From contig JAAYAN010000240.1 of assembly GCA_012719345.1 (NCBI GenBank), positions 1 through 41,292 on the forward strand: a DNA stretch of 41,292 nucleotides, written 5' to 3'. Shown piece by piece: positions 1 to 41,292 of the stretch (positions are counted from its first letter, which is position 1; each line of letters starts with the position of its first letter). The translations under genes and the position numbers were made by a program. Source of the DNA: Ignavibacteria bacterium. Lineage in GTDB: Bacteria > Bacteroidota > Ignavibacteria > Ignavibacteriales > Melioribacteraceae. Below the pieces are notes generated by a model, which saw nothing but the letters and a program-made list of their open reading frames with translations, was not told the DNA's origin and searched no databases.

Positions 1-62
1 TAGCGCTCTAAATATTGTTGAATTATTCCATTAACTAACCATAAATAAAAGGAGTAACCACA

Positions 63-719
63 ATGTCAAGACCTCAAGCATCCGAAGCCGCGATACTCGA
101 ACGAAACGGTATAGCTCTCGAAAACGCGGTAAAACAACCCGAAATAGCTTCCCTTATGGAAGAACACGGTTACGATTCAGCCGAAATTGCAAATGGCAAA
201 GCATTACACGAAGAAGCCCTGCGCATATCCAGAAAGAATAAAGTTGAAGGAGATGAAGCTGGCGAAGCATATAAAATATATGCAGGCATTTACGGCAGAC
301 TTGATGAAATGTACAGCCGCGACCGTAAAAAGGCAAAAATCGTTTTCAGGGAAGACCCTGTAACCTTAAAAAAGCTTGAACTTACCGGAAGCATCCCTCA
401 GGCTTATGTAGCTTGGCAAAAAACTGTTGCAAATTTTTATTCAACTTTAAATGCAGAATCTGAGTTAATTGAGAAACTGAAACGGCTTAAAATTACCCCC
501 GAAAGTGTTGCAGCTGCAATAACATTGGTTGAACAGATAAAAACGGCAAGAGCGGCATATCTTAAAGAAAAGGGAGAATCGGAAGATGCTACGAAAGAAA
601 AAGATGCAGCCTTTGCCAAAATGGATAAATGGATGAGCGACTTTTACGCTGTTGCCCGCATTGCAATGGAAGACAAACCGCAGCTGCTCGAAGCCCTCGG
701 TAAAATTGTAAAAAGCTGA
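63..719 (+). CDS. Hypothetical helical protein, 218 aa
   Basis: I do not recognise this protein. It is charged (rich in Glu, Lys and Ala), with no signal peptide and no membrane segment, so probably cytoplasmic. Nearly all of it reads as amphipathic helix with few Gly or Pro residues, as in a helical bundle or coiled coil. No catalytic motif stands out. The ATG is preceded by a good Shine-Dalgarno sequence (AAAGGAG, about 8 bases upstream), which supports both the start and expression. It is transcribed toward the convergent surface-protein gene, and the roughly 175 bases between them hold inverted repeats and a minus-strand terminator. A real gene is very likely; its function is unknown. Confidence 0.75.
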   Translation: MSRPQASEAAILERNGIALENAVKQPEIASLMEEHGYDSAEIANGKALHEEALRISRKNKVEGDEAGEAYKIYAGIYGRLDEMYSRDRKKAKIVFREDPVTLKKLELTGSIPQAYVAWQKTVANFYSTLNAESELIEKLKRLKITPESVAAAITLVEQIKTARAAYLKEKGESEDATKEKDAAFAKMDKWMSDFYAVARIAMEDKPQLLEALGKIVKS

Positions 720-750
720 TAAAACTCAGTGCAACTCCGTGGAAAACTCT

Positions 751-808
751 AAGAAACTCTGTGGTTAAACACAAGCCACTTTAAACCACAGAGTACACAG
801 AGTTTCTT
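751..808. repeat. Inverted repeat of the 'cacagag' type
   Basis: The 13-bp arm 751-763 (AAGAAACTCTGTG) is exactly complementary to 796-808 (CACAGAGTTTCTT). A second possible arm, AAACCACAGAGT at 783-794, competes for the left side. The repeated 'cacagag' words are reminiscent of short intergenic repeats seen in many bacterial genomes. It could serve as a transcription end for the gene ending at 719, but no T-run directly follows it. Confidence 0.55.
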
Positions 809-809
809 T

Positions 810-838
810 AAAACAAAAAGCCCGACAGTTGCCGGGCA
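810..838 (-). terminator. Rho-independent terminator of the T9SS surface-protein gene
   Basis: Read on the minus strand, GCCCG...CGGGC (837-833 with 824-820) forms a GC-rich stem that can extend through a G-U pair. It is followed directly by TTTTTGTTTT. It lies about 58 bases after the stop codon of the minus-strand gene 895-4110, the expected place for its terminator. Confidence 0.7.
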
Positions 839-862
839 AACAATCATTCAAAATTAAACATT

Positions 863-878
863 TCCCGATAAATCGGGA
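863..878. repeat. Palindrome TCCCGAT-AA-ATCGGGA
   Basis: Perfect 7-2-7 inverted repeat just after the stop of the surface-protein gene. Its centre, GATAAATC between CCCG and CGGG, is shared with the longer palindrome at 6535-6554, which suggests one dispersed REP-like family. It has no T-run, so it is not a classical terminator. Confidence 0.6.
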
Positions 879-894
879 CAGGCAAAATTCAAAA

Positions 895-3800
895 TTATTT
901 CAGCAGCATCAACTTTTTCGAAGCATTAAACTCACCTGCTTGAATCCGGTAAATGTAAACGCCTGTTGCAATTGAAGAAGCATAAAATTTCACTTCGTAT
1001 TTACCGGCTGATTTTTGTTCGTTAACCAAAGTTGCAACTTCCTGTCCAAGCATATCATAAATTTTAAGCGTTACAAACACACCCCGTCCTGCGGACACCC
1101 CTCTCGAGAGGGGACTTTCGGGGATACTATATTTAATTGTTGTACTGGGATTAAACGGGTTAGGGTAGTTTTGTGAAAGTTCAAAAGATACCGGTAATTC
1201 GTTAGATGAAGTTACATCAGTTACTTTTGTTGTTCCGGTATAGATCTTTCCGCTGCTTGTTCCTAAAATAATTTCGCCTGTAGCCGAATTAACCGAAACA
1301 GATGAAACATTTTCATTTACAAGACCAGTTGAAATAAATCCTGAGCCGCTATTAAGTTTTACAAATACTCCCTTATTCCACGAACTTGCAAAAACGTTAT
1401 CGTTATTATCTACAGCAATAGAGTAAATATATTTTGCGGAAAGTCCGTTAATTCTCTGCCAGTTTAATCCGCCGTCTGGTGAGGTGTAAAGTCCGGCGCC
1501 GTAAGTGCCTGCATAAACTTCTCCGGCTGAAGTAACGCCGAGAGTCCAGATGTGTGCGTATCCAATGTTAATATTTATAAACGCTTCGCCGTCTTCCGAT
1601 TTGAAAAGTCCGGTTCCGAATGTTGCTGCTAAAAGGACATTGTGCAAAGGATCAACCGCGAGTGAATGAATTGCAGGATTAGCTGTTCCGAGATCAATAA
1701 TTTTCCAGTTATTTAAAGAATCAAGAGAGGTTCTGAAAAGTCCGTAACCCCAGGTTCCTGCGTAAAGATATCCATTATATATTGCAAGCGCACGGGTATC
1801 GAGCGAATCAAGTCCGGCTGACTGCCATGTTGCGCCGCTATCTGAGGATGCAAAAACACCGTGTTCTGTTCCGGCAAAAATACTGTTTCCAGATTGAACT
1901 ATTGACCAGATAAATGCTGCATTAATTCCTTCGGAAGAATTATTCCAGTTTCCGTCTGCTGCCGATTTATAAACTTTACCGCCCCAGGTTCCGGCAAAAG
2001 TACCGTTATTTCCTGAAGATAAAGTCCATATCATTTCATTTTCAATTACGCTTCCGGTTTCTTTCCATTCAATATTAGTTTCGTCTTCAATTACATCTTT
2101 TTCAAAAGTTACTTTAAGCGGAGCAATTGAAAAATCATTTTCTTTGTCGAGATCAATCTGATCGAGTTCTGTAACGGATGCAATATTTACAATTACCGGA
2201 TCAGGAATATTTCCTAAAAATTTAACATTATTAAACTGTCCTGCGCCGGAAACTGATTTTGCAATCATTTGTCCGTTCTGCACGCCTGTAATAAAATTAA
2301 CATCAGCGAAAGGTGCAAGGATTGAACCTGTTACATTTATTCCTTTAATAGTAAGTTTTGCGGTTTGCGAAAAGTTATAAAGCACGTTGCTAATATCTGT
2401 GCCGAGCACGGTTAATCCGCCGCCCCACGAAGCTGAGTCGCCGGTAAAGTTTACAATTACAACCGCTCCGTTTGGAACATCAATCTGAAAATCATTTGCA
2501 GTTGAAAGATCGCTGCAGTTTACTTCAAAAACATTAAAAAGCGGATCGTTGCCTGTAAGGAAAATTCCTCCCCACATCAGTTCAACATTTCCGTTTGCTT
2601 CGTAAGCTGCAAGAGTTTTTGAAAGCGAACTCAATTCAACCGAAGCTGCGTTAAAATCTATTACAGAATCCTGACGGATTGTTCCGTCAATTACGCCGAA
2701 AAGATGTTCGGGAACATCAATGAATTTTCCGTAAACAACATTGCCGTTAAGAACTGCGCCGCTGCGGAAAGTCAGTTTTCTTCCTACAATAAGAACATCT
2801 TCGGTTCCGTTACTGTTCGGCAGTTTATCGCCAACACTATAATTTGCCAAATCTGCGTCTCTACCAATGGCAGCTTTTCCTTCTGTATCGCTTGAAGGCT
2901 GTGTTAAATCTTCCAGTACGAAAAGATTAAAATCGGAAGCTACGCCAAGCGACCGTGAATTTGCAAGTAAATCTTTACTGCTTATTTTTGTATGAATTGT
3001 TAACTGTGCCGACTGATTTCCATTTAATGTAGCAATTTTCCAAATACCATTATTGTATTCTCCGTTTGTTGCATTAGCGCCGGTTAAAACTAAACCCGGT
3101 GCAAGCGCTTCGGCGACTTTTATATTTGTAGCCTGATTTGAACTTATGTTTTGAACATTGATTGTGTAAACAGCTTCTTCGCCGTCTTCGCAAATATCTT
3201 TATCAACTGATTTGAAAACTCTTAAATCAACGTCTTCAAACCAGCTGATTTTTGCTTTTACTTCTTTTAAATCGACACGCGGAGTTGCGAGAACCAATTT
3301 CTGATATTGATCACCCTTAAGTGCGTGAACATATTTTGTTCCGTGAGGAATTACCACAAAAGCCTGAACTGTTATAATTGTTTCATTTCCGGTATGAGCA
3401 ATAACTGTTATTGGTTCTGTTATACCGGTTGAGTCGGTGTAAATTTCGTAGGTGCTTAATTCGGTTCCAGAATTAACAAACAATTTTACATTAATATTTT
3501 TTGCAGGATTGTTAAACTGATCGTATGCTTCAACTTTAAAAAGCGCTTCTTCTGTACTTTTAAATTTTGATTTAAGCGGAGTGATTACTAAACTTTTAAT
3601 TGTTCTCGTGTCACCGGAATTTAAGTTTGCATCGTTAACAATTGCCAATGCGCGATTTTTTATCGCCGCTGTTTCTATTGTGCTGATAACAAGACTATCT
3701 GAAAAATACCAGATTGCTGCTTGAATTGCAGCTGCTTCCTGTTCTACTTTTGATAAAGAACCGCTATAAGGAAATGTTCTGAAGGGATAGTAGTTATTTA

Positions 3801-4110
3801 AAATGTAAGTGATTTGGGAAGAAGTTTCACCGGCATCTGTATAAGTTTCATTGTATTTTATAGTATGACCTAAATCAATGCAGAAAAAGTTTGCACTTTG
3901 GCCGTTTACTTTTCCGTTAAAAGTACCGGAAGAATATGTTCCTGTACCGGAATACGGACTGTTGAATTTTATATTAACATATTTATCAAGGTTTTTTACT
4001 GTAGCTGTGCTTGTTGAATCTTTTGTTCCGGCAAAAAGACTTCCGGTTAAAAGAAAGAAAATAGTAAAAATAAGTGCGGACAAAGCGAAATAATTAATTC
4101 TGTTCTTCAT
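895..4110 (-). CDS. Secreted thioester-domain adhesin with DUF11, choice-of-anchor A, propeller and T9SS sorting domain
   Basis: A modular surface protein of 1071 aa. A signal peptide covers about residues 1-27. An internal-thioester (TED/TQXA) domain follows, with Cys77 in FFCIDLG and Gln130 in IQAAIWYF; in this family such a Cys-Gln pair forms a thioester that can bond covalently to host or surface molecules. Next come an Ig-like stretch (about 170-280), a DUF11 repeat (about 296-378), a choice-of-anchor A domain (about 390-636; DTEGKAAIGRDADLANYSVG is characteristic), and a BNR/YCF48-like propeller with repeated FAGT and SSDSGATW motifs (about 690-970). The C-terminal T9SS type A sorting domain begins at NYPNPFNPSTTIKYSIPE and ends KKLMLLK. 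Inferred role: cell-surface attachment after T9SS export. About 13 residues near the start of the sorting domain are encoded by a palindromic DNA element (1077-1124). Domain calls rest on motifs; the ligand is unknown. Confidence 0.88.
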   Translation of the reverse strand: MKNRINYFALSALIFTIFFLLTGSLFAGTKDSTSTATVKNLDKYVNIKFNSPYSGTGTYSSGTFNGKVNGQSANFFCIDLGHTIKYNETYTDAGETSSQITYILNNYYPFRTFPYSGSLSKVEQEAAAIQAAIWYFSDSLVISTIETAAIKNRALAIVNDANLNSGDTRTIKSLVITPLKSKFKSTEEALFKVEAYDQFNNPAKNINVKLFVNSGTELSTYEIYTDSTGITEPITVIAHTGNETIITVQAFVVIPHGTKYVHALKGDQYQKLVLATPRVDLKEVKAKISWFEDVDLRVFKSVDKDICEDGEEAVYTINVQNISSNQATNIKVAEALAPGLVLTGANATNGEYNNGIWKIATLNGNQSAQLTIHTKISSKDLLANSRSLGVASDFNLFVLEDLTQPSSDTEGKAAIGRDADLANYSVGDKLPNSNGTEDVLIVGRKLTFRSGAVLNGNVVYGKFIDVPEHLFGVIDGTIRQDSVIDFNAASVELSSLSKTLAAYEANGNVELMWGGIFLTGNDPLFNVFEVNCSDLSTANDFQIDVPNGAVVIVNFTGDSASWGGGLTVLGTDISNVLYNFSQTAKLTIKGINVTGSILAPFADVNFITGVQNGQMIAKSVSGAGQFNNVKFLGNIPDPVIVNIASVTELDQIDLDKENDFSIAPLKVTFEKDVIEDETNIEWKETGSVIENEMIWTLSSGNNGTFAGTWGGKVYKSAADGNWNNSSEGINAAFIWSIVQSGNSIFAGTEHGVFASSDSGATWQSAGLDSLDTRALAIYNGYLYAGTWGYGLFRTSLDSLNNWKIIDLGTANPAIHSLAVDPLHNVLLAATFGTGLFKSEDGEAFININIGYAHIWTLGVTSAGEVYAGTYGAGLYTSPDGGLNWQRINGLSAKYIYSIAVDNNDNVFASSWNKGVFVKLNSGSGFISTGLVNENVSSVSVNSATGEIILGTSSGKIYTGTTKVTDVTSSNELPVSFELSQNYPNPFNPSTTIKYSIPESPLSRGVSAGRGVFVTLKIYDMLGQEVATLVNEQKSAGKYEVKFYASSIATGVYIYRIQAGEFNASKKLMLLK
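1077..1124. repeat. Palindromic element inserted in frame in the T9SS sorting domain
   Basis: The segment holds CCCCTCTCGAGAGGGG (1098-1113, a perfect 16-bp palindrome), a small hairpin GTCC-TGC-GGAC (1086-1096), and outer complementary arms CCCCG (1082-1086) and CGGGG (1119-1123). Together these could fold like a small cloverleaf. In the minus-strand gene it encodes roughly PLSRGVSAGRGV between the usual sorting-domain strings KYSIPES and FVTLKIYD, which normally lie almost next to each other. It resembles Rickettsia palindromic elements in style; family membership is inference. Confidence 0.65.
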
Positions 4111-4252
4111 TAATATTCCAAAAATTAAATTGTATTTTTAACACAAAATAAATGCCATAAAAAAACAAAGAATATCGTTAAAAAGAAATGCTTTTAGTAA
4201 AAATAATGTATCAATATGATAAATGGTAAAAAATTAAAAAAATATGAAACAA

Positions 4253-5683
4253 TTATCTTTCAAGCAATGCAACATTTTCAATATGGAAAGTGTGGGGAAA
4301 CATATCAACTGCGCAGGATTTAATTAATTTATAGCCGTTTTTTACCAGCTGCTCAACATCGCGGGCTTGGGTTGCCGGGTTGCAGCTAACATAAACAATT
4401 TTCTTCGGCGAAAGCTGGATTATGTCGGTTACAGTTTTAGGGTTCATCCCGCTTCTTGGAGGATCGGCAATTATAACATCCGGGTTCGGAAAATTTTCGT
4501 TTTGAATAATCGGGAGGAAGGATTTATTTAAGTCCGTTTGTATAAAAGTCAGATTTGAAATGTTATTCAAATCAGCATTAAAATTTGCATCCGTAACAGC
4601 AGCTTCAACGCTTTCAAAAGCATAAACTTCTTTAGCTTTTTCCGAAACAAATATTGAAATTGTACCGGCTCCGGAATACAAGTCGTAAACAACTTCATTT
4701 CCTGTCAACCCGGCGTATTCTAAAGTTTTTTTGTAAAGATTAACAGCCTGTTTAGTGTTTGTCTGGAAAAATGAATTCGCGCTTATCCGGTATTTAAACT
4801 TTCCGATATTATCAAAAATAAATCCGTTGCCAACAAAAACTTTTTCGTAATCGCCAAAAGCTGTCTGCGACTTTTTCAAATTTATATTATTTATTACTGT
4901 CGTAACCGAAGGAAATAGTTTAATCAGTTCTGCAGAATATTCCGAAATGAGTTTCTCGTTTTCTTCTGACGTAACAATATTTATCATCAAATCATTTGTG
5001 TGATGCGATTCTTTAATTACCAGATTCCGCAAATATCCCGTGTGGGTTTTTGAATTGAAAATTGAAACATTCCTCGATCTGAAAAACTCGCGGGTAAAGT
5101 TAACAATTGCCGCACTTTGTTCGGATTGCAAGTAACATTCTGTAATATCCAGAACTTTATCAAAAACTCTTGGAATATGCAAACCGAGCGCAAAATCTTT
5201 ATTTTCGATATTTTCGTTTTCCATATCTTCTTTTAACAGCCAGCGCTTATCGGCAAACGAAAACTCCATCTTGTTCCTATAGTAAAAAATATCTTCTGCG
5301 CCAATTGCTTTTTCTCTCTCGAAATCCGTGACGCCTGCAATGTGTTCAAAAGTCTCTTTTACCTGCTCATCCTTAAACTGCAATTGTGTTTCGTATTTCA
5401 GATTTTGCTGCTTGCACCCGCCGCAGACGCCAAAATGAATGCACTTTGCTTCAGTACGAATTTCTGAAGGAACAAGAATTTTTTCGCAAAGGGCTTCGGC
5501 ATAGGATTTTTTAACTTTTATAATTCTTGCAAAAACTTTATCGCCCGGGAAGGAGCCGTTCACGAAAATTACAAATTTACGTTCGTGGTCGCTTTCGTCA
5601 ACCTCAATTTTTGAAATTCCCTTTCCTTCGAAAGCGTACCCGGTTATTTCGAGTTCAATCAAGTCGTTTTTATTTGGTATCAT
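4253..5683 (-). CDS. rlmD: 23S rRNA (uracil-1939-C5)-methyltransferase RlmD family
   Basis: SAM-dependent RNA m5U methyltransferase of the TrmA/RlmD family, 476 aa. An N-terminal TRAM-like RNA-binding domain (about 1-65) precedes a [4Fe-4S] cysteine cluster: C81, C87 and C90 in CIHFGVCGGC, with C183 as the likely fourth ligand. The catalytic domain shows the SAM motif DLYSGAGTISIF, the DPPRSGM motif, and the nucleophile C434 in VSCNPAT. Family members modify 23S rRNA (U1939 or U747); the precise base cannot be read from sequence, so RlmD is the usual assignment rather than proof. The gene overlaps the end of the upstream methyltransferase gene by 14 bases, so the two are probably translated from one transcript. 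Confidence 0.9.
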   Translation of the reverse strand: MIPNKNDLIELEITGYAFEGKGISKIEVDESDHERKFVIFVNGSFPGDKVFARIIKVKKSYAEALCEKILVPSEIRTEAKCIHFGVCGGCKQQNLKYETQLQFKDEQVKETFEHIAGVTDFEREKAIGAEDIFYYRNKMEFSFADKRWLLKEDMENENIENKDFALGLHIPRVFDKVLDITECYLQSEQSAAIVNFTREFFRSRNVSIFNSKTHTGYLRNLVIKESHHTNDLMINIVTSEENEKLISEYSAELIKLFPSVTTVINNINLKKSQTAFGDYEKVFVGNGFIFDNIGKFKYRISANSFFQTNTKQAVNLYKKTLEYAGLTGNEVVYDLYSGAGTISIFVSEKAKEVYAFESVEAAVTDANFNADLNNISNLTFIQTDLNKSFLPIIQNENFPNPDVIIADPPRSGMNPKTVTDIIQLSPKKIVYVSCNPATQARDVEQLVKNGYKLIKSCAVDMFPHTFHIENVALLER

Positions 5684-6380
5684 TTTTCTGCAGCAATAAT
5701 ATTTTGAAACTTATAAATTTATCGAGACCAAGTTTTAGATATGCGTCTGTCTCGTGGCGGGCTTTTTTTATTATTTTTTTATTGTACTTAAGTTCGTCCT
5801 CGTCCATCTGGTTAACGCTGTTTTTCATCATTATCGAACACAATTCGTAATATTCATCAAGTCCGCGCTTTTCTTCAATTTCTTCAATTACAGTAAAATT
5901 ACGCTGCTCGTAGTAACTTTTTATTTCTTCCGAATCGAGCAGGCTTAATTGCGAGGAAGTTAAAATATCGTTTACATAAGTAGGAATATCTTCTCTTATT
6001 TTTACAATTTCGCCAACTATCAAAAAACCTTCCGGCTGTAAAATTCTTTTTATTTCCTTTATAATTTTATTACGCACCGGGTTTGAAATTGATGCCTGAG
6101 CGTAAACGCATTTAAATTGCTTATCTTCAAAATCTGTCCGCGCGAAGTCCATAATTCTTGTTGTAACCGCGCTGTTTTCTTGCAGCAGCAATTTCGCGCT
6201 GATTAGGGTTTCGTAATCTTCTACAATAAGTTCAGCACCAACTTTAAATTTTTTGGAAAACTTATCGGCAAAAAATTCGTTGCCTGCTCCAATAAAAAGT
6301 ATCGGGATGTTTTGTTCAACCGGCGAATTTTTTAAGCGGCGATATTGAAACTCAGTTCCGGGAAGTAATGGTTTGTTCAT
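5670..6380 (-). CDS. Class I SAM-dependent methyltransferase, substrate unknown
   Basis: A 236-aa cytoplasmic protein with a Rossmann-type methyltransferase core. The glycine motif I is IPILFIGAGNEFFADKF, followed by an acidic strand end (LIVEDYE). A later strand, RILQPEGFLIVGEI, matches the motif after which many class I enzymes place a helix. The C-terminal 60 residues are Lys/Glu-rich helix. I chose the ATG at 6380; an in-frame TTG 24 bases upstream would add MFNNLKII but is less likely. It overlaps rlmD by 14 bases, which suggests a linked role (perhaps RNA modification), but nothing in the sequence names the substrate. Confidence 0.75.
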   Translation of the reverse strand: MNKPLLPGTEFQYRRLKNSPVEQNIPILFIGAGNEFFADKFSKKFKVGAELIVEDYETLISAKLLLQENSAVTTRIMDFARTDFEDKQFKCVYAQASISNPVRNKIIKEIKRILQPEGFLIVGEIVKIREDIPTYVNDILTSSQLSLLDSEEIKSYYEQRNFTVIEEIEEKRGLDEYYELCSIMMKNSVNQMDEDELKYNKKIIKKARHETDAYLKLGLDKFISFKILLLQKNDTK

Positions 6381-6493
6381 AATTATTTTTAAATTGTTGA
6401 ACAAAAGTACAAAAATATATTTTAAAACTTTTGAATATCTAATCTTTGTGTTTAAACGCGGGGTGATGATTTTTCTATTTTTCCACGATGCTA

Positions 6494-6554
6494 AACCGTT
6501 AAAAACGGTTGATGTTGCTTTCGTTTCACTTTTTCCCGGCGATAAATCGCCGGG
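6494..6554. repeat. Two intergenic palindromes (AACCGTT/AACGGTT and CCCGGCGAT/ATCGCCGGG)
   Basis: The 240-base gap 6381-6620 holds two hairpins. AACCGTT-AAA-AACGGTT spans 6494-6510, and the strong CCCGGCGAT-AA-ATCGCCGGG spans 6535-6554. The second shares its GATAAATC centre with 863-878. Together they look like a compound REP/BIME-type intergenic repeat; terminator use is possible but no T-run follows. No other gene was seen in the gap. Confidence 0.65.
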
Positions 6555-6620
6555 TTACTGAAATATCTTGACAGTCTCTCCCATTTCTTTGAAAACGGGT
6601 ATTTAAGCTCCGGTAAAGGT

Positions 6621-7895
6621 TTATCTTTTGCCAATTAGTATTTTAGCCTGCTGCCCTTCTCCTCCTGTGGCAACAATTATATTTCCCTTAACATCTACGT
6701 TGTTGTAGGCTCCGTCAAACCAACCCGTTTCATCCATAAAACTTTTCCATCTAATCCCATTGTAATGAAGTATTTCTCCAAATGCGCCAACACAAAAGAT
6801 GTCATTCAACCCATTCCCACGTATTGACGTCTTTGCGTACCTCGATACTTCCAGCGGTTTACCAGTCCATTCGGCATCTTCCAATGATTTTTTCTCATAT
6901 ATTCCATTACCTGCTATATAGTAGCGCCTGTTAGGAACAAACCATAATCCGTCAATATCCGCAGCCTGGTAATTTGGTATAACAAGTGATATTTCTGTAG
7001 CTGTGTTTCCTTCTATTTTGTATAAACGTTTTCCTGCAGGATAATTCCGGTTACACACAGCCAGAATTTCTTCTTTTCCTGTTTCGCTGTTTGCTGCCCC
7101 GTATATGTCAACAAACGGTAAATCAGTTCCCGTTTCTATTTTAGTCCAGGTTGTGCCGTTGTATAAATAAATTGCTCCCCCATTCCCAACACAATAAAGA
7201 TCATTTTCACTACCCCCCCATAATTTATTTACTTGCCCATTAAAAGGGATTGACTCCATAAAAAAAGCTTTAGATTCAAATTTTTCTCCGTTCCATTTAA
7301 TTAAATCAGCATAACTCGCAAACCATACATTATCTCCAGAAAAAGCAAAAATAGTACGAAGTTGTGCAATTGTTATAAAATCACCGTAATCTTTAATCGG
7401 TATTTTAAAAAACTCCCACTCACTCCCATCCCAATGAATAGCGTTATACAGTGAGAATCCGTTTTCATTCGTATCGGGCAATAATATCTCTCCAACCGCC
7501 CAGATATCATTCTCGTTTATTATTGCGGCATCATACAACCGGCAGCTCCCAACTTCACTTCCAAAGTTCCAGCTCTGCCAGGTAAAGTTATTGCTGGTGG
7601 TATCGAGCGTTGTAATTTTTGTAGTTAGTTTTTTATCGCCTGTTGTTGCAGTGTAGTTATATTCAGTGTTAGGTTTCAGTCCTTCTTCGTAAAAAGTGTA
7701 ATTCCCATTTACTTCAACTTGTTTTGGTTCTGCTCCTTCCCGCTCAATAGTTACGCTGCCGTTTGCTTCAATATTTAGCCAAGCCTCAGTGCAGCTTGCA
7801 TCTTCGGGGGTAAAAGTAAATTTGTTTTCCGGTTCAGTGGTAGTGCAGGAATTTAAAAACAGAAGTGATAATAAAAGAAAAAAAATAGTCCGCAT
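6621..7895 (-). CDS. Lipoprotein with N-terminal Fn3-like and propeller-like repeats
   Basis: A 424-aa predicted lipoprotein. The signal peptide ends in a lipobox, LFLNSC, with lipidated Cys17 followed by TTTEPE. Residues about 25-100 look like a fibronectin type III-like beta domain (GLKPNTEYNYTATT). The rest has repeated short blade motifs with Trp and Gly (NDIWAVGE, DNVWFASY, NDLYCVGNGG, NDIFCVGAFGE), typical of beta-propeller proteins that automated pipelines sometimes mislabel as glucosyltransferases. No glycosyltransferase motif is visible. The start is supported by GAGGATTAA just before the ATG. Probably anchored in the outer membrane; the ligand is unknown. The gene is flanked by palindromes on its 3' side and by 251 featureless AT-rich bases on its 5' side. 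Confidence 0.8.
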   Translation of the reverse strand: MRTIFFLLLSLLFLNSCTTTEPENKFTFTPEDASCTEAWLNIEANGSVTIEREGAEPKQVEVNGNYTFYEEGLKPNTEYNYTATTGDKKLTTKITTLDTTSNNFTWQSWNFGSEVGSCRLYDAAIINENDIWAVGEILLPDTNENGFSLYNAIHWDGSEWEFFKIPIKDYGDFITIAQLRTIFAFSGDNVWFASYADLIKWNGEKFESKAFFMESIPFNGQVNKLWGGSENDLYCVGNGGAIYLYNGTTWTKIETGTDLPFVDIYGAANSETGKEEILAVCNRNYPAGKRLYKIEGNTATEISLVIPNYQAADIDGLWFVPNRRYYIAGNGIYEKKSLEDAEWTGKPLEVSRYAKTSIRGNGLNDIFCVGAFGEILHYNGIRWKSFMDETGWFDGAYNNVDVKGNIIVATGGEGQQAKILIGKR

Positions 7896-8146
7896 AATTT
7901 AATCCTCATTAAATTGCAGTAAAAGATATTGCTGTAAAAAACCATCTATGTTTTCCGCTTCAAAATGCTTCCCGCTGCGGTATATTTTTAATTATTTTAT
8001 TTTGCCTTCCCTGGCTATAAAACATTTTCCAATTTGTCATTAAAATTCACGTCATCAACTTCAATAAAAAATATTGCCGAAACAAGTAAAATTTAAATTT
8101 TTGGTTAAATAAGAATGGGGTCTGCTGTTTATTAATTAAGGTTTCT

Positions 8147-8710
8147 CTAAGCAGATTTTATATTAAAAATGCGGGTATCGGTGTTGAAGTTTGTTATGTT
8201 AAGTTCTTTTATTAAATCTTTTACGGTTTTAATTTCGGCTTCAATTAAATATAGTTTGTGTTTTAAAAGTGCCAGACTTGTAAACGAAATATCCCGTTTC
8301 AATTCGGAAATAAGAATTTTGTTTTTAAGTTCAAACTGTTCCGATTCAAGAATTTCAAGTTTTCTTTTTGTTGTGTTTACCCAGTCGGTTTTTCCCAGTT
8401 TTTTCATTAACAAAATTGCAATATCAAATGCAATCGGGTCAAGGTTATCGTCATCAAGAAAATTTATTATAGAATCATCTAATTTTTTTTTACCCGACGG
8501 GGTTATTTCGAAAACTTCTGTTTCTTTAACAAAGGAAGTTTTTATAAAATCTTCGCGAAAAAGATTTTTACAGGCAATTTCCAAAGTTGAATTGTTTACA
8601 GGAAACCATCTTTGAACTTTTAAATCTTCCAAGAGAATTGATATTTCGGAAAAAGAAGATCGTCCGTCTGATAAAATTCCTAAAACCAATATGCCTAATT
8701 TTGTAATCAT
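8147..8710 (-). CDS. PadR-like winged-helix transcriptional regulator
   Basis: A 187-aa protein beginning MITKLGILVLGILSDGRSSFSEI, the layout of the PadR family N-terminal helix (typically ILGLLxxGPxxGYEI), followed by a winged-helix region to about residue 75. The C-terminal half is a long Lys/Glu/Leu-rich helical segment like the dimerisation coiled coil of longer PadR proteins. The usual GYEI glycine/tyrosine pair is missing (SFSEI here), so the match is divergent. I chose the ATG at 8710; a TTG 30 bases upstream is also in frame. It lies 121 bases downstream of the SIR2-like gene on the same strand and may share its transcript. Target genes are unknown. Confidence 0.6.
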   Translation of the reverse strand: MITKLGILVLGILSDGRSSFSEISILLEDLKVQRWFPVNNSTLEIACKNLFREDFIKTSFVKETEVFEITPSGKKKLDDSIINFLDDDNLDPIAFDIAILLMKKLGKTDWVNTTKRKLEILESEQFELKNKILISELKRDISFTSLALLKHKLYLIEAEIKTVKDLIKELNITNFNTDTRIFNIKSA

Positions 8711-8831
8711 TTGTTTTGTAAATGTTATGTTGACAAACAATCAGCAAAATTTGTGCTAAAAAAATAATTGCGATTATGGGGTAAAAACAAAGAAATAAAT
8801 TTGAAGTGTTAAAATTAATTGACTCAAAAAA

Positions 8832-9950
8832 TTACAGGTTAAAAATTCTTGCAAGCAAATTGTCGTCCGATAAAAGATTTTCGAAAGAACTGTCGATAAA
8901 CTCGATGTTTGAAGTAAGAGAAAGATATTTAGCTTTCAGATTATCGGAGTTCTCATTATTTATTACAAAAACCTTTGTATCGTTTTTAAGATTCTTTTTA
9001 AAAAGCGCTTTAATGTGCGCATCGGTTCCTGAAAGAGAATATCCGATAAAAACTATTTTTTTTGCGCAATGAATTTCGCGTGCCGATTCGTTTAAAAGCT
9101 GCGATATTACTGAGCTTTTAATAAATTTATGATAAGAAGGCGGAATTATTAAAGTCTGAAAATCAGTTCCGTCCAAAGGACAGGAAAAACTGTATTCTTT
9201 TTTATCGGGTGTGTAACCAAGAAATTTTCCGTGAAAAAGATCTATTTTTCTGTCCCAAGGAGTTAATAATGTCTGGTTGCAGCAATTACAGTATTTCCAG
9301 TTTAAGCTTCCGTGAACTTTTAATATTTTATAAGGAACTGGATGAGCGTTATTAATAATATTAACAGGTTCGCGTGCATTAATCCAAAAGCGGAAAGGTT
9401 TAAGCGCTTGATCGGTATTGTAATTCATAAGATGAAAGCAATAGTCAATTAAACCTTTTTCGGGAAAAAGAAAATCGAAAGCCTGTTCAAGGAGTGTATC
9501 ATAATTCAGTGTTATTATTGAAATGTTTTTGTTGTTATTTACAACCGCTTCCCAAAATTTATGATAGTAAAAGCTTTTTTTGTCTGCTTGCAATTCAATT
9601 ATGTAATGAATAAGTTTAATTAAGTTCTCTTTAGTATAGTAAATAAAGGAATTTGAATATTTGCTGCTAAGACTTTCACGTTCAAATAAAAAGTGGTCCA
9701 TAAAAGCAAAAACAGATTCGAGTTGCGGATAAAGGTTCTTTTCGTGGTTTATGTAAAAATTGTCTTTTATAAATTCAATTACAGTTCTGCCAATCGGAGA
9801 TTCTTCAATTTCATTAAATCCTTTTGATAAAATAGCAGGAAGAATATCCTCTTGCAAAGGAACACCGTCCGGATGAGATGTGCCAGCTCCCATTACAAAA
9901 ACAATATCGCGCTCTGGCGGATAACGAAGATATATTTCAGATGAGTTCAT
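8832..9950 (-). CDS. SIR2-like NAD-binding protein with zinc-knuckle cysteines
   Basis: A 372-aa cytoplasmic protein of the SIR2-like superfamily. Visible motifs are the NAD-binding GAGTS (21-25), TLNYD (147-151, equivalent to the sirtuin TQNxD), a conserved His-Gly in KVHGSLNW (His213), four cysteines C221, C223, C224 and C257 that could bind zinc, and GYSLSGTD (303-310). Sirtuins deacylate lysines using NAD; many bacterial SIR2-like proteins instead degrade NAD as toxins or phage-defence effectors. Sequence alone does not decide between these. The gene follows murQ after 24 bases on the same strand, so it may be read from the mnmE-mnmG-rsmG-murQ transcript, an unusual place for a defence effector. 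No partner effector domain is fused to it. Confidence 0.75.
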   Translation of the reverse strand: MNSSEIYLRYPPERDIVFVMGAGTSHPDGVPLQEDILPAILSKGFNEIEESPIGRTVIEFIKDNFYINHEKNLYPQLESVFAFMDHFLFERESLSSKYSNSFIYYTKENLIKLIHYIIELQADKKSFYYHKFWEAVVNNNKNISIITLNYDTLLEQAFDFLFPEKGLIDYCFHLMNYNTDQALKPFRFWINAREPVNIINNAHPVPYKILKVHGSLNWKYCNCCNQTLLTPWDRKIDLFHGKFLGYTPDKKEYSFSCPLDGTDFQTLIIPPSYHKFIKSSVISQLLNESAREIHCAKKIVFIGYSLSGTDAHIKALFKKNLKNDTKVFVINNENSDNLKAKYLSLTSNIEFIDSSFENLLSDDNLLARIFNL

Positions 9951-9974
9951 TCTAAATAAAATTATTATTTAGAA

Positions 9975-10892
9975 TTAAGATAATGCTTTTCTTACAAATC
10001 CGCCTGCATTTTTAATCATAAGTTGTGCAGTATCTTTATCGGTGTTTGCAGAAATCATAACAATTGCAGTTTTTACATGTCCGCCGGAAAGCTCAAGATA
10101 CTCTGCAGCTTTTGCATAATTGCATCCGGTAATAAGCATTATAATTCTTTTTGCGCGTTCAACAAGTTTTTTATTTGTGAGTTGCAGGTCAATCATCATA
10201 TTTTCATATGTCTTGCCTAAAAGAACCATTGAAGTAGTGGTAATCATATTAAGCACCATTTTTTGTGAAGTACCGCTTTTCAATCGGGTTGAACCCATTA
10301 TTACTTCGGGTCCTACTTCGGGGCAGATAATAATATCTGCTTCTTTAAAGGAAAAACTTGAACGCGGAGAGCAAGATAAAAAAATAGTTGCCGCACCGAT
10401 AGATTTTGCTTTTTTTATTGCACCTAATACATAAGGTGTTCTGTTGCTTGCCGCTATTCCGCATACAACATCATTTTTTGTAACGTTGATGCGTAAAACA
10501 TCATCAGCTCCGTTTTCTTCAAAATCTTCGGCTCCTTCTTGTGCACGGAACATTGCTTCCTTTCCACCGGCAATAAAACCTTGAACCATTTCGGGGTCTG
10601 TTCCAAAAGTGGGCGGACATTCCGAAGCATCCACAACACCTAAGCGTCCGCTGGTACCAGCGCCGAAATATAAAAGCCTGCCGTTCCTAGTGAAGGAATT
10701 AACAACAGCCTCAACAGCTTTAGCGATATGAGAAATCTCTTTTTCAACTGCAAATGCAACAGATTTGTCTTCTTCGTTGATTATTTTTAAAATATCCAAG
10801 GCGGGAAGAGAATCAATGTTTTTTGATAGTGGATTGATTTGTTCGGTTGAAAGACTGCTTATTTCAGAAAATAAATTATTTTCAGAGCTCAT
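9975..10892 (-). CDS. murQ: N-acetylmuramic acid 6-phosphate etherase
   Basis: MurQ cleaves the lactyl ether of MurNAc-6-phosphate to give GlcNAc-6-phosphate and D-lactate, recycling peptidoglycan sugars in the cytoplasm. The 305-aa length is normal. The SIS sugar-phosphate domain is evident: LLYFGAGTSGRLGVVDASECPPTFG with Glu91 at the active-site position, then GGKEAMFRAQEGAEDF carrying the second conserved acidic residue, and the C-terminal helical domain with LELSGGHVKTAIVM. The start codon overlaps the rsmG stop by four bases (ATGA), which indicates translational coupling. No anhMurNAc kinase or MurNAc transporter lies nearby in the window. Confidence 0.95.
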   Translation of the reverse strand: MSSENNLFSEISSLSTEQINPLSKNIDSLPALDILKIINEEDKSVAFAVEKEISHIAKAVEAVVNSFTRNGRLLYFGAGTSGRLGVVDASECPPTFGTDPEMVQGFIAGGKEAMFRAQEGAEDFEENGADDVLRINVTKNDVVCGIAASNRTPYVLGAIKKAKSIGAATIFLSCSPRSSFSFKEADIIICPEVGPEVIMGSTRLKSGTSQKMVLNMITTTSMVLLGKTYENMMIDLQLTNKKLVERAKRIIMLITGCNYAKAAEYLELSGGHVKTAIVMISANTDKDTAQLMIKNAGGFVRKALS

Positions 10893-11569
10893 TTTATCAG
10901 TTCCAAAAGAATTAGTTTTTTTTCTTTTTCGTTTCGTAAGTTGTTTGGTTTATACGAAAGCTCGAAAACCGTATATTTTTTTATATTTATTTTGTATTTA
11001 ATTTCAGCAACTTTTATTTCATCGGAAAGATCCCCGCCTTTCAATGATAAAAGAAAAGCTTTATCTTTGACAAGAGGCAAAGAATATCGGATCAGCATTA
11101 TCAAAGGTACTGTTGCTCTGCTTACAACAAGGTCAAAGGAATTTTGGTGTTTGGTTATAAACTCAGGATCTTCAACACGTATGCTTTCGGCTTTAATGTT
11201 GCTTAATTTTAATTTGTGAATAAACTCTTGCACGGCAGCAATTTTTTTTGATGTTGAGTCTGCAAGAATGCCTTTTAAGAAAGGATTAGAAATTGCCAAA
11301 GGAATCCCGGGAAGTCCCCCGCCGGTTCCAATATCCAAAAAGGACTTGCAATGTTTTGGGATAAAGTGATTAATATATGAACAAATAAAAATATGATTTT
11401 CAACTATGTTGTCGATATCTTTTCGGGAAACGAGATTTAATATCTTATTTTTATCATAAAGAAGAGAAGCGTATAAAGAAAGTCGCTCAATCTGTGAAAT
11501 ATCCGGATTAATATTGTTTTTCCAGAAAAATTCTTTGAGCTGTTTAAGATAAAGTTCGAAATTCTCCAA
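10889..11569 (-). CDS. rsmG: 16S rRNA (guanine-527-N7)-methyltransferase
   Basis: RsmG (GidB), 226 aa, methylates G527 of 16S rRNA using SAM; loss of it is known to give low-level streptomycin resistance in other bacteria. The SAM motif is FLDIGTGGGLPGIPLAI (78-92), followed by the conserved VVSRATVPL block. It starts with TTG at 11569: no ATG occurs in the first 40 codons, and a GAGG Shine-Dalgarno sequence lies about 5 bases upstream. It lies 11 bases after mnmG and overlaps murQ, so it is in the middle of the operon. Confidence 0.95.
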   Translation of the reverse strand: MENFELYLKQLKEFFWKNNINPDISQIERLSLYASLLYDKNKILNLVSRKDIDNIVENHIFICSYINHFIPKHCKSFLDIGTGGGLPGIPLAISNPFLKGILADSTSKKIAAVQEFIHKLKLSNIKAESIRVEDPEFITKHQNSFDLVVSRATVPLIMLIRYSLPLVKDKAFLLSLKGGDLSDEIKVAEIKYKINIKKYTVFELSYKPNNLRNEKEKKLILLELIK

Positions 11570-11580
11570 AAAAACCTCGT

Positions 11581-13455
11581 CTAGTTTTTTAAATACACTA
11601 CCAGCACAGAAATATCAGAAGGAGTTACTCCTAAAATTCTGGATGCTTGACCGACAGTACGGGGCTTTACTTTTAAAAGTTTTTCTCGCCCTTCTTTTGA
11701 AATTGCTTTAATAGAATTGTAATCCAAAATATCAGGAATATTTATGTTATCGTACTTATCAATGCGTTCAACTGCTTCAATTTGTCTTTGAATATATCCT
11801 TCATATTTTAACTCTATTTCAACTTGTTCAAGAGCCTTTTCATCATTAGTTAGTTTTTTAAGAAAAGGTTTGTGGTTGTTTGAAAAAGAAAGAAGTTCTT
11901 TTAATGAAATATCAGGCCTTTTGCATAGTTTATCTACGGACTCAGATTCTTTGAGCAAACTCGAATCTTTTTTTTCTAAATATGGATTTATAACATCAGG
12001 TTTGATTTTAACAGATTTTAATGAAGAAATACTTTCCAAGATTAGAGCTTCTCTTTCAGAAACACGTTCAAAATCTTCTTTTTCTATCAGTCCGAATTCA
12101 TATCCATATTTCATCAATCTTCTATCCGCATTATCCTGACGAAGAAGCAAACGATGTTCGGCGCAGCTTGTAAACATCCTGTAAGGCTCTGTTGTGGATT
12201 TGCCAACAAGGTCATCAATTAAAACTCCTATGTAGGCTTCGCTCCTTTTAAGGGTAAAATCGTTTCTTCCCTGAATTTTAAGAGCTGCATTAATCCCTGC
12301 AAGAAGTCCTTGTGCAGCAGCTTCTTCATATCCAGAAGTTCCGTTTACTTGTCCGGCAAAGTATAATCCTTTAATAAGTTTTGTTTCAAGAGTAAGATCA
12401 ACCTGATAAGGCGGAAAAAAATCATATTCTACTGCATAAGCAAAACGAATAATTTTTACATCGGCAAGACCTTTAATAAGACGAAGAGCTTCTTCCTGAA
12501 TTTCTTCGGGAAGAGATGAGGAAAATCCATTAATATATATTAAATCTGAATTTAAACCTTCAGGCTCAAGAAACAAATGATGTTGGGTTTTATCAGTAAA
12601 TCTTACTATTTTATCTTCAATAGACGGACAATATCTTGGACCAACGCCTTTTATTTTTCCAAGAAATAGAGGTGATCTGTCAAAACCTTTTTCAAGAACT
12701 TTATGAACGCGCTCATCGGTAAAAGTCATATGACAAGGAACTTGGGGTAAAACAGGGAAAATAGAAAGATCTGTTTTAAAAGAAAAAGCTTCGGGAATAT
12801 CATCCCCGGGTTGTTCACGAAGTACTGAATAATCTATACTATCTTTATGAAGTCTTGGAGGTGTTCCTGTTTTCAAACGTCCTGAAACGAAACCAAGTTT
12901 CTCTAAAGATTCGGTCAATCCGTATGAAGCATCTTCGCCATATCTCCCGCCGACAAAAGATTTCATACCGGTATGCATCAATCCATTTAAAAAAGTACCG
13001 GAACATACAATTGCAGCTTTACAACCAAATTCTTGACCTGATTTTGTAATAACACCTGAAACATTCTTTCCTTCACAAACAATATCTGTTACAGAATCTT
13101 CAATTACATCAATTCCCGGGATGTTGGCTATAAAATTCCCAGCTTCAATAGTATATAAGTCACGGTCAGATTGGCATCTTCCTGCCCAAACAGCAGGTCC
13201 TTTAGATTTGTTTAGTACACGAAATTGAATTCCGGTGTTATCTGAAATTTGTCCCATAACACCACCCAAAGAATCAATTTCGTGAACAAGATGACCCTTT
13301 GCGCTTCCTCCGATTGCAGGATTACAAGACATTCTGCCAAAAGCATTTTTATCCATTGTTACAATTGCTACTGAGCAACCCATTTTAGCTGGAGCTATTG
13401 CAGCCTCAATTCCTGCATGACCTCCGCCAATAACTATTATATCATAAACCTTCAT
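11581..13455 (-). CDS. mnmG: tRNA uridine-5-carboxymethylaminomethyl modification enzyme, FAD subunit
   Basis: MnmG (GidA), 624 aa, works with MnmE to install the (carboxymethyl)aminomethyl group on U34 of certain tRNAs, using FAD, NADH and methylene-tetrahydrofolate. The FAD-binding fold is at the N terminus (IIVIGGGHAGIEAAIAPAKMG, glycines 10-15). Family blocks follow: MSCNPAIGGSAKGHLVHEIDSLGG, the Cys-containing SGTFLNGLMHTG, RYCPSIEDKIVRF and YFAGQVNGTSGYEEAAAQG. The C-terminal helical domain that contacts MnmE ends with LGVTPSDISVLVVYL. An AAGGAT sequence precedes the ATG. Its promoter-proximal region contains two parS sites. Confidence 0.97.
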   Translation of the reverse strand: MKVYDIIVIGGGHAGIEAAIAPAKMGCSVAIVTMDKNAFGRMSCNPAIGGSAKGHLVHEIDSLGGVMGQISDNTGIQFRVLNKSKGPAVWAGRCQSDRDLYTIEAGNFIANIPGIDVIEDSVTDIVCEGKNVSGVITKSGQEFGCKAAIVCSGTFLNGLMHTGMKSFVGGRYGEDASYGLTESLEKLGFVSGRLKTGTPPRLHKDSIDYSVLREQPGDDIPEAFSFKTDLSIFPVLPQVPCHMTFTDERVHKVLEKGFDRSPLFLGKIKGVGPRYCPSIEDKIVRFTDKTQHHLFLEPEGLNSDLIYINGFSSSLPEEIQEEALRLIKGLADVKIIRFAYAVEYDFFPPYQVDLTLETKLIKGLYFAGQVNGTSGYEEAAAQGLLAGINAALKIQGRNDFTLKRSEAYIGVLIDDLVGKSTTEPYRMFTSCAEHRLLLRQDNADRRLMKYGYEFGLIEKEDFERVSEREALILESISSLKSVKIKPDVINPYLEKKDSSLLKESESVDKLCKRPDISLKELLSFSNNHKPFLKKLTNDEKALEQVEIELKYEGYIQRQIEAVERIDKYDNINIPDILDYNSIKAISKEGREKLLKVKPRTVGQASRILGVTPSDISVLVVYLKN

Positions 13456-13467
13456 TATTATCCTTAA

Positions 13468-13483
13468 TGTTTCACGTGAAACA
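13468..13483. promoter_or_regulatory. parS site 1 (ParB binding)
   Basis: TGTTTCACGTGAAACA, a perfect 16-bp palindrome identical to the widely conserved parS consensus. In many bacteria ParB nucleates here to organise and segregate the origin region. It lies 13 bases upstream of the mnmG start. Confidence 0.92.
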
Positions 13484-13504
13484 TAAAATTAAAAAACAAA
13501 ATAA

Positions 13505-13520
13505 TGTTTCACGTGAAACA
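13505..13520. promoter_or_regulatory. parS site 2 (ParB binding)
   Basis: A second perfect TGTTTCACGTGAAACA, 37 bp from the first and directly abutting the mnmE stop codon. Two exact copies in a 65-base gap make chance very unlikely. parA and parB are not in the window. Confidence 0.92.
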
Positions 13521-14882
13521 CTACTTTCCAATACAAAATTTCGAAAAAATATTATTCAATATATCTTCAGAAGTAACTTTGCCGATAATTTCCCCAAGCG
13601 AAGAAACCGCGTTTCGTAAGTCAACAGCGATATACTCCTCACTCATATTATTTTTAACAGATTCCAAAGCTGCAGTCAAACATTCATTTGTTTTTATCAA
13701 AGAATTGTAATGACGTAAATTTGAAACAACAGCACTTTTTTCAGAAAAAGTATTAATACTACAAACTTTTTCTTTTAAACTATCAAATAATTTAGATATA
13801 CCTATTCCTTTTTTTACCGAGACAGCAATATCTTTATCTAAAAGATAGTTTGGTTTAAGATCTATTTTATTGATAATATGTAGAATTCGATTTTCATCAG
13901 TCAGTTCAAGTAACTCGTTTACAATACTTTTATCATCAGCATTATTAATATCGGACATCAATATTACAATATCGGCATTCCGGATTTCATCTTTGCTTCG
14001 CAAAACTCCTTCTTTTTCAATCGCATCTTCAGTGGAACGAAGTCCTGCGGTATCCGAAATTCTGAAAAGTATTCCATCAATAACCAATTCCTCTCGTATA
14101 ATATCACGTGTTGTACCTGGAATATCGCTGACAATTGCCCGTGCTTCTTTAAGAAAATAGTTTAACAAAGAAGATTTTCCAACATTCGGGCGGCCTACCA
14201 AAGCTACATTAACACCATCACGAATAATTTTTCCGAATGAATAAGTTTTAAGAAGTGAATCAATTTCACTAATAGTTTCTTCAATTTTAGTTTTTACGGT
14301 TTGTAAAGGCATCAGCTCAATTTCTTCTTCGGCAAAATCAAGTTCAAGTTCTAATAAAGATGAAATTTCCAACAGCTGATTGCGAAGAACTTCAATTTTA
14401 GATGATAAAATTCCGTCAAACTGGTTTCTTGCTCCTTTTAAAGATGCTTCAGTTCGCGCGTTAATAATATCGGCAACAGCTTCAGCCTGAGCAAGATCAA
14501 TCTTTCCATTTAAAAAAGCTCGTTTTGTAAATTCACCGGGTTCAGCAAGTCTTATCTTTTCATCTAAAAACCGCTGAATAATGCGGTTAACAATGTACTG
14601 ATTTCCATGAGAGCTTATTTCAATAACATCTTCTCCTGTGTAAGAATTTGGTTTTTTAAATATGGAAACAAGAACATCATCAATTACCTCATCATTTTGA
14701 GTTAAAATATTACCATAATGAATTGTATGTGAAGGACAATCTTTTATTGGAGCCGCCTTTCCCTTGAAAATAGTATCTGTTATTTCAAAACAGTTTTCAC
14801 CGCTGATTCGGATGACTGAAATTGATCCAGCTCCAGCAGGAGTAGCAAGAGCAATAATTGTATCTTCCAAAGGGTAATTCAT
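13521..14882 (-). CDS. mnmE: tRNA modification GTPase MnmE
   Basis: MnmE (TrmE), 453 aa, a dimeric potassium-activated GTPase that partners MnmG in U34 tRNA modification. The N-terminal tetrahydrofolate-binding domain (about 1-120) begins YPLEDTIIALATPAGAGSISVIRISG. Helical segments follow, then the inserted G domain: G1 GRPNVGKS (230-237), G2/G3 IPGTTRD and DTAGLR, G4 NKID. The protein ends with the diagnostic CIGK, whose Cys is catalytically important. I chose the ATG at 14882 because an upstream TTG would add 20 hydrophobic residues not found in the family. It heads the run mnmE-mnmG-rsmG-murQ. Confidence 0.96.
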   Translation of the reverse strand: MNYPLEDTIIALATPAGAGSISVIRISGENCFEITDTIFKGKAAPIKDCPSHTIHYGNILTQNDEVIDDVLVSIFKKPNSYTGEDVIEISSHGNQYIVNRIIQRFLDEKIRLAEPGEFTKRAFLNGKIDLAQAEAVADIINARTEASLKGARNQFDGILSSKIEVLRNQLLEISSLLELELDFAEEEIELMPLQTVKTKIEETISEIDSLLKTYSFGKIIRDGVNVALVGRPNVGKSSLLNYFLKEARAIVSDIPGTTRDIIREELVIDGILFRISDTAGLRSTEDAIEKEGVLRSKDEIRNADIVILMSDINNADDKSIVNELLELTDENRILHIINKIDLKPNYLLDKDIAVSVKKGIGISKLFDSLKEKVCSINTFSEKSAVVSNLRHYNSLIKTNECLTAALESVKNNMSEEYIAVDLRNAVSSLGEIIGKVTSEDILNNIFSKFCIGK

Positions 14883-15034
14883 AAAATAATAATTCCCAAA
14901 AATATTAACATTAAAAATAATAATAAAAGAAATCAAATTCAAAAAAGGATTTTAAGTCTTCTTTAATTTGAATTTTACTATGAATAATTCTATTTTAATA
15001 TTTGTATCTTATTTATAGATGTGCAATACAAAAT

Positions 15035-15052
15035 TTACTACTAAGTTAGTAA
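15035..15052. promoter_or_regulatory. Inverted repeat in the mnmE/clpB divergent region
   Basis: TTACTA-CTAAGT-TAGTAA with an internal ACTAA-G-TTAGT palindrome, set in the 235-base region between divergently transcribed mnmE and clpB and about 66 bases before the clpB start. A possible operator for clpB. It is not the CIRCE element (TTAGCACTC-N9-GAGTGCTAA), which I looked for and did not find. The rest of the gap is AT-rich with no clear promoter. Confidence 0.35.
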
Positions 15053-15117
15053 TTAAATTTATGAAACTATTTTTCGAAATAAAAAGTTTAAACTTCTTGA
15101 ATAAAAAGGAGTAAAAA

Positions 15118-17730
15118 ATGACATTTAATTTTAACAAACTTACAATAAAAGCGCAGGAAACAATAAATAATGCTGTTGAAATAGCGCAAAATTACAACAA
15201 CCAAATAATAGAACCTGTTCACATTTTAGCGGCAATGGTGCAGGATGATTCAAATGTTCTTAATTCCATAATTATTAAAACAATAGGAAATTCAAATCAA
15301 ATAAAAATAGGAATTGCAGAATCGCTTGAAAAAATGCCAAAAGTTACGGGAGCTGGAATCGGGAATCAGCAGTTTTCGAATAATACAGCCAGAATGCTGG
15401 ATGCTGCTTCGGAAGAAGCTAAAAATCTAAAAGATGAGTTTGTATCAAATGAACATATATTGCTTGCTATTTTAGGAATTGACGACCAAAGCACAAAGTT
15501 ATTGAAAGCAGCAGGATTAACAAAGGAAATGATTCTGAATGCACTTAAAGATATACGCGGAAATCAGCGTGTTACAAGTCAGAATGCCGAAGATACATAT
15601 CAGTCGCTAAAAAAATATGGAAAAAACTTAAATGATTTAGCAAAAAGCGGGAAATTGGACCCTGTAATAGGCAGGGACGAGGAAATTAGGAGAGTTTTGC
15701 AGGTTTTATCGCGCAGAACAAAAAACAATCCTGTTTTAATAGGGGAGCCCGGAGTCGGGAAAACCGCAATTGCCGAAGGAATTGCACATAGAATTATATC
15801 GGGTGACGCACCAGAAAATCTTAAAACCAAATCAATAATTGCTCTTGACTTAGGTGCTTTGGTAGCCGGAACCCAATACCGTGGACAATTTGAAGAAAGA
15901 ATAAAAGCAGTGTTAAAAGAAGTAACTGAAAGTGACGGAGAAATAATTCTTTTTATTGATGAACTTCACCAATTAGTGGGAGCCGGCAAAACAGATGGAG
16001 CTATGGATGCGGCAAATATACTTAAACCTGCGTTATCTAGGGGTGAACTTCATACAATAGGTGCTACAACTTTGGATGAATACCGAAAATACATCGAAAA
16101 AGATGCTGCGCTTGCAAGGAGATTTCAGCCTGTATTGATAACAGAGCCAAATGAAGAAGACGCAATTTCGATATTACGCGGATTAAAAGAAAGATACGAA
16201 GTTCATCATGGCGTGCGCATTACGGACGGCGCAATTGTGGCAGCTGTTCAATTATCAAGCAGGTATATAGCCGACAGGTTTTTACCGGATAAAGCTATTG
16301 ATTTGATCGATGAAGCAGCTTCAAAAATGAGACTCGAAATTAACTCTCTTCCGGAAGATCTCGATGTTCTTGAGCGAAAAGTAAAGCAGCTTGAAATTGA
16401 AAAGGAAGCGTTAAAAAGAGAAAAAGACGAAGCAAGCGCTGAAAGATTAAGAGATTTGAACTTTGAATTATCGGATACAATTGAAAAGCGGAACAGTGTA
16501 AAATTGCAATGGCAGATGGAAAAAGAAAGAATTCAGAAAATAAGAGATTTGAAAAGCGAAATAGAAAATTCCAAACAAAAGGCAGAAAAATATGAACGGG
16601 ACGGTAATTTAGCAAAAGTCGCCGAGTTGCGTTACGGAAGAATTGCACAGCTTGAAAAAGAACTTAAAATAGAAACTGCCGAACTCGAAAATAAATCAAA
16701 CCAATTATTAAAGGAAGAAGTAGAGGCAGAAGACATTGCAGAAATAGTTGCAAAATGGACAGGAATTCCGGTAAGCAGAATGCTTGAAAGTGAACGAATG
16801 AAACTTGTAAATATGGAAACAGAACTTCATAAAAGAATTATCGGACAAAATGAAGCAGTAAGCGCAGTGGCAAATGCGATAAGAAGATCGCGGGCAGGAT
16901 TGCAGGATGAAAAAAGACCAATCGGGTCGTTTATATTTATCGGTACAACCGGAGTAGGAAAAACTGAATTAGCTCGAGCGCTTGCAGAATTTTTGTTTAA
17001 TGACGAACACGCAATAATTCGTATTGATATGTCGGAATATATGGAAAAGCACAGCGTGTCGCGGCTTGTCGGGGCACCTCCGGGATACGTGGGTTACGAA
17101 GAAGGAGGACAATTGACCGAAGCTGTAAGGCGAAGACCTTACTCAGTAATTTTACTTGACGAAATTGAAAAAGCACATCCGGATGTGTTTAATATTTTGC
17201 TGCAATTATTAGATGACGGCAGACTGACAGATAATAAAGGACGCACTGTAGATTTTAAAAATACGATAATCATTATGACTTCAAATCTCGGTTCGCATTT
17301 AATTCAGGAGCGGATGTCGGATTTTAATGAAAATAATCTGGAAGAAATTTTGGGCGATTTGAGAATAAAATTAAGTGAAATGCTGCGCAAGACAATCCGT
17401 CCTGAGTTTTTAAACAGGATAGATGAAGTAGTACTTTTCCGTCCTTTGCTTAAAAAAGAATTATCGGATATTATTGATTTACAGCTGCAAATACTTTCGC
17501 AGACATTATCAGAAAAAAACATAAAACTTGAAATAGAAAATGATGTAAAGGAGTTTTTATTAAGCATAGGTTACAACATAAATTACGGAGCTCGTTCGCT
17601 GAAACGGACAATACAAAAATATCTGATAAATCCGCTTTCAACGGAATTGCTTATAAATAAAATTAATACCGGAGATACAATAAGAATAGTTTATCCGGGA
17701 GCAGGAAAACTTGAGTTTGAAAAAGTTTAA
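15118..17730 (+). CDS. clpB: ATP-dependent disaggregase chaperone ClpB
   Basis: ClpB, 870 aa, is a hexameric AAA+ machine that, with DnaK, pulls apart protein aggregates after heat stress. The N domain (about 1-150) carries two Clp repeats. D1 has Walker A GEPGVGKT (209-216) and Walker B LFIDELH. A coiled-coil middle domain (about 410-530), which distinguishes ClpB from ClpA and ClpC, is clear from its Lys/Glu heptads. D2 has GTTGVGKT (609-616), the pore loop GYVGYEEGG and Walker B ILLDEIEKAH. No ClpP-binding loop is evident. The ATG has a strong AAAGGAG Shine-Dalgarno sequence. It is a single gene, divergent from mnmE, ending in a hairpin terminator. Confidence 0.97.
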   Translation: MTFNFNKLTIKAQETINNAVEIAQNYNNQIIEPVHILAAMVQDDSNVLNSIIIKTIGNSNQIKIGIAESLEKMPKVTGAGIGNQQFSNNTARMLDAASEEAKNLKDEFVSNEHILLAILGIDDQSTKLLKAAGLTKEMILNALKDIRGNQRVTSQNAEDTYQSLKKYGKNLNDLAKSGKLDPVIGRDEEIRRVLQVLSRRTKNNPVLIGEPGVGKTAIAEGIAHRIISGDAPENLKTKSIIALDLGALVAGTQYRGQFEERIKAVLKEVTESDGEIILFIDELHQLVGAGKTDGAMDAANILKPALSRGELHTIGATTLDEYRKYIEKDAALARRFQPVLITEPNEEDAISILRGLKERYEVHHGVRITDGAIVAAVQLSSRYIADRFLPDKAIDLIDEAASKMRLEINSLPEDLDVLERKVKQLEIEKEALKREKDEASAERLRDLNFELSDTIEKRNSVKLQWQMEKERIQKIRDLKSEIENSKQKAEKYERDGNLAKVAELRYGRIAQLEKELKIETAELENKSNQLLKEEVEAEDIAEIVAKWTGIPVSRMLESERMKLVNMETELHKRIIGQNEAVSAVANAIRRSRAGLQDEKRPIGSFIFIGTTGVGKTELARALAEFLFNDEHAIIRIDMSEYMEKHSVSRLVGAPPGYVGYEEGGQLTEAVRRRPYSVILLDEIEKAHPDVFNILLQLLDDGRLTDNKGRTVDFKNTIIIMTSNLGSHLIQERMSDFNENNLEEILGDLRIKLSEMLRKTIRPEFLNRIDEVVLFRPLLKKELSDIIDLQLQILSQTLSEKNIKLEIENDVKEFLLSIGYNINYGARSLKRTIQKYLINPLSTELLINKINTGDTIRIVYPGAGKLEFEKV

Positions 17731-17737
17731 ACTAATC

Positions 17738-17766
17738 GGACTGCACCAAATGCAGTCCAATGTTTT
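17738..17766. terminator. Bidirectional terminator between clpB and the deaminase gene
   Basis: GGACTGCA-CCAAA-TGCAGTCC (17738-17758), an 8-bp perfect stem, with AATGTTTT on the plus side and GATTAGTTT on the minus side. It sits in the 35-base gap between convergent genes. Confidence 0.75.
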
Positions 17767-18203
17767 CATTCGCCAATATCTTCATTCCACAGATATGGTT
17801 TGTTACTAATAAATTCTTCCATCAGAATAATACATTCGGGGTTTTGTAGTATTTCTAGTTCTACCCCTCGTTCAATTAGCAAATCTTCTTCTCCTTTGAA
17901 AGTGATATTTTCGCCGATAACAATTTTTGGTATTTTATAAAGTAAAACAGCTCCGCTGCACATCGAACAAGGAGATAGTGTAGTGTATAAAACAGATTCT
18001 TTATAAATTTGCGAGGATTGTCTCCCGGCATTTTTCAAAGCATCCATCTCGCCGTGTAAAATCGCACTGCCTGATTGTACCCTCCGATTATGCCCTTTTC
18101 CAATAATCATTCTATCGTGAACAAGAACAGAACCAATAGGGATGCCCCCTTCCTTTAAACTTTTTTTTGCTTCGTCAATTGCTGCCACCATAAATTCATC
18201 CAT
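17766..18203 (-). CDS. Cytosine deaminase, yeast Fcy1 type
   Basis: A 145-aa zinc-dependent deaminase. The zinc and catalytic motif is His50-Gly-Glu52 (ILHGEMDALKNAGR) plus Cys79 and Cys82 (TTLSPCSMC). This matches the HGE/PCxMC arrangement of yeast cytosine deaminase, whose residues H62, E64, C91 and C94 keep the same spacing. The remaining resemblance is specific: IVIGENITFKGEEDLLIERGVEL and the C-terminal WNEDIGE recall Fcy1 strongly (from memory, not an alignment). It probably converts cytosine to uracil for pyrimidine salvage. The tRNA deaminase TadA normally has HAE and a different C terminus, so I reject that name. The ATG at 18203 is preceded by AGAGG; an adjacent GTG is also in frame. 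Confidence 0.78.
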   Translation of the reverse strand: MDEFMVAAIDEAKKSLKEGGIPIGSVLVHDRMIIGKGHNRRVQSGSAILHGEMDALKNAGRQSSQIYKESVLYTTLSPCSMCSGAVLLYKIPKIVIGENITFKGEEDLLIERGVELEILQNPECIILMEEFISNKPYLWNEDIGE

Positions 18204-18325
18204 CACAACCTCTTTTTAGTTTATTTTAAACATAATTAGTTATTCAATTGAAAGCAATTCAACTTTTTTTCTTTGATGATTTTTATTGAGAAAAATTCCT
18301 CGCAAAAACATAGTTTAAATTTTTG

Positions 18326-18357
18326 TTTGATTAATTAACTTTTAATAATTATTTTTG
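18326..18357 (+). promoter_or_regulatory. Bacteroidota-type promoter of rpmH
   Basis: TTTG at 18326-18329, 20 bases, then TATTTTTG at 18350-18357: an exact match to the -33/-7 consensus TTTG-N19-21-TAnnTTTG recognised by the Bacteroidota primary sigma factor. It would start transcription near 18364, about 20 bases before the rpmH ATG. The 181-base gap 18204-18384 shows no other clear feature. Confidence 0.6.
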
Positions 18358-18384
18358 TGTTCTTTTTTAATAGGAGAATTAATT

Positions 18385-18531
18385 ATGAAACGTACTTTTC
18401 AGCCAAGTCAGAGAAAAAGAAGAAATAAGCATGGCTTTCGTGAAAGAATGGCAACAAAAAACGGCCGTAAAATTTTAGCAAGAAGAAGAGCAAAAGGCCG
18501 CAAAAGATTGACAGTTAGTGATGAAAAATAA
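18385..18531 (+). CDS. rpmH: 50S ribosomal protein L34
   Basis: A 48-aa, highly basic protein, [20 protein letters not shown] then [28 protein letters not shown], the unmistakable L34 sequence. It is part of the large ribosomal subunit. The ATG has the Shine-Dalgarno sequence TAGGAGAA. It lies six bases before rnpA, the conserved bacterial rpmH-rnpA pairing that is usually near dnaA and the origin; dnaA is not adjacent here. Confidence 0.97.
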
Positions 18532-18537
18532 AAAAAA

Positions 18538-18945
18538 TTGAAAGAGCATTCTTTTTCTGAAAAAGAAAGAATAAAAAAAAGAAAAGAATTGGAAATGGTT
18601 TTTTCGGAAGGGAAAACCATTTTTTCTAAAAACGGCAAGTTCAAAGCTGTTTTTTTACAAACTGAATGGAAAAATACCCCGATAAAAATTGCTGTTGGAG
18701 TTTCGCGAAAAGCCGGAAATGCTGTTTGGAGAAATCGCATCAAAAGGCTAATGCGGGAATCGTACAGACAAAATAAAAATTTCTTTGCCGATAATGTATT
18801 TACCGAAAATAAAACTTTATTGGTTTTCTTTTCCCCAAACAGATTAAATAAAAAAAATAACAGAATTATTAAACTTGATAAAGTAACCCCCGAGATTTTA
18901 GAGCTGGTTAAATCGATTGGAATCTTTATTAAACGGCACAGTTAA
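18538..18945 (+). CDS. rnpA: Ribonuclease P protein component
   Basis: The protein cofactor of RNase P, which with the M1 RNA removes tRNA 5' leaders; 135 aa. It has the family signature KIAVGVSRKAGNAVWRNRIKRLMRESYR (RNR-type basic helix) and the substrate-binding Phe/Lys-rich N-terminal region. It starts with TTG at 18538, six bases after rpmH; no ATG fits, and tight coupling to rpmH supports the TTG. The C terminus is slightly extended relative to typical 110-120 aa members. The yidD gene that often follows rnpA is absent; the next gene is yidC. Confidence 0.93.
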   Translation: MKEHSFSEKERIKKRKELEMVFSEGKTIFSKNGKFKAVFLQTEWKNTPIKIAVGVSRKAGNAVWRNRIKRLMRESYRQNKNFFADNVFTENKTLLVFFSPNRLNKKNNRIIKLDKVTPEILELVKSIGIFIKRHS

Positions 18946-19055
18946 ATAAAGTTGATTACTTTTACCACTGTTCAAGCCAATTTTTCTTCTTTCAAGAGGT
19001 TTAATTTACTTATTTTTGGCATTAAAATAATTTTTTAAAAAGTTACGGATTCTAA

Positions 19056-20900
19056 ATGGATAAACAGAGTATAGCGGCATTTGTTTTAATTGGAATAATT
19101 TTAACTGTTTGGATGTATTTTAACGCACCTGCTCCCGTTCAACCACAGCAGGTTCCGCAAAAAGATTCTGCTAAAACAGAAAATAAAATTTCAGAAAATA
19201 GCAACCAAAGTAATATACAGCCGGCAATTTCTAAACACAGCGATAAAGACAGCATTTTTTCTAATATCGGCAGCACCGAAGAAAGTATAATAACTATTGA
19301 AACTGACTTGATAAGAGCAGAATTTACAAACAAAGGAGCAAGGCTTAAAAAGTATTTTCTTAAACAATTTAAAACATGGTATCACGAAGATTTTCCTGAT
19401 GGACCTTATTATAAAAACGAAGTTCAGCTTATAAATCAGGAAAACGGCGGTGAACTGAATACTGTTTTTGTTACAAAGCAAGGAAAACTTGTAAAAACAG
19501 CAGAATTACTTTTTGAAAGCAGATCAGAAAATTACGAATATAAAATAAGCGGAACTGATTCGCTTGTAATAACATATGAGTTTATAACAGCCGATTCAAA
19601 TATTATCAAACGTATTTTTGTTTTATATGGAAACAGTTACCGTTCGAAAATTGAAAATGTATTTGTAAATATGAACACTGAAATGAGCGGATTTAATTAC
19701 GATTTTCAGTGGGAAAAAGGTATTAACTTTGTTGAGAAAAATTCTGTAGATGAAGCATCATATTCAAACGCTAGTGCATTTTCGGGTGGCGAACAACTGA
19801 TTATAAATTCGTCATCGGAAGATGAAATAGAAAAAAAAGAATTTAATGGTCAGGTTGACTGGCTGGGAATTAAAAGCAAATATTTCGGGATTATTATTTC
19901 GCCTGAAAATCAAATTTCGGAAGGCGGAGTTTTTATAGAAGGACATACAAAAAATAAAGGAATCCTTGGTCCGCGCGAATATTACAAGGTTGGTTACAGA
20001 GTTCCGCTTCAAAATAAAAATGTTCAAAAAGATGTTTTCTACTTATATATAGGACCGTTGGATTATGACGTACTGAAAGCATACAATAAAAATTACGAAG
20101 CAATATACGATTTCGGTAATTTTATGGGAATGTCGTTTATAATCAGACCTATTTCCGAATATTTTCTTCTACCTCTTTTTAAGTTTTTGCATAATTTTAT
20201 ACCGAACTACGGTTTTGTGATAATACTATTTTCACTCATCATAAAAGTGCTTTTATATCCCTTAACCCGTAAAAGCATGCAATCGATGAAAAAAATGCAG
20301 CTTTTGCAGCCAAAAATTGCCGAGTTGAAAGAAAAATATAAAGACGACCAGCAAAAAATTTCTGTAGAAACAATGAGTCTCTATTCCAAGTATGGAATAA
20401 ATCCAGCAGGCGGATGTTTGCCGATGCTTTTACAGATGCCTATATTGGTTGCGTTGTGGAGCCTTTTTAATCTGGCAATTGAATTGAGAAACCAGCCCTT
20501 TATCTGGTGGATAGATAATCTTGCCGCTCCCGATATTATTTTGCGTCTTCCGGCAGGCATACCGTTAATAAGTCATATAAGCGGACTAGCTGTTTTAATG
20601 GGAATTACAATGTTCGTTCAGCAAAAGATGACAATGAAAGATCCTACGCAGAAAGCATTGGTTTATATGATGCCGATTATGATGACAATTATGTTTATGT
20701 CCCTGCCTTCGGGTGTTAACCTATACTATTTTATGTTCAATTTGTTCTCTATAATTCAGCAATATTATGTAAACAATTCAAAAAACGATGTTGAACTTGT
20801 TCCGGTTGACAAGCCGAAAAAAAGCGGTTTTATGCAACGGATGATGGAAGCCGCAGCAGATCAGCAGAAAGCACAGCAGCAAAATAAAAAGAAAAAATAA
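19056..20900 (+). CDS. yidC: Membrane protein insertase YidC
   Basis: YidC/Oxa1-family insertase, 614 aa, which inserts inner-membrane proteins alone or with SecYEG. The first membrane segment is about residues 6-24 (IAAFVLIGIILTVWMYF). A large periplasmic beta domain (about 60-350) follows, then the conserved core of five segments. The groove arginine is R405 (YPLTRKSMQSMKKMQLLQPK), and GINPAGGCLPMLLQMPILVALWSLF is a family hallmark. The basic C-terminal tail (QQQNKKKK) is common and may touch ribosomes. A TATTTTTG at 19011-19018 could be a promoter -7 box, but a matching TTTG is not at the right distance. The patatin gene follows after 14 bases. Confidence 0.97.
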   Translation: MDKQSIAAFVLIGIILTVWMYFNAPAPVQPQQVPQKDSAKTENKISENSNQSNIQPAISKHSDKDSIFSNIGSTEESIITIETDLIRAEFTNKGARLKKYFLKQFKTWYHEDFPDGPYYKNEVQLINQENGGELNTVFVTKQGKLVKTAELLFESRSENYEYKISGTDSLVITYEFITADSNIIKRIFVLYGNSYRSKIENVFVNMNTEMSGFNYDFQWEKGINFVEKNSVDEASYSNASAFSGGEQLIINSSSEDEIEKKEFNGQVDWLGIKSKYFGIIISPENQISEGGVFIEGHTKNKGILGPREYYKVGYRVPLQNKNVQKDVFYLYIGPLDYDVLKAYNKNYEAIYDFGNFMGMSFIIRPISEYFLLPLFKFLHNFIPNYGFVIILFSLIIKVLLYPLTRKSMQSMKKMQLLQPKIAELKEKYKDDQQKISVETMSLYSKYGINPAGGCLPMLLQMPILVALWSLFNLAIELRNQPFIWWIDNLAAPDIILRLPAGIPLISHISGLAVLMGITMFVQQKMTMKDPTQKALVYMMPIMMTIMFMSLPSGVNLYYFMFNLFSIIQQYYVNNSKNDVELVPVDKPKKSGFMQRMMEAAADQQKAQQQNKKKK

Positions 20901-20914
20901 TATTCATTATCTGA

Positions 20915-23617
20915 ATGATAAAACAAGTTTTATTTATAGTTCTTTTAATAATATTTTCAACCGTGTTAACGGCTCAGGAAGCAATTAGTTATACTTTTGA
21001 AACCAAAACAAAATATCTGCCTTTTGGATTAAGCAACGAAGTTCCCGCAATACAACCAGAAATTTCACTGGTGCTTAGCGGCGGCGGTGCACGCGGATTA
21101 TCGCAAATAGGCGTATTAAAAGCTTTGGAAGAGAATAAAATTAAAGTTTCGGCTATTTACGGTACAAGCATGGGCAGTATTATCGGCGGAATGTATTCTG
21201 CCGGATACACTGTTGAAGAAATGACCGATATTGTAAAAAAAGCACCTTGGAATGAGTTTTATTCCACAGAGGACAATAAACGGAATGAACTTTTTATCGA
21301 TCAGAAAATAACTGAAGACAAAGCTATTTTTGCACTCAGACTCGATGGTTTTAAACCTATTCTTCCAACTTCAATAAGTTCTGGACAAAAAGTTACGAAT
21401 TTTTTAAACTTGCTGGCTTTAAATGCTCCGTTAAATGTTTTCGAAAATTTTTCGGAATTTCTTTACGATTTCAAAGCGATTAGCACAAATCTTGAAAACG
21501 GAGAAATGGTTATTCTCGAAGATGGTTCTTTGCATAAAGCAATAAGAGCCAGTTCAAGTTTTTCTCTTTTACTTCCACCTGTTGAAATAGATACAATGCT
21601 GTTAGTAGATGGCGGACTTGTTTCAAATATTCCGGTTAACGCTGCATTAAAATACAAACCCGACTTAATAATTGCTGTTAATACAACAAGTCCCCTTTTC
21701 AGTAAAGAAGATTTAGCTTATCCTTGGAATGTTGCTGATCAAATGGTTAGCATTCCTATGCAGGTAATTAATAAACAGAACGAAAAAAATGCGGATTTTT
21801 TAATTAATCCTAATCTTGGAAGCAGACAAAACAGCGACTTTTCGGAAATCAGTTCAATAATTGATTCTGGTTATTTTTCGGCGAAAAAAATCATTTCGGA
21901 AATAGAAGACAAAATTAAAGGGAAAATTTTCGAAAACATTTCTGGCAAAGACAGTGTAATTAATGAACTTGAATTAAATTATTCCGAAAACTCAGCGGAA
22001 TATAAAGTTATAAACGGTCTGGATTTATCGCGACCGATCTATTTATCTGATATATACTTATCAGCCTACAATTTATATTTATCCGGAAATTACAAAGCAT
22101 TTAAAATAAATCTTTTACCTGTTAACGGAAAAACACTGCTTTCAATTGAAGCGCCGGAGTATCCTAAAATTTTAACAGTTTCGGTTAAAGGTTCAAGTAA
22201 ATCTTTTAATCATAACATAAATGCTTGCATTTCAAAATTACTTTATAAACCGTTCAATTCCGAAAATGTATCAAAAGAATTAATGAATGTATTAAGGAAC
22301 TACAGAAAAAGCGGTTATTGTCTGGCAAGCATCGATAAAGTTACCTTTAATGAACAAACAAAAGATTTGTTAATAGAAATATCCGAAGGAGTAGTTGAAC
22401 AGCTTATTATAAAAGGAAATACAAAAAGTGATGAGACTCTTATAACCCGCGATTTTAAAGTAAAACCCGGAGATGTTTTTTCCTGTAAAAACGCAGAAGA
22501 AGGTTTGGCAAATTTGCGAAGTACAAATCTTTTTGAAGATATTGATGTAGAAATAATCAGAATAGACGGGAAAAAATATTTAGAACTGACTGTTAAAGAA
22601 AAAATATCAAGTATTATACGATTCGGTTTTGCAGCAGATAATGAGTATTTAAGCCAGATCAGCATAGATATACGAGATGAAAATCTTTTTGGAAGCGGAA
22701 CAGAATTAGGGGTAACATATAACGGTTCTTTGAAAAAAAATTCGTTGGAATTGGAACAGAGAGCAACCAGGATATTTAATACATATCTTACTTACAGATT
22801 AAAAGGATTTTTAAAAAGTCAGGATATTTCAGTTTATAAAAATGATTCTGTATCAAGTGAAAACAGATTTCAGCGCAGCAAGGACGGAGAATATAGCCAA
22901 AGTGAATACGGTATTTCCTTTGGAATCGGAATGCAAGTAAAAAAAGTTGGAAATCTTATTTTTGAATCAAGATACCAACAAGATCAAATAATAAATACTG
23001 TAGATAAAAAAGTTGATACTTATAGAATGAATATTTCCACATTAGGTTTAAAATTGAATATTGATTCCCAAAACATGTATCCATATCCAGTTTCGGGATT
23101 TGTGTTAAATGCCGGTTACGAAACAGCCCAATCCTTTTTTGGAAGCAACCAGAGTTATACAAAATTCGATATGTTTTATGAACAATATATTTCAATAAGC
23201 AGCGTAAGTACAATTCACCCCAAAATTATTTTCGGTTTTGCAGATGCAACACTTCCTTTAAGCAGACAATTTTCTTTTGGCGGACAAAATTCATTTTTCG
23301 GATTCAGAGATTATGAATACCGCGGAAGGCAAATTTTTATTTCTTCGCTGGAATTCAGATATATGCTGCCATTTAAATTATTTTTCGATACATATTTACG
23401 CGGAAGATATGATTTAGGCTCTATCTGGACGCAAAAAGAACAAATAAGATTTAAAGATTTAAGGCATGGTCTGGGAATTATTTTATCACTCGATACTCCT
23501 ATCGGTCCAGCAGATTTTTCTATTGGCAAGAGTTTTTTGATTAAAAATAAATTACAAGATAATATTATAAGCTGGGGACCGCTGTATTTTTATTTTTCAA
23601 TAGGATATAATTATTAA
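20915..23617 (+). CDS. Patatin-like phospholipase with POTRA and Omp85-type barrel (PlpD-like, type Vd)
   Basis: A 900-aa outer-membrane protein. A signal peptide (about 1-20) is followed by a patatin domain: the oxyanion motif SGGGARG (55-61), nucleophile Ser85 in GTSMG, and catalytic Asp232 in VDGG. POTRA-like repeats lie at about 410-565 (LIIKGNTKSDETLITRDFKVKPGDVF is typical), and a C-terminal 16-stranded surface-antigen barrel runs from about 570 to the end (FSFGGQNSFFGFRDYEYRG is the conserved strand). This matches PlpD-type Vd autotransporters, whose lipase acts on phospholipids. The catalytic residues are intact, so it is probably active. It follows yidC closely and ends tail-to-tail with the next gene, sharing 4 bases. 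Confidence 0.9.
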   Translation: MIKQVLFIVLLIIFSTVLTAQEAISYTFETKTKYLPFGLSNEVPAIQPEISLVLSGGGARGLSQIGVLKALEENKIKVSAIYGTSMGSIIGGMYSAGYTVEEMTDIVKKAPWNEFYSTEDNKRNELFIDQKITEDKAIFALRLDGFKPILPTSISSGQKVTNFLNLLALNAPLNVFENFSEFLYDFKAISTNLENGEMVILEDGSLHKAIRASSSFSLLLPPVEIDTMLLVDGGLVSNIPVNAALKYKPDLIIAVNTTSPLFSKEDLAYPWNVADQMVSIPMQVINKQNEKNADFLINPNLGSRQNSDFSEISSIIDSGYFSAKKIISEIEDKIKGKIFENISGKDSVINELELNYSENSAEYKVINGLDLSRPIYLSDIYLSAYNLYLSGNYKAFKINLLPVNGKTLLSIEAPEYPKILTVSVKGSSKSFNHNINACISKLLYKPFNSENVSKELMNVLRNYRKSGYCLASIDKVTFNEQTKDLLIEISEGVVEQLIIKGNTKSDETLITRDFKVKPGDVFSCKNAEEGLANLRSTNLFEDIDVEIIRIDGKKYLELTVKEKISSIIRFGFAADNEYLSQISIDIRDENLFGSGTELGVTYNGSLKKNSLELEQRATRIFNTYLTYRLKGFLKSQDISVYKNDSVSSENRFQRSKDGEYSQSEYGISFGIGMQVKKVGNLIFESRYQQDQIINTVDKKVDTYRMNISTLGLKLNIDSQNMYPYPVSGFVLNAGYETAQSFFGSNQSYTKFDMFYEQYISISSVSTIHPKIIFGFADATLPLSRQFSFGGQNSFFGFRDYEYRGRQIFISSLEFRYMLPFKLFFDTYLRGRYDLGSIWTQKEQIRFKDLRHGLGIILSLDTPIGPADFSIGKSFLIKNKLQDNIISWGPLYFYFSIGYNY

Positions 23618-24159
23618 TCTTCAACAGAAGCCCATTTTTCGGCAAGCATTTCACATTCTCTGCTTTTTTCCTTTAAACCCGCTTTTTTATAAATTATTGC
23701 CAGCGAGTAGTAAATTTTACTTTTAATTTTTACATAATTTACAGATTCTTCAACAAACGCAATAACATTTTTATTCAGCGGGAAGTCAATATCATATTCG
23801 AAGTTAAAAAGAGAACAAGCTCGCAATAATGGTTCGTTATTAAATTTATTGGTGAGCCAGGATTTTTTGAGATAATGCAAAGCGATGTCCATACATTCGG
23901 TCTGGTTTGTTTTGTTTTCTATCACTCTGGACGTCCACAAATAAATATCACCTGCCAAATCAGAAAAATCCTTTGCTAATTTTTCACTAAACATTAAAAG
24001 CTCGTCTTTAGAAATAGTAGGGTTTGCAAGCAGTATTTTAAATAACTCCAGGTCGTTGACTTTTTTGAAGATTAGTAACTGAAATGCATCAAATAATTCA
24101 TCAGGATTGCGGGAGTATTGAAATATCTTTTCCAGATTGGATTTTAAATTTGAATGCAT
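23614..24159 (-). CDS. Hypothetical helical protein, TPR-like, 181 aa
   Basis: I do not recognise a specific family. The protein is soluble and almost fully helical. Its C-terminal part (KIYYSLAIIYKKAGLKEKSRECEMLAEKW) looks like a tetratricopeptide-type helix pair, and the upstream helices (DIALHYLKKSWLTNKFNNEPLLRACSLF) may be degenerate TPR units. No signal peptide or enzyme motif is visible. It is convergent with the patatin gene, overlapping by four bases at the stop codons. The 162-base AT-rich gap upstream shows no feature. Likely a protein-protein interaction scaffold, as an inference only. Confidence 0.65.
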   Translation of the reverse strand: MHSNLKSNLEKIFQYSRNPDELFDAFQLLIFKKVNDLELFKILLANPTISKDELLMFSEKLAKDFSDLAGDIYLWTSRVIENKTNQTECMDIALHYLKKSWLTNKFNNEPLLRACSLFNFEYDIDFPLNKNVIAFVEESVNYVKIKSKIYYSLAIIYKKAGLKEKSRECEMLAEKWASVED

Positions 24160-24321
24160 TTTTTCTTGTTTAAATTAAAAGAAAGAAAAAAATAATACTC
24201 AAATAATTAAAAATCAAGAACATATATTTTAATCTTCATAGGGATTTCAAATAATTAACTGTATATCTATCGAAGTAACTTATTTAAATATTAAGAGTCT
24301 AAAAATCAAAAAAATATCTTT

Positions 24322-26964
24322 ATGAAATATCCTAAAATTTTAATACAAATTATTTTACTTGCAAGTAATTTAATGTTTGCAGAACAACACAAAAGCATCA
24401 AGGCAATAAAATCGGAACAAAAAATTACAGTTGACGGAATATTAAACGAAACGGTATATGAAAATCAACCGGCAGAATATTTTTACCAAAAAGAGCCGGA
24501 AGAAGGAAAACTTGCAAGCGAAGCTACAAAAGTCTGGGTTTCTTATGACGAAAATAACATTTACATCGGCGTGAAATTGTATGATTCGAATCCTGAATTG
24601 ATTGACGCAAGTCTTAACAGAAAAGATAAATATACAAACTCCGACTGGTTTTACATTTATCTTGATTCTTATAATGATAAACAAACCGGATACTTTTTTG
24701 CTGTTAATGCCGGTGGCTCTAAAATGGACGGAATTTTATATAACGATACTTGGGACGACATTTCCTGGGATGCAATCTGGCACGCACAGGCTTCAATCGA
24801 TTCGGATGGATGGACTGCAGAAATTCAAATTCCTCTTTCGCAATTAAAATTTAACGAAACCGAAAATAATGAATGGGGAATAAATTTCAGAAGAAATATT
24901 AAAAGAAAAAATGAGCAAGCTTTTTTTGTTCATATCCCCAAAACAGAAAATTCTTTCGTTTCGAAATTTGCAAGACTTGAAGGTCTTTCGGGAATAAAAT
25001 CTTCCGGTTCAATTGAAATTTTTCCTTATATAGTTCAAAAAGCCAAATATTTTCAGCACGATGAAAAAGATCCTTTTTATAAATCCGGTCAGTTCCCAAC
25101 TTCTTTTGGCGCAGATTTAAAATATGCGCTCAGCAGTAATTTGTTTCTTACAGGAACAATCAATCCCGATTTCGGACAAGTTGAAGTTGATCCGGCAGTT
25201 ATAAATCTTTCTGCTTCCGAAACTTATTTTGGTGAAAAAAGACCTTTCTTTACAGAAGGTTCTAACTTTTTTATGTTCGGTTACGGAGGGGTAAATAATA
25301 ATTGGGGATTTAATTTTGGCTCACCCGATCTGTTTTATTCGCGAAGAATAGGTCGTTCGCCGCAAGGAGATTTACCCGATGATTACGATTATACAAACGC
25401 ACCAAAAGAAAGCAGGATTTTAGGCGCTGCAAAAATAACCGGTCGCGTTGGCGATGGTTGGTCTTTAGGAATTTTGGATGCGGTAACTCAAAGAACTTAT
25501 GCACAAGTTTCTATCGGTGAAAAAAAGCAAACTTACGAAATTGAACCGCTTACAAATTACAGTCTTGTTAGAGCGATTAAGGAATTTGATAAAGGCAGAC
25601 ATGCAATCGGTTTTAATTTTACCGGAGTGAATAGAGATTTAAATAGCGGAAGTCTTAATAATAAATTAAGCAAAGCTGCTTATACACTTGGCGCAGATGG
25701 TTGGACTACTCTTGATGATGACGGCGATTATGTGCTGAATGCTATGGCTGCAGGTTCATATATTACCGGAACACCTTCCGCGTTAGTTAATATTCAGGAA
25801 AAGTCATATAGATATTCGCAACGCCCCGATAAAACTTATATGAAACTTGATTCAAACAGAACTTCCCTATCAGGTTGGTATATGCGAACAATGATAAATA
25901 AACAAAAAGGGAATTTTTATTTAAACGCTTCTCTTGGTGCTGTATCTCCGGGATTTGAGTATAACGATTTTGGATACCAATGGTTAAGCGACCGTATAAA
26001 TGGTCATATTGTTACCGGTTACAGATGGTTTAATTCCGATGGCATTTTCCGGGAAAAACGAGTTTATCTTGCGCTTTCGCAAAGTTACGATTTTGAAGGA
26101 GACATTACAAACAATGTGATATTTTGGTCAACCAATTTAATATTTACAAATTATTACTCTATCGATTTCCGGGGAAATTGTAATTTTGAAGATTATAACA
26201 GCTCCTTAACACGTAGTGGACCCAAAGTAAAAGACCCGAATAATTTATGGATGATGGCTTCGCTTTCTTCGGATTCAAAGAATAGTGTCAGTTTCAATAT
26301 TGGAACCGAATATGGACGAAATGATGACGGCGGAAAATATTTCGGGTATTGGTCAAACATATCCTGGCATCCTTCTCCGTCTTTTGCGCTTTCAATAGGT
26401 CCGGAATTTTCGCTTGATTACGATACGAGAACTTGGGTTGATAAATTTTCAGACTCTACCGCAATAAGCACATTTTCGAACCGTTATGTGTTTGCCGAGA
26501 TGACGCAGAAAACAATTTCCGGAAATATTAGAATGAATTGGGCTTTTTCACCAAATTTAACGCTCGAGCTATTCTTGCAGCCTTTGTTTTCAGTTGGAAA
26601 GTACAGCAACTTTAAGGAACTCAAAAAAGGACGAACAAACAGCTTTAACTACTATAGTTATAATGGTGCGAAGGTCGATTATAATTCTGAAGAAAACAAT
26701 TATAAAATTGACCCGGATGGCGCTGGAGAAGCGAAATATTTTGAGTTTGATAACCCTGATTTCAACATCAAATCGTTGCGTGCAAATTTAGTTCTTCGCT
26801 GGGAAATTAACGCCGGCTCAATCTTCTATTTTGTTTGGACACAGGAAAAAACCGATGACCAAAATCCGGGAGAAATGAGTTTCCGTAAAGACTTTAAAAA
26901 TTTGTTAAACGATCAGCCCGATAATATTTTCTTAGTAAAGTATTCCCACTGGTTTTCAATATAA
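24322..26964 (+). CDS. DUF5916 outer-membrane protein with CBM9-like N-terminal domain
   Basis: An 880-aa exported protein with signal peptide MKYPKILIQIILLASNLMFA. Residues about 25-210 form a CBM9-like domain (KITVDGILNETVYENQPAEYF, then YDENNIYIGVKLYDSNP and DSDGWTAEIQIPLSQLKF), the DOMON-type fold known to bind carbohydrates. The remainder (about 225-880) is a DUF5916-type region with alternating Tyr/Phe/Trp strands and a C-terminal aromatic residue (KYSHWFSI), as in outer-membrane barrels. The family is common in Bacteroidota; a role in substrate binding or uptake is often proposed but not proven. Transcription probably ends at the shared hairpin at 26971-26995. Confidence 0.85.
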   Translation: MKYPKILIQIILLASNLMFAEQHKSIKAIKSEQKITVDGILNETVYENQPAEYFYQKEPEEGKLASEATKVWVSYDENNIYIGVKLYDSNPELIDASLNRKDKYTNSDWFYIYLDSYNDKQTGYFFAVNAGGSKMDGILYNDTWDDISWDAIWHAQASIDSDGWTAEIQIPLSQLKFNETENNEWGINFRRNIKRKNEQAFFVHIPKTENSFVSKFARLEGLSGIKSSGSIEIFPYIVQKAKYFQHDEKDPFYKSGQFPTSFGADLKYALSSNLFLTGTINPDFGQVEVDPAVINLSASETYFGEKRPFFTEGSNFFMFGYGGVNNNWGFNFGSPDLFYSRRIGRSPQGDLPDDYDYTNAPKESRILGAAKITGRVGDGWSLGILDAVTQRTYAQVSIGEKKQTYEIEPLTNYSLVRAIKEFDKGRHAIGFNFTGVNRDLNSGSLNNKLSKAAYTLGADGWTTLDDDGDYVLNAMAAGSYITGTPSALVNIQEKSYRYSQRPDKTYMKLDSNRTSLSGWYMRTMINKQKGNFYLNASLGAVSPGFEYNDFGYQWLSDRINGHIVTGYRWFNSDGIFREKRVYLALSQSYDFEGDITNNVIFWSTNLIFTNYYSIDFRGNCNFEDYNSSLTRSGPKVKDPNNLWMMASLSSDSKNSVSFNIGTEYGRNDDGGKYFGYWSNISWHPSPSFALSIGPEFSLDYDTRTWVDKFSDSTAISTFSNRYVFAEMTQKTISGNIRMNWAFSPNLTLELFLQPLFSVGKYSNFKELKKGRTNSFNYYSYNGAKVDYNSEENNYKIDPDGAGEAKYFEFDNPDFNIKSLRANLVLRWEINAGSIFYFVWTQEKTDDQNPGEMSFRKDFKNLLNDQPDNIFLVKYSHWFSI

Positions 26965-26970
26965 AAGATT

Positions 26971-26995
26971 AGCTGCTGGTATTAACTCAGCAGCT
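26971..26995. terminator. Bidirectional hairpin between DUF5916 gene and groES-like gene
   Basis: AGCTGCTG-N9-CAGCAGCT, an 8-bp stem. On the minus strand it overlaps the groES-like stop codon and is followed by TAATCTTTT, a plausible terminator; the plus side has a weaker T-run. Confidence 0.6.
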
Positions 26996-27344
26996 CTTCA
27001 TCCCTCATTAAAAGTAATAATGCCGCCTGCGGAACAATAAAAACTTTCTCTTTTTTCAGTTCAATTTCGTAACTGTTGCTTTTCAGAAAAAGCGCGAAAT
27101 CGCCAGGCTTTGCTTGCAGCGGAATATACTTTGCGCCGCCCTTTTCTTTCCACGGCTCATCTTCATCCATCTGCGAAGCAATAGGAATTCCGGGTCCGAC
27201 TTTTAAAATATAACCGCCCATTACCTTTTCCTTTTCGCGCACTCCCGGCGGAAGATAAAGTCCGCTATTGGTTTTTTCAAGGTCTTCTTCGGGCTTAATC
27301 AAAACCCTGTCGCCAATTACAATTACATTGTTAATATCTATCAT
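26982..27344 (-). CDS. GroES (Cpn10)-like co-chaperone family protein
   Basis: A 120-aa protein of the Cpn10 fold: IGDRVLIKPEEDLEKTNSGLYLPPG matches the GroES first strands, VMGGYILKVGPG the conserved middle strand, and PGDFALFLKSNSYEIELKKEKVFIVP the C-terminal strands. It is longer than ordinary GroES (about 95 aa) because of an insert around PIASQMDEDEPWKEKGGAKYIPLQ, and it is not paired with groEL, so it is probably the divergent GroES-family paralogue rather than the main co-chaperonin. The mobile-loop region (SGLYLPPGVREKEKV) differs from the canonical GGIVLT. The start codon is supported by CAGGAAAT upstream. Confidence 0.8.
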   Translation of the reverse strand: MIDINNVIVIGDRVLIKPEEDLEKTNSGLYLPPGVREKEKVMGGYILKVGPGIPIASQMDEDEPWKEKGGAKYIPLQAKPGDFALFLKSNSYEIELKKEKVFIVPQAALLLLMRDEELLS

Positions 27345-27496
27345 ATATTTCCTGTTTTTACTTTCAAAGATACAAAAATCCCGTCTTAATTTTTAGTTGC
27401 ATATATAGGAAGTATTTGTGGATATTACACACTAAATTTAGCATAATAACACAATATTGTATAAAAACAAAGTTGATATTATTGGGAATCAGTCAT

Positions 27497-27943
27497 ATGA
27501 AACAGAATATAATATTTGTCTTCCTATTTTGCATTTCAACAATTCAGATTTTTCCACAATCACATAAAGGAGTAAGATTTGACGGATTATATCAGACACA
27601 AACTGATATTGAAAGCAGACATTATTTTCGATTTTATTCTGACAGTACTGTAATAACTGATTTTGAAAGCAGACATTTTCTTCGATTTTATCCTGATAGT
27701 ACTGTAATATCAGTTACATCAACAGGAGTAGCAACGGATGTCATTAAATGGTTAACGAAACCCTACGATAATCAAGGAAAGTTTGAAGTTAAAGGTGATA
27801 GAATATATTTCACAACAACTTCATCCTATGGGACTGTTGTTTACGAGGGATTCATTGACTCTGAATATTTGTTAAAATTAAAAACGATAAGTCTAATTAA
27901 TGGACAAGAATCGGAGAAATTATTTTATTTTATTAAATTATAG
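27497..27943 (+). CDS. Small secreted protein with in-frame tandem duplication, function unknown
   Basis: A 148-aa protein starting at the ATG at 27497, where a clean signal peptide begins (MKQNIIFVFLFCISTIQIFPQ). The longer reading frame from 27416 uses a poor start and would bury the signal peptide. Residues 37-54 (DIESRHYFRFYSDSTVIT) and 55-72 (DFESRHFLRFYPDSTVIS) are a direct duplication. The C-terminal part (GKFEVKGDRIYFTTTSSYGTVVYEGFID) looks like small beta-sheet repeats. No family is recognised. It lies in an accessory-looking stretch with the Fic gene. Confidence 0.6.
   Translation: MKQNIIFVFLFCISTIQIFPQSHKGVRFDGLYQTQTDIESRHYFRFYSDSTVITDFESRHFLRFYPDSTVISVTSTGVATDVIKWLTKPYDNQGKFEVKGDRIYFTTTSSYGTVVYEGFIDSEYLLKLKTISLINGQESEKLFYFIKL
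27605..27712 (+). repeat. 54-bp tandem duplication inside the small secreted protein gene
   Basis: Units 27605-27658 and 27659-27712 differ at only a handful of bases and keep the reading frame (18 codons each). This is a recent in-frame duplication that doubles one D-x-E-S-R-H-(Y/F)-x-R-F-Y-x-D-S-T-V-I motif. Confidence 0.85.
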
Positions 27944-28113
27944 AGTAAAACTACTTCTAACACGGGTTTTACGTGAATCGGTGTATCTTTCAAACTTGAT
28001 TTGTGATCTGATACCTACCCGAAAGTAATTCCCAAAAAACACTGGCACTCATGTTTGAAATCCTCAAATTGAAAGTAAAATTAAGTATATTCGCATATAA
28101 ACAATTTGACTAA

Positions 28114-28875
28114 ATGAGAATAACTGACAGAAAATATTTAGATACTTATATTCAATCAATTGGAAAAGAAATTCCAGGATTAATTAAGAATTATGATTTT
28201 TCTGAAAATAAGGGAGGTTTTGACTATTTAACAAAATCATCTGCTGTTTATTCTTCGAATATTGAAGGTAATAGTGTCGATTTGAATTCTTTTATGAATT
28301 ACGAATTGAGCAAAGATAAATTTAAAGCGGGAAAAGAGATAGAAGAAATTGAAAATTTGATTGAAGCATATACTTTTGCACAAACAAACAAATTGAGCGA
28401 GCAAAACTTATTGACTTGCCATAAGATATTTTCGAAGACTTTTTTGATTAGTAGTAAACGCGGTAAATATCGAATTGAACCGGTTGGTGTTTTTGGAAAA
28501 GAAGGTTTAGCATATATGGCTGTTGAGCCTGAATTTGTTGTGCAGGAAATGAAAACATTTTTCAACGATGTTGAGGAATTGATAACTTCAAATCTCAATG
28601 AGATTGAAGTTATTTATTTTGCTTCGCTTATTCATTTACGTTTTGCACATATTCATCCATTCCGTGATGGCAATGGACGAGCAGCACGATTACTTGAAAA
28701 GTGGTTTATTACAGAAAAATTAGGACGTGATTTTTGGAAAATACCGTCAGAAGAATATTACAAAAACAATCAAGCACGTTATTATGAGACTATTAATCTT
28801 GGTGTTAATTATTATGAACTGAATTATGACAAATGCCTTGGTTTTTTAGATATGCTTCCAAATTGTTTAAGATAA
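28114..28875 (+). CDS. Fic family protein with N-terminal inhibitory motif
   Basis: A 253-aa Fic-domain protein. The catalytic motif HPFRDGNGRAAR (181-192) is intact; family members transfer AMP (or other nucleotide or phosphate groups) from a nucleotide onto target hydroxyls. The N-terminal segment contains SSNIEGN (47-53), the (S/T)xxxE(G/N) autoinhibitory helix, with inhibitory Glu51, so this is a class II (self-inhibited) Fic protein. The flap region GKYRIEPVGVFGKEGLAYMAVEP precedes the core. No winged helix or antitoxin gene is attached, and the target is unknown. The surrounding intergenic DNA looks unlike the neighbours, which suggests acquisition by transfer. Confidence 0.88.
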   Translation: MRITDRKYLDTYIQSIGKEIPGLIKNYDFSENKGGFDYLTKSSAVYSSNIEGNSVDLNSFMNYELSKDKFKAGKEIEEIENLIEAYTFAQTNKLSEQNLLTCHKIFSKTFLISSKRGKYRIEPVGVFGKEGLAYMAVEPEFVVQEMKTFFNDVEELITSNLNEIEVIYFASLIHLRFAHIHPFRDGNGRAARLLEKWFITEKLGRDFWKIPSEEYYKNNQARYYETINLGVNYYELNYDKCLGFLDMLPNCLR

Positions 28876-28995
28876 CTGTTGCTGTTGTATGTGATGATTT
28901 GTAGCCCGCTTCAACGTATTTGATATTCAAAATCCACTTTCTATAATTCCAGCAAAACATAAACTGTGATCCGAAACAAAATTCTAAAAAATTAA

Positions 28996-29027
28996 TTTGG
29001 TTAATAATATTAACTTATTTATATTCG
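28996..29027 (+). promoter_or_regulatory. Promoter with palindromic operator before the membrane protein/regulator pair
   Basis: TTTG (28996-28999), 20 bases, then TATATTCG (29020-29027) fits TTTG-N20-TAnnTTTG with one mismatch. The 15-bp palindrome GTTAATA-A-TATTAAC (29000-29014) fills the spacer, a classic repressor position. The 20-base string TTTGGTTAATAATATTAACT recurs exactly at 29945-29964. Confidence 0.6.
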
Positions 29028-29057
29028 AGTGTACTTAAAACAAAATAAAGGAAAAAA

Positions 29058-29648
29058 ATGGAAGAAAGAATTACACCCGAAGAAAGTCTGTTGTTAATTT
29101 CAAAAACAATAGAAGAAACTAAACAAAGGTTTCAAGAAAATGGTCACATAATTATTATGTGGGGCATTATTATGTTTACTGTTTTTTTCAGCCAGTATGT
29201 TTTTTCAATAACAGGTTTATACAAAAAATTTGATATAGTATGGACTTGTATTTTATTTCCGCTTGCAGCAATTTACCAATTTATATACATCAGAAAAACC
29301 ATGAAAAAGAATAACATTCCCAAGACTCTTCTTACAAGAGTAATTACAACAATGGGATGGGCAATGGGTTTGAATATGTTGATTTTGGGTATTCTTTTTG
29401 GACAGCAACTTGGTGATGCCATGGCGCCGGTATTTATAATTCTGCTTGCTTTATCGATGATAGTTATCGGAGCTTCCATTGAATTTAAACCGCTATTCAT
29501 TGGTGGTATATTGCTTAATTTAATTGGACTTGCTTCTTTCTATTTTACCCGGGAATATCATGGTTTTAGTATGATGTTGGGAGCAATAGTAGGATTGCTA
29601 ATACCGGGTATATTACTTAATAGAGCAAATAGGAAAAGAAATGTTTAA
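29058..29648 (+). CDS. Small integral membrane protein, about five segments, function unknown
   Basis: A 196-aa protein with a short charged N-terminal helix (EERITPEESLLLISKTIEETKQRF), then hydrophobic segments at about residues 31-50, 60-78, 97-116, 120-138, 143-160 and 166-182; five or six are plausible. No transporter or enzyme motif is recognised. The stop overlaps the downstream winged-helix gene by 8 bases, so the two are translationally coupled, the arrangement expected of a sensor or target paired with its regulator. A small dimeric winged-helix regulator paired with a membrane protein is a recurrent organisation in Bacteroidota, but this protein's substrate or signal is unknown. Confidence 0.75.
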   Translation: MEERITPEESLLLISKTIEETKQRFQENGHIIIMWGIIMFTVFFSQYVFSITGLYKKFDIVWTCILFPLAAIYQFIYIRKTMKKNNIPKTLLTRVITTMGWAMGLNMLILGILFGQQLGDAMAPVFIILLALSMIVIGASIEFKPLFIGGILLNLIGLASFYFTREYHGFSMMLGAIVGLLIPGILLNRANRKRNV

Positions 29649-29931
29649 CGATTTAGATCCCATATTACATTCGCAGCTTCGATTGTCAATTATATCTATT
29701 TTAATGACAGTTGAAGAAGCCGAATTTACGTTTATTAAAGAAACAACCGGTGCCGCGGCGGGTAATATAAGTATCCAGTTAAAGAAGCTGCAGGAAGCAG
29801 GTTATGTCAAAGTCGAAAAGACCTTCAAGAATAATTATCCCAACACAACTGTTTCAATTACAGATAAAGGGATAAAAGCGTTTGAGGTTTATGTAAATGA
29901 CCTTAAAAAATATATAAATCCAAAAAAATAA
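29641..29931 (+). CDS. Winged-helix transcriptional regulator (MarR/ArsR-like, PF13601 type)
   Basis: A 96-aa single-domain DNA-binding protein. The layout is typical: a starting helix (LHSQLRLSIISILM), a helix-turn-helix with TFIKETTGAAAGNISIQLKKLQEAGYV, and a wing (KVEKTFKNNYPNTTVSITDKGIKAFEVY). The recognition helix is probably AAGNISIQLKKLQEAG. It has no added sensing domain. It is coupled to the membrane-protein gene and probably binds the palindrome GTTAATAATATTAAC found before that gene and before the next one, giving autoregulation and control of the transglutaminase-SUMF1 gene. That binding is inference. Confidence 0.85.
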   Translation: MFNDLDPILHSQLRLSIISILMTVEEAEFTFIKETTGAAAGNISIQLKKLQEAGYVKVEKTFKNNYPNTTVSITDKGIKAFEVYVNDLKKYINPKK

Positions 29932-29944
29932 AAATTTTTATTAT

Positions 29945-29964
29945 TTTGGTTAATAATATTAACT
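29945..29964 (+). promoter_or_regulatory. Second copy of the palindromic operator
   Basis: TTTGGTTAATAATATTAACT is identical over 20 bases to 28996-29015. It lies in the 50-base gap after the regulator gene and ends 18 bases before the transglutaminase-SUMF1 start. A good -7 box is missing downstream, so it may act as an operator only, or the downstream gene may depend on readthrough. Confidence 0.6.
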
Positions 29965-29981
29965 ACTTAACAGGATAAAAT

Positions 29982-31667
29982 ATGAAAATAAAAATATTTA
30001 TTTTAATGCTTGTAATCTTCATCGGATTACTATTTGCTCAAAGCAGATTACAAAACCCGAATGAACAAAGCTTTGTGAATGCCTTTCAAGATGAAAAGTC
30101 GGTATTAGATTTCTATCGTCAATATAGTTTATTTACCGATCCGGGAGAATATGACTATTTGTATAAAAACCTTCCGGATTCATTACCGGAGCTATGCAGT
30201 TTAATAAAGGCTCAGTTTATTCATCCATTATCTGAATTACCACAATATCGTGATCAAATTCCTAAAGAGAGATGGAATGAAACAGAAAAGTATTCAACAG
30301 TTAAATCGGTTCTGCAGGGACTTCAATCCTATGGTTCCAGGGGTTTTGTTAAAGACCGCAAACCAGAAAACCGTTTAGTGCTGGGCTGTCGCGAAAATGC
30401 AATAGTTCTGGCTTCCGTACTAAAATATAAAGGTATTCCTGCCAGAATCCGTTTTGGACATGCAGCATACCTAATACCCGGTTTTTATGTAAATCACACA
30501 ATTTGTGAAGTATGGAACAATATTGAAAAACGTTGGATGTTTGTGGATCCAAGTACCAATATGATTGATTTCAGCAGAGAAATATTTGCATTGGGAAATG
30601 ATTCCTGGTTTAAATTGCAGAACGATGAAATAAACCCTGCCTTGTATGGAATTCCGGGAAAATATAGTGATAAAAACGGATTGGTTTCGATAGCCGGTAT
30701 GATTTGTTCCGATTTAGCCTCGGTATTAGGTAATGAATATACTATATACGAATATGCATCAATAGTTGATTACGCCTATAATAACAACACAAAACTACCC
30801 GAAGAACAAATGAAAATACTTAACAAAATTAGTAAATTGATGCAATCTTTTGATGCTGAGAATCTTACTAAATTACGGGAAATTTATCATAACACTCCAC
30901 AAATTCAAATTACAAAAACATTTGTATTCGATATTTCCTCATTGCTTTCTCAAAACTCTGATATAAAAACATCCGAAAATGAAACGAAGGTTGAGAATTC
31001 TTCACTAAATAAACCCCATATTGAATTTGTAGATATTCCCGGAGGCACATTTATAATGGGAAGCCCTGAAACTGAAGCAGGAAGAAAAAACGATGAAGTT
31101 CAACACATAGTTACATTGAATGCATTTAAAATGAGTAAATATTGCGTAACCTTTGAACAGTATGATATGTTTTGTGAAGCAACCGGCAGAAAAAAACCTT
31201 GGGGATTTAAACGAGGAAATATGCCGGTATCACAAATAACCTGGTACGATGCCCAGGCTTTTGCCGAGTGGATGGGCTGCAGACTGCCAACAGAAGCGGA
31301 GTGGGAATATGCCTGCCGGGCAAATACAACTACTCCTTTTTATACAGGTGACAGCCTAACATTGGATCAGGCATATTTTAACAACACATCAGGTAGAGAA
31401 GCCAAACCTGTTGGCACTTTTCCCCCAAATGTCTTCGGGTTATTTGATATGCACGGTAATATAGGTGAATTGTGCAGCGATTGGTATGGTGAATACGATT
31501 TAAAAGATACATCAAATCCAAAGGGACCGCAAACCGGCGGACTAAAAGTTCTTCGCGGCGGCGGATTTTGGGTGTCAGCACAAGAATGCCGCTCGGCAAG
31601 CCGTTCAAGTGTTCCTGCAGAAAACAGAGGAGCCGGTATTAGTTTTCGTTTAGTGAAAAGTCAGTAA
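29982..31667 (+). CDS. Secreted transglutaminase-like and SUMF1/FGE-sulfatase domain fusion protein
   Basis: A 561-aa exported protein (signal peptide about 1-19, MKIKIFILMLVIFIGLLFA). Residues about 100-200 are a transglutaminase-like cysteine protease fold with catalytic triad Cys136 (LGCRENA), His172 (VNHTICEVW) and Asp189 (MFVDPS). Residues about 346-560 are a SUMF1/formylglycine-generating-type domain: FVDIPGGTFIMGSP, CRLPTEAEWEYAC, MHGNIGELCSDWYG and VLRGGGFW. The two catalytic cysteines expected of a true formylglycine-generating enzyme near the end (human Cys336 and Cys341) are not both visible; only one appears, in QECRSASRSS, so this domain may be binding or structural. The pair suggests a secreted enzyme that cleaves, crosslinks or recognises peptides. 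It shares an operator with the adjacent regulator pair. Confidence 0.85.
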   Translation: MKIKIFILMLVIFIGLLFAQSRLQNPNEQSFVNAFQDEKSVLDFYRQYSLFTDPGEYDYLYKNLPDSLPELCSLIKAQFIHPLSELPQYRDQIPKERWNETEKYSTVKSVLQGLQSYGSRGFVKDRKPENRLVLGCRENAIVLASVLKYKGIPARIRFGHAAYLIPGFYVNHTICEVWNNIEKRWMFVDPSTNMIDFSREIFALGNDSWFKLQNDEINPALYGIPGKYSDKNGLVSIAGMICSDLASVLGNEYTIYEYASIVDYAYNNNTKLPEEQMKILNKISKLMQSFDAENLTKLREIYHNTPQIQITKTFVFDISSLLSQNSDIKTSENETKVENSSLNKPHIEFVDIPGGTFIMGSPETEAGRKNDEVQHIVTLNAFKMSKYCVTFEQYDMFCEATGRKKPWGFKRGNMPVSQITWYDAQAFAEWMGCRLPTEAEWEYACRANTTTPFYTGDSLTLDQAYFNNTSGREAKPVGTFPPNVFGLFDMHGNIGELCSDWYGEYDLKDTSNPKGPQTGGLKVLRGGGFWVSAQECRSASRSSVPAENRGAGISFRLVKSQ

Positions 31668-31997
31668 GGATTAAAATACGCTGCAGCTGCTATCACTTGA
31701 TATAACCAAAAAGCGTAAGGCTGTAGCTTTTTAACATTTCGACAAATTTAATAGAAAGTCCCGCAAATAAATCTTTTCACTTCCATTTTCTTTTAATAAA
31801 TTTAATTATGTAAGAATTATGGAAAAAGAAATACAACCAAGATGATTTCAGCGACGGAATTGAAGCAGACTATATGAGTTTTAATTCCGGCTCGATAGCA
31901 GAAATTGGAATTGCCAAACAAAAATCTATGATAATAGAATAATAAATATCATTTATGTATTTTTGAATGAAATATATTTAAATAATCCGGTGAAAAT
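31668..31997 (+). other. Intergenic stretch, mostly non-coding
   Basis: This 330-base gap holds a weak hairpin (AAAAAGC...GCTTTTT, 31708-31732) that may end the upstream transcript, a short reading-frame relic (31814-31942), and a possible promoter -7 box TATTTTTG at 31958-31965 before the hydrolase gene (no matching -33 seen). I see no RNA gene. Confidence 0.5.
31814..31942 (+). pseudogene. Short reading-frame relic, 42 codons
   Basis: An open frame of 42 codons follows an in-frame TAA at 31811. It lacks a start codon near its beginning and encodes a moderately natural-looking peptide (contains DDFSDGIEADYMSFN and IAEIGIAKQKSMIIE). An internal ATG would give only 22 residues. It may be the tail of a lost gene; homology was not checked and chance is possible. 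Confidence 0.2.
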
Positions 31998-32810
31998 ATG
32001 AGATATCTAAATTTTTTTGTATTCAATCTTTTCATTTTAATCATAGCAGCAAATATTTCCGGACAGCAAGCAGATACTTGTTATAAGCATTTTAAAGAAG
32101 CTGAAAATGTTTACAGAATTGTGGAGAATAAAACGGTAAACATATATCTTGTTGAAGGGAAAGACAGCGCTTTGGTTATAGATACAGGTTATGGAACAGG
32201 CGATTTATTCAAATATATCAGAACGCTTACAAATCTTCCTTTAATTGTTTTGAACACGCACGGACATGGCGACCATTGTTTAGGCAATGTGCAATTTACC
32301 AAAATATATGCTCACACAAAAGATTTCCAAATGATTGAAAGTAGTTTGAAATCAAAAGGCATTAGTAACTTGCCGGAAATAATTTCGGTTAAAGAGGGAT
32401 ATGTTTTTAATCTCGGCGGAAGAAAATTAGAAGTAATTGAAGTTCCGGGACATACTTCCGGAAGTATCTGCCTGCTTGATTCCGAAAATAAAATTCTATT
32501 TGCCGGCGATAACACAAACAAAATTGTCTGGCTGTTTTTAAAAGATTGTCTGCCTCTCGAAGTATATTTGAAAAGTCTGGAAAAAGTTGAAAAACGTATA
32601 AACGATTATGAAATAATAATGCCGGGTCATAACGAACCTTTAGCAAAAGATTTTATTTACGAACAAATTACCTGCGTTAAAAACATACTTGAAGGAAAAT
32701 GCCAGGCCGTTCCTTATAACTATTCGCCGATAACGGCAGGTTCATTGCTTTGCAAGTTCAAGTCATCCGAAGTGGCTTATGATCCGGAAAAAATATACGT
32801 AAAAGATTAA
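31998..32810 (+). CDS. Secreted MBL-fold metallo-hydrolase
   Basis: A 270-aa metallo-beta-lactamase-fold enzyme with a signal peptide (MRYLNFFVFNLFILIIAANISG). The metal motif HGHGDH (in LNTHGHGDHCLGN) is intact, followed by VPGHTSGSICLLD, the Asp ligand in ILFAGD, and MPGHNEPL, giving the usual two-zinc site. The signature LFAGDNTNK and HTSGSIC resemble glyoxalase II/hydrolase-type members more than a resistance beta-lactamase; the substrate is unknown. It stands alone, with no partner gene overlapping. A possible promoter -7 box, TATTTTTG, lies at 31958-31965. Confidence 0.85.
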   Translation: MRYLNFFVFNLFILIIAANISGQQADTCYKHFKEAENVYRIVENKTVNIYLVEGKDSALVIDTGYGTGDLFKYIRTLTNLPLIVLNTHGHGDHCLGNVQFTKIYAHTKDFQMIESSLKSKGISNLPEIISVKEGYVFNLGGRKLEVIEVPGHTSGSICLLDSENKILFAGDNTNKIVWLFLKDCLPLEVYLKSLEKVEKRINDYEIIMPGHNEPLAKDFIYEQITCVKNILEGKCQAVPYNYSPITAGSLLCKFKSSEVAYDPEKIYVKD

Positions 32811-32859
32811 CAGGTTTTGGCATTAGTAATTAACTTAACAAAAAATTATATTGATAAAA

Positions 32860-33705
32860 ATGAAATGTGAAATATGTTTTAACGAGACTAAATTATTTTT
32901 TAATCAAAATGGAATTTTACCTGAAAGATGCGGAAAATGCGGACATATATTTATAAAGCATTCTGATTCTATAACGGGTATCAGAGAAGAAGCATGGGGA
33001 GGAAACGGCTTTTTTGATCAGTTCAGAATTTTACTTACTTGGATGCGGTTAAAAAATATTAAAATCGAAGAAAATTCTAATGTATTCGAAATAGGATATG
33101 GAAATGGAGTTCTTCTTGAAAAATTCCATAAAAAAGGAAATAAAATCGGCGGTGCCGAGGCCGGGCTTTTAAAAAATTCTGTACCGGAATATTTAAAAAA
33201 TAATGCCGAATTGTATTACGGAGATTTTGAAAACCTTGAAATTCCAAAAAACAAATTCGATTTGATTTATGGTATTCATCTTATTGAACATATTAAGGAT
33301 TCGAACGCCTTTCTTAAAAAATGTAATAATTTATTGAGCAAAAACGGTAAAGTTTATTTTATTACACCAAACAGTATGTCTTTGGGTGCGCGTTTATTTA
33401 AATCTTCGTGGTGGAATTTTGAAGACCCGACACACATTCAATTTTTTAATCCCGTTTCGGCAAGAATTTCATTAATGAATGCAGGTTTTAAAGAAATAAA
33501 GACTAAAATACTTTTAACTGACAGTTTAATGGTTGAAGTTAATTCAATATTAAGAATGTTGGGTAAAAAATCGGGAAAATCAGGTGTTATGGATTCATAT
33601 ATATCGAAAGCAGCGGGAGTTTTTCTGCTTCCAGTATCTTTAATACTCCGAATTTTAATTCCTGCTCTGTCACCGTCAATTGAAATTTCAGCTGTTAAAG
33701 AATAA
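32860..33705 (+). CDS. Class I SAM methyltransferase with N-terminal zinc ribbon
   Basis: A 281-aa protein. The N terminus has two Cys pairs, CEIC and CGKC, which probably bind zinc. The methyltransferase core shows motif I VFEIGYGNGVLLEKF and the later DLIYGIHLIEHIKDSNAFLKKCNNLLSKNGKVYFITPN block, typical of the Methyltransf_23 type found in small-molecule, sugar and lipid methylation. The tail has a hydrophobic segment (AAGVFLLPVSLILRILIPAL) that may associate with the membrane. I chose the ATG at 32860 over an upstream TTG. No glycosyltransferase neighbours appear, so the substrate cannot be named. Confidence 0.8.
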   Translation: MKCEICFNETKLFFNQNGILPERCGKCGHIFIKHSDSITGIREEAWGGNGFFDQFRILLTWMRLKNIKIEENSNVFEIGYGNGVLLEKFHKKGNKIGGAEAGLLKNSVPEYLKNNAELYYGDFENLEIPKNKFDLIYGIHLIEHIKDSNAFLKKCNNLLSKNGKVYFITPNSMSLGARLFKSSWWNFEDPTHIQFFNPVSARISLMNAGFKEIKTKILLTDSLMVEVNSILRMLGKKSGKSGVMDSYISKAAGVFLLPVSLILRILIPALSPSIEISAVKE

Positions 33706-33788
33706 AACAATAACCTCAAATAGCGGTATTGTAACCATTTGTGAAAGTATGCGTCAGAAGGACAATTCTTTCACAAAACGGAGCAGAG

Positions 33789-35060
33789 ATGACTTGTTTC
33801 AAAATCAGGGCTATTTACGGTATCTCAGTATTTATTTTCTTTATTATTTCAATGTCTTTTTCGAATGCCCAGGAAGCGAAGTATTATAACTTTAACGTAA
33901 AAATTAAACCTTCTTCAAAACATATTTATGTAAAAGGAAAAATGGAATTGGATTTTAAAGATAAAGACAGCATAGTATTTGTTTTTTGGAAAAATTCAAA
34001 AATAAACTCATTAACAAATAATGAAGATACGGTTAAATACTTTTTTAATCAGGCATCTCCATCGCCAGCTATGTATATTCCCGAAGGACGGAAGTTAGTT
34101 TTTTATAAAGAAGAGGGTACTCCCCAGATTCAGACTTTATATATTGATTATGAATGTGATATGAGTGAACTTAAAGGATGGGGTGTGTCTTTTAATGAAA
34201 AATGGATTGAACTAAATTATTATTGCGCTTGGTATCCAGTCTGCCGGACGGGATCGAGCATTACGTCGCAATTGAAAATAAGTATAGATGAAAAATATAA
34301 AGTGTCGGGGTCTGGTATAGTTGAAAAACAAGATGATTATTGGTTAATGAAACAAGATTGGAATAGTTTTGATAACGTAATTGTGGCTTCAAAAAAATTA
34401 AATATAAAAAGTGTGAAAGATGAAAAAATGAAGATTGATGTAGTTTTCAGTGATTTAACAGAAAAAGATACTGATTCTGTAATTACTGGCTGCAAAGATG
34501 TTTTAAGTTTTTACAGAAATATTTTTGGTACAAAAGACAGTACATATTTAAAATTTGTTGTAGCACCAATTAATAAAGGGGGAGGTTATTCGCGCAAGCA
34601 TTTTGTCTCTTTCGGTTCAACTCAGTTTGACCTTTATACAATAGGCGGAATTGCTCACGAAATCGCTCATTTCTGGTGGTTAAAAGCAAATACAAACACT
34701 TGGGAAGACTGGTTAAATGAATCTTTTGCCGAATACAGTCAACTGATGTTCCTCCGTGAAAAATATGGAAATGAAGTTTTTACAAATAAAATAAACGATT
34801 ACGAAAAAAACTCAAAAAACACACCTTCTGTATGGGAAGCTGATAGAAATTCAAATGAAGCTTATAAAGTTTTTTACTTTAAAGGATCGCTGATTTTATA
34901 TGAGTTGGAAAAAAAATTAGGGAAAGAAAAATTCTACAGATTTATGAAAATAGTTGCTGATAATGAAGTAAGTACAACATCCTGTTTACTTGAACTTATA
35001 AAACAAAATTTTAATGAAGAGGTAAGCTTTTGGCTGGAAACGGAACTTAAAACCCGCTAA
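33789..35060 (+). CDS. Secreted divergent M1-family (gluzincin) metallopeptidase
   Basis: A 423-aa exported protein, with a signal peptide from the ATG at 33789 (hydrophobic ISVFIFFIISMSF, then SNAQ). The zinc site is HEIAH (His290, Glu291, His294) with the third ligand Glu311 in WLNESFAEY, as in aminopeptidase N and LTA4 hydrolase. Two things are unusual. The spacing between the second His and the Glu is 16 residues rather than the usual 18, and the canonical GAMEN substrate motif is absent (VSFGSTQFDL occupies its region). It may be an active but divergent peptidase. An upstream GTG would add 16 residues, but the chosen ATG is better placed: GGAGCAGAG lies just before it. Confidence 0.75.
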   Translation: MTCFKIRAIYGISVFIFFIISMSFSNAQEAKYYNFNVKIKPSSKHIYVKGKMELDFKDKDSIVFVFWKNSKINSLTNNEDTVKYFFNQASPSPAMYIPEGRKLVFYKEEGTPQIQTLYIDYECDMSELKGWGVSFNEKWIELNYYCAWYPVCRTGSSITSQLKISIDEKYKVSGSGIVEKQDDYWLMKQDWNSFDNVIVASKKLNIKSVKDEKMKIDVVFSDLTEKDTDSVITGCKDVLSFYRNIFGTKDSTYLKFVVAPINKGGGYSRKHFVSFGSTQFDLYTIGGIAHEIAHFWWLKANTNTWEDWLNESFAEYSQLMFLREKYGNEVFTNKINDYEKNSKNTPSVWEADRNSNEAYKVFYFKGSLILYELEKKLGKEKFYRFMKIVADNEVSTTSCLLELIKQNFNEEVSFWLETELKTR

Positions 35061-35358
35061 TAAAAGCTGACGCACTGAAATTTATCAAACCCAAAATAGT
35101 CACATTAGAACATACAATATTATGGCTGAGCTTTTATTATTGGCTATTTTGGGTAATCCCGACTTAGAAAATCATACATTCAGTTTCTAAGGAATGTATA
35201 GATATTTATCCGGCTTTTGACGGACCCGCCATTATTTTTTTTCTAATGGGGGATTTGGGTTAAAAAGAAAGGTTTTTATTCTTTACTTTTTTTAAGAAAA
35301 TATTCTTTACTGTTTATCCGATAAAACACTATATTCAATGAAATAATTTTGAATTATT
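35061..35358. other. Intergenic region rich in inverted repeats
   Basis: A 298-base gap with several inverted repeats. CCCAAAATAG (35090-35099) pairs with CTATTTTGGG (35144-35153). CTTAGAAA (35163-35170) pairs with TTTCTAAG (35184-35191), and the overlapping TACATTC (35175-35181) pairs with GAATGTA (35192-35198), so two alternative hairpins exclude each other. CCATTA/TAATGG (35229-35249) forms a further stem. No coding gene was seen. It could be a decayed mobile repeat or an attenuator-like leader; nothing decides between them. Confidence 0.5.
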
Positions 35359-36009
35359 ATGAATATAATATTAACTGAAAAAGAGAAAAAACAGCTCGAT
35401 TATTTAATAAAAGAAACCGAAAAAATAACAGGTGCTGAAATTGTTTTATCGGTTGCTTTGCGGAGTGATTCCTATACTGAAATTCCTTGGAAAGCTTTTG
35501 CAACGGGGGTTTCTGTTTCGGGACTACTTTTTTTTCTTTTGAACACGCTAACAGATTATTGGTATTCACAAGTTGTTGTAACTTCAGCAATTGTTTTAAT
35601 TCTGATTACAGGCATTATTTTTGCACTTAGTACAGTTTTTTTTCCGGTTTTCGCAAAACTGTTTTTATCTAGCATACGTTCTGAAGAAGAAGTAAAACAA
35701 TATGCCGAGTCGTTATTTCTTTCAAAAAAAATATTTTTCACAAAAAACAGAAACGGCATTTTAATTCATGTAAGTCTGTTCGAAAAAAAAATTATAATAA
35801 TTCCCGATTCCGGTCTTGAAAAAATGCTTACTGAAAGCCAAATTAAAAATATCATTTCCGAAATGAAAAGCTTTTTGAAAAATAAAAAGATATTCGAAGC
35901 ATTCGAAGTTTCGTTAAAAAAACTTTCAGAAATATTAGCATATAAAAATTCTGGCGGCAAACCCGAAAATGAACTTTCGGATGAAATAATTCAGGAGAAA
36001 AAAAAATGA
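35359..36009 (+). CDS. TPM-domain membrane protein
   Basis: A 216-aa protein of the TPM (TLP18.3/Psb32/MOLO-1) domain family. A short cytoplasmic N-terminal stretch (LTEKEKKQLDYLIKETEKITGAEIVLSV) is followed by two hydrophobic membrane segments (about 45-62 and 72-98). The C-terminal part has ESLFLSKKIFFTKNRNGILIHVSLFEKKIIIIPDSGLE, the strand-turn pattern typical of this domain. Related proteins often occur with LemA and a second TPM protein in one operon; here the second follows immediately (4-base overlap), but LemA is not seen. The function is unclear. Confidence 0.75.
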   Translation: MNIILTEKEKKQLDYLIKETEKITGAEIVLSVALRSDSYTEIPWKAFATGVSVSGLLFFLLNTLTDYWYSQVVVTSAIVLILITGIIFALSTVFFPVFAKLFLSSIRSEEEVKQYAESLFLSKKIFFTKNRNGILIHVSLFEKKIIIIPDSGLEKMLTESQIKNIISEMKSFLKNKKIFEAFEVSLKKLSEILAYKNSGGKPENELSDEIIQEKKK

Positions 36010-36953
36010 AAAAATATTTGCTGATTGCTATTTTTTCTTTTGGATTATTCTTAAGTCTTCACGCAATTGAAATTCCGTATCTTACAGGAAGAGTTAACGA
36101 TTATGCTCAGATTTTATCGAAGGAAACCTGCACTCATTTATCGGATACATTAAAAGCACACGAAGAAAAAACCGGCAACCAGATTGCCGTTCTTACAATT
36201 CCTTCTTTATCCGGAGAAAACATTGAAGATTACGCCAACACAGTTTTTAACGAATGGGGATTGGGTGAAAAAGATAAAAATAACGGGATTTTAATTGTTG
36301 TTGTTCCCGATGACAGAAAAATGCGGATTGAAGTCGGTTACGGATTGGAAGGCAGTCTGCCGGACGCTGCTGCAAGCAGTATTATTCGCAATGTTATGGC
36401 TCCCCGTTTCCGGGAAAACGATTACGATGCCGGAATAACCGATTGTGTAAACGCAATTACCGAAATTCTTGAAGGCGGAGAGTTGCAGCAGTTTTATTCG
36501 GACGAAAACAATACTACAAGTTCGGACGATTCATTTTTTGAAATGGACACACCCGACCTCAGCATAACAGAAAGAATCCTAATAGGCGCGTTTATTTTCG
36601 GAATTATTGGATTATTTACTGCATTAGGAATATTAACTCCGGGAGCAGGCTGGTTTTTGTATTTTTTCCTCATCCCTTTTTGGGCGATGTTCCCGATTGT
36701 TGTTGTTGGAACAACAGGGGCATTGATTTGCTTAGTAATTTACTTAATAGGTTTTCCAGTTGCAAAAATTTTACTTAAAAATAAAGACTGGTATAAAAAA
36801 GCAGCAAAAGATTTGAAGACTAAAGGCAGTGCCCGAATCGGGGGATTTACAATTTCGGGCGGCGGTTCGTCTTCATCCTGGTCTTCAGGCGGATCAAGCT
36901 TTTCAGGCGGCGGCGGTTCGTCAGGCGGCGGCGGAGCATCCGGAAGCTGGTGA
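36006..36953 (+). CDS. TPM-domain protein, YgcG family, with Gly/Ser-rich tail
   Basis: A 315-aa exported protein: signal peptide about 1-20, TPM domain about 25-150 (VNDYAQILSKETCTHLSDTLKAHEEKTGNQIAVLTIPSL, then NGILIVVVPDDRKMRIEVGYGLEGSLPDAAA), two or three membrane segments about 190-255, and a C-terminal tail of Gly/Ser/Trp repeats (about 275-315), the usual YgcG layout. The start overlaps the preceding TPM gene by four bases, so both are made together. Members have been linked to photosystem repair in plants and proposed phosphatase activity; in bacteria the role is unknown. Confidence 0.85.
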   Translation: MKKYLLIAIFSFGLFLSLHAIEIPYLTGRVNDYAQILSKETCTHLSDTLKAHEEKTGNQIAVLTIPSLSGENIEDYANTVFNEWGLGEKDKNNGILIVVVPDDRKMRIEVGYGLEGSLPDAAASSIIRNVMAPRFRENDYDAGITDCVNAITEILEGGELQQFYSDENNTTSSDDSFFEMDTPDLSITERILIGAFIFGIIGLFTALGILTPGAGWFLYFFLIPFWAMFPIVVVGTTGALICLVIYLIGFPVAKILLKNKDWYKKAAKDLKTKGSARIGGFTISGGGSSSSWSSGGSSFSGGGGSSGGGGASGSW

Positions 36954-37013
36954 TAAAATTTAATTTGTAACGGAGCAGGTATTTACAATAAAATAATAGT
37001 AAATATTAAACCA

Positions 37014-37997
37014 TTGGGTTTTAATTGGGAAACTCAAAATCCTTTTTTGTTTTGCGTTCACCATTTAGATAAATATCCCGAAGGTAATTCGGAGTTAGGT
37101 CCTGCAGCCTCTCTTGAAGGAAGAAATATAGGACAAGATTTTACAGTTAAAGACGGCTGGAGAATGTATCACGGAGAAAAAATACCGGGATTTCCTACGC
37201 ATCCCCACAGAGGTTTTGAAACTGTAACTGTTGTACTCGAAGGTTTTGTTGATCATTCCGATTCGCACGGAGCTGCGGGAAGATATGGTAACGGCGATGT
37301 TCAGTGGATGACTGCCGGAGCCGGATTGCAGCATTCCGAAATGTTTCCCTTACTGAATAAAAATTCCCAAAATCCGCTGGAACTTTTTCAGATATGGATA
37401 AACCTGCCTAAAATGAAGAAGTTTTCGCCTCCTCATTATAAAATGCTATGGGCAGAGGAAATTCCTGTTTTGCAGGAAGAAGACTGTAATGGAAATAAAA
37501 TTGAAATGAGAATTATTGCAGGAAAATACAAAGAAACAAAATCGTCTATACCTGCACCCGACAGCTGGGCTGCTTCCGAAGAAAATGAAGTTTGTATCTG
37601 GCTGGTAAAAATGGCAAAAAAATCGAAATGGATTATTCCCGAAGCTTCATTCGATGTAAACCGTTCTCTATATTTTTATAAAGGGGCGGACATAAATTTA
37701 GCGGGAGTAAATATAAAACCATACAATGCAATCGAGCTTCTTGCCGATCAGAAGATAATTGTTGAAAACGGAAATGAAGAAGCCTGCCTTTTATTGCTTC
37801 AGGGCAAACCGATTAACGAGCCGGTTGTTCAGCACGGTCCGTTTGTTATGAATACTTACGAAGAAATTAAAGAGGCCTTTTCCGATTACAGAAGAACTCA
37901 ATTCGGCGGCTGGTCTTGGGAAAGATACGATAATGTCCATCCGCCTGAAAAAGGGAGATTTGCAAATTATGCCGACGGAACTGAAGAAATAAAGTGA
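37014..37997 (+). CDS. Pirin family protein
   Basis: A 327-aa cupin-fold pirin. The metal-binding set matches the family: His63 and His65 (FPTHPHRGFET), and His107 and Glu109 (GLQHSEMF), followed by PLELFQIWINLP. Pirins bind iron, and some have quercetin 2,3-dioxygenase activity; the natural substrate here is unknown. It begins with TTG at 37014 (start sequence GFNWETQNPFLFCVHHLDKYP fits other pirin starts); no ATG lies upstream in frame before the stop at 36954. A single gene, 60 bases after the TPM pair. Confidence 0.85.
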   Translation: MGFNWETQNPFLFCVHHLDKYPEGNSELGPAASLEGRNIGQDFTVKDGWRMYHGEKIPGFPTHPHRGFETVTVVLEGFVDHSDSHGAAGRYGNGDVQWMTAGAGLQHSEMFPLLNKNSQNPLELFQIWINLPKMKKFSPPHYKMLWAEEIPVLQEEDCNGNKIEMRIIAGKYKETKSSIPAPDSWAASEENEVCIWLVKMAKKSKWIIPEASFDVNRSLYFYKGADINLAGVNIKPYNAIELLADQKIIVENGNEEACLLLLQGKPINEPVVQHGPFVMNTYEEIKEAFSDYRRTQFGGWSWERYDNVHPPEKGRFANYADGTEEIK

Positions 37998-38103
37998 TCA
38001 ATCAACGGATGTATAATTAAAAAACAGAAAAGAAATAGTTACAAAAGCAATTACTTTATATTATATTACAAAATAACATTTGGAGCATTATTAACAGGAT
38101 TAA

Positions 38104-39054
38104 ATGCAGGAAATTGTTTTCTTAAAAACGAACAAGCCCAAATGGGAAAAAATAGAACAAAAGATTAAAAACGTAAAAGATATAAATCCGGATGAACTTG
38201 CCGAGCTTTTTATCAACCTTACAGACGATCTTTCGTATGCCCGTACTTTTTATCCGAAAAGTAAAGTTACAGCATATCTTAATGGATTAACATTAAAAGT
38301 TCATCAAAAAATTTATCAGAAAAAGCGCGATAAAAACGATAGAATAATAAAATTCTGGACAACAGAACTGCCTCTTGTTATTGCACGCCATCAAAAAGAA
38401 CTTTTATACTCCTTTCTCTTTTTTCTAATTTCAATTTTAATAGGGGTTGTATCGGCTGCCAACGACGATACTTTTGTCCGATTGATTTTAGGCGACAGTT
38501 ACGTGAATATGACACTGGAAAATATTGAAAAAGGCGACCCGATGGCGATCTATAAAAGTATGCATCAGATAGATATGTTTTGGGGAATTACAGTAAATAA
38601 TATTCTTGTTTCGTTTTATACTTTTGTTTTCGGCACTTTATTTTCCGCGGGAACCGTTTTTCTGCTTTTTTCGAACGGGGTAATGCTTGGCTCGTTTCAA
38701 TATTTCTTTTTTCAAAAAGGATTGCTTTTGCAATCGGTGCTTGTAATATGGATTCACGGAACAATTGAAATATCTTCGATTGTTATTGCCGGCGGCGCGG
38801 GAATTGTTTTGGGCAACAGCATTCTTTTTCCGGGTACATATTCCAGACTCGAATCCTTTAAAAGAGGAGCTGCCGACGGACTTAAAATTGTAATTGGGCT
38901 TATCCCGCTGTTTATTGCTGCAGGGTTTCTTGAAAGTTTTGTAACCCGCTACACAAATATGCCAATGTGGCTTAGTCTTTTTATTATTATTTCGTCACTT
39001 ATATTTATTCTTTTTTATTTTGTTTATTATCCTGTAAAACTAAAAAACAAATAG
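38104..39054 (+). CDS. SpoIIM family membrane protein
   Basis: A 316-aa protein of the stage II sporulation protein M (SpoIIM) superfamily, with a cytoplasmic N-terminal helical domain (about 1-95) and about five or six membrane segments from LLYSFLFFLISILIGVV onward. Diagnostic strings are NNILVSFYTFVFGTLFSAGTVFLLFSNGVMLG and WIHGTIEISSIVIAGGAGIVLG. The name does not imply sporulation: outside Firmicutes the gene typically sits in a cluster with RDD, DUF4129, DUF4350, MoxR and DUF58 genes, as begins here. It starts an apparent operon of four genes that continues beyond the window. Confidence 0.88.
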   Translation: MQEIVFLKTNKPKWEKIEQKIKNVKDINPDELAELFINLTDDLSYARTFYPKSKVTAYLNGLTLKVHQKIYQKKRDKNDRIIKFWTTELPLVIARHQKELLYSFLFFLISILIGVVSAANDDTFVRLILGDSYVNMTLENIEKGDPMAIYKSMHQIDMFWGITVNNILVSFYTFVFGTLFSAGTVFLLFSNGVMLGSFQYFFFQKGLLLQSVLVIWIHGTIEISSIVIAGGAGIVLGNSILFPGTYSRLESFKRGAADGLKIVIGLIPLFIAAGFLESFVTRYTNMPMWLSLFIIISSLIFILFYFVYYPVKLKNK

Positions 39055-39063
39055 GAGTAGAAA

Positions 39064-39936
39064 ATGACTGAAACAGACAGAATTGAGTTTTATAAAGTAA
39101 GAGATTTCAGCGAAACATTGAATGTAACATTTGCATTTCTTCGGGAAAACTTCAAAAAGTTTCTTAAAGCCTTTATTTTTATAGCCGGTCCGTTTTTATT
39201 GCTTCAAACAATAGTACAAGTTTACATCTATTCAAAATTTTTTAATAATTATGCACTCGAAGGTATTTTTGATTTGTCGTTTTACTTAAATTTATTGAGT
39301 GTTTATCCTTTTATGATTCTCACAGTTACAGTAATTGAGCTGGTAACTTATAAATACATTATTCTTTACGGAAAATACGGCAGGGACGGGTTTGATATTA
39401 ATACTTTGTGGGTTGAATGCAGAAAAGATTTTTGGAGAATGCTCGGGTTAACAATTTTAACAGGAATGATAATAGTTATTTCCGCGTTATTTTTTTTAAT
39501 TCCCGGTGTTTATTTTGCTGTAGCATTAAGCATTTCAGGATTTATTCTTTTACAGGAAAACGCCGGGGTTTTTGAATCGATAAGCCGGAGTATAAGTCTT
39601 ATTAAAAATTACTGGTGGTTTACTTGCGGAATTTTGATAATTGTTTACATCGTTCAAGTAATGCTCAGTTATGCAATTTCTTTTCCAGCAATGATTCTTT
39701 CGTTTATTGTAGGTTTTCATAATATGGAAGCATCCGAAAACTTTTCATCATTAATGAGCATTATTTCAATAATAAGCACAATTGCTCAAAACATTTCTTA
39801 TTTTATTTATACGTTTGGAATGATTGCAATTGCGTTTATTTATTTTACTCTGATTGAAAGAAAAGAAGCCAAAGGTTTGGAAAGCAGGCTTGACCAAATG
39901 ATTTCAAATCAGACGGAACCCGATCAGAATGTTTAA
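39064..39936 (+). CDS. Multi-pass membrane protein of the SpoIIM/DUF4129 cluster
   Basis: A 290-aa protein with six or so membrane segments (about residues 40-60, 75-95, 127-146, 148-165, 190-215 and 235-265) and no clear catalytic motif. The region FSETLNVTFAFLRENFKKFLKAFIFIAGP, with a later ENAGVFESISRSISLIKNYWWFTCGILII block, resembles the membrane domain found in some glycerophosphodiester phosphodiesterase-like or DUF7544-type proteins, though I claim only a membrane protein. It lies nine bases after the SpoIIM gene and overlaps the DUF4129 gene by 8 bases, so it is co-expressed with them. Confidence 0.75.
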   Translation: MTETDRIEFYKVRDFSETLNVTFAFLRENFKKFLKAFIFIAGPFLLLQTIVQVYIYSKFFNNYALEGIFDLSFYLNLLSVYPFMILTVTVIELVTYKYIILYGKYGRDGFDINTLWVECRKDFWRMLGLTILTGMIIVISALFFLIPGVYFAVALSISGFILLQENAGVFESISRSISLIKNYWWFTCGILIIVYIVQVMLSYAISFPAMILSFIVGFHNMEASENFSSLMSIISIISTIAQNISYFIYTFGMIAIAFIYFTLIERKEAKGLESRLDQMISNQTEPDQNV

Positions 39937-40657
39937 AACCCTTTGCCTTTTTCTTTTTCTGGTTTTGTATATTATTCCAGGTTTTTGCAGCGGAAATACC
40001 GATTCGCTTCAAACTGGCGGAAAAACGCAAAATATTGAAGTGCGGACTCCTTCGGATGCAGCGATAAAAAAAATTCTGCAGGATGATGATTTCAATTACG
40101 ATAAAAACGCACCGGCAGAGCTGGACTTTGGGAATATGATTATAAACTGGTTTTTCGAAAATATAGTGGAGCCGCTTATCCGGCTGCTTGGTAATGATGT
40201 AACTGAATTTATTTATTATCTGTTTTTTGCGGCGATAATAATTTATGCGGTAATAAAACTCTTCGGAAAAGATATAAACTGGATTTTCCGAAAAGCAGAA
40301 AAAGAAAATCCGCTGGTAAATTTACTTGATACAAAAGAAAATCTTGCAGCAACAGATTTCGAAAAACTGATTGAAGCGGCAATTAAAAGCGGCGAACTGA
40401 GAAATGCTGTGCGGCTCATTTATCTTCAGGTTTTAAAGGAACTGTCGGCTAAAGAAATAATTGACTGGCGTATTGATAAAACGAATTACGATTATTTGAA
40501 TGAAATTAAGAAAAAGAAAGGCACTGCTTATCTGCCGCTTTTTGAAGAAATAACAAAGATTTTTGAATATATTTGGTACGGCAATTTTATTCCCCTGCCA
40601 GATGTTGTTGACGAAATGCAGAAAAAAAACGCACAGATTTTAAGGGCGGTTATATAA
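39929..40657 (+). CDS. DUF4129 domain-containing protein
   Basis: A 242-aa protein with an N-terminal signal or anchor (MFKTLCLFLFLVLYIIPGFCSG), one membrane segment about residues 90-110 (FIYYLFFAAIIIYAVIKLF), and a cytoplasmic C-terminal domain. The tail contains KTNYDYLNEI and EEITKIFEYIWYGN, which fit the DUF4129 signature. The domain is common in clusters with MoxR ATPases and DUF58 proteins, where a part in the assembly of envelope complexes has been proposed. The next gene starts one base after its stop. Confidence 0.85.
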   Translation: MFKTLCLFLFLVLYIIPGFCSGNTDSLQTGGKTQNIEVRTPSDAAIKKILQDDDFNYDKNAPAELDFGNMIINWFFENIVEPLIRLLGNDVTEFIYYLFFAAIIIYAVIKLFGKDINWIFRKAEKENPLVNLLDTKENLAATDFEKLIEAAIKSGELRNAVRLIYLQVLKELSAKEIIDWRIDKTNYDYLNEIKKKKGTAYLPLFEEITKIFEYIWYGNFIPLPDVVDEMQKKNAQILRAVI

Positions 40658-40658
40658 A

Positions 40659-41292
40659 ATGAAAAACCTGAAATTTTATATAATGATATTTTTTTCGCTG
40701 GTTATTTTGATACTTTTCGAACTAAGCCAGCCCAAAGAAATTGACTGGACTGAAAATTATACAAAATCTTCAAAAATACCATACGGCGGGTACATTGTTC
40801 ATTCTCTTTTGCCGGAAATATTTAAAAACGGAAAAATTATTGAAAGCGAAACCGAATTATACCGCACACTTCGAAATAAGAACTACCGTAACACAAATCT
40901 GATTATTATAAACAATACGTTTCAGCCTGATAAATACGATTTGAAGGAGCTTCTGAAATTTACAGAAAAATCGAACAATGTTTTTATTGCGGCAAACATA
41001 TTTTCAAAAGAATTAACAGATACACTTAATATTAAAATTTCATACTCTTTTTTAAATGATTCAACTTCAACCTATAAACTTAATTATGTTACCGGATGCG
41101 AAGAAATAAAAATAAACAAAAGACCTTACGGTTATTATTTTGAAAAATATGATACTGCAAACACTCAAATATTAGGTATTTCAAAAGATGGCAAGGCTAA
41201 TTTCATATCACACAAATTCGGAAAAGGCAAAATATTCATTCATACAGATCCCATTGTTTTTACAAATTATACCGCTGTTGATACAATAAACA
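40659..41292 (+). CDS. DUF4350-like membrane-anchored protein (partial, 3' end outside window)
   Basis: Starts at ATG 40659, one base after the DUF4129 stop, and stays open to the end of the window (211 codons). It has one N-terminal membrane segment (MIFFSLVILILFELS), followed by a region that fits DUF4350: KIPYGGYIVHSLLPEIFKN, NTNLIIINNTFQPDKYDLKELLKF and KFGKGKIFIHTDPIVFTNY, an ABC-type/GATase-like fold arrangement. MoxR ATPase and DUF58 genes usually follow next in such clusters. Truncated by the window edge, not by mutation. Confidence 0.8.
   Translation, partial: MKNLKFYIMIFFSLVILILFELSQPKEIDWTENYTKSSKIPYGGYIVHSLLPEIFKNGKIIESETELYRTLRNKNYRNTNLIIINNTFQPDKYDLKELLKFTEKSNNVFIAANIFSKELTDTLNIKISYSFLNDSTSTYKLNYVTGCEEIKINKRPYGYYFEKYDTANTQILGISKDGKANFISHKFGKGKIFIHTDPIVFTNYTAVDTIN

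Follow-up and report, generated by a model that had tools for sequence, protein, structure and literature searches.

A palindromic candidate operator on both sides of a winged-helix regulator gene suggests a self-controlled membrane-to-DNA switch in an Ignavibacteria bacterium

Introduction

Why should one palindromic string stand, letter for letter, ahead of a membrane protein-regulator gene pair and again ahead of the secreted fusion gene that follows it? The question arose in a 41,292-nt stretch of an Ignavibacteria bacterium contig (the window), in which a sequence-only reading had proposed an autoregulated unit of membrane protein, regulator and secreted protein. The features concerned are these:

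28996 to 29015, + strand: front operator with a -33-like TTTG, core at 29000-29014, between the TTTG and the -7 box
29020 to 29027, + strand: -7 box TATATTCG, one mismatch from the consensus TAnnTTTG
29058 to 29648, + strand: membrane protein gene, 196 aa, no Pfam match
29641 to 29931, + strand: HTH_34 winged-helix gene, 96 aa, PF13601 E 1.7e-29, proposed autorepressor
29945 to 29964, + strand: second operator copy, core at 29949-29963, in the regulator-cargo gap, no TAnnTTTG box
29982 to 31667, + strand: secreted fusion (cargo) gene, 561 aa, transglutaminase/cysteine-protease-like plus SUMF1/FGE-like domains

Results

The palindrome in the window and the assembly

The 20-mer TTTGGTTAATAATATTAACT is exact at 28996-29015 and 29945-29964, no third site with up to 3 mismatches was found within the window, and 0/100 shuffles reached two matches. 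The sequence-only reading was right on this point, on the 7-1-7 palindromic core, which reads GTTAATA-A-TATTAAC, and on the place of the winged-helix gene (29641-29931) between the two copies. The 15-bp core occurs at exactly two places in the 4,020,063-base assembly, both at the trio, with core starts 949 bp apart. When the whole genome was scanned with TTTGGTTWATANTATWAACT at up to 3 mismatches, 31 matches were obtained versus 51 for a reversed control pattern, and only these two sites had 0 mismatches. A genome-wide regulon was considered and rejected, as no further match came nearer than 2 mismatches and the total lay below the control.

The Bacteroidota promoter consensus is TTTG near -33 with TAnnTTTG at -7 (PMC7366714). 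The first copy was said to lie between two such boxes, and it does: the TTTG at 28996-28999 is exact, the -7 box has one mismatch, and the spacer is 20 bp. No TAnnTTTG box was seen by eye between the second copy and the cargo ATG, and no terminator-like site was found in the window's regulator-cargo gap. This gap is 50 bp long, the second core ending 18 bp upstream of the cargo ATG, while the membrane and winged-helix genes overlap by 8 bp. A sigma-70-like match, TTGATA-N16-TATAAT (11/12), at 28920-28947 may mark a second promoter upstream of the front operator; such matches show no excess in that region (16 versus 14.4 in shuffles). A weak sigma-70-like match at 29967-29995 ends inside the cargo gene.

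AT-rich sequence favours palindromes of this sort, and the sequence here is AT-rich (GC 0.34), which would suit a chance or mobile repeat unrelated to the regulator. However, both exact copies in the assembly lie at this locus, and the conserved placement, the excess over shuffles and the matched change of operator and regulator described below all speak against such an origin, which we consider exceedingly improbable.

Relatives of the locus

Two sets of relatives were compared. In the family set (79 genomes, the window's own included), 15 genomes have a membrane-protein match and two carry the full fusion, again counting the window's own. The nearest relative, Melioribacter sp. fen_1284 (G020, locus L039), has the whole trio, each part 64-86% identical to that of the window, and both operators; its front core differs from the window's at one base and its second core at two. 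As the next gene downstream is a different one, the trio looks like the unit. The pair is present in thirteen further family genomes, and 12 aligned family pairs share 20-26% (membrane protein) and 40-51% (regulator) identity with the window; one locus with its membrane gene in pieces (L028) was left out of the family alignments and tree. For the second set, the regulator alignment was run against named genomes; 556 stretches were confirmed and the best 80 examined. Transglutaminase-like cargo lies beside the pair in 12 of these best 80 of 556. The expectation that the trio would be conserved together thus stands in part: the set recurs, but the full fusion, in 2/79 family genomes, is not universal. 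Across the phylum, the membrane-protein profile matched 38/296 sampled genomes and 31/140 genera, the window's own included, and the window's genome itself has one membrane-protein match and one other HTH_34 match above the cut-off (C249).

The candidate operator is embedded in a conserved predicted promoter

The palindrome of the sequence-only reading is indeed present in related genomes. The best 80 of 556 loci hold 78 strict GTTWA-N5-TWAAC sites, versus a mean of 8.5 and a maximum of 13 in 20 Markov shuffles; here, as elsewhere in this study, motifs were read from the same sequences in which they were then counted. At least one strict site occurs in 67 of these best 80. Three of the remaining 13 have a near-site plus a -7 box before the unit, and ten also lack a near-site there, the flank being short for L055, L074 and L100. 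By placement, 32 of the 78 sites stand before the membrane gene and 25 at the head of a same-strand operon whose last genes are the pair; another 14 fall within the regulator-cargo gap, and 7 lie at other positions. Three of these last seven (L085, L090, L103) are operon-front sites set aside solely for a reverse ORF over the pair, and another, in L088, precedes a secreted/receptor-like gene pair.

With at most one mismatch in six allowed, a TAnnTTTG-like box follows 56/57 front sites (32/32 before the membrane gene, 24/25 at operon fronts) but only 2/14 gap sites. The box lies exactly 5 bp downstream in 53 of the 56 boxed front sites, among them all 32 before the membrane gene. TTTG, with up to one mismatch, stands ahead of 30/32 before-gene, 20/25 operon-front and 11/14 gap sites. 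Within the clade of the window, the front-site majority is TTTG-GTTWATA.TATWAAC-TA.TT-TATATTTG (25 logo rows, 27 loci examined), TATATTTG being the majority -7 box. At a score of at least 9/10, this clade has the front operator in 25/27 loci and the gap operator in 16/27; L055, which starts at the regulator, was left out of this scoring, of the tree and of the cargo-operator test below. A 26th high front score, in L059, is false by position, lying 16 bp before the assumed ATG, and fell out of the logo through the length filter; L042 was left out by score. When each front site is tested singly against shuffles, five give weak p values of 0.045-0.1, and that of L042 (p 0.62) does not pass.

A second clade has its own candidate operator

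In 12 of the 13 pairs of the family's other clade, both positions are occupied by RCTTTR-N5-YAAAG with an additional CTTT half-site after it; as these sequences also supplied the pattern, the 12/12 counted describes rather than tests it. Its front copy lies just after TTGACA (11/12) and a -10-like stretch, and single-locus shuffles give p <=0.0033. The 13th pair, L031, excluded from the 12/12 count, has, by eye, a front palindrome of another kind and lacks a gap site. Both main operator types are inverted half-sites with a 5-bp spacer. The recognition helices of the clades are not the same (AAAGN, ATSGN, ATAGN and the like versus TTDGN/ATDGN, with TTKGN in L031). As the other clade has a different operator at both positions, regulator and operator appear to have changed together.

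This comparison gives good support to the proposal that the unit is autoregulated through a shared operator, given the same placement in most loci, embedded in a promoter, and the other clade's own operator at both places. The proposal needs amending in that the pair also occurs with other cargo, the SUMF1-like part is optional and in the window retains at most one of the two FGE cysteines, and the second site is probably no promoter. Operators that lie between promoter boxes or just after a -10 normally block polymerase. The front sites fall between -33 and -7 in the window type and just after the -10 in the other clade, so that a winged-helix protein acting as an activator is very unlikely, and we take repression as the probable mode.

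The second copy as a probable promoterless operator

The second copy looks like an operator that lacks a promoter, since the -7 box is near-constant at front sites and rare at gap sites; what is conserved at the gap site thus appears to be an operator, not an entire promoter. On sequence grounds, it is most likely a roadblock or looping site.

An alternative is that the second copy is a weak but real promoter-operator of the cargo, giving two separately repressed promoters and no roadblock or loop. The TTTG before 11/14 gap sites would fit, as would the near -7 boxes in L049 and L063 and the conservation of the bases preceding the gap site as CAATTTGG. Yet the -7 region is otherwise unconserved there, no TTGACA was seen within the gap itself in the other clade, and L088 has just 9 bp between operator and cargo ATG. 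We regard a weak promoter as unlikely and retain the roadblock or loop as the preferred role.

In the clade of the window, the gap operator is found in 13/13 loci with transglutaminase-like cargo and 3/14 without (Fisher 3.4e-5), being absent from most relatives that lack this cargo; with only 2 independent pairs on well-supported branches, the association is not significant once descent is allowed for, and common descent could explain it. In these counts L047 and L048, identical in the tree, are entered twice, and L052 and L061 have <300 bases after the regulator. The three exceptions have a gap operator (L041 weakly) and no recognizable transglutaminase-like gene. L047/L048 retain a 20-residue cargo remnant and lack the gap site. 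Against the idea of a guard site, two loci in which the pair is followed by a receptor-like gene, L072 and L080, lack the gap operator.

The membrane protein and its regulator

The AlphaFold model of the membrane protein (pLDDT 85.8) has a hydrophilic N-terminal helix, residues 7-27, and six hydrophobic helices, of which helix 144-162 is marginal (best 19-residue hydropathy 1.45). The five segments read from the sequence are therefore five or six. No Pfam family, SdpI included, matched at E up to 1, and Foldseek gave no reliable match (best E 0.21). VIA-align reached a best Z of 10.0 (7oqz), which is within the uninformative range for helical bundles. The structure alignment drew on 56 of the 79 named membrane proteins. 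Since no fold match is reliable, the proposed role as a sensor is a guess.

The regulator matches PF13601 (HTH_34) with 102.2 bits against a cut-off of 27, and an ArsR-like family just above its cut-off (22.5 versus 22 bits). The ArsR-like group often senses ligands. A search with the regulator alignment turned up a single solved relative, PH1061 (PDB 1ub9, E 2.6e-9); it is deposited as a hypothetical protein, and the match shows no operator or membrane partner.

The membrane protein might instead be the regulated product, transporter- or immunity-like, with the winged-helix protein itself sensing a small molecule or redox. The ArsR-like match is consistent with this, and adjacency is the sole link between the two proteins. 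Against it, the membrane gene stands directly ahead of the regulator gene in 79 of the best 80 of 556 loci, the sole exception starting at a contig end, while the neighbouring genes vary around this constant pair; by eye, some operons have two membrane paralogues ahead of one regulator. We judge a merely regulated membrane protein somewhat unlikely, and prefer one that acts on the regulator.

The cargo proteins

The window's cargo has a signal peptide, by eye, and probably acts outside the cytoplasm, on proteins. Like transglutaminase-like cysteine peptidases (3isr, transglutaminase 2), it has a C-H-D triad: C136/H172/D189 is invariant in 11/11 aligned cargo proteins (11 of 13; L040 and L060 were left out, the L060 gene being in pieces). 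With PF01841 (transglutaminase-like) it scores 18 bits, below the gathering score of 23, whereas a relative in G045 clears the cut-off at 25.4 bits. Only the first half of the cargo model was used, because the SUMF1 half is poor (pLDDT mostly under 60). The fold search was dominated by FGE, with a putative cysteine protease (3isr, E 3.2e-3) and transglutaminase 2 (6a8p, E 1.2e-2) lower down at weak scores.

The C-terminal SUMF1/FGE-like domain, residues 348-559, matches PF03781 strongly (E 2.5e-49, 168.7 bits versus 23.3) and also solved FGE. FGE needs both active-site cysteines, C336 and C341 in the human enzyme. Aligned to human FGE, the window has Val at the C336 position and Cys at the C341 position, and with C336 missing we doubt that the cargo has FGE activity. 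As counted in the cargo alignment, two of the four domain-bearing relatives have one Cys in the same stretch; the others, L050 and L059, have two, three residues apart and not four.

The domain is present in 5/11 aligned cargo proteins and absent from 6/11; L058, which lacks it, has a T9SS-like sorting tail instead (by eye). Genes beside the pair encode transglutaminase-like proteins, some of which have the SUMF1-like domain, as well as receptor-like and other secreted proteins. The sequences thus indicate an optional SUMF1-like part and a module broader than the trio. In 11/13 family pairs, a receptor-like gene follows beyond the secreted gene(s) after the regulator (by eye; 7 are complete, of about 730-750 aa, and 4 run off the contig), and the contigs of the remaining 2/13 end too early for a call. 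In L020, Pfam assigns TPR/DUF2141 to the first gene and CarboxypepD_reg plus Plug to the second. In many operon-front loci, mostly of Chitinophagaceae or unplaced Bacteroidota, the pair is preceded by genes for a receptor-like protein (~750 aa) and a secreted protein, in some cases also for a 2TM protein; in Pfam searches of three of them (L069, L073 and L079), L069 had Plug just under the cut-off and L073 no match.

Discussion

We consider it probable that the locus is a self-controlled membrane-to-DNA switch built from a repressor, two operators, a roadblock or loop, and a membrane antirepressor. The winged-helix protein, probably as a dimer, would bind GTTWA-N5-TWAAC. From the front site, which the -33 and -7 boxes flank, it would shut the promoter of the membrane-regulator-cargo operon and so repress its own synthesis. 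At the second site, inside the transcription unit and before the cargo ATG, it would act as a roadblock to leaking RNA polymerase or, alternatively, loop with the front site ~950 bp away. The cargo would in this way be kept tightly off while basal sensor and repressor are made. On sensing a signal, the membrane protein may capture or inactivate the repressor, perhaps via its conserved N-terminal helix, whereupon both sites would be freed and the secreted transglutaminase-like/SUMF1-like protein made.

In the Bacillus subtilis immunity and signalling pair SdpR/SdpI, the polytopic membrane protein SdpI sequesters the autorepressor SdpR at the membrane in response to ligand (PMC1626106), which is the closest described logic known to us. 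Both are two-gene units in which a small repressor-like gene neighbours one for a polytopic membrane protein, here in 79 of the best 80 of 556 loci. The present loci differ in that the membrane gene comes first, with the cargo downstream on the same strand behind an operator. As the membrane protein has no SdpI-family Pfam match, the locus may be said to work like SdpR/SdpI, not to be it. The sequence-only reading knew of no described system with this set, and our literature search for the domain set, PF13601/HTH_34 and the operator, in a coverage that most subscription journals fall outside, found no description either.

More tentatively, and as a possibility rather than a probability, we propose that the multi-helix membrane protein and HTH_34 regulator represent a widespread, undescribed family of membrane-coupled autorepressors in Bacteroidota and relatives. 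Such a family would have switched its operator code at least once, would guard cargo downstream of the regulator with a promoterless second operator, and would have exchanged its surface cargo among TonB-type receptors, TPR/DUF2141 proteins and transglutaminase-like/SUMF1-like proteins. If this is true, a regulator-membrane pair whose membrane protein has no Pfam family gains a predicted operon and operator; the latter would tell which receptor-like and secreted proteins obey the switch, making the signal testable; and a promoter plus a guard site would offer an economical means of holding a sensor at basal level with its output off.

In a quick tree with a chosen outgroup, the window falls among KSB1 and Bacteroidales loci, apart from the family's other clade. 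Many of the named loci are metagenome bins, so mis-binning may be an alternative to horizontal spread. Compared as a rough gauge of whether this contig belongs with the family, a neighbouring protein of the window, encoded at 24322-26964, has matches in 74/75 genomes, the best others at ~50-54% identity.

Sequence elements around the operators

Two features lie 5' of the front operator, the palindromic site at 28996-29015 in the window:

28114-28875, gene for a Fic/DOC-family protein (PF02661, E 4e-15), just 5' of the operator and outside the trio of membrane-protein, regulator and cargo genes
28920-28947, sigma-70-like match, TTGATA-N16-TATAAT

Both operator types, GTTWA-N5-TWAAC of the window clade and RCTTTR-N5-YAAAG of the L019-L030 clade, are followed by an additional half-site (a TACTTTA or CTTT stretch) 2-3 bp 3' of the palindrome, which is perhaps a second binding site. 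As judged by eye, a T-run at or just past the regulator stop codon also recurs in the two clades, being found where the cargo comes next, and is a possible pause or UP-like element.

Repeated genes and taxonomic assignment of the loci

The membrane-protein/regulator pair and its cargo also occur in bins named outside Bacteroidota/Ignavibacteriota, namely, Opitutales (L065) and KSB1 (L050 and L058), which may reflect horizontal transfer or mis-binning. At L050 and at L059, the transglutaminase-like/SUMF1-like cargo region is present in two tandem copies 3' of the regulator, with one strict operator site (GTTWA-N5-TWAAC) per locus. At five loci (L079, L085, L087, L102, and L118), inspected by eye, a single regulator is preceded by two consecutive membrane-protein paralogues in the same operon.
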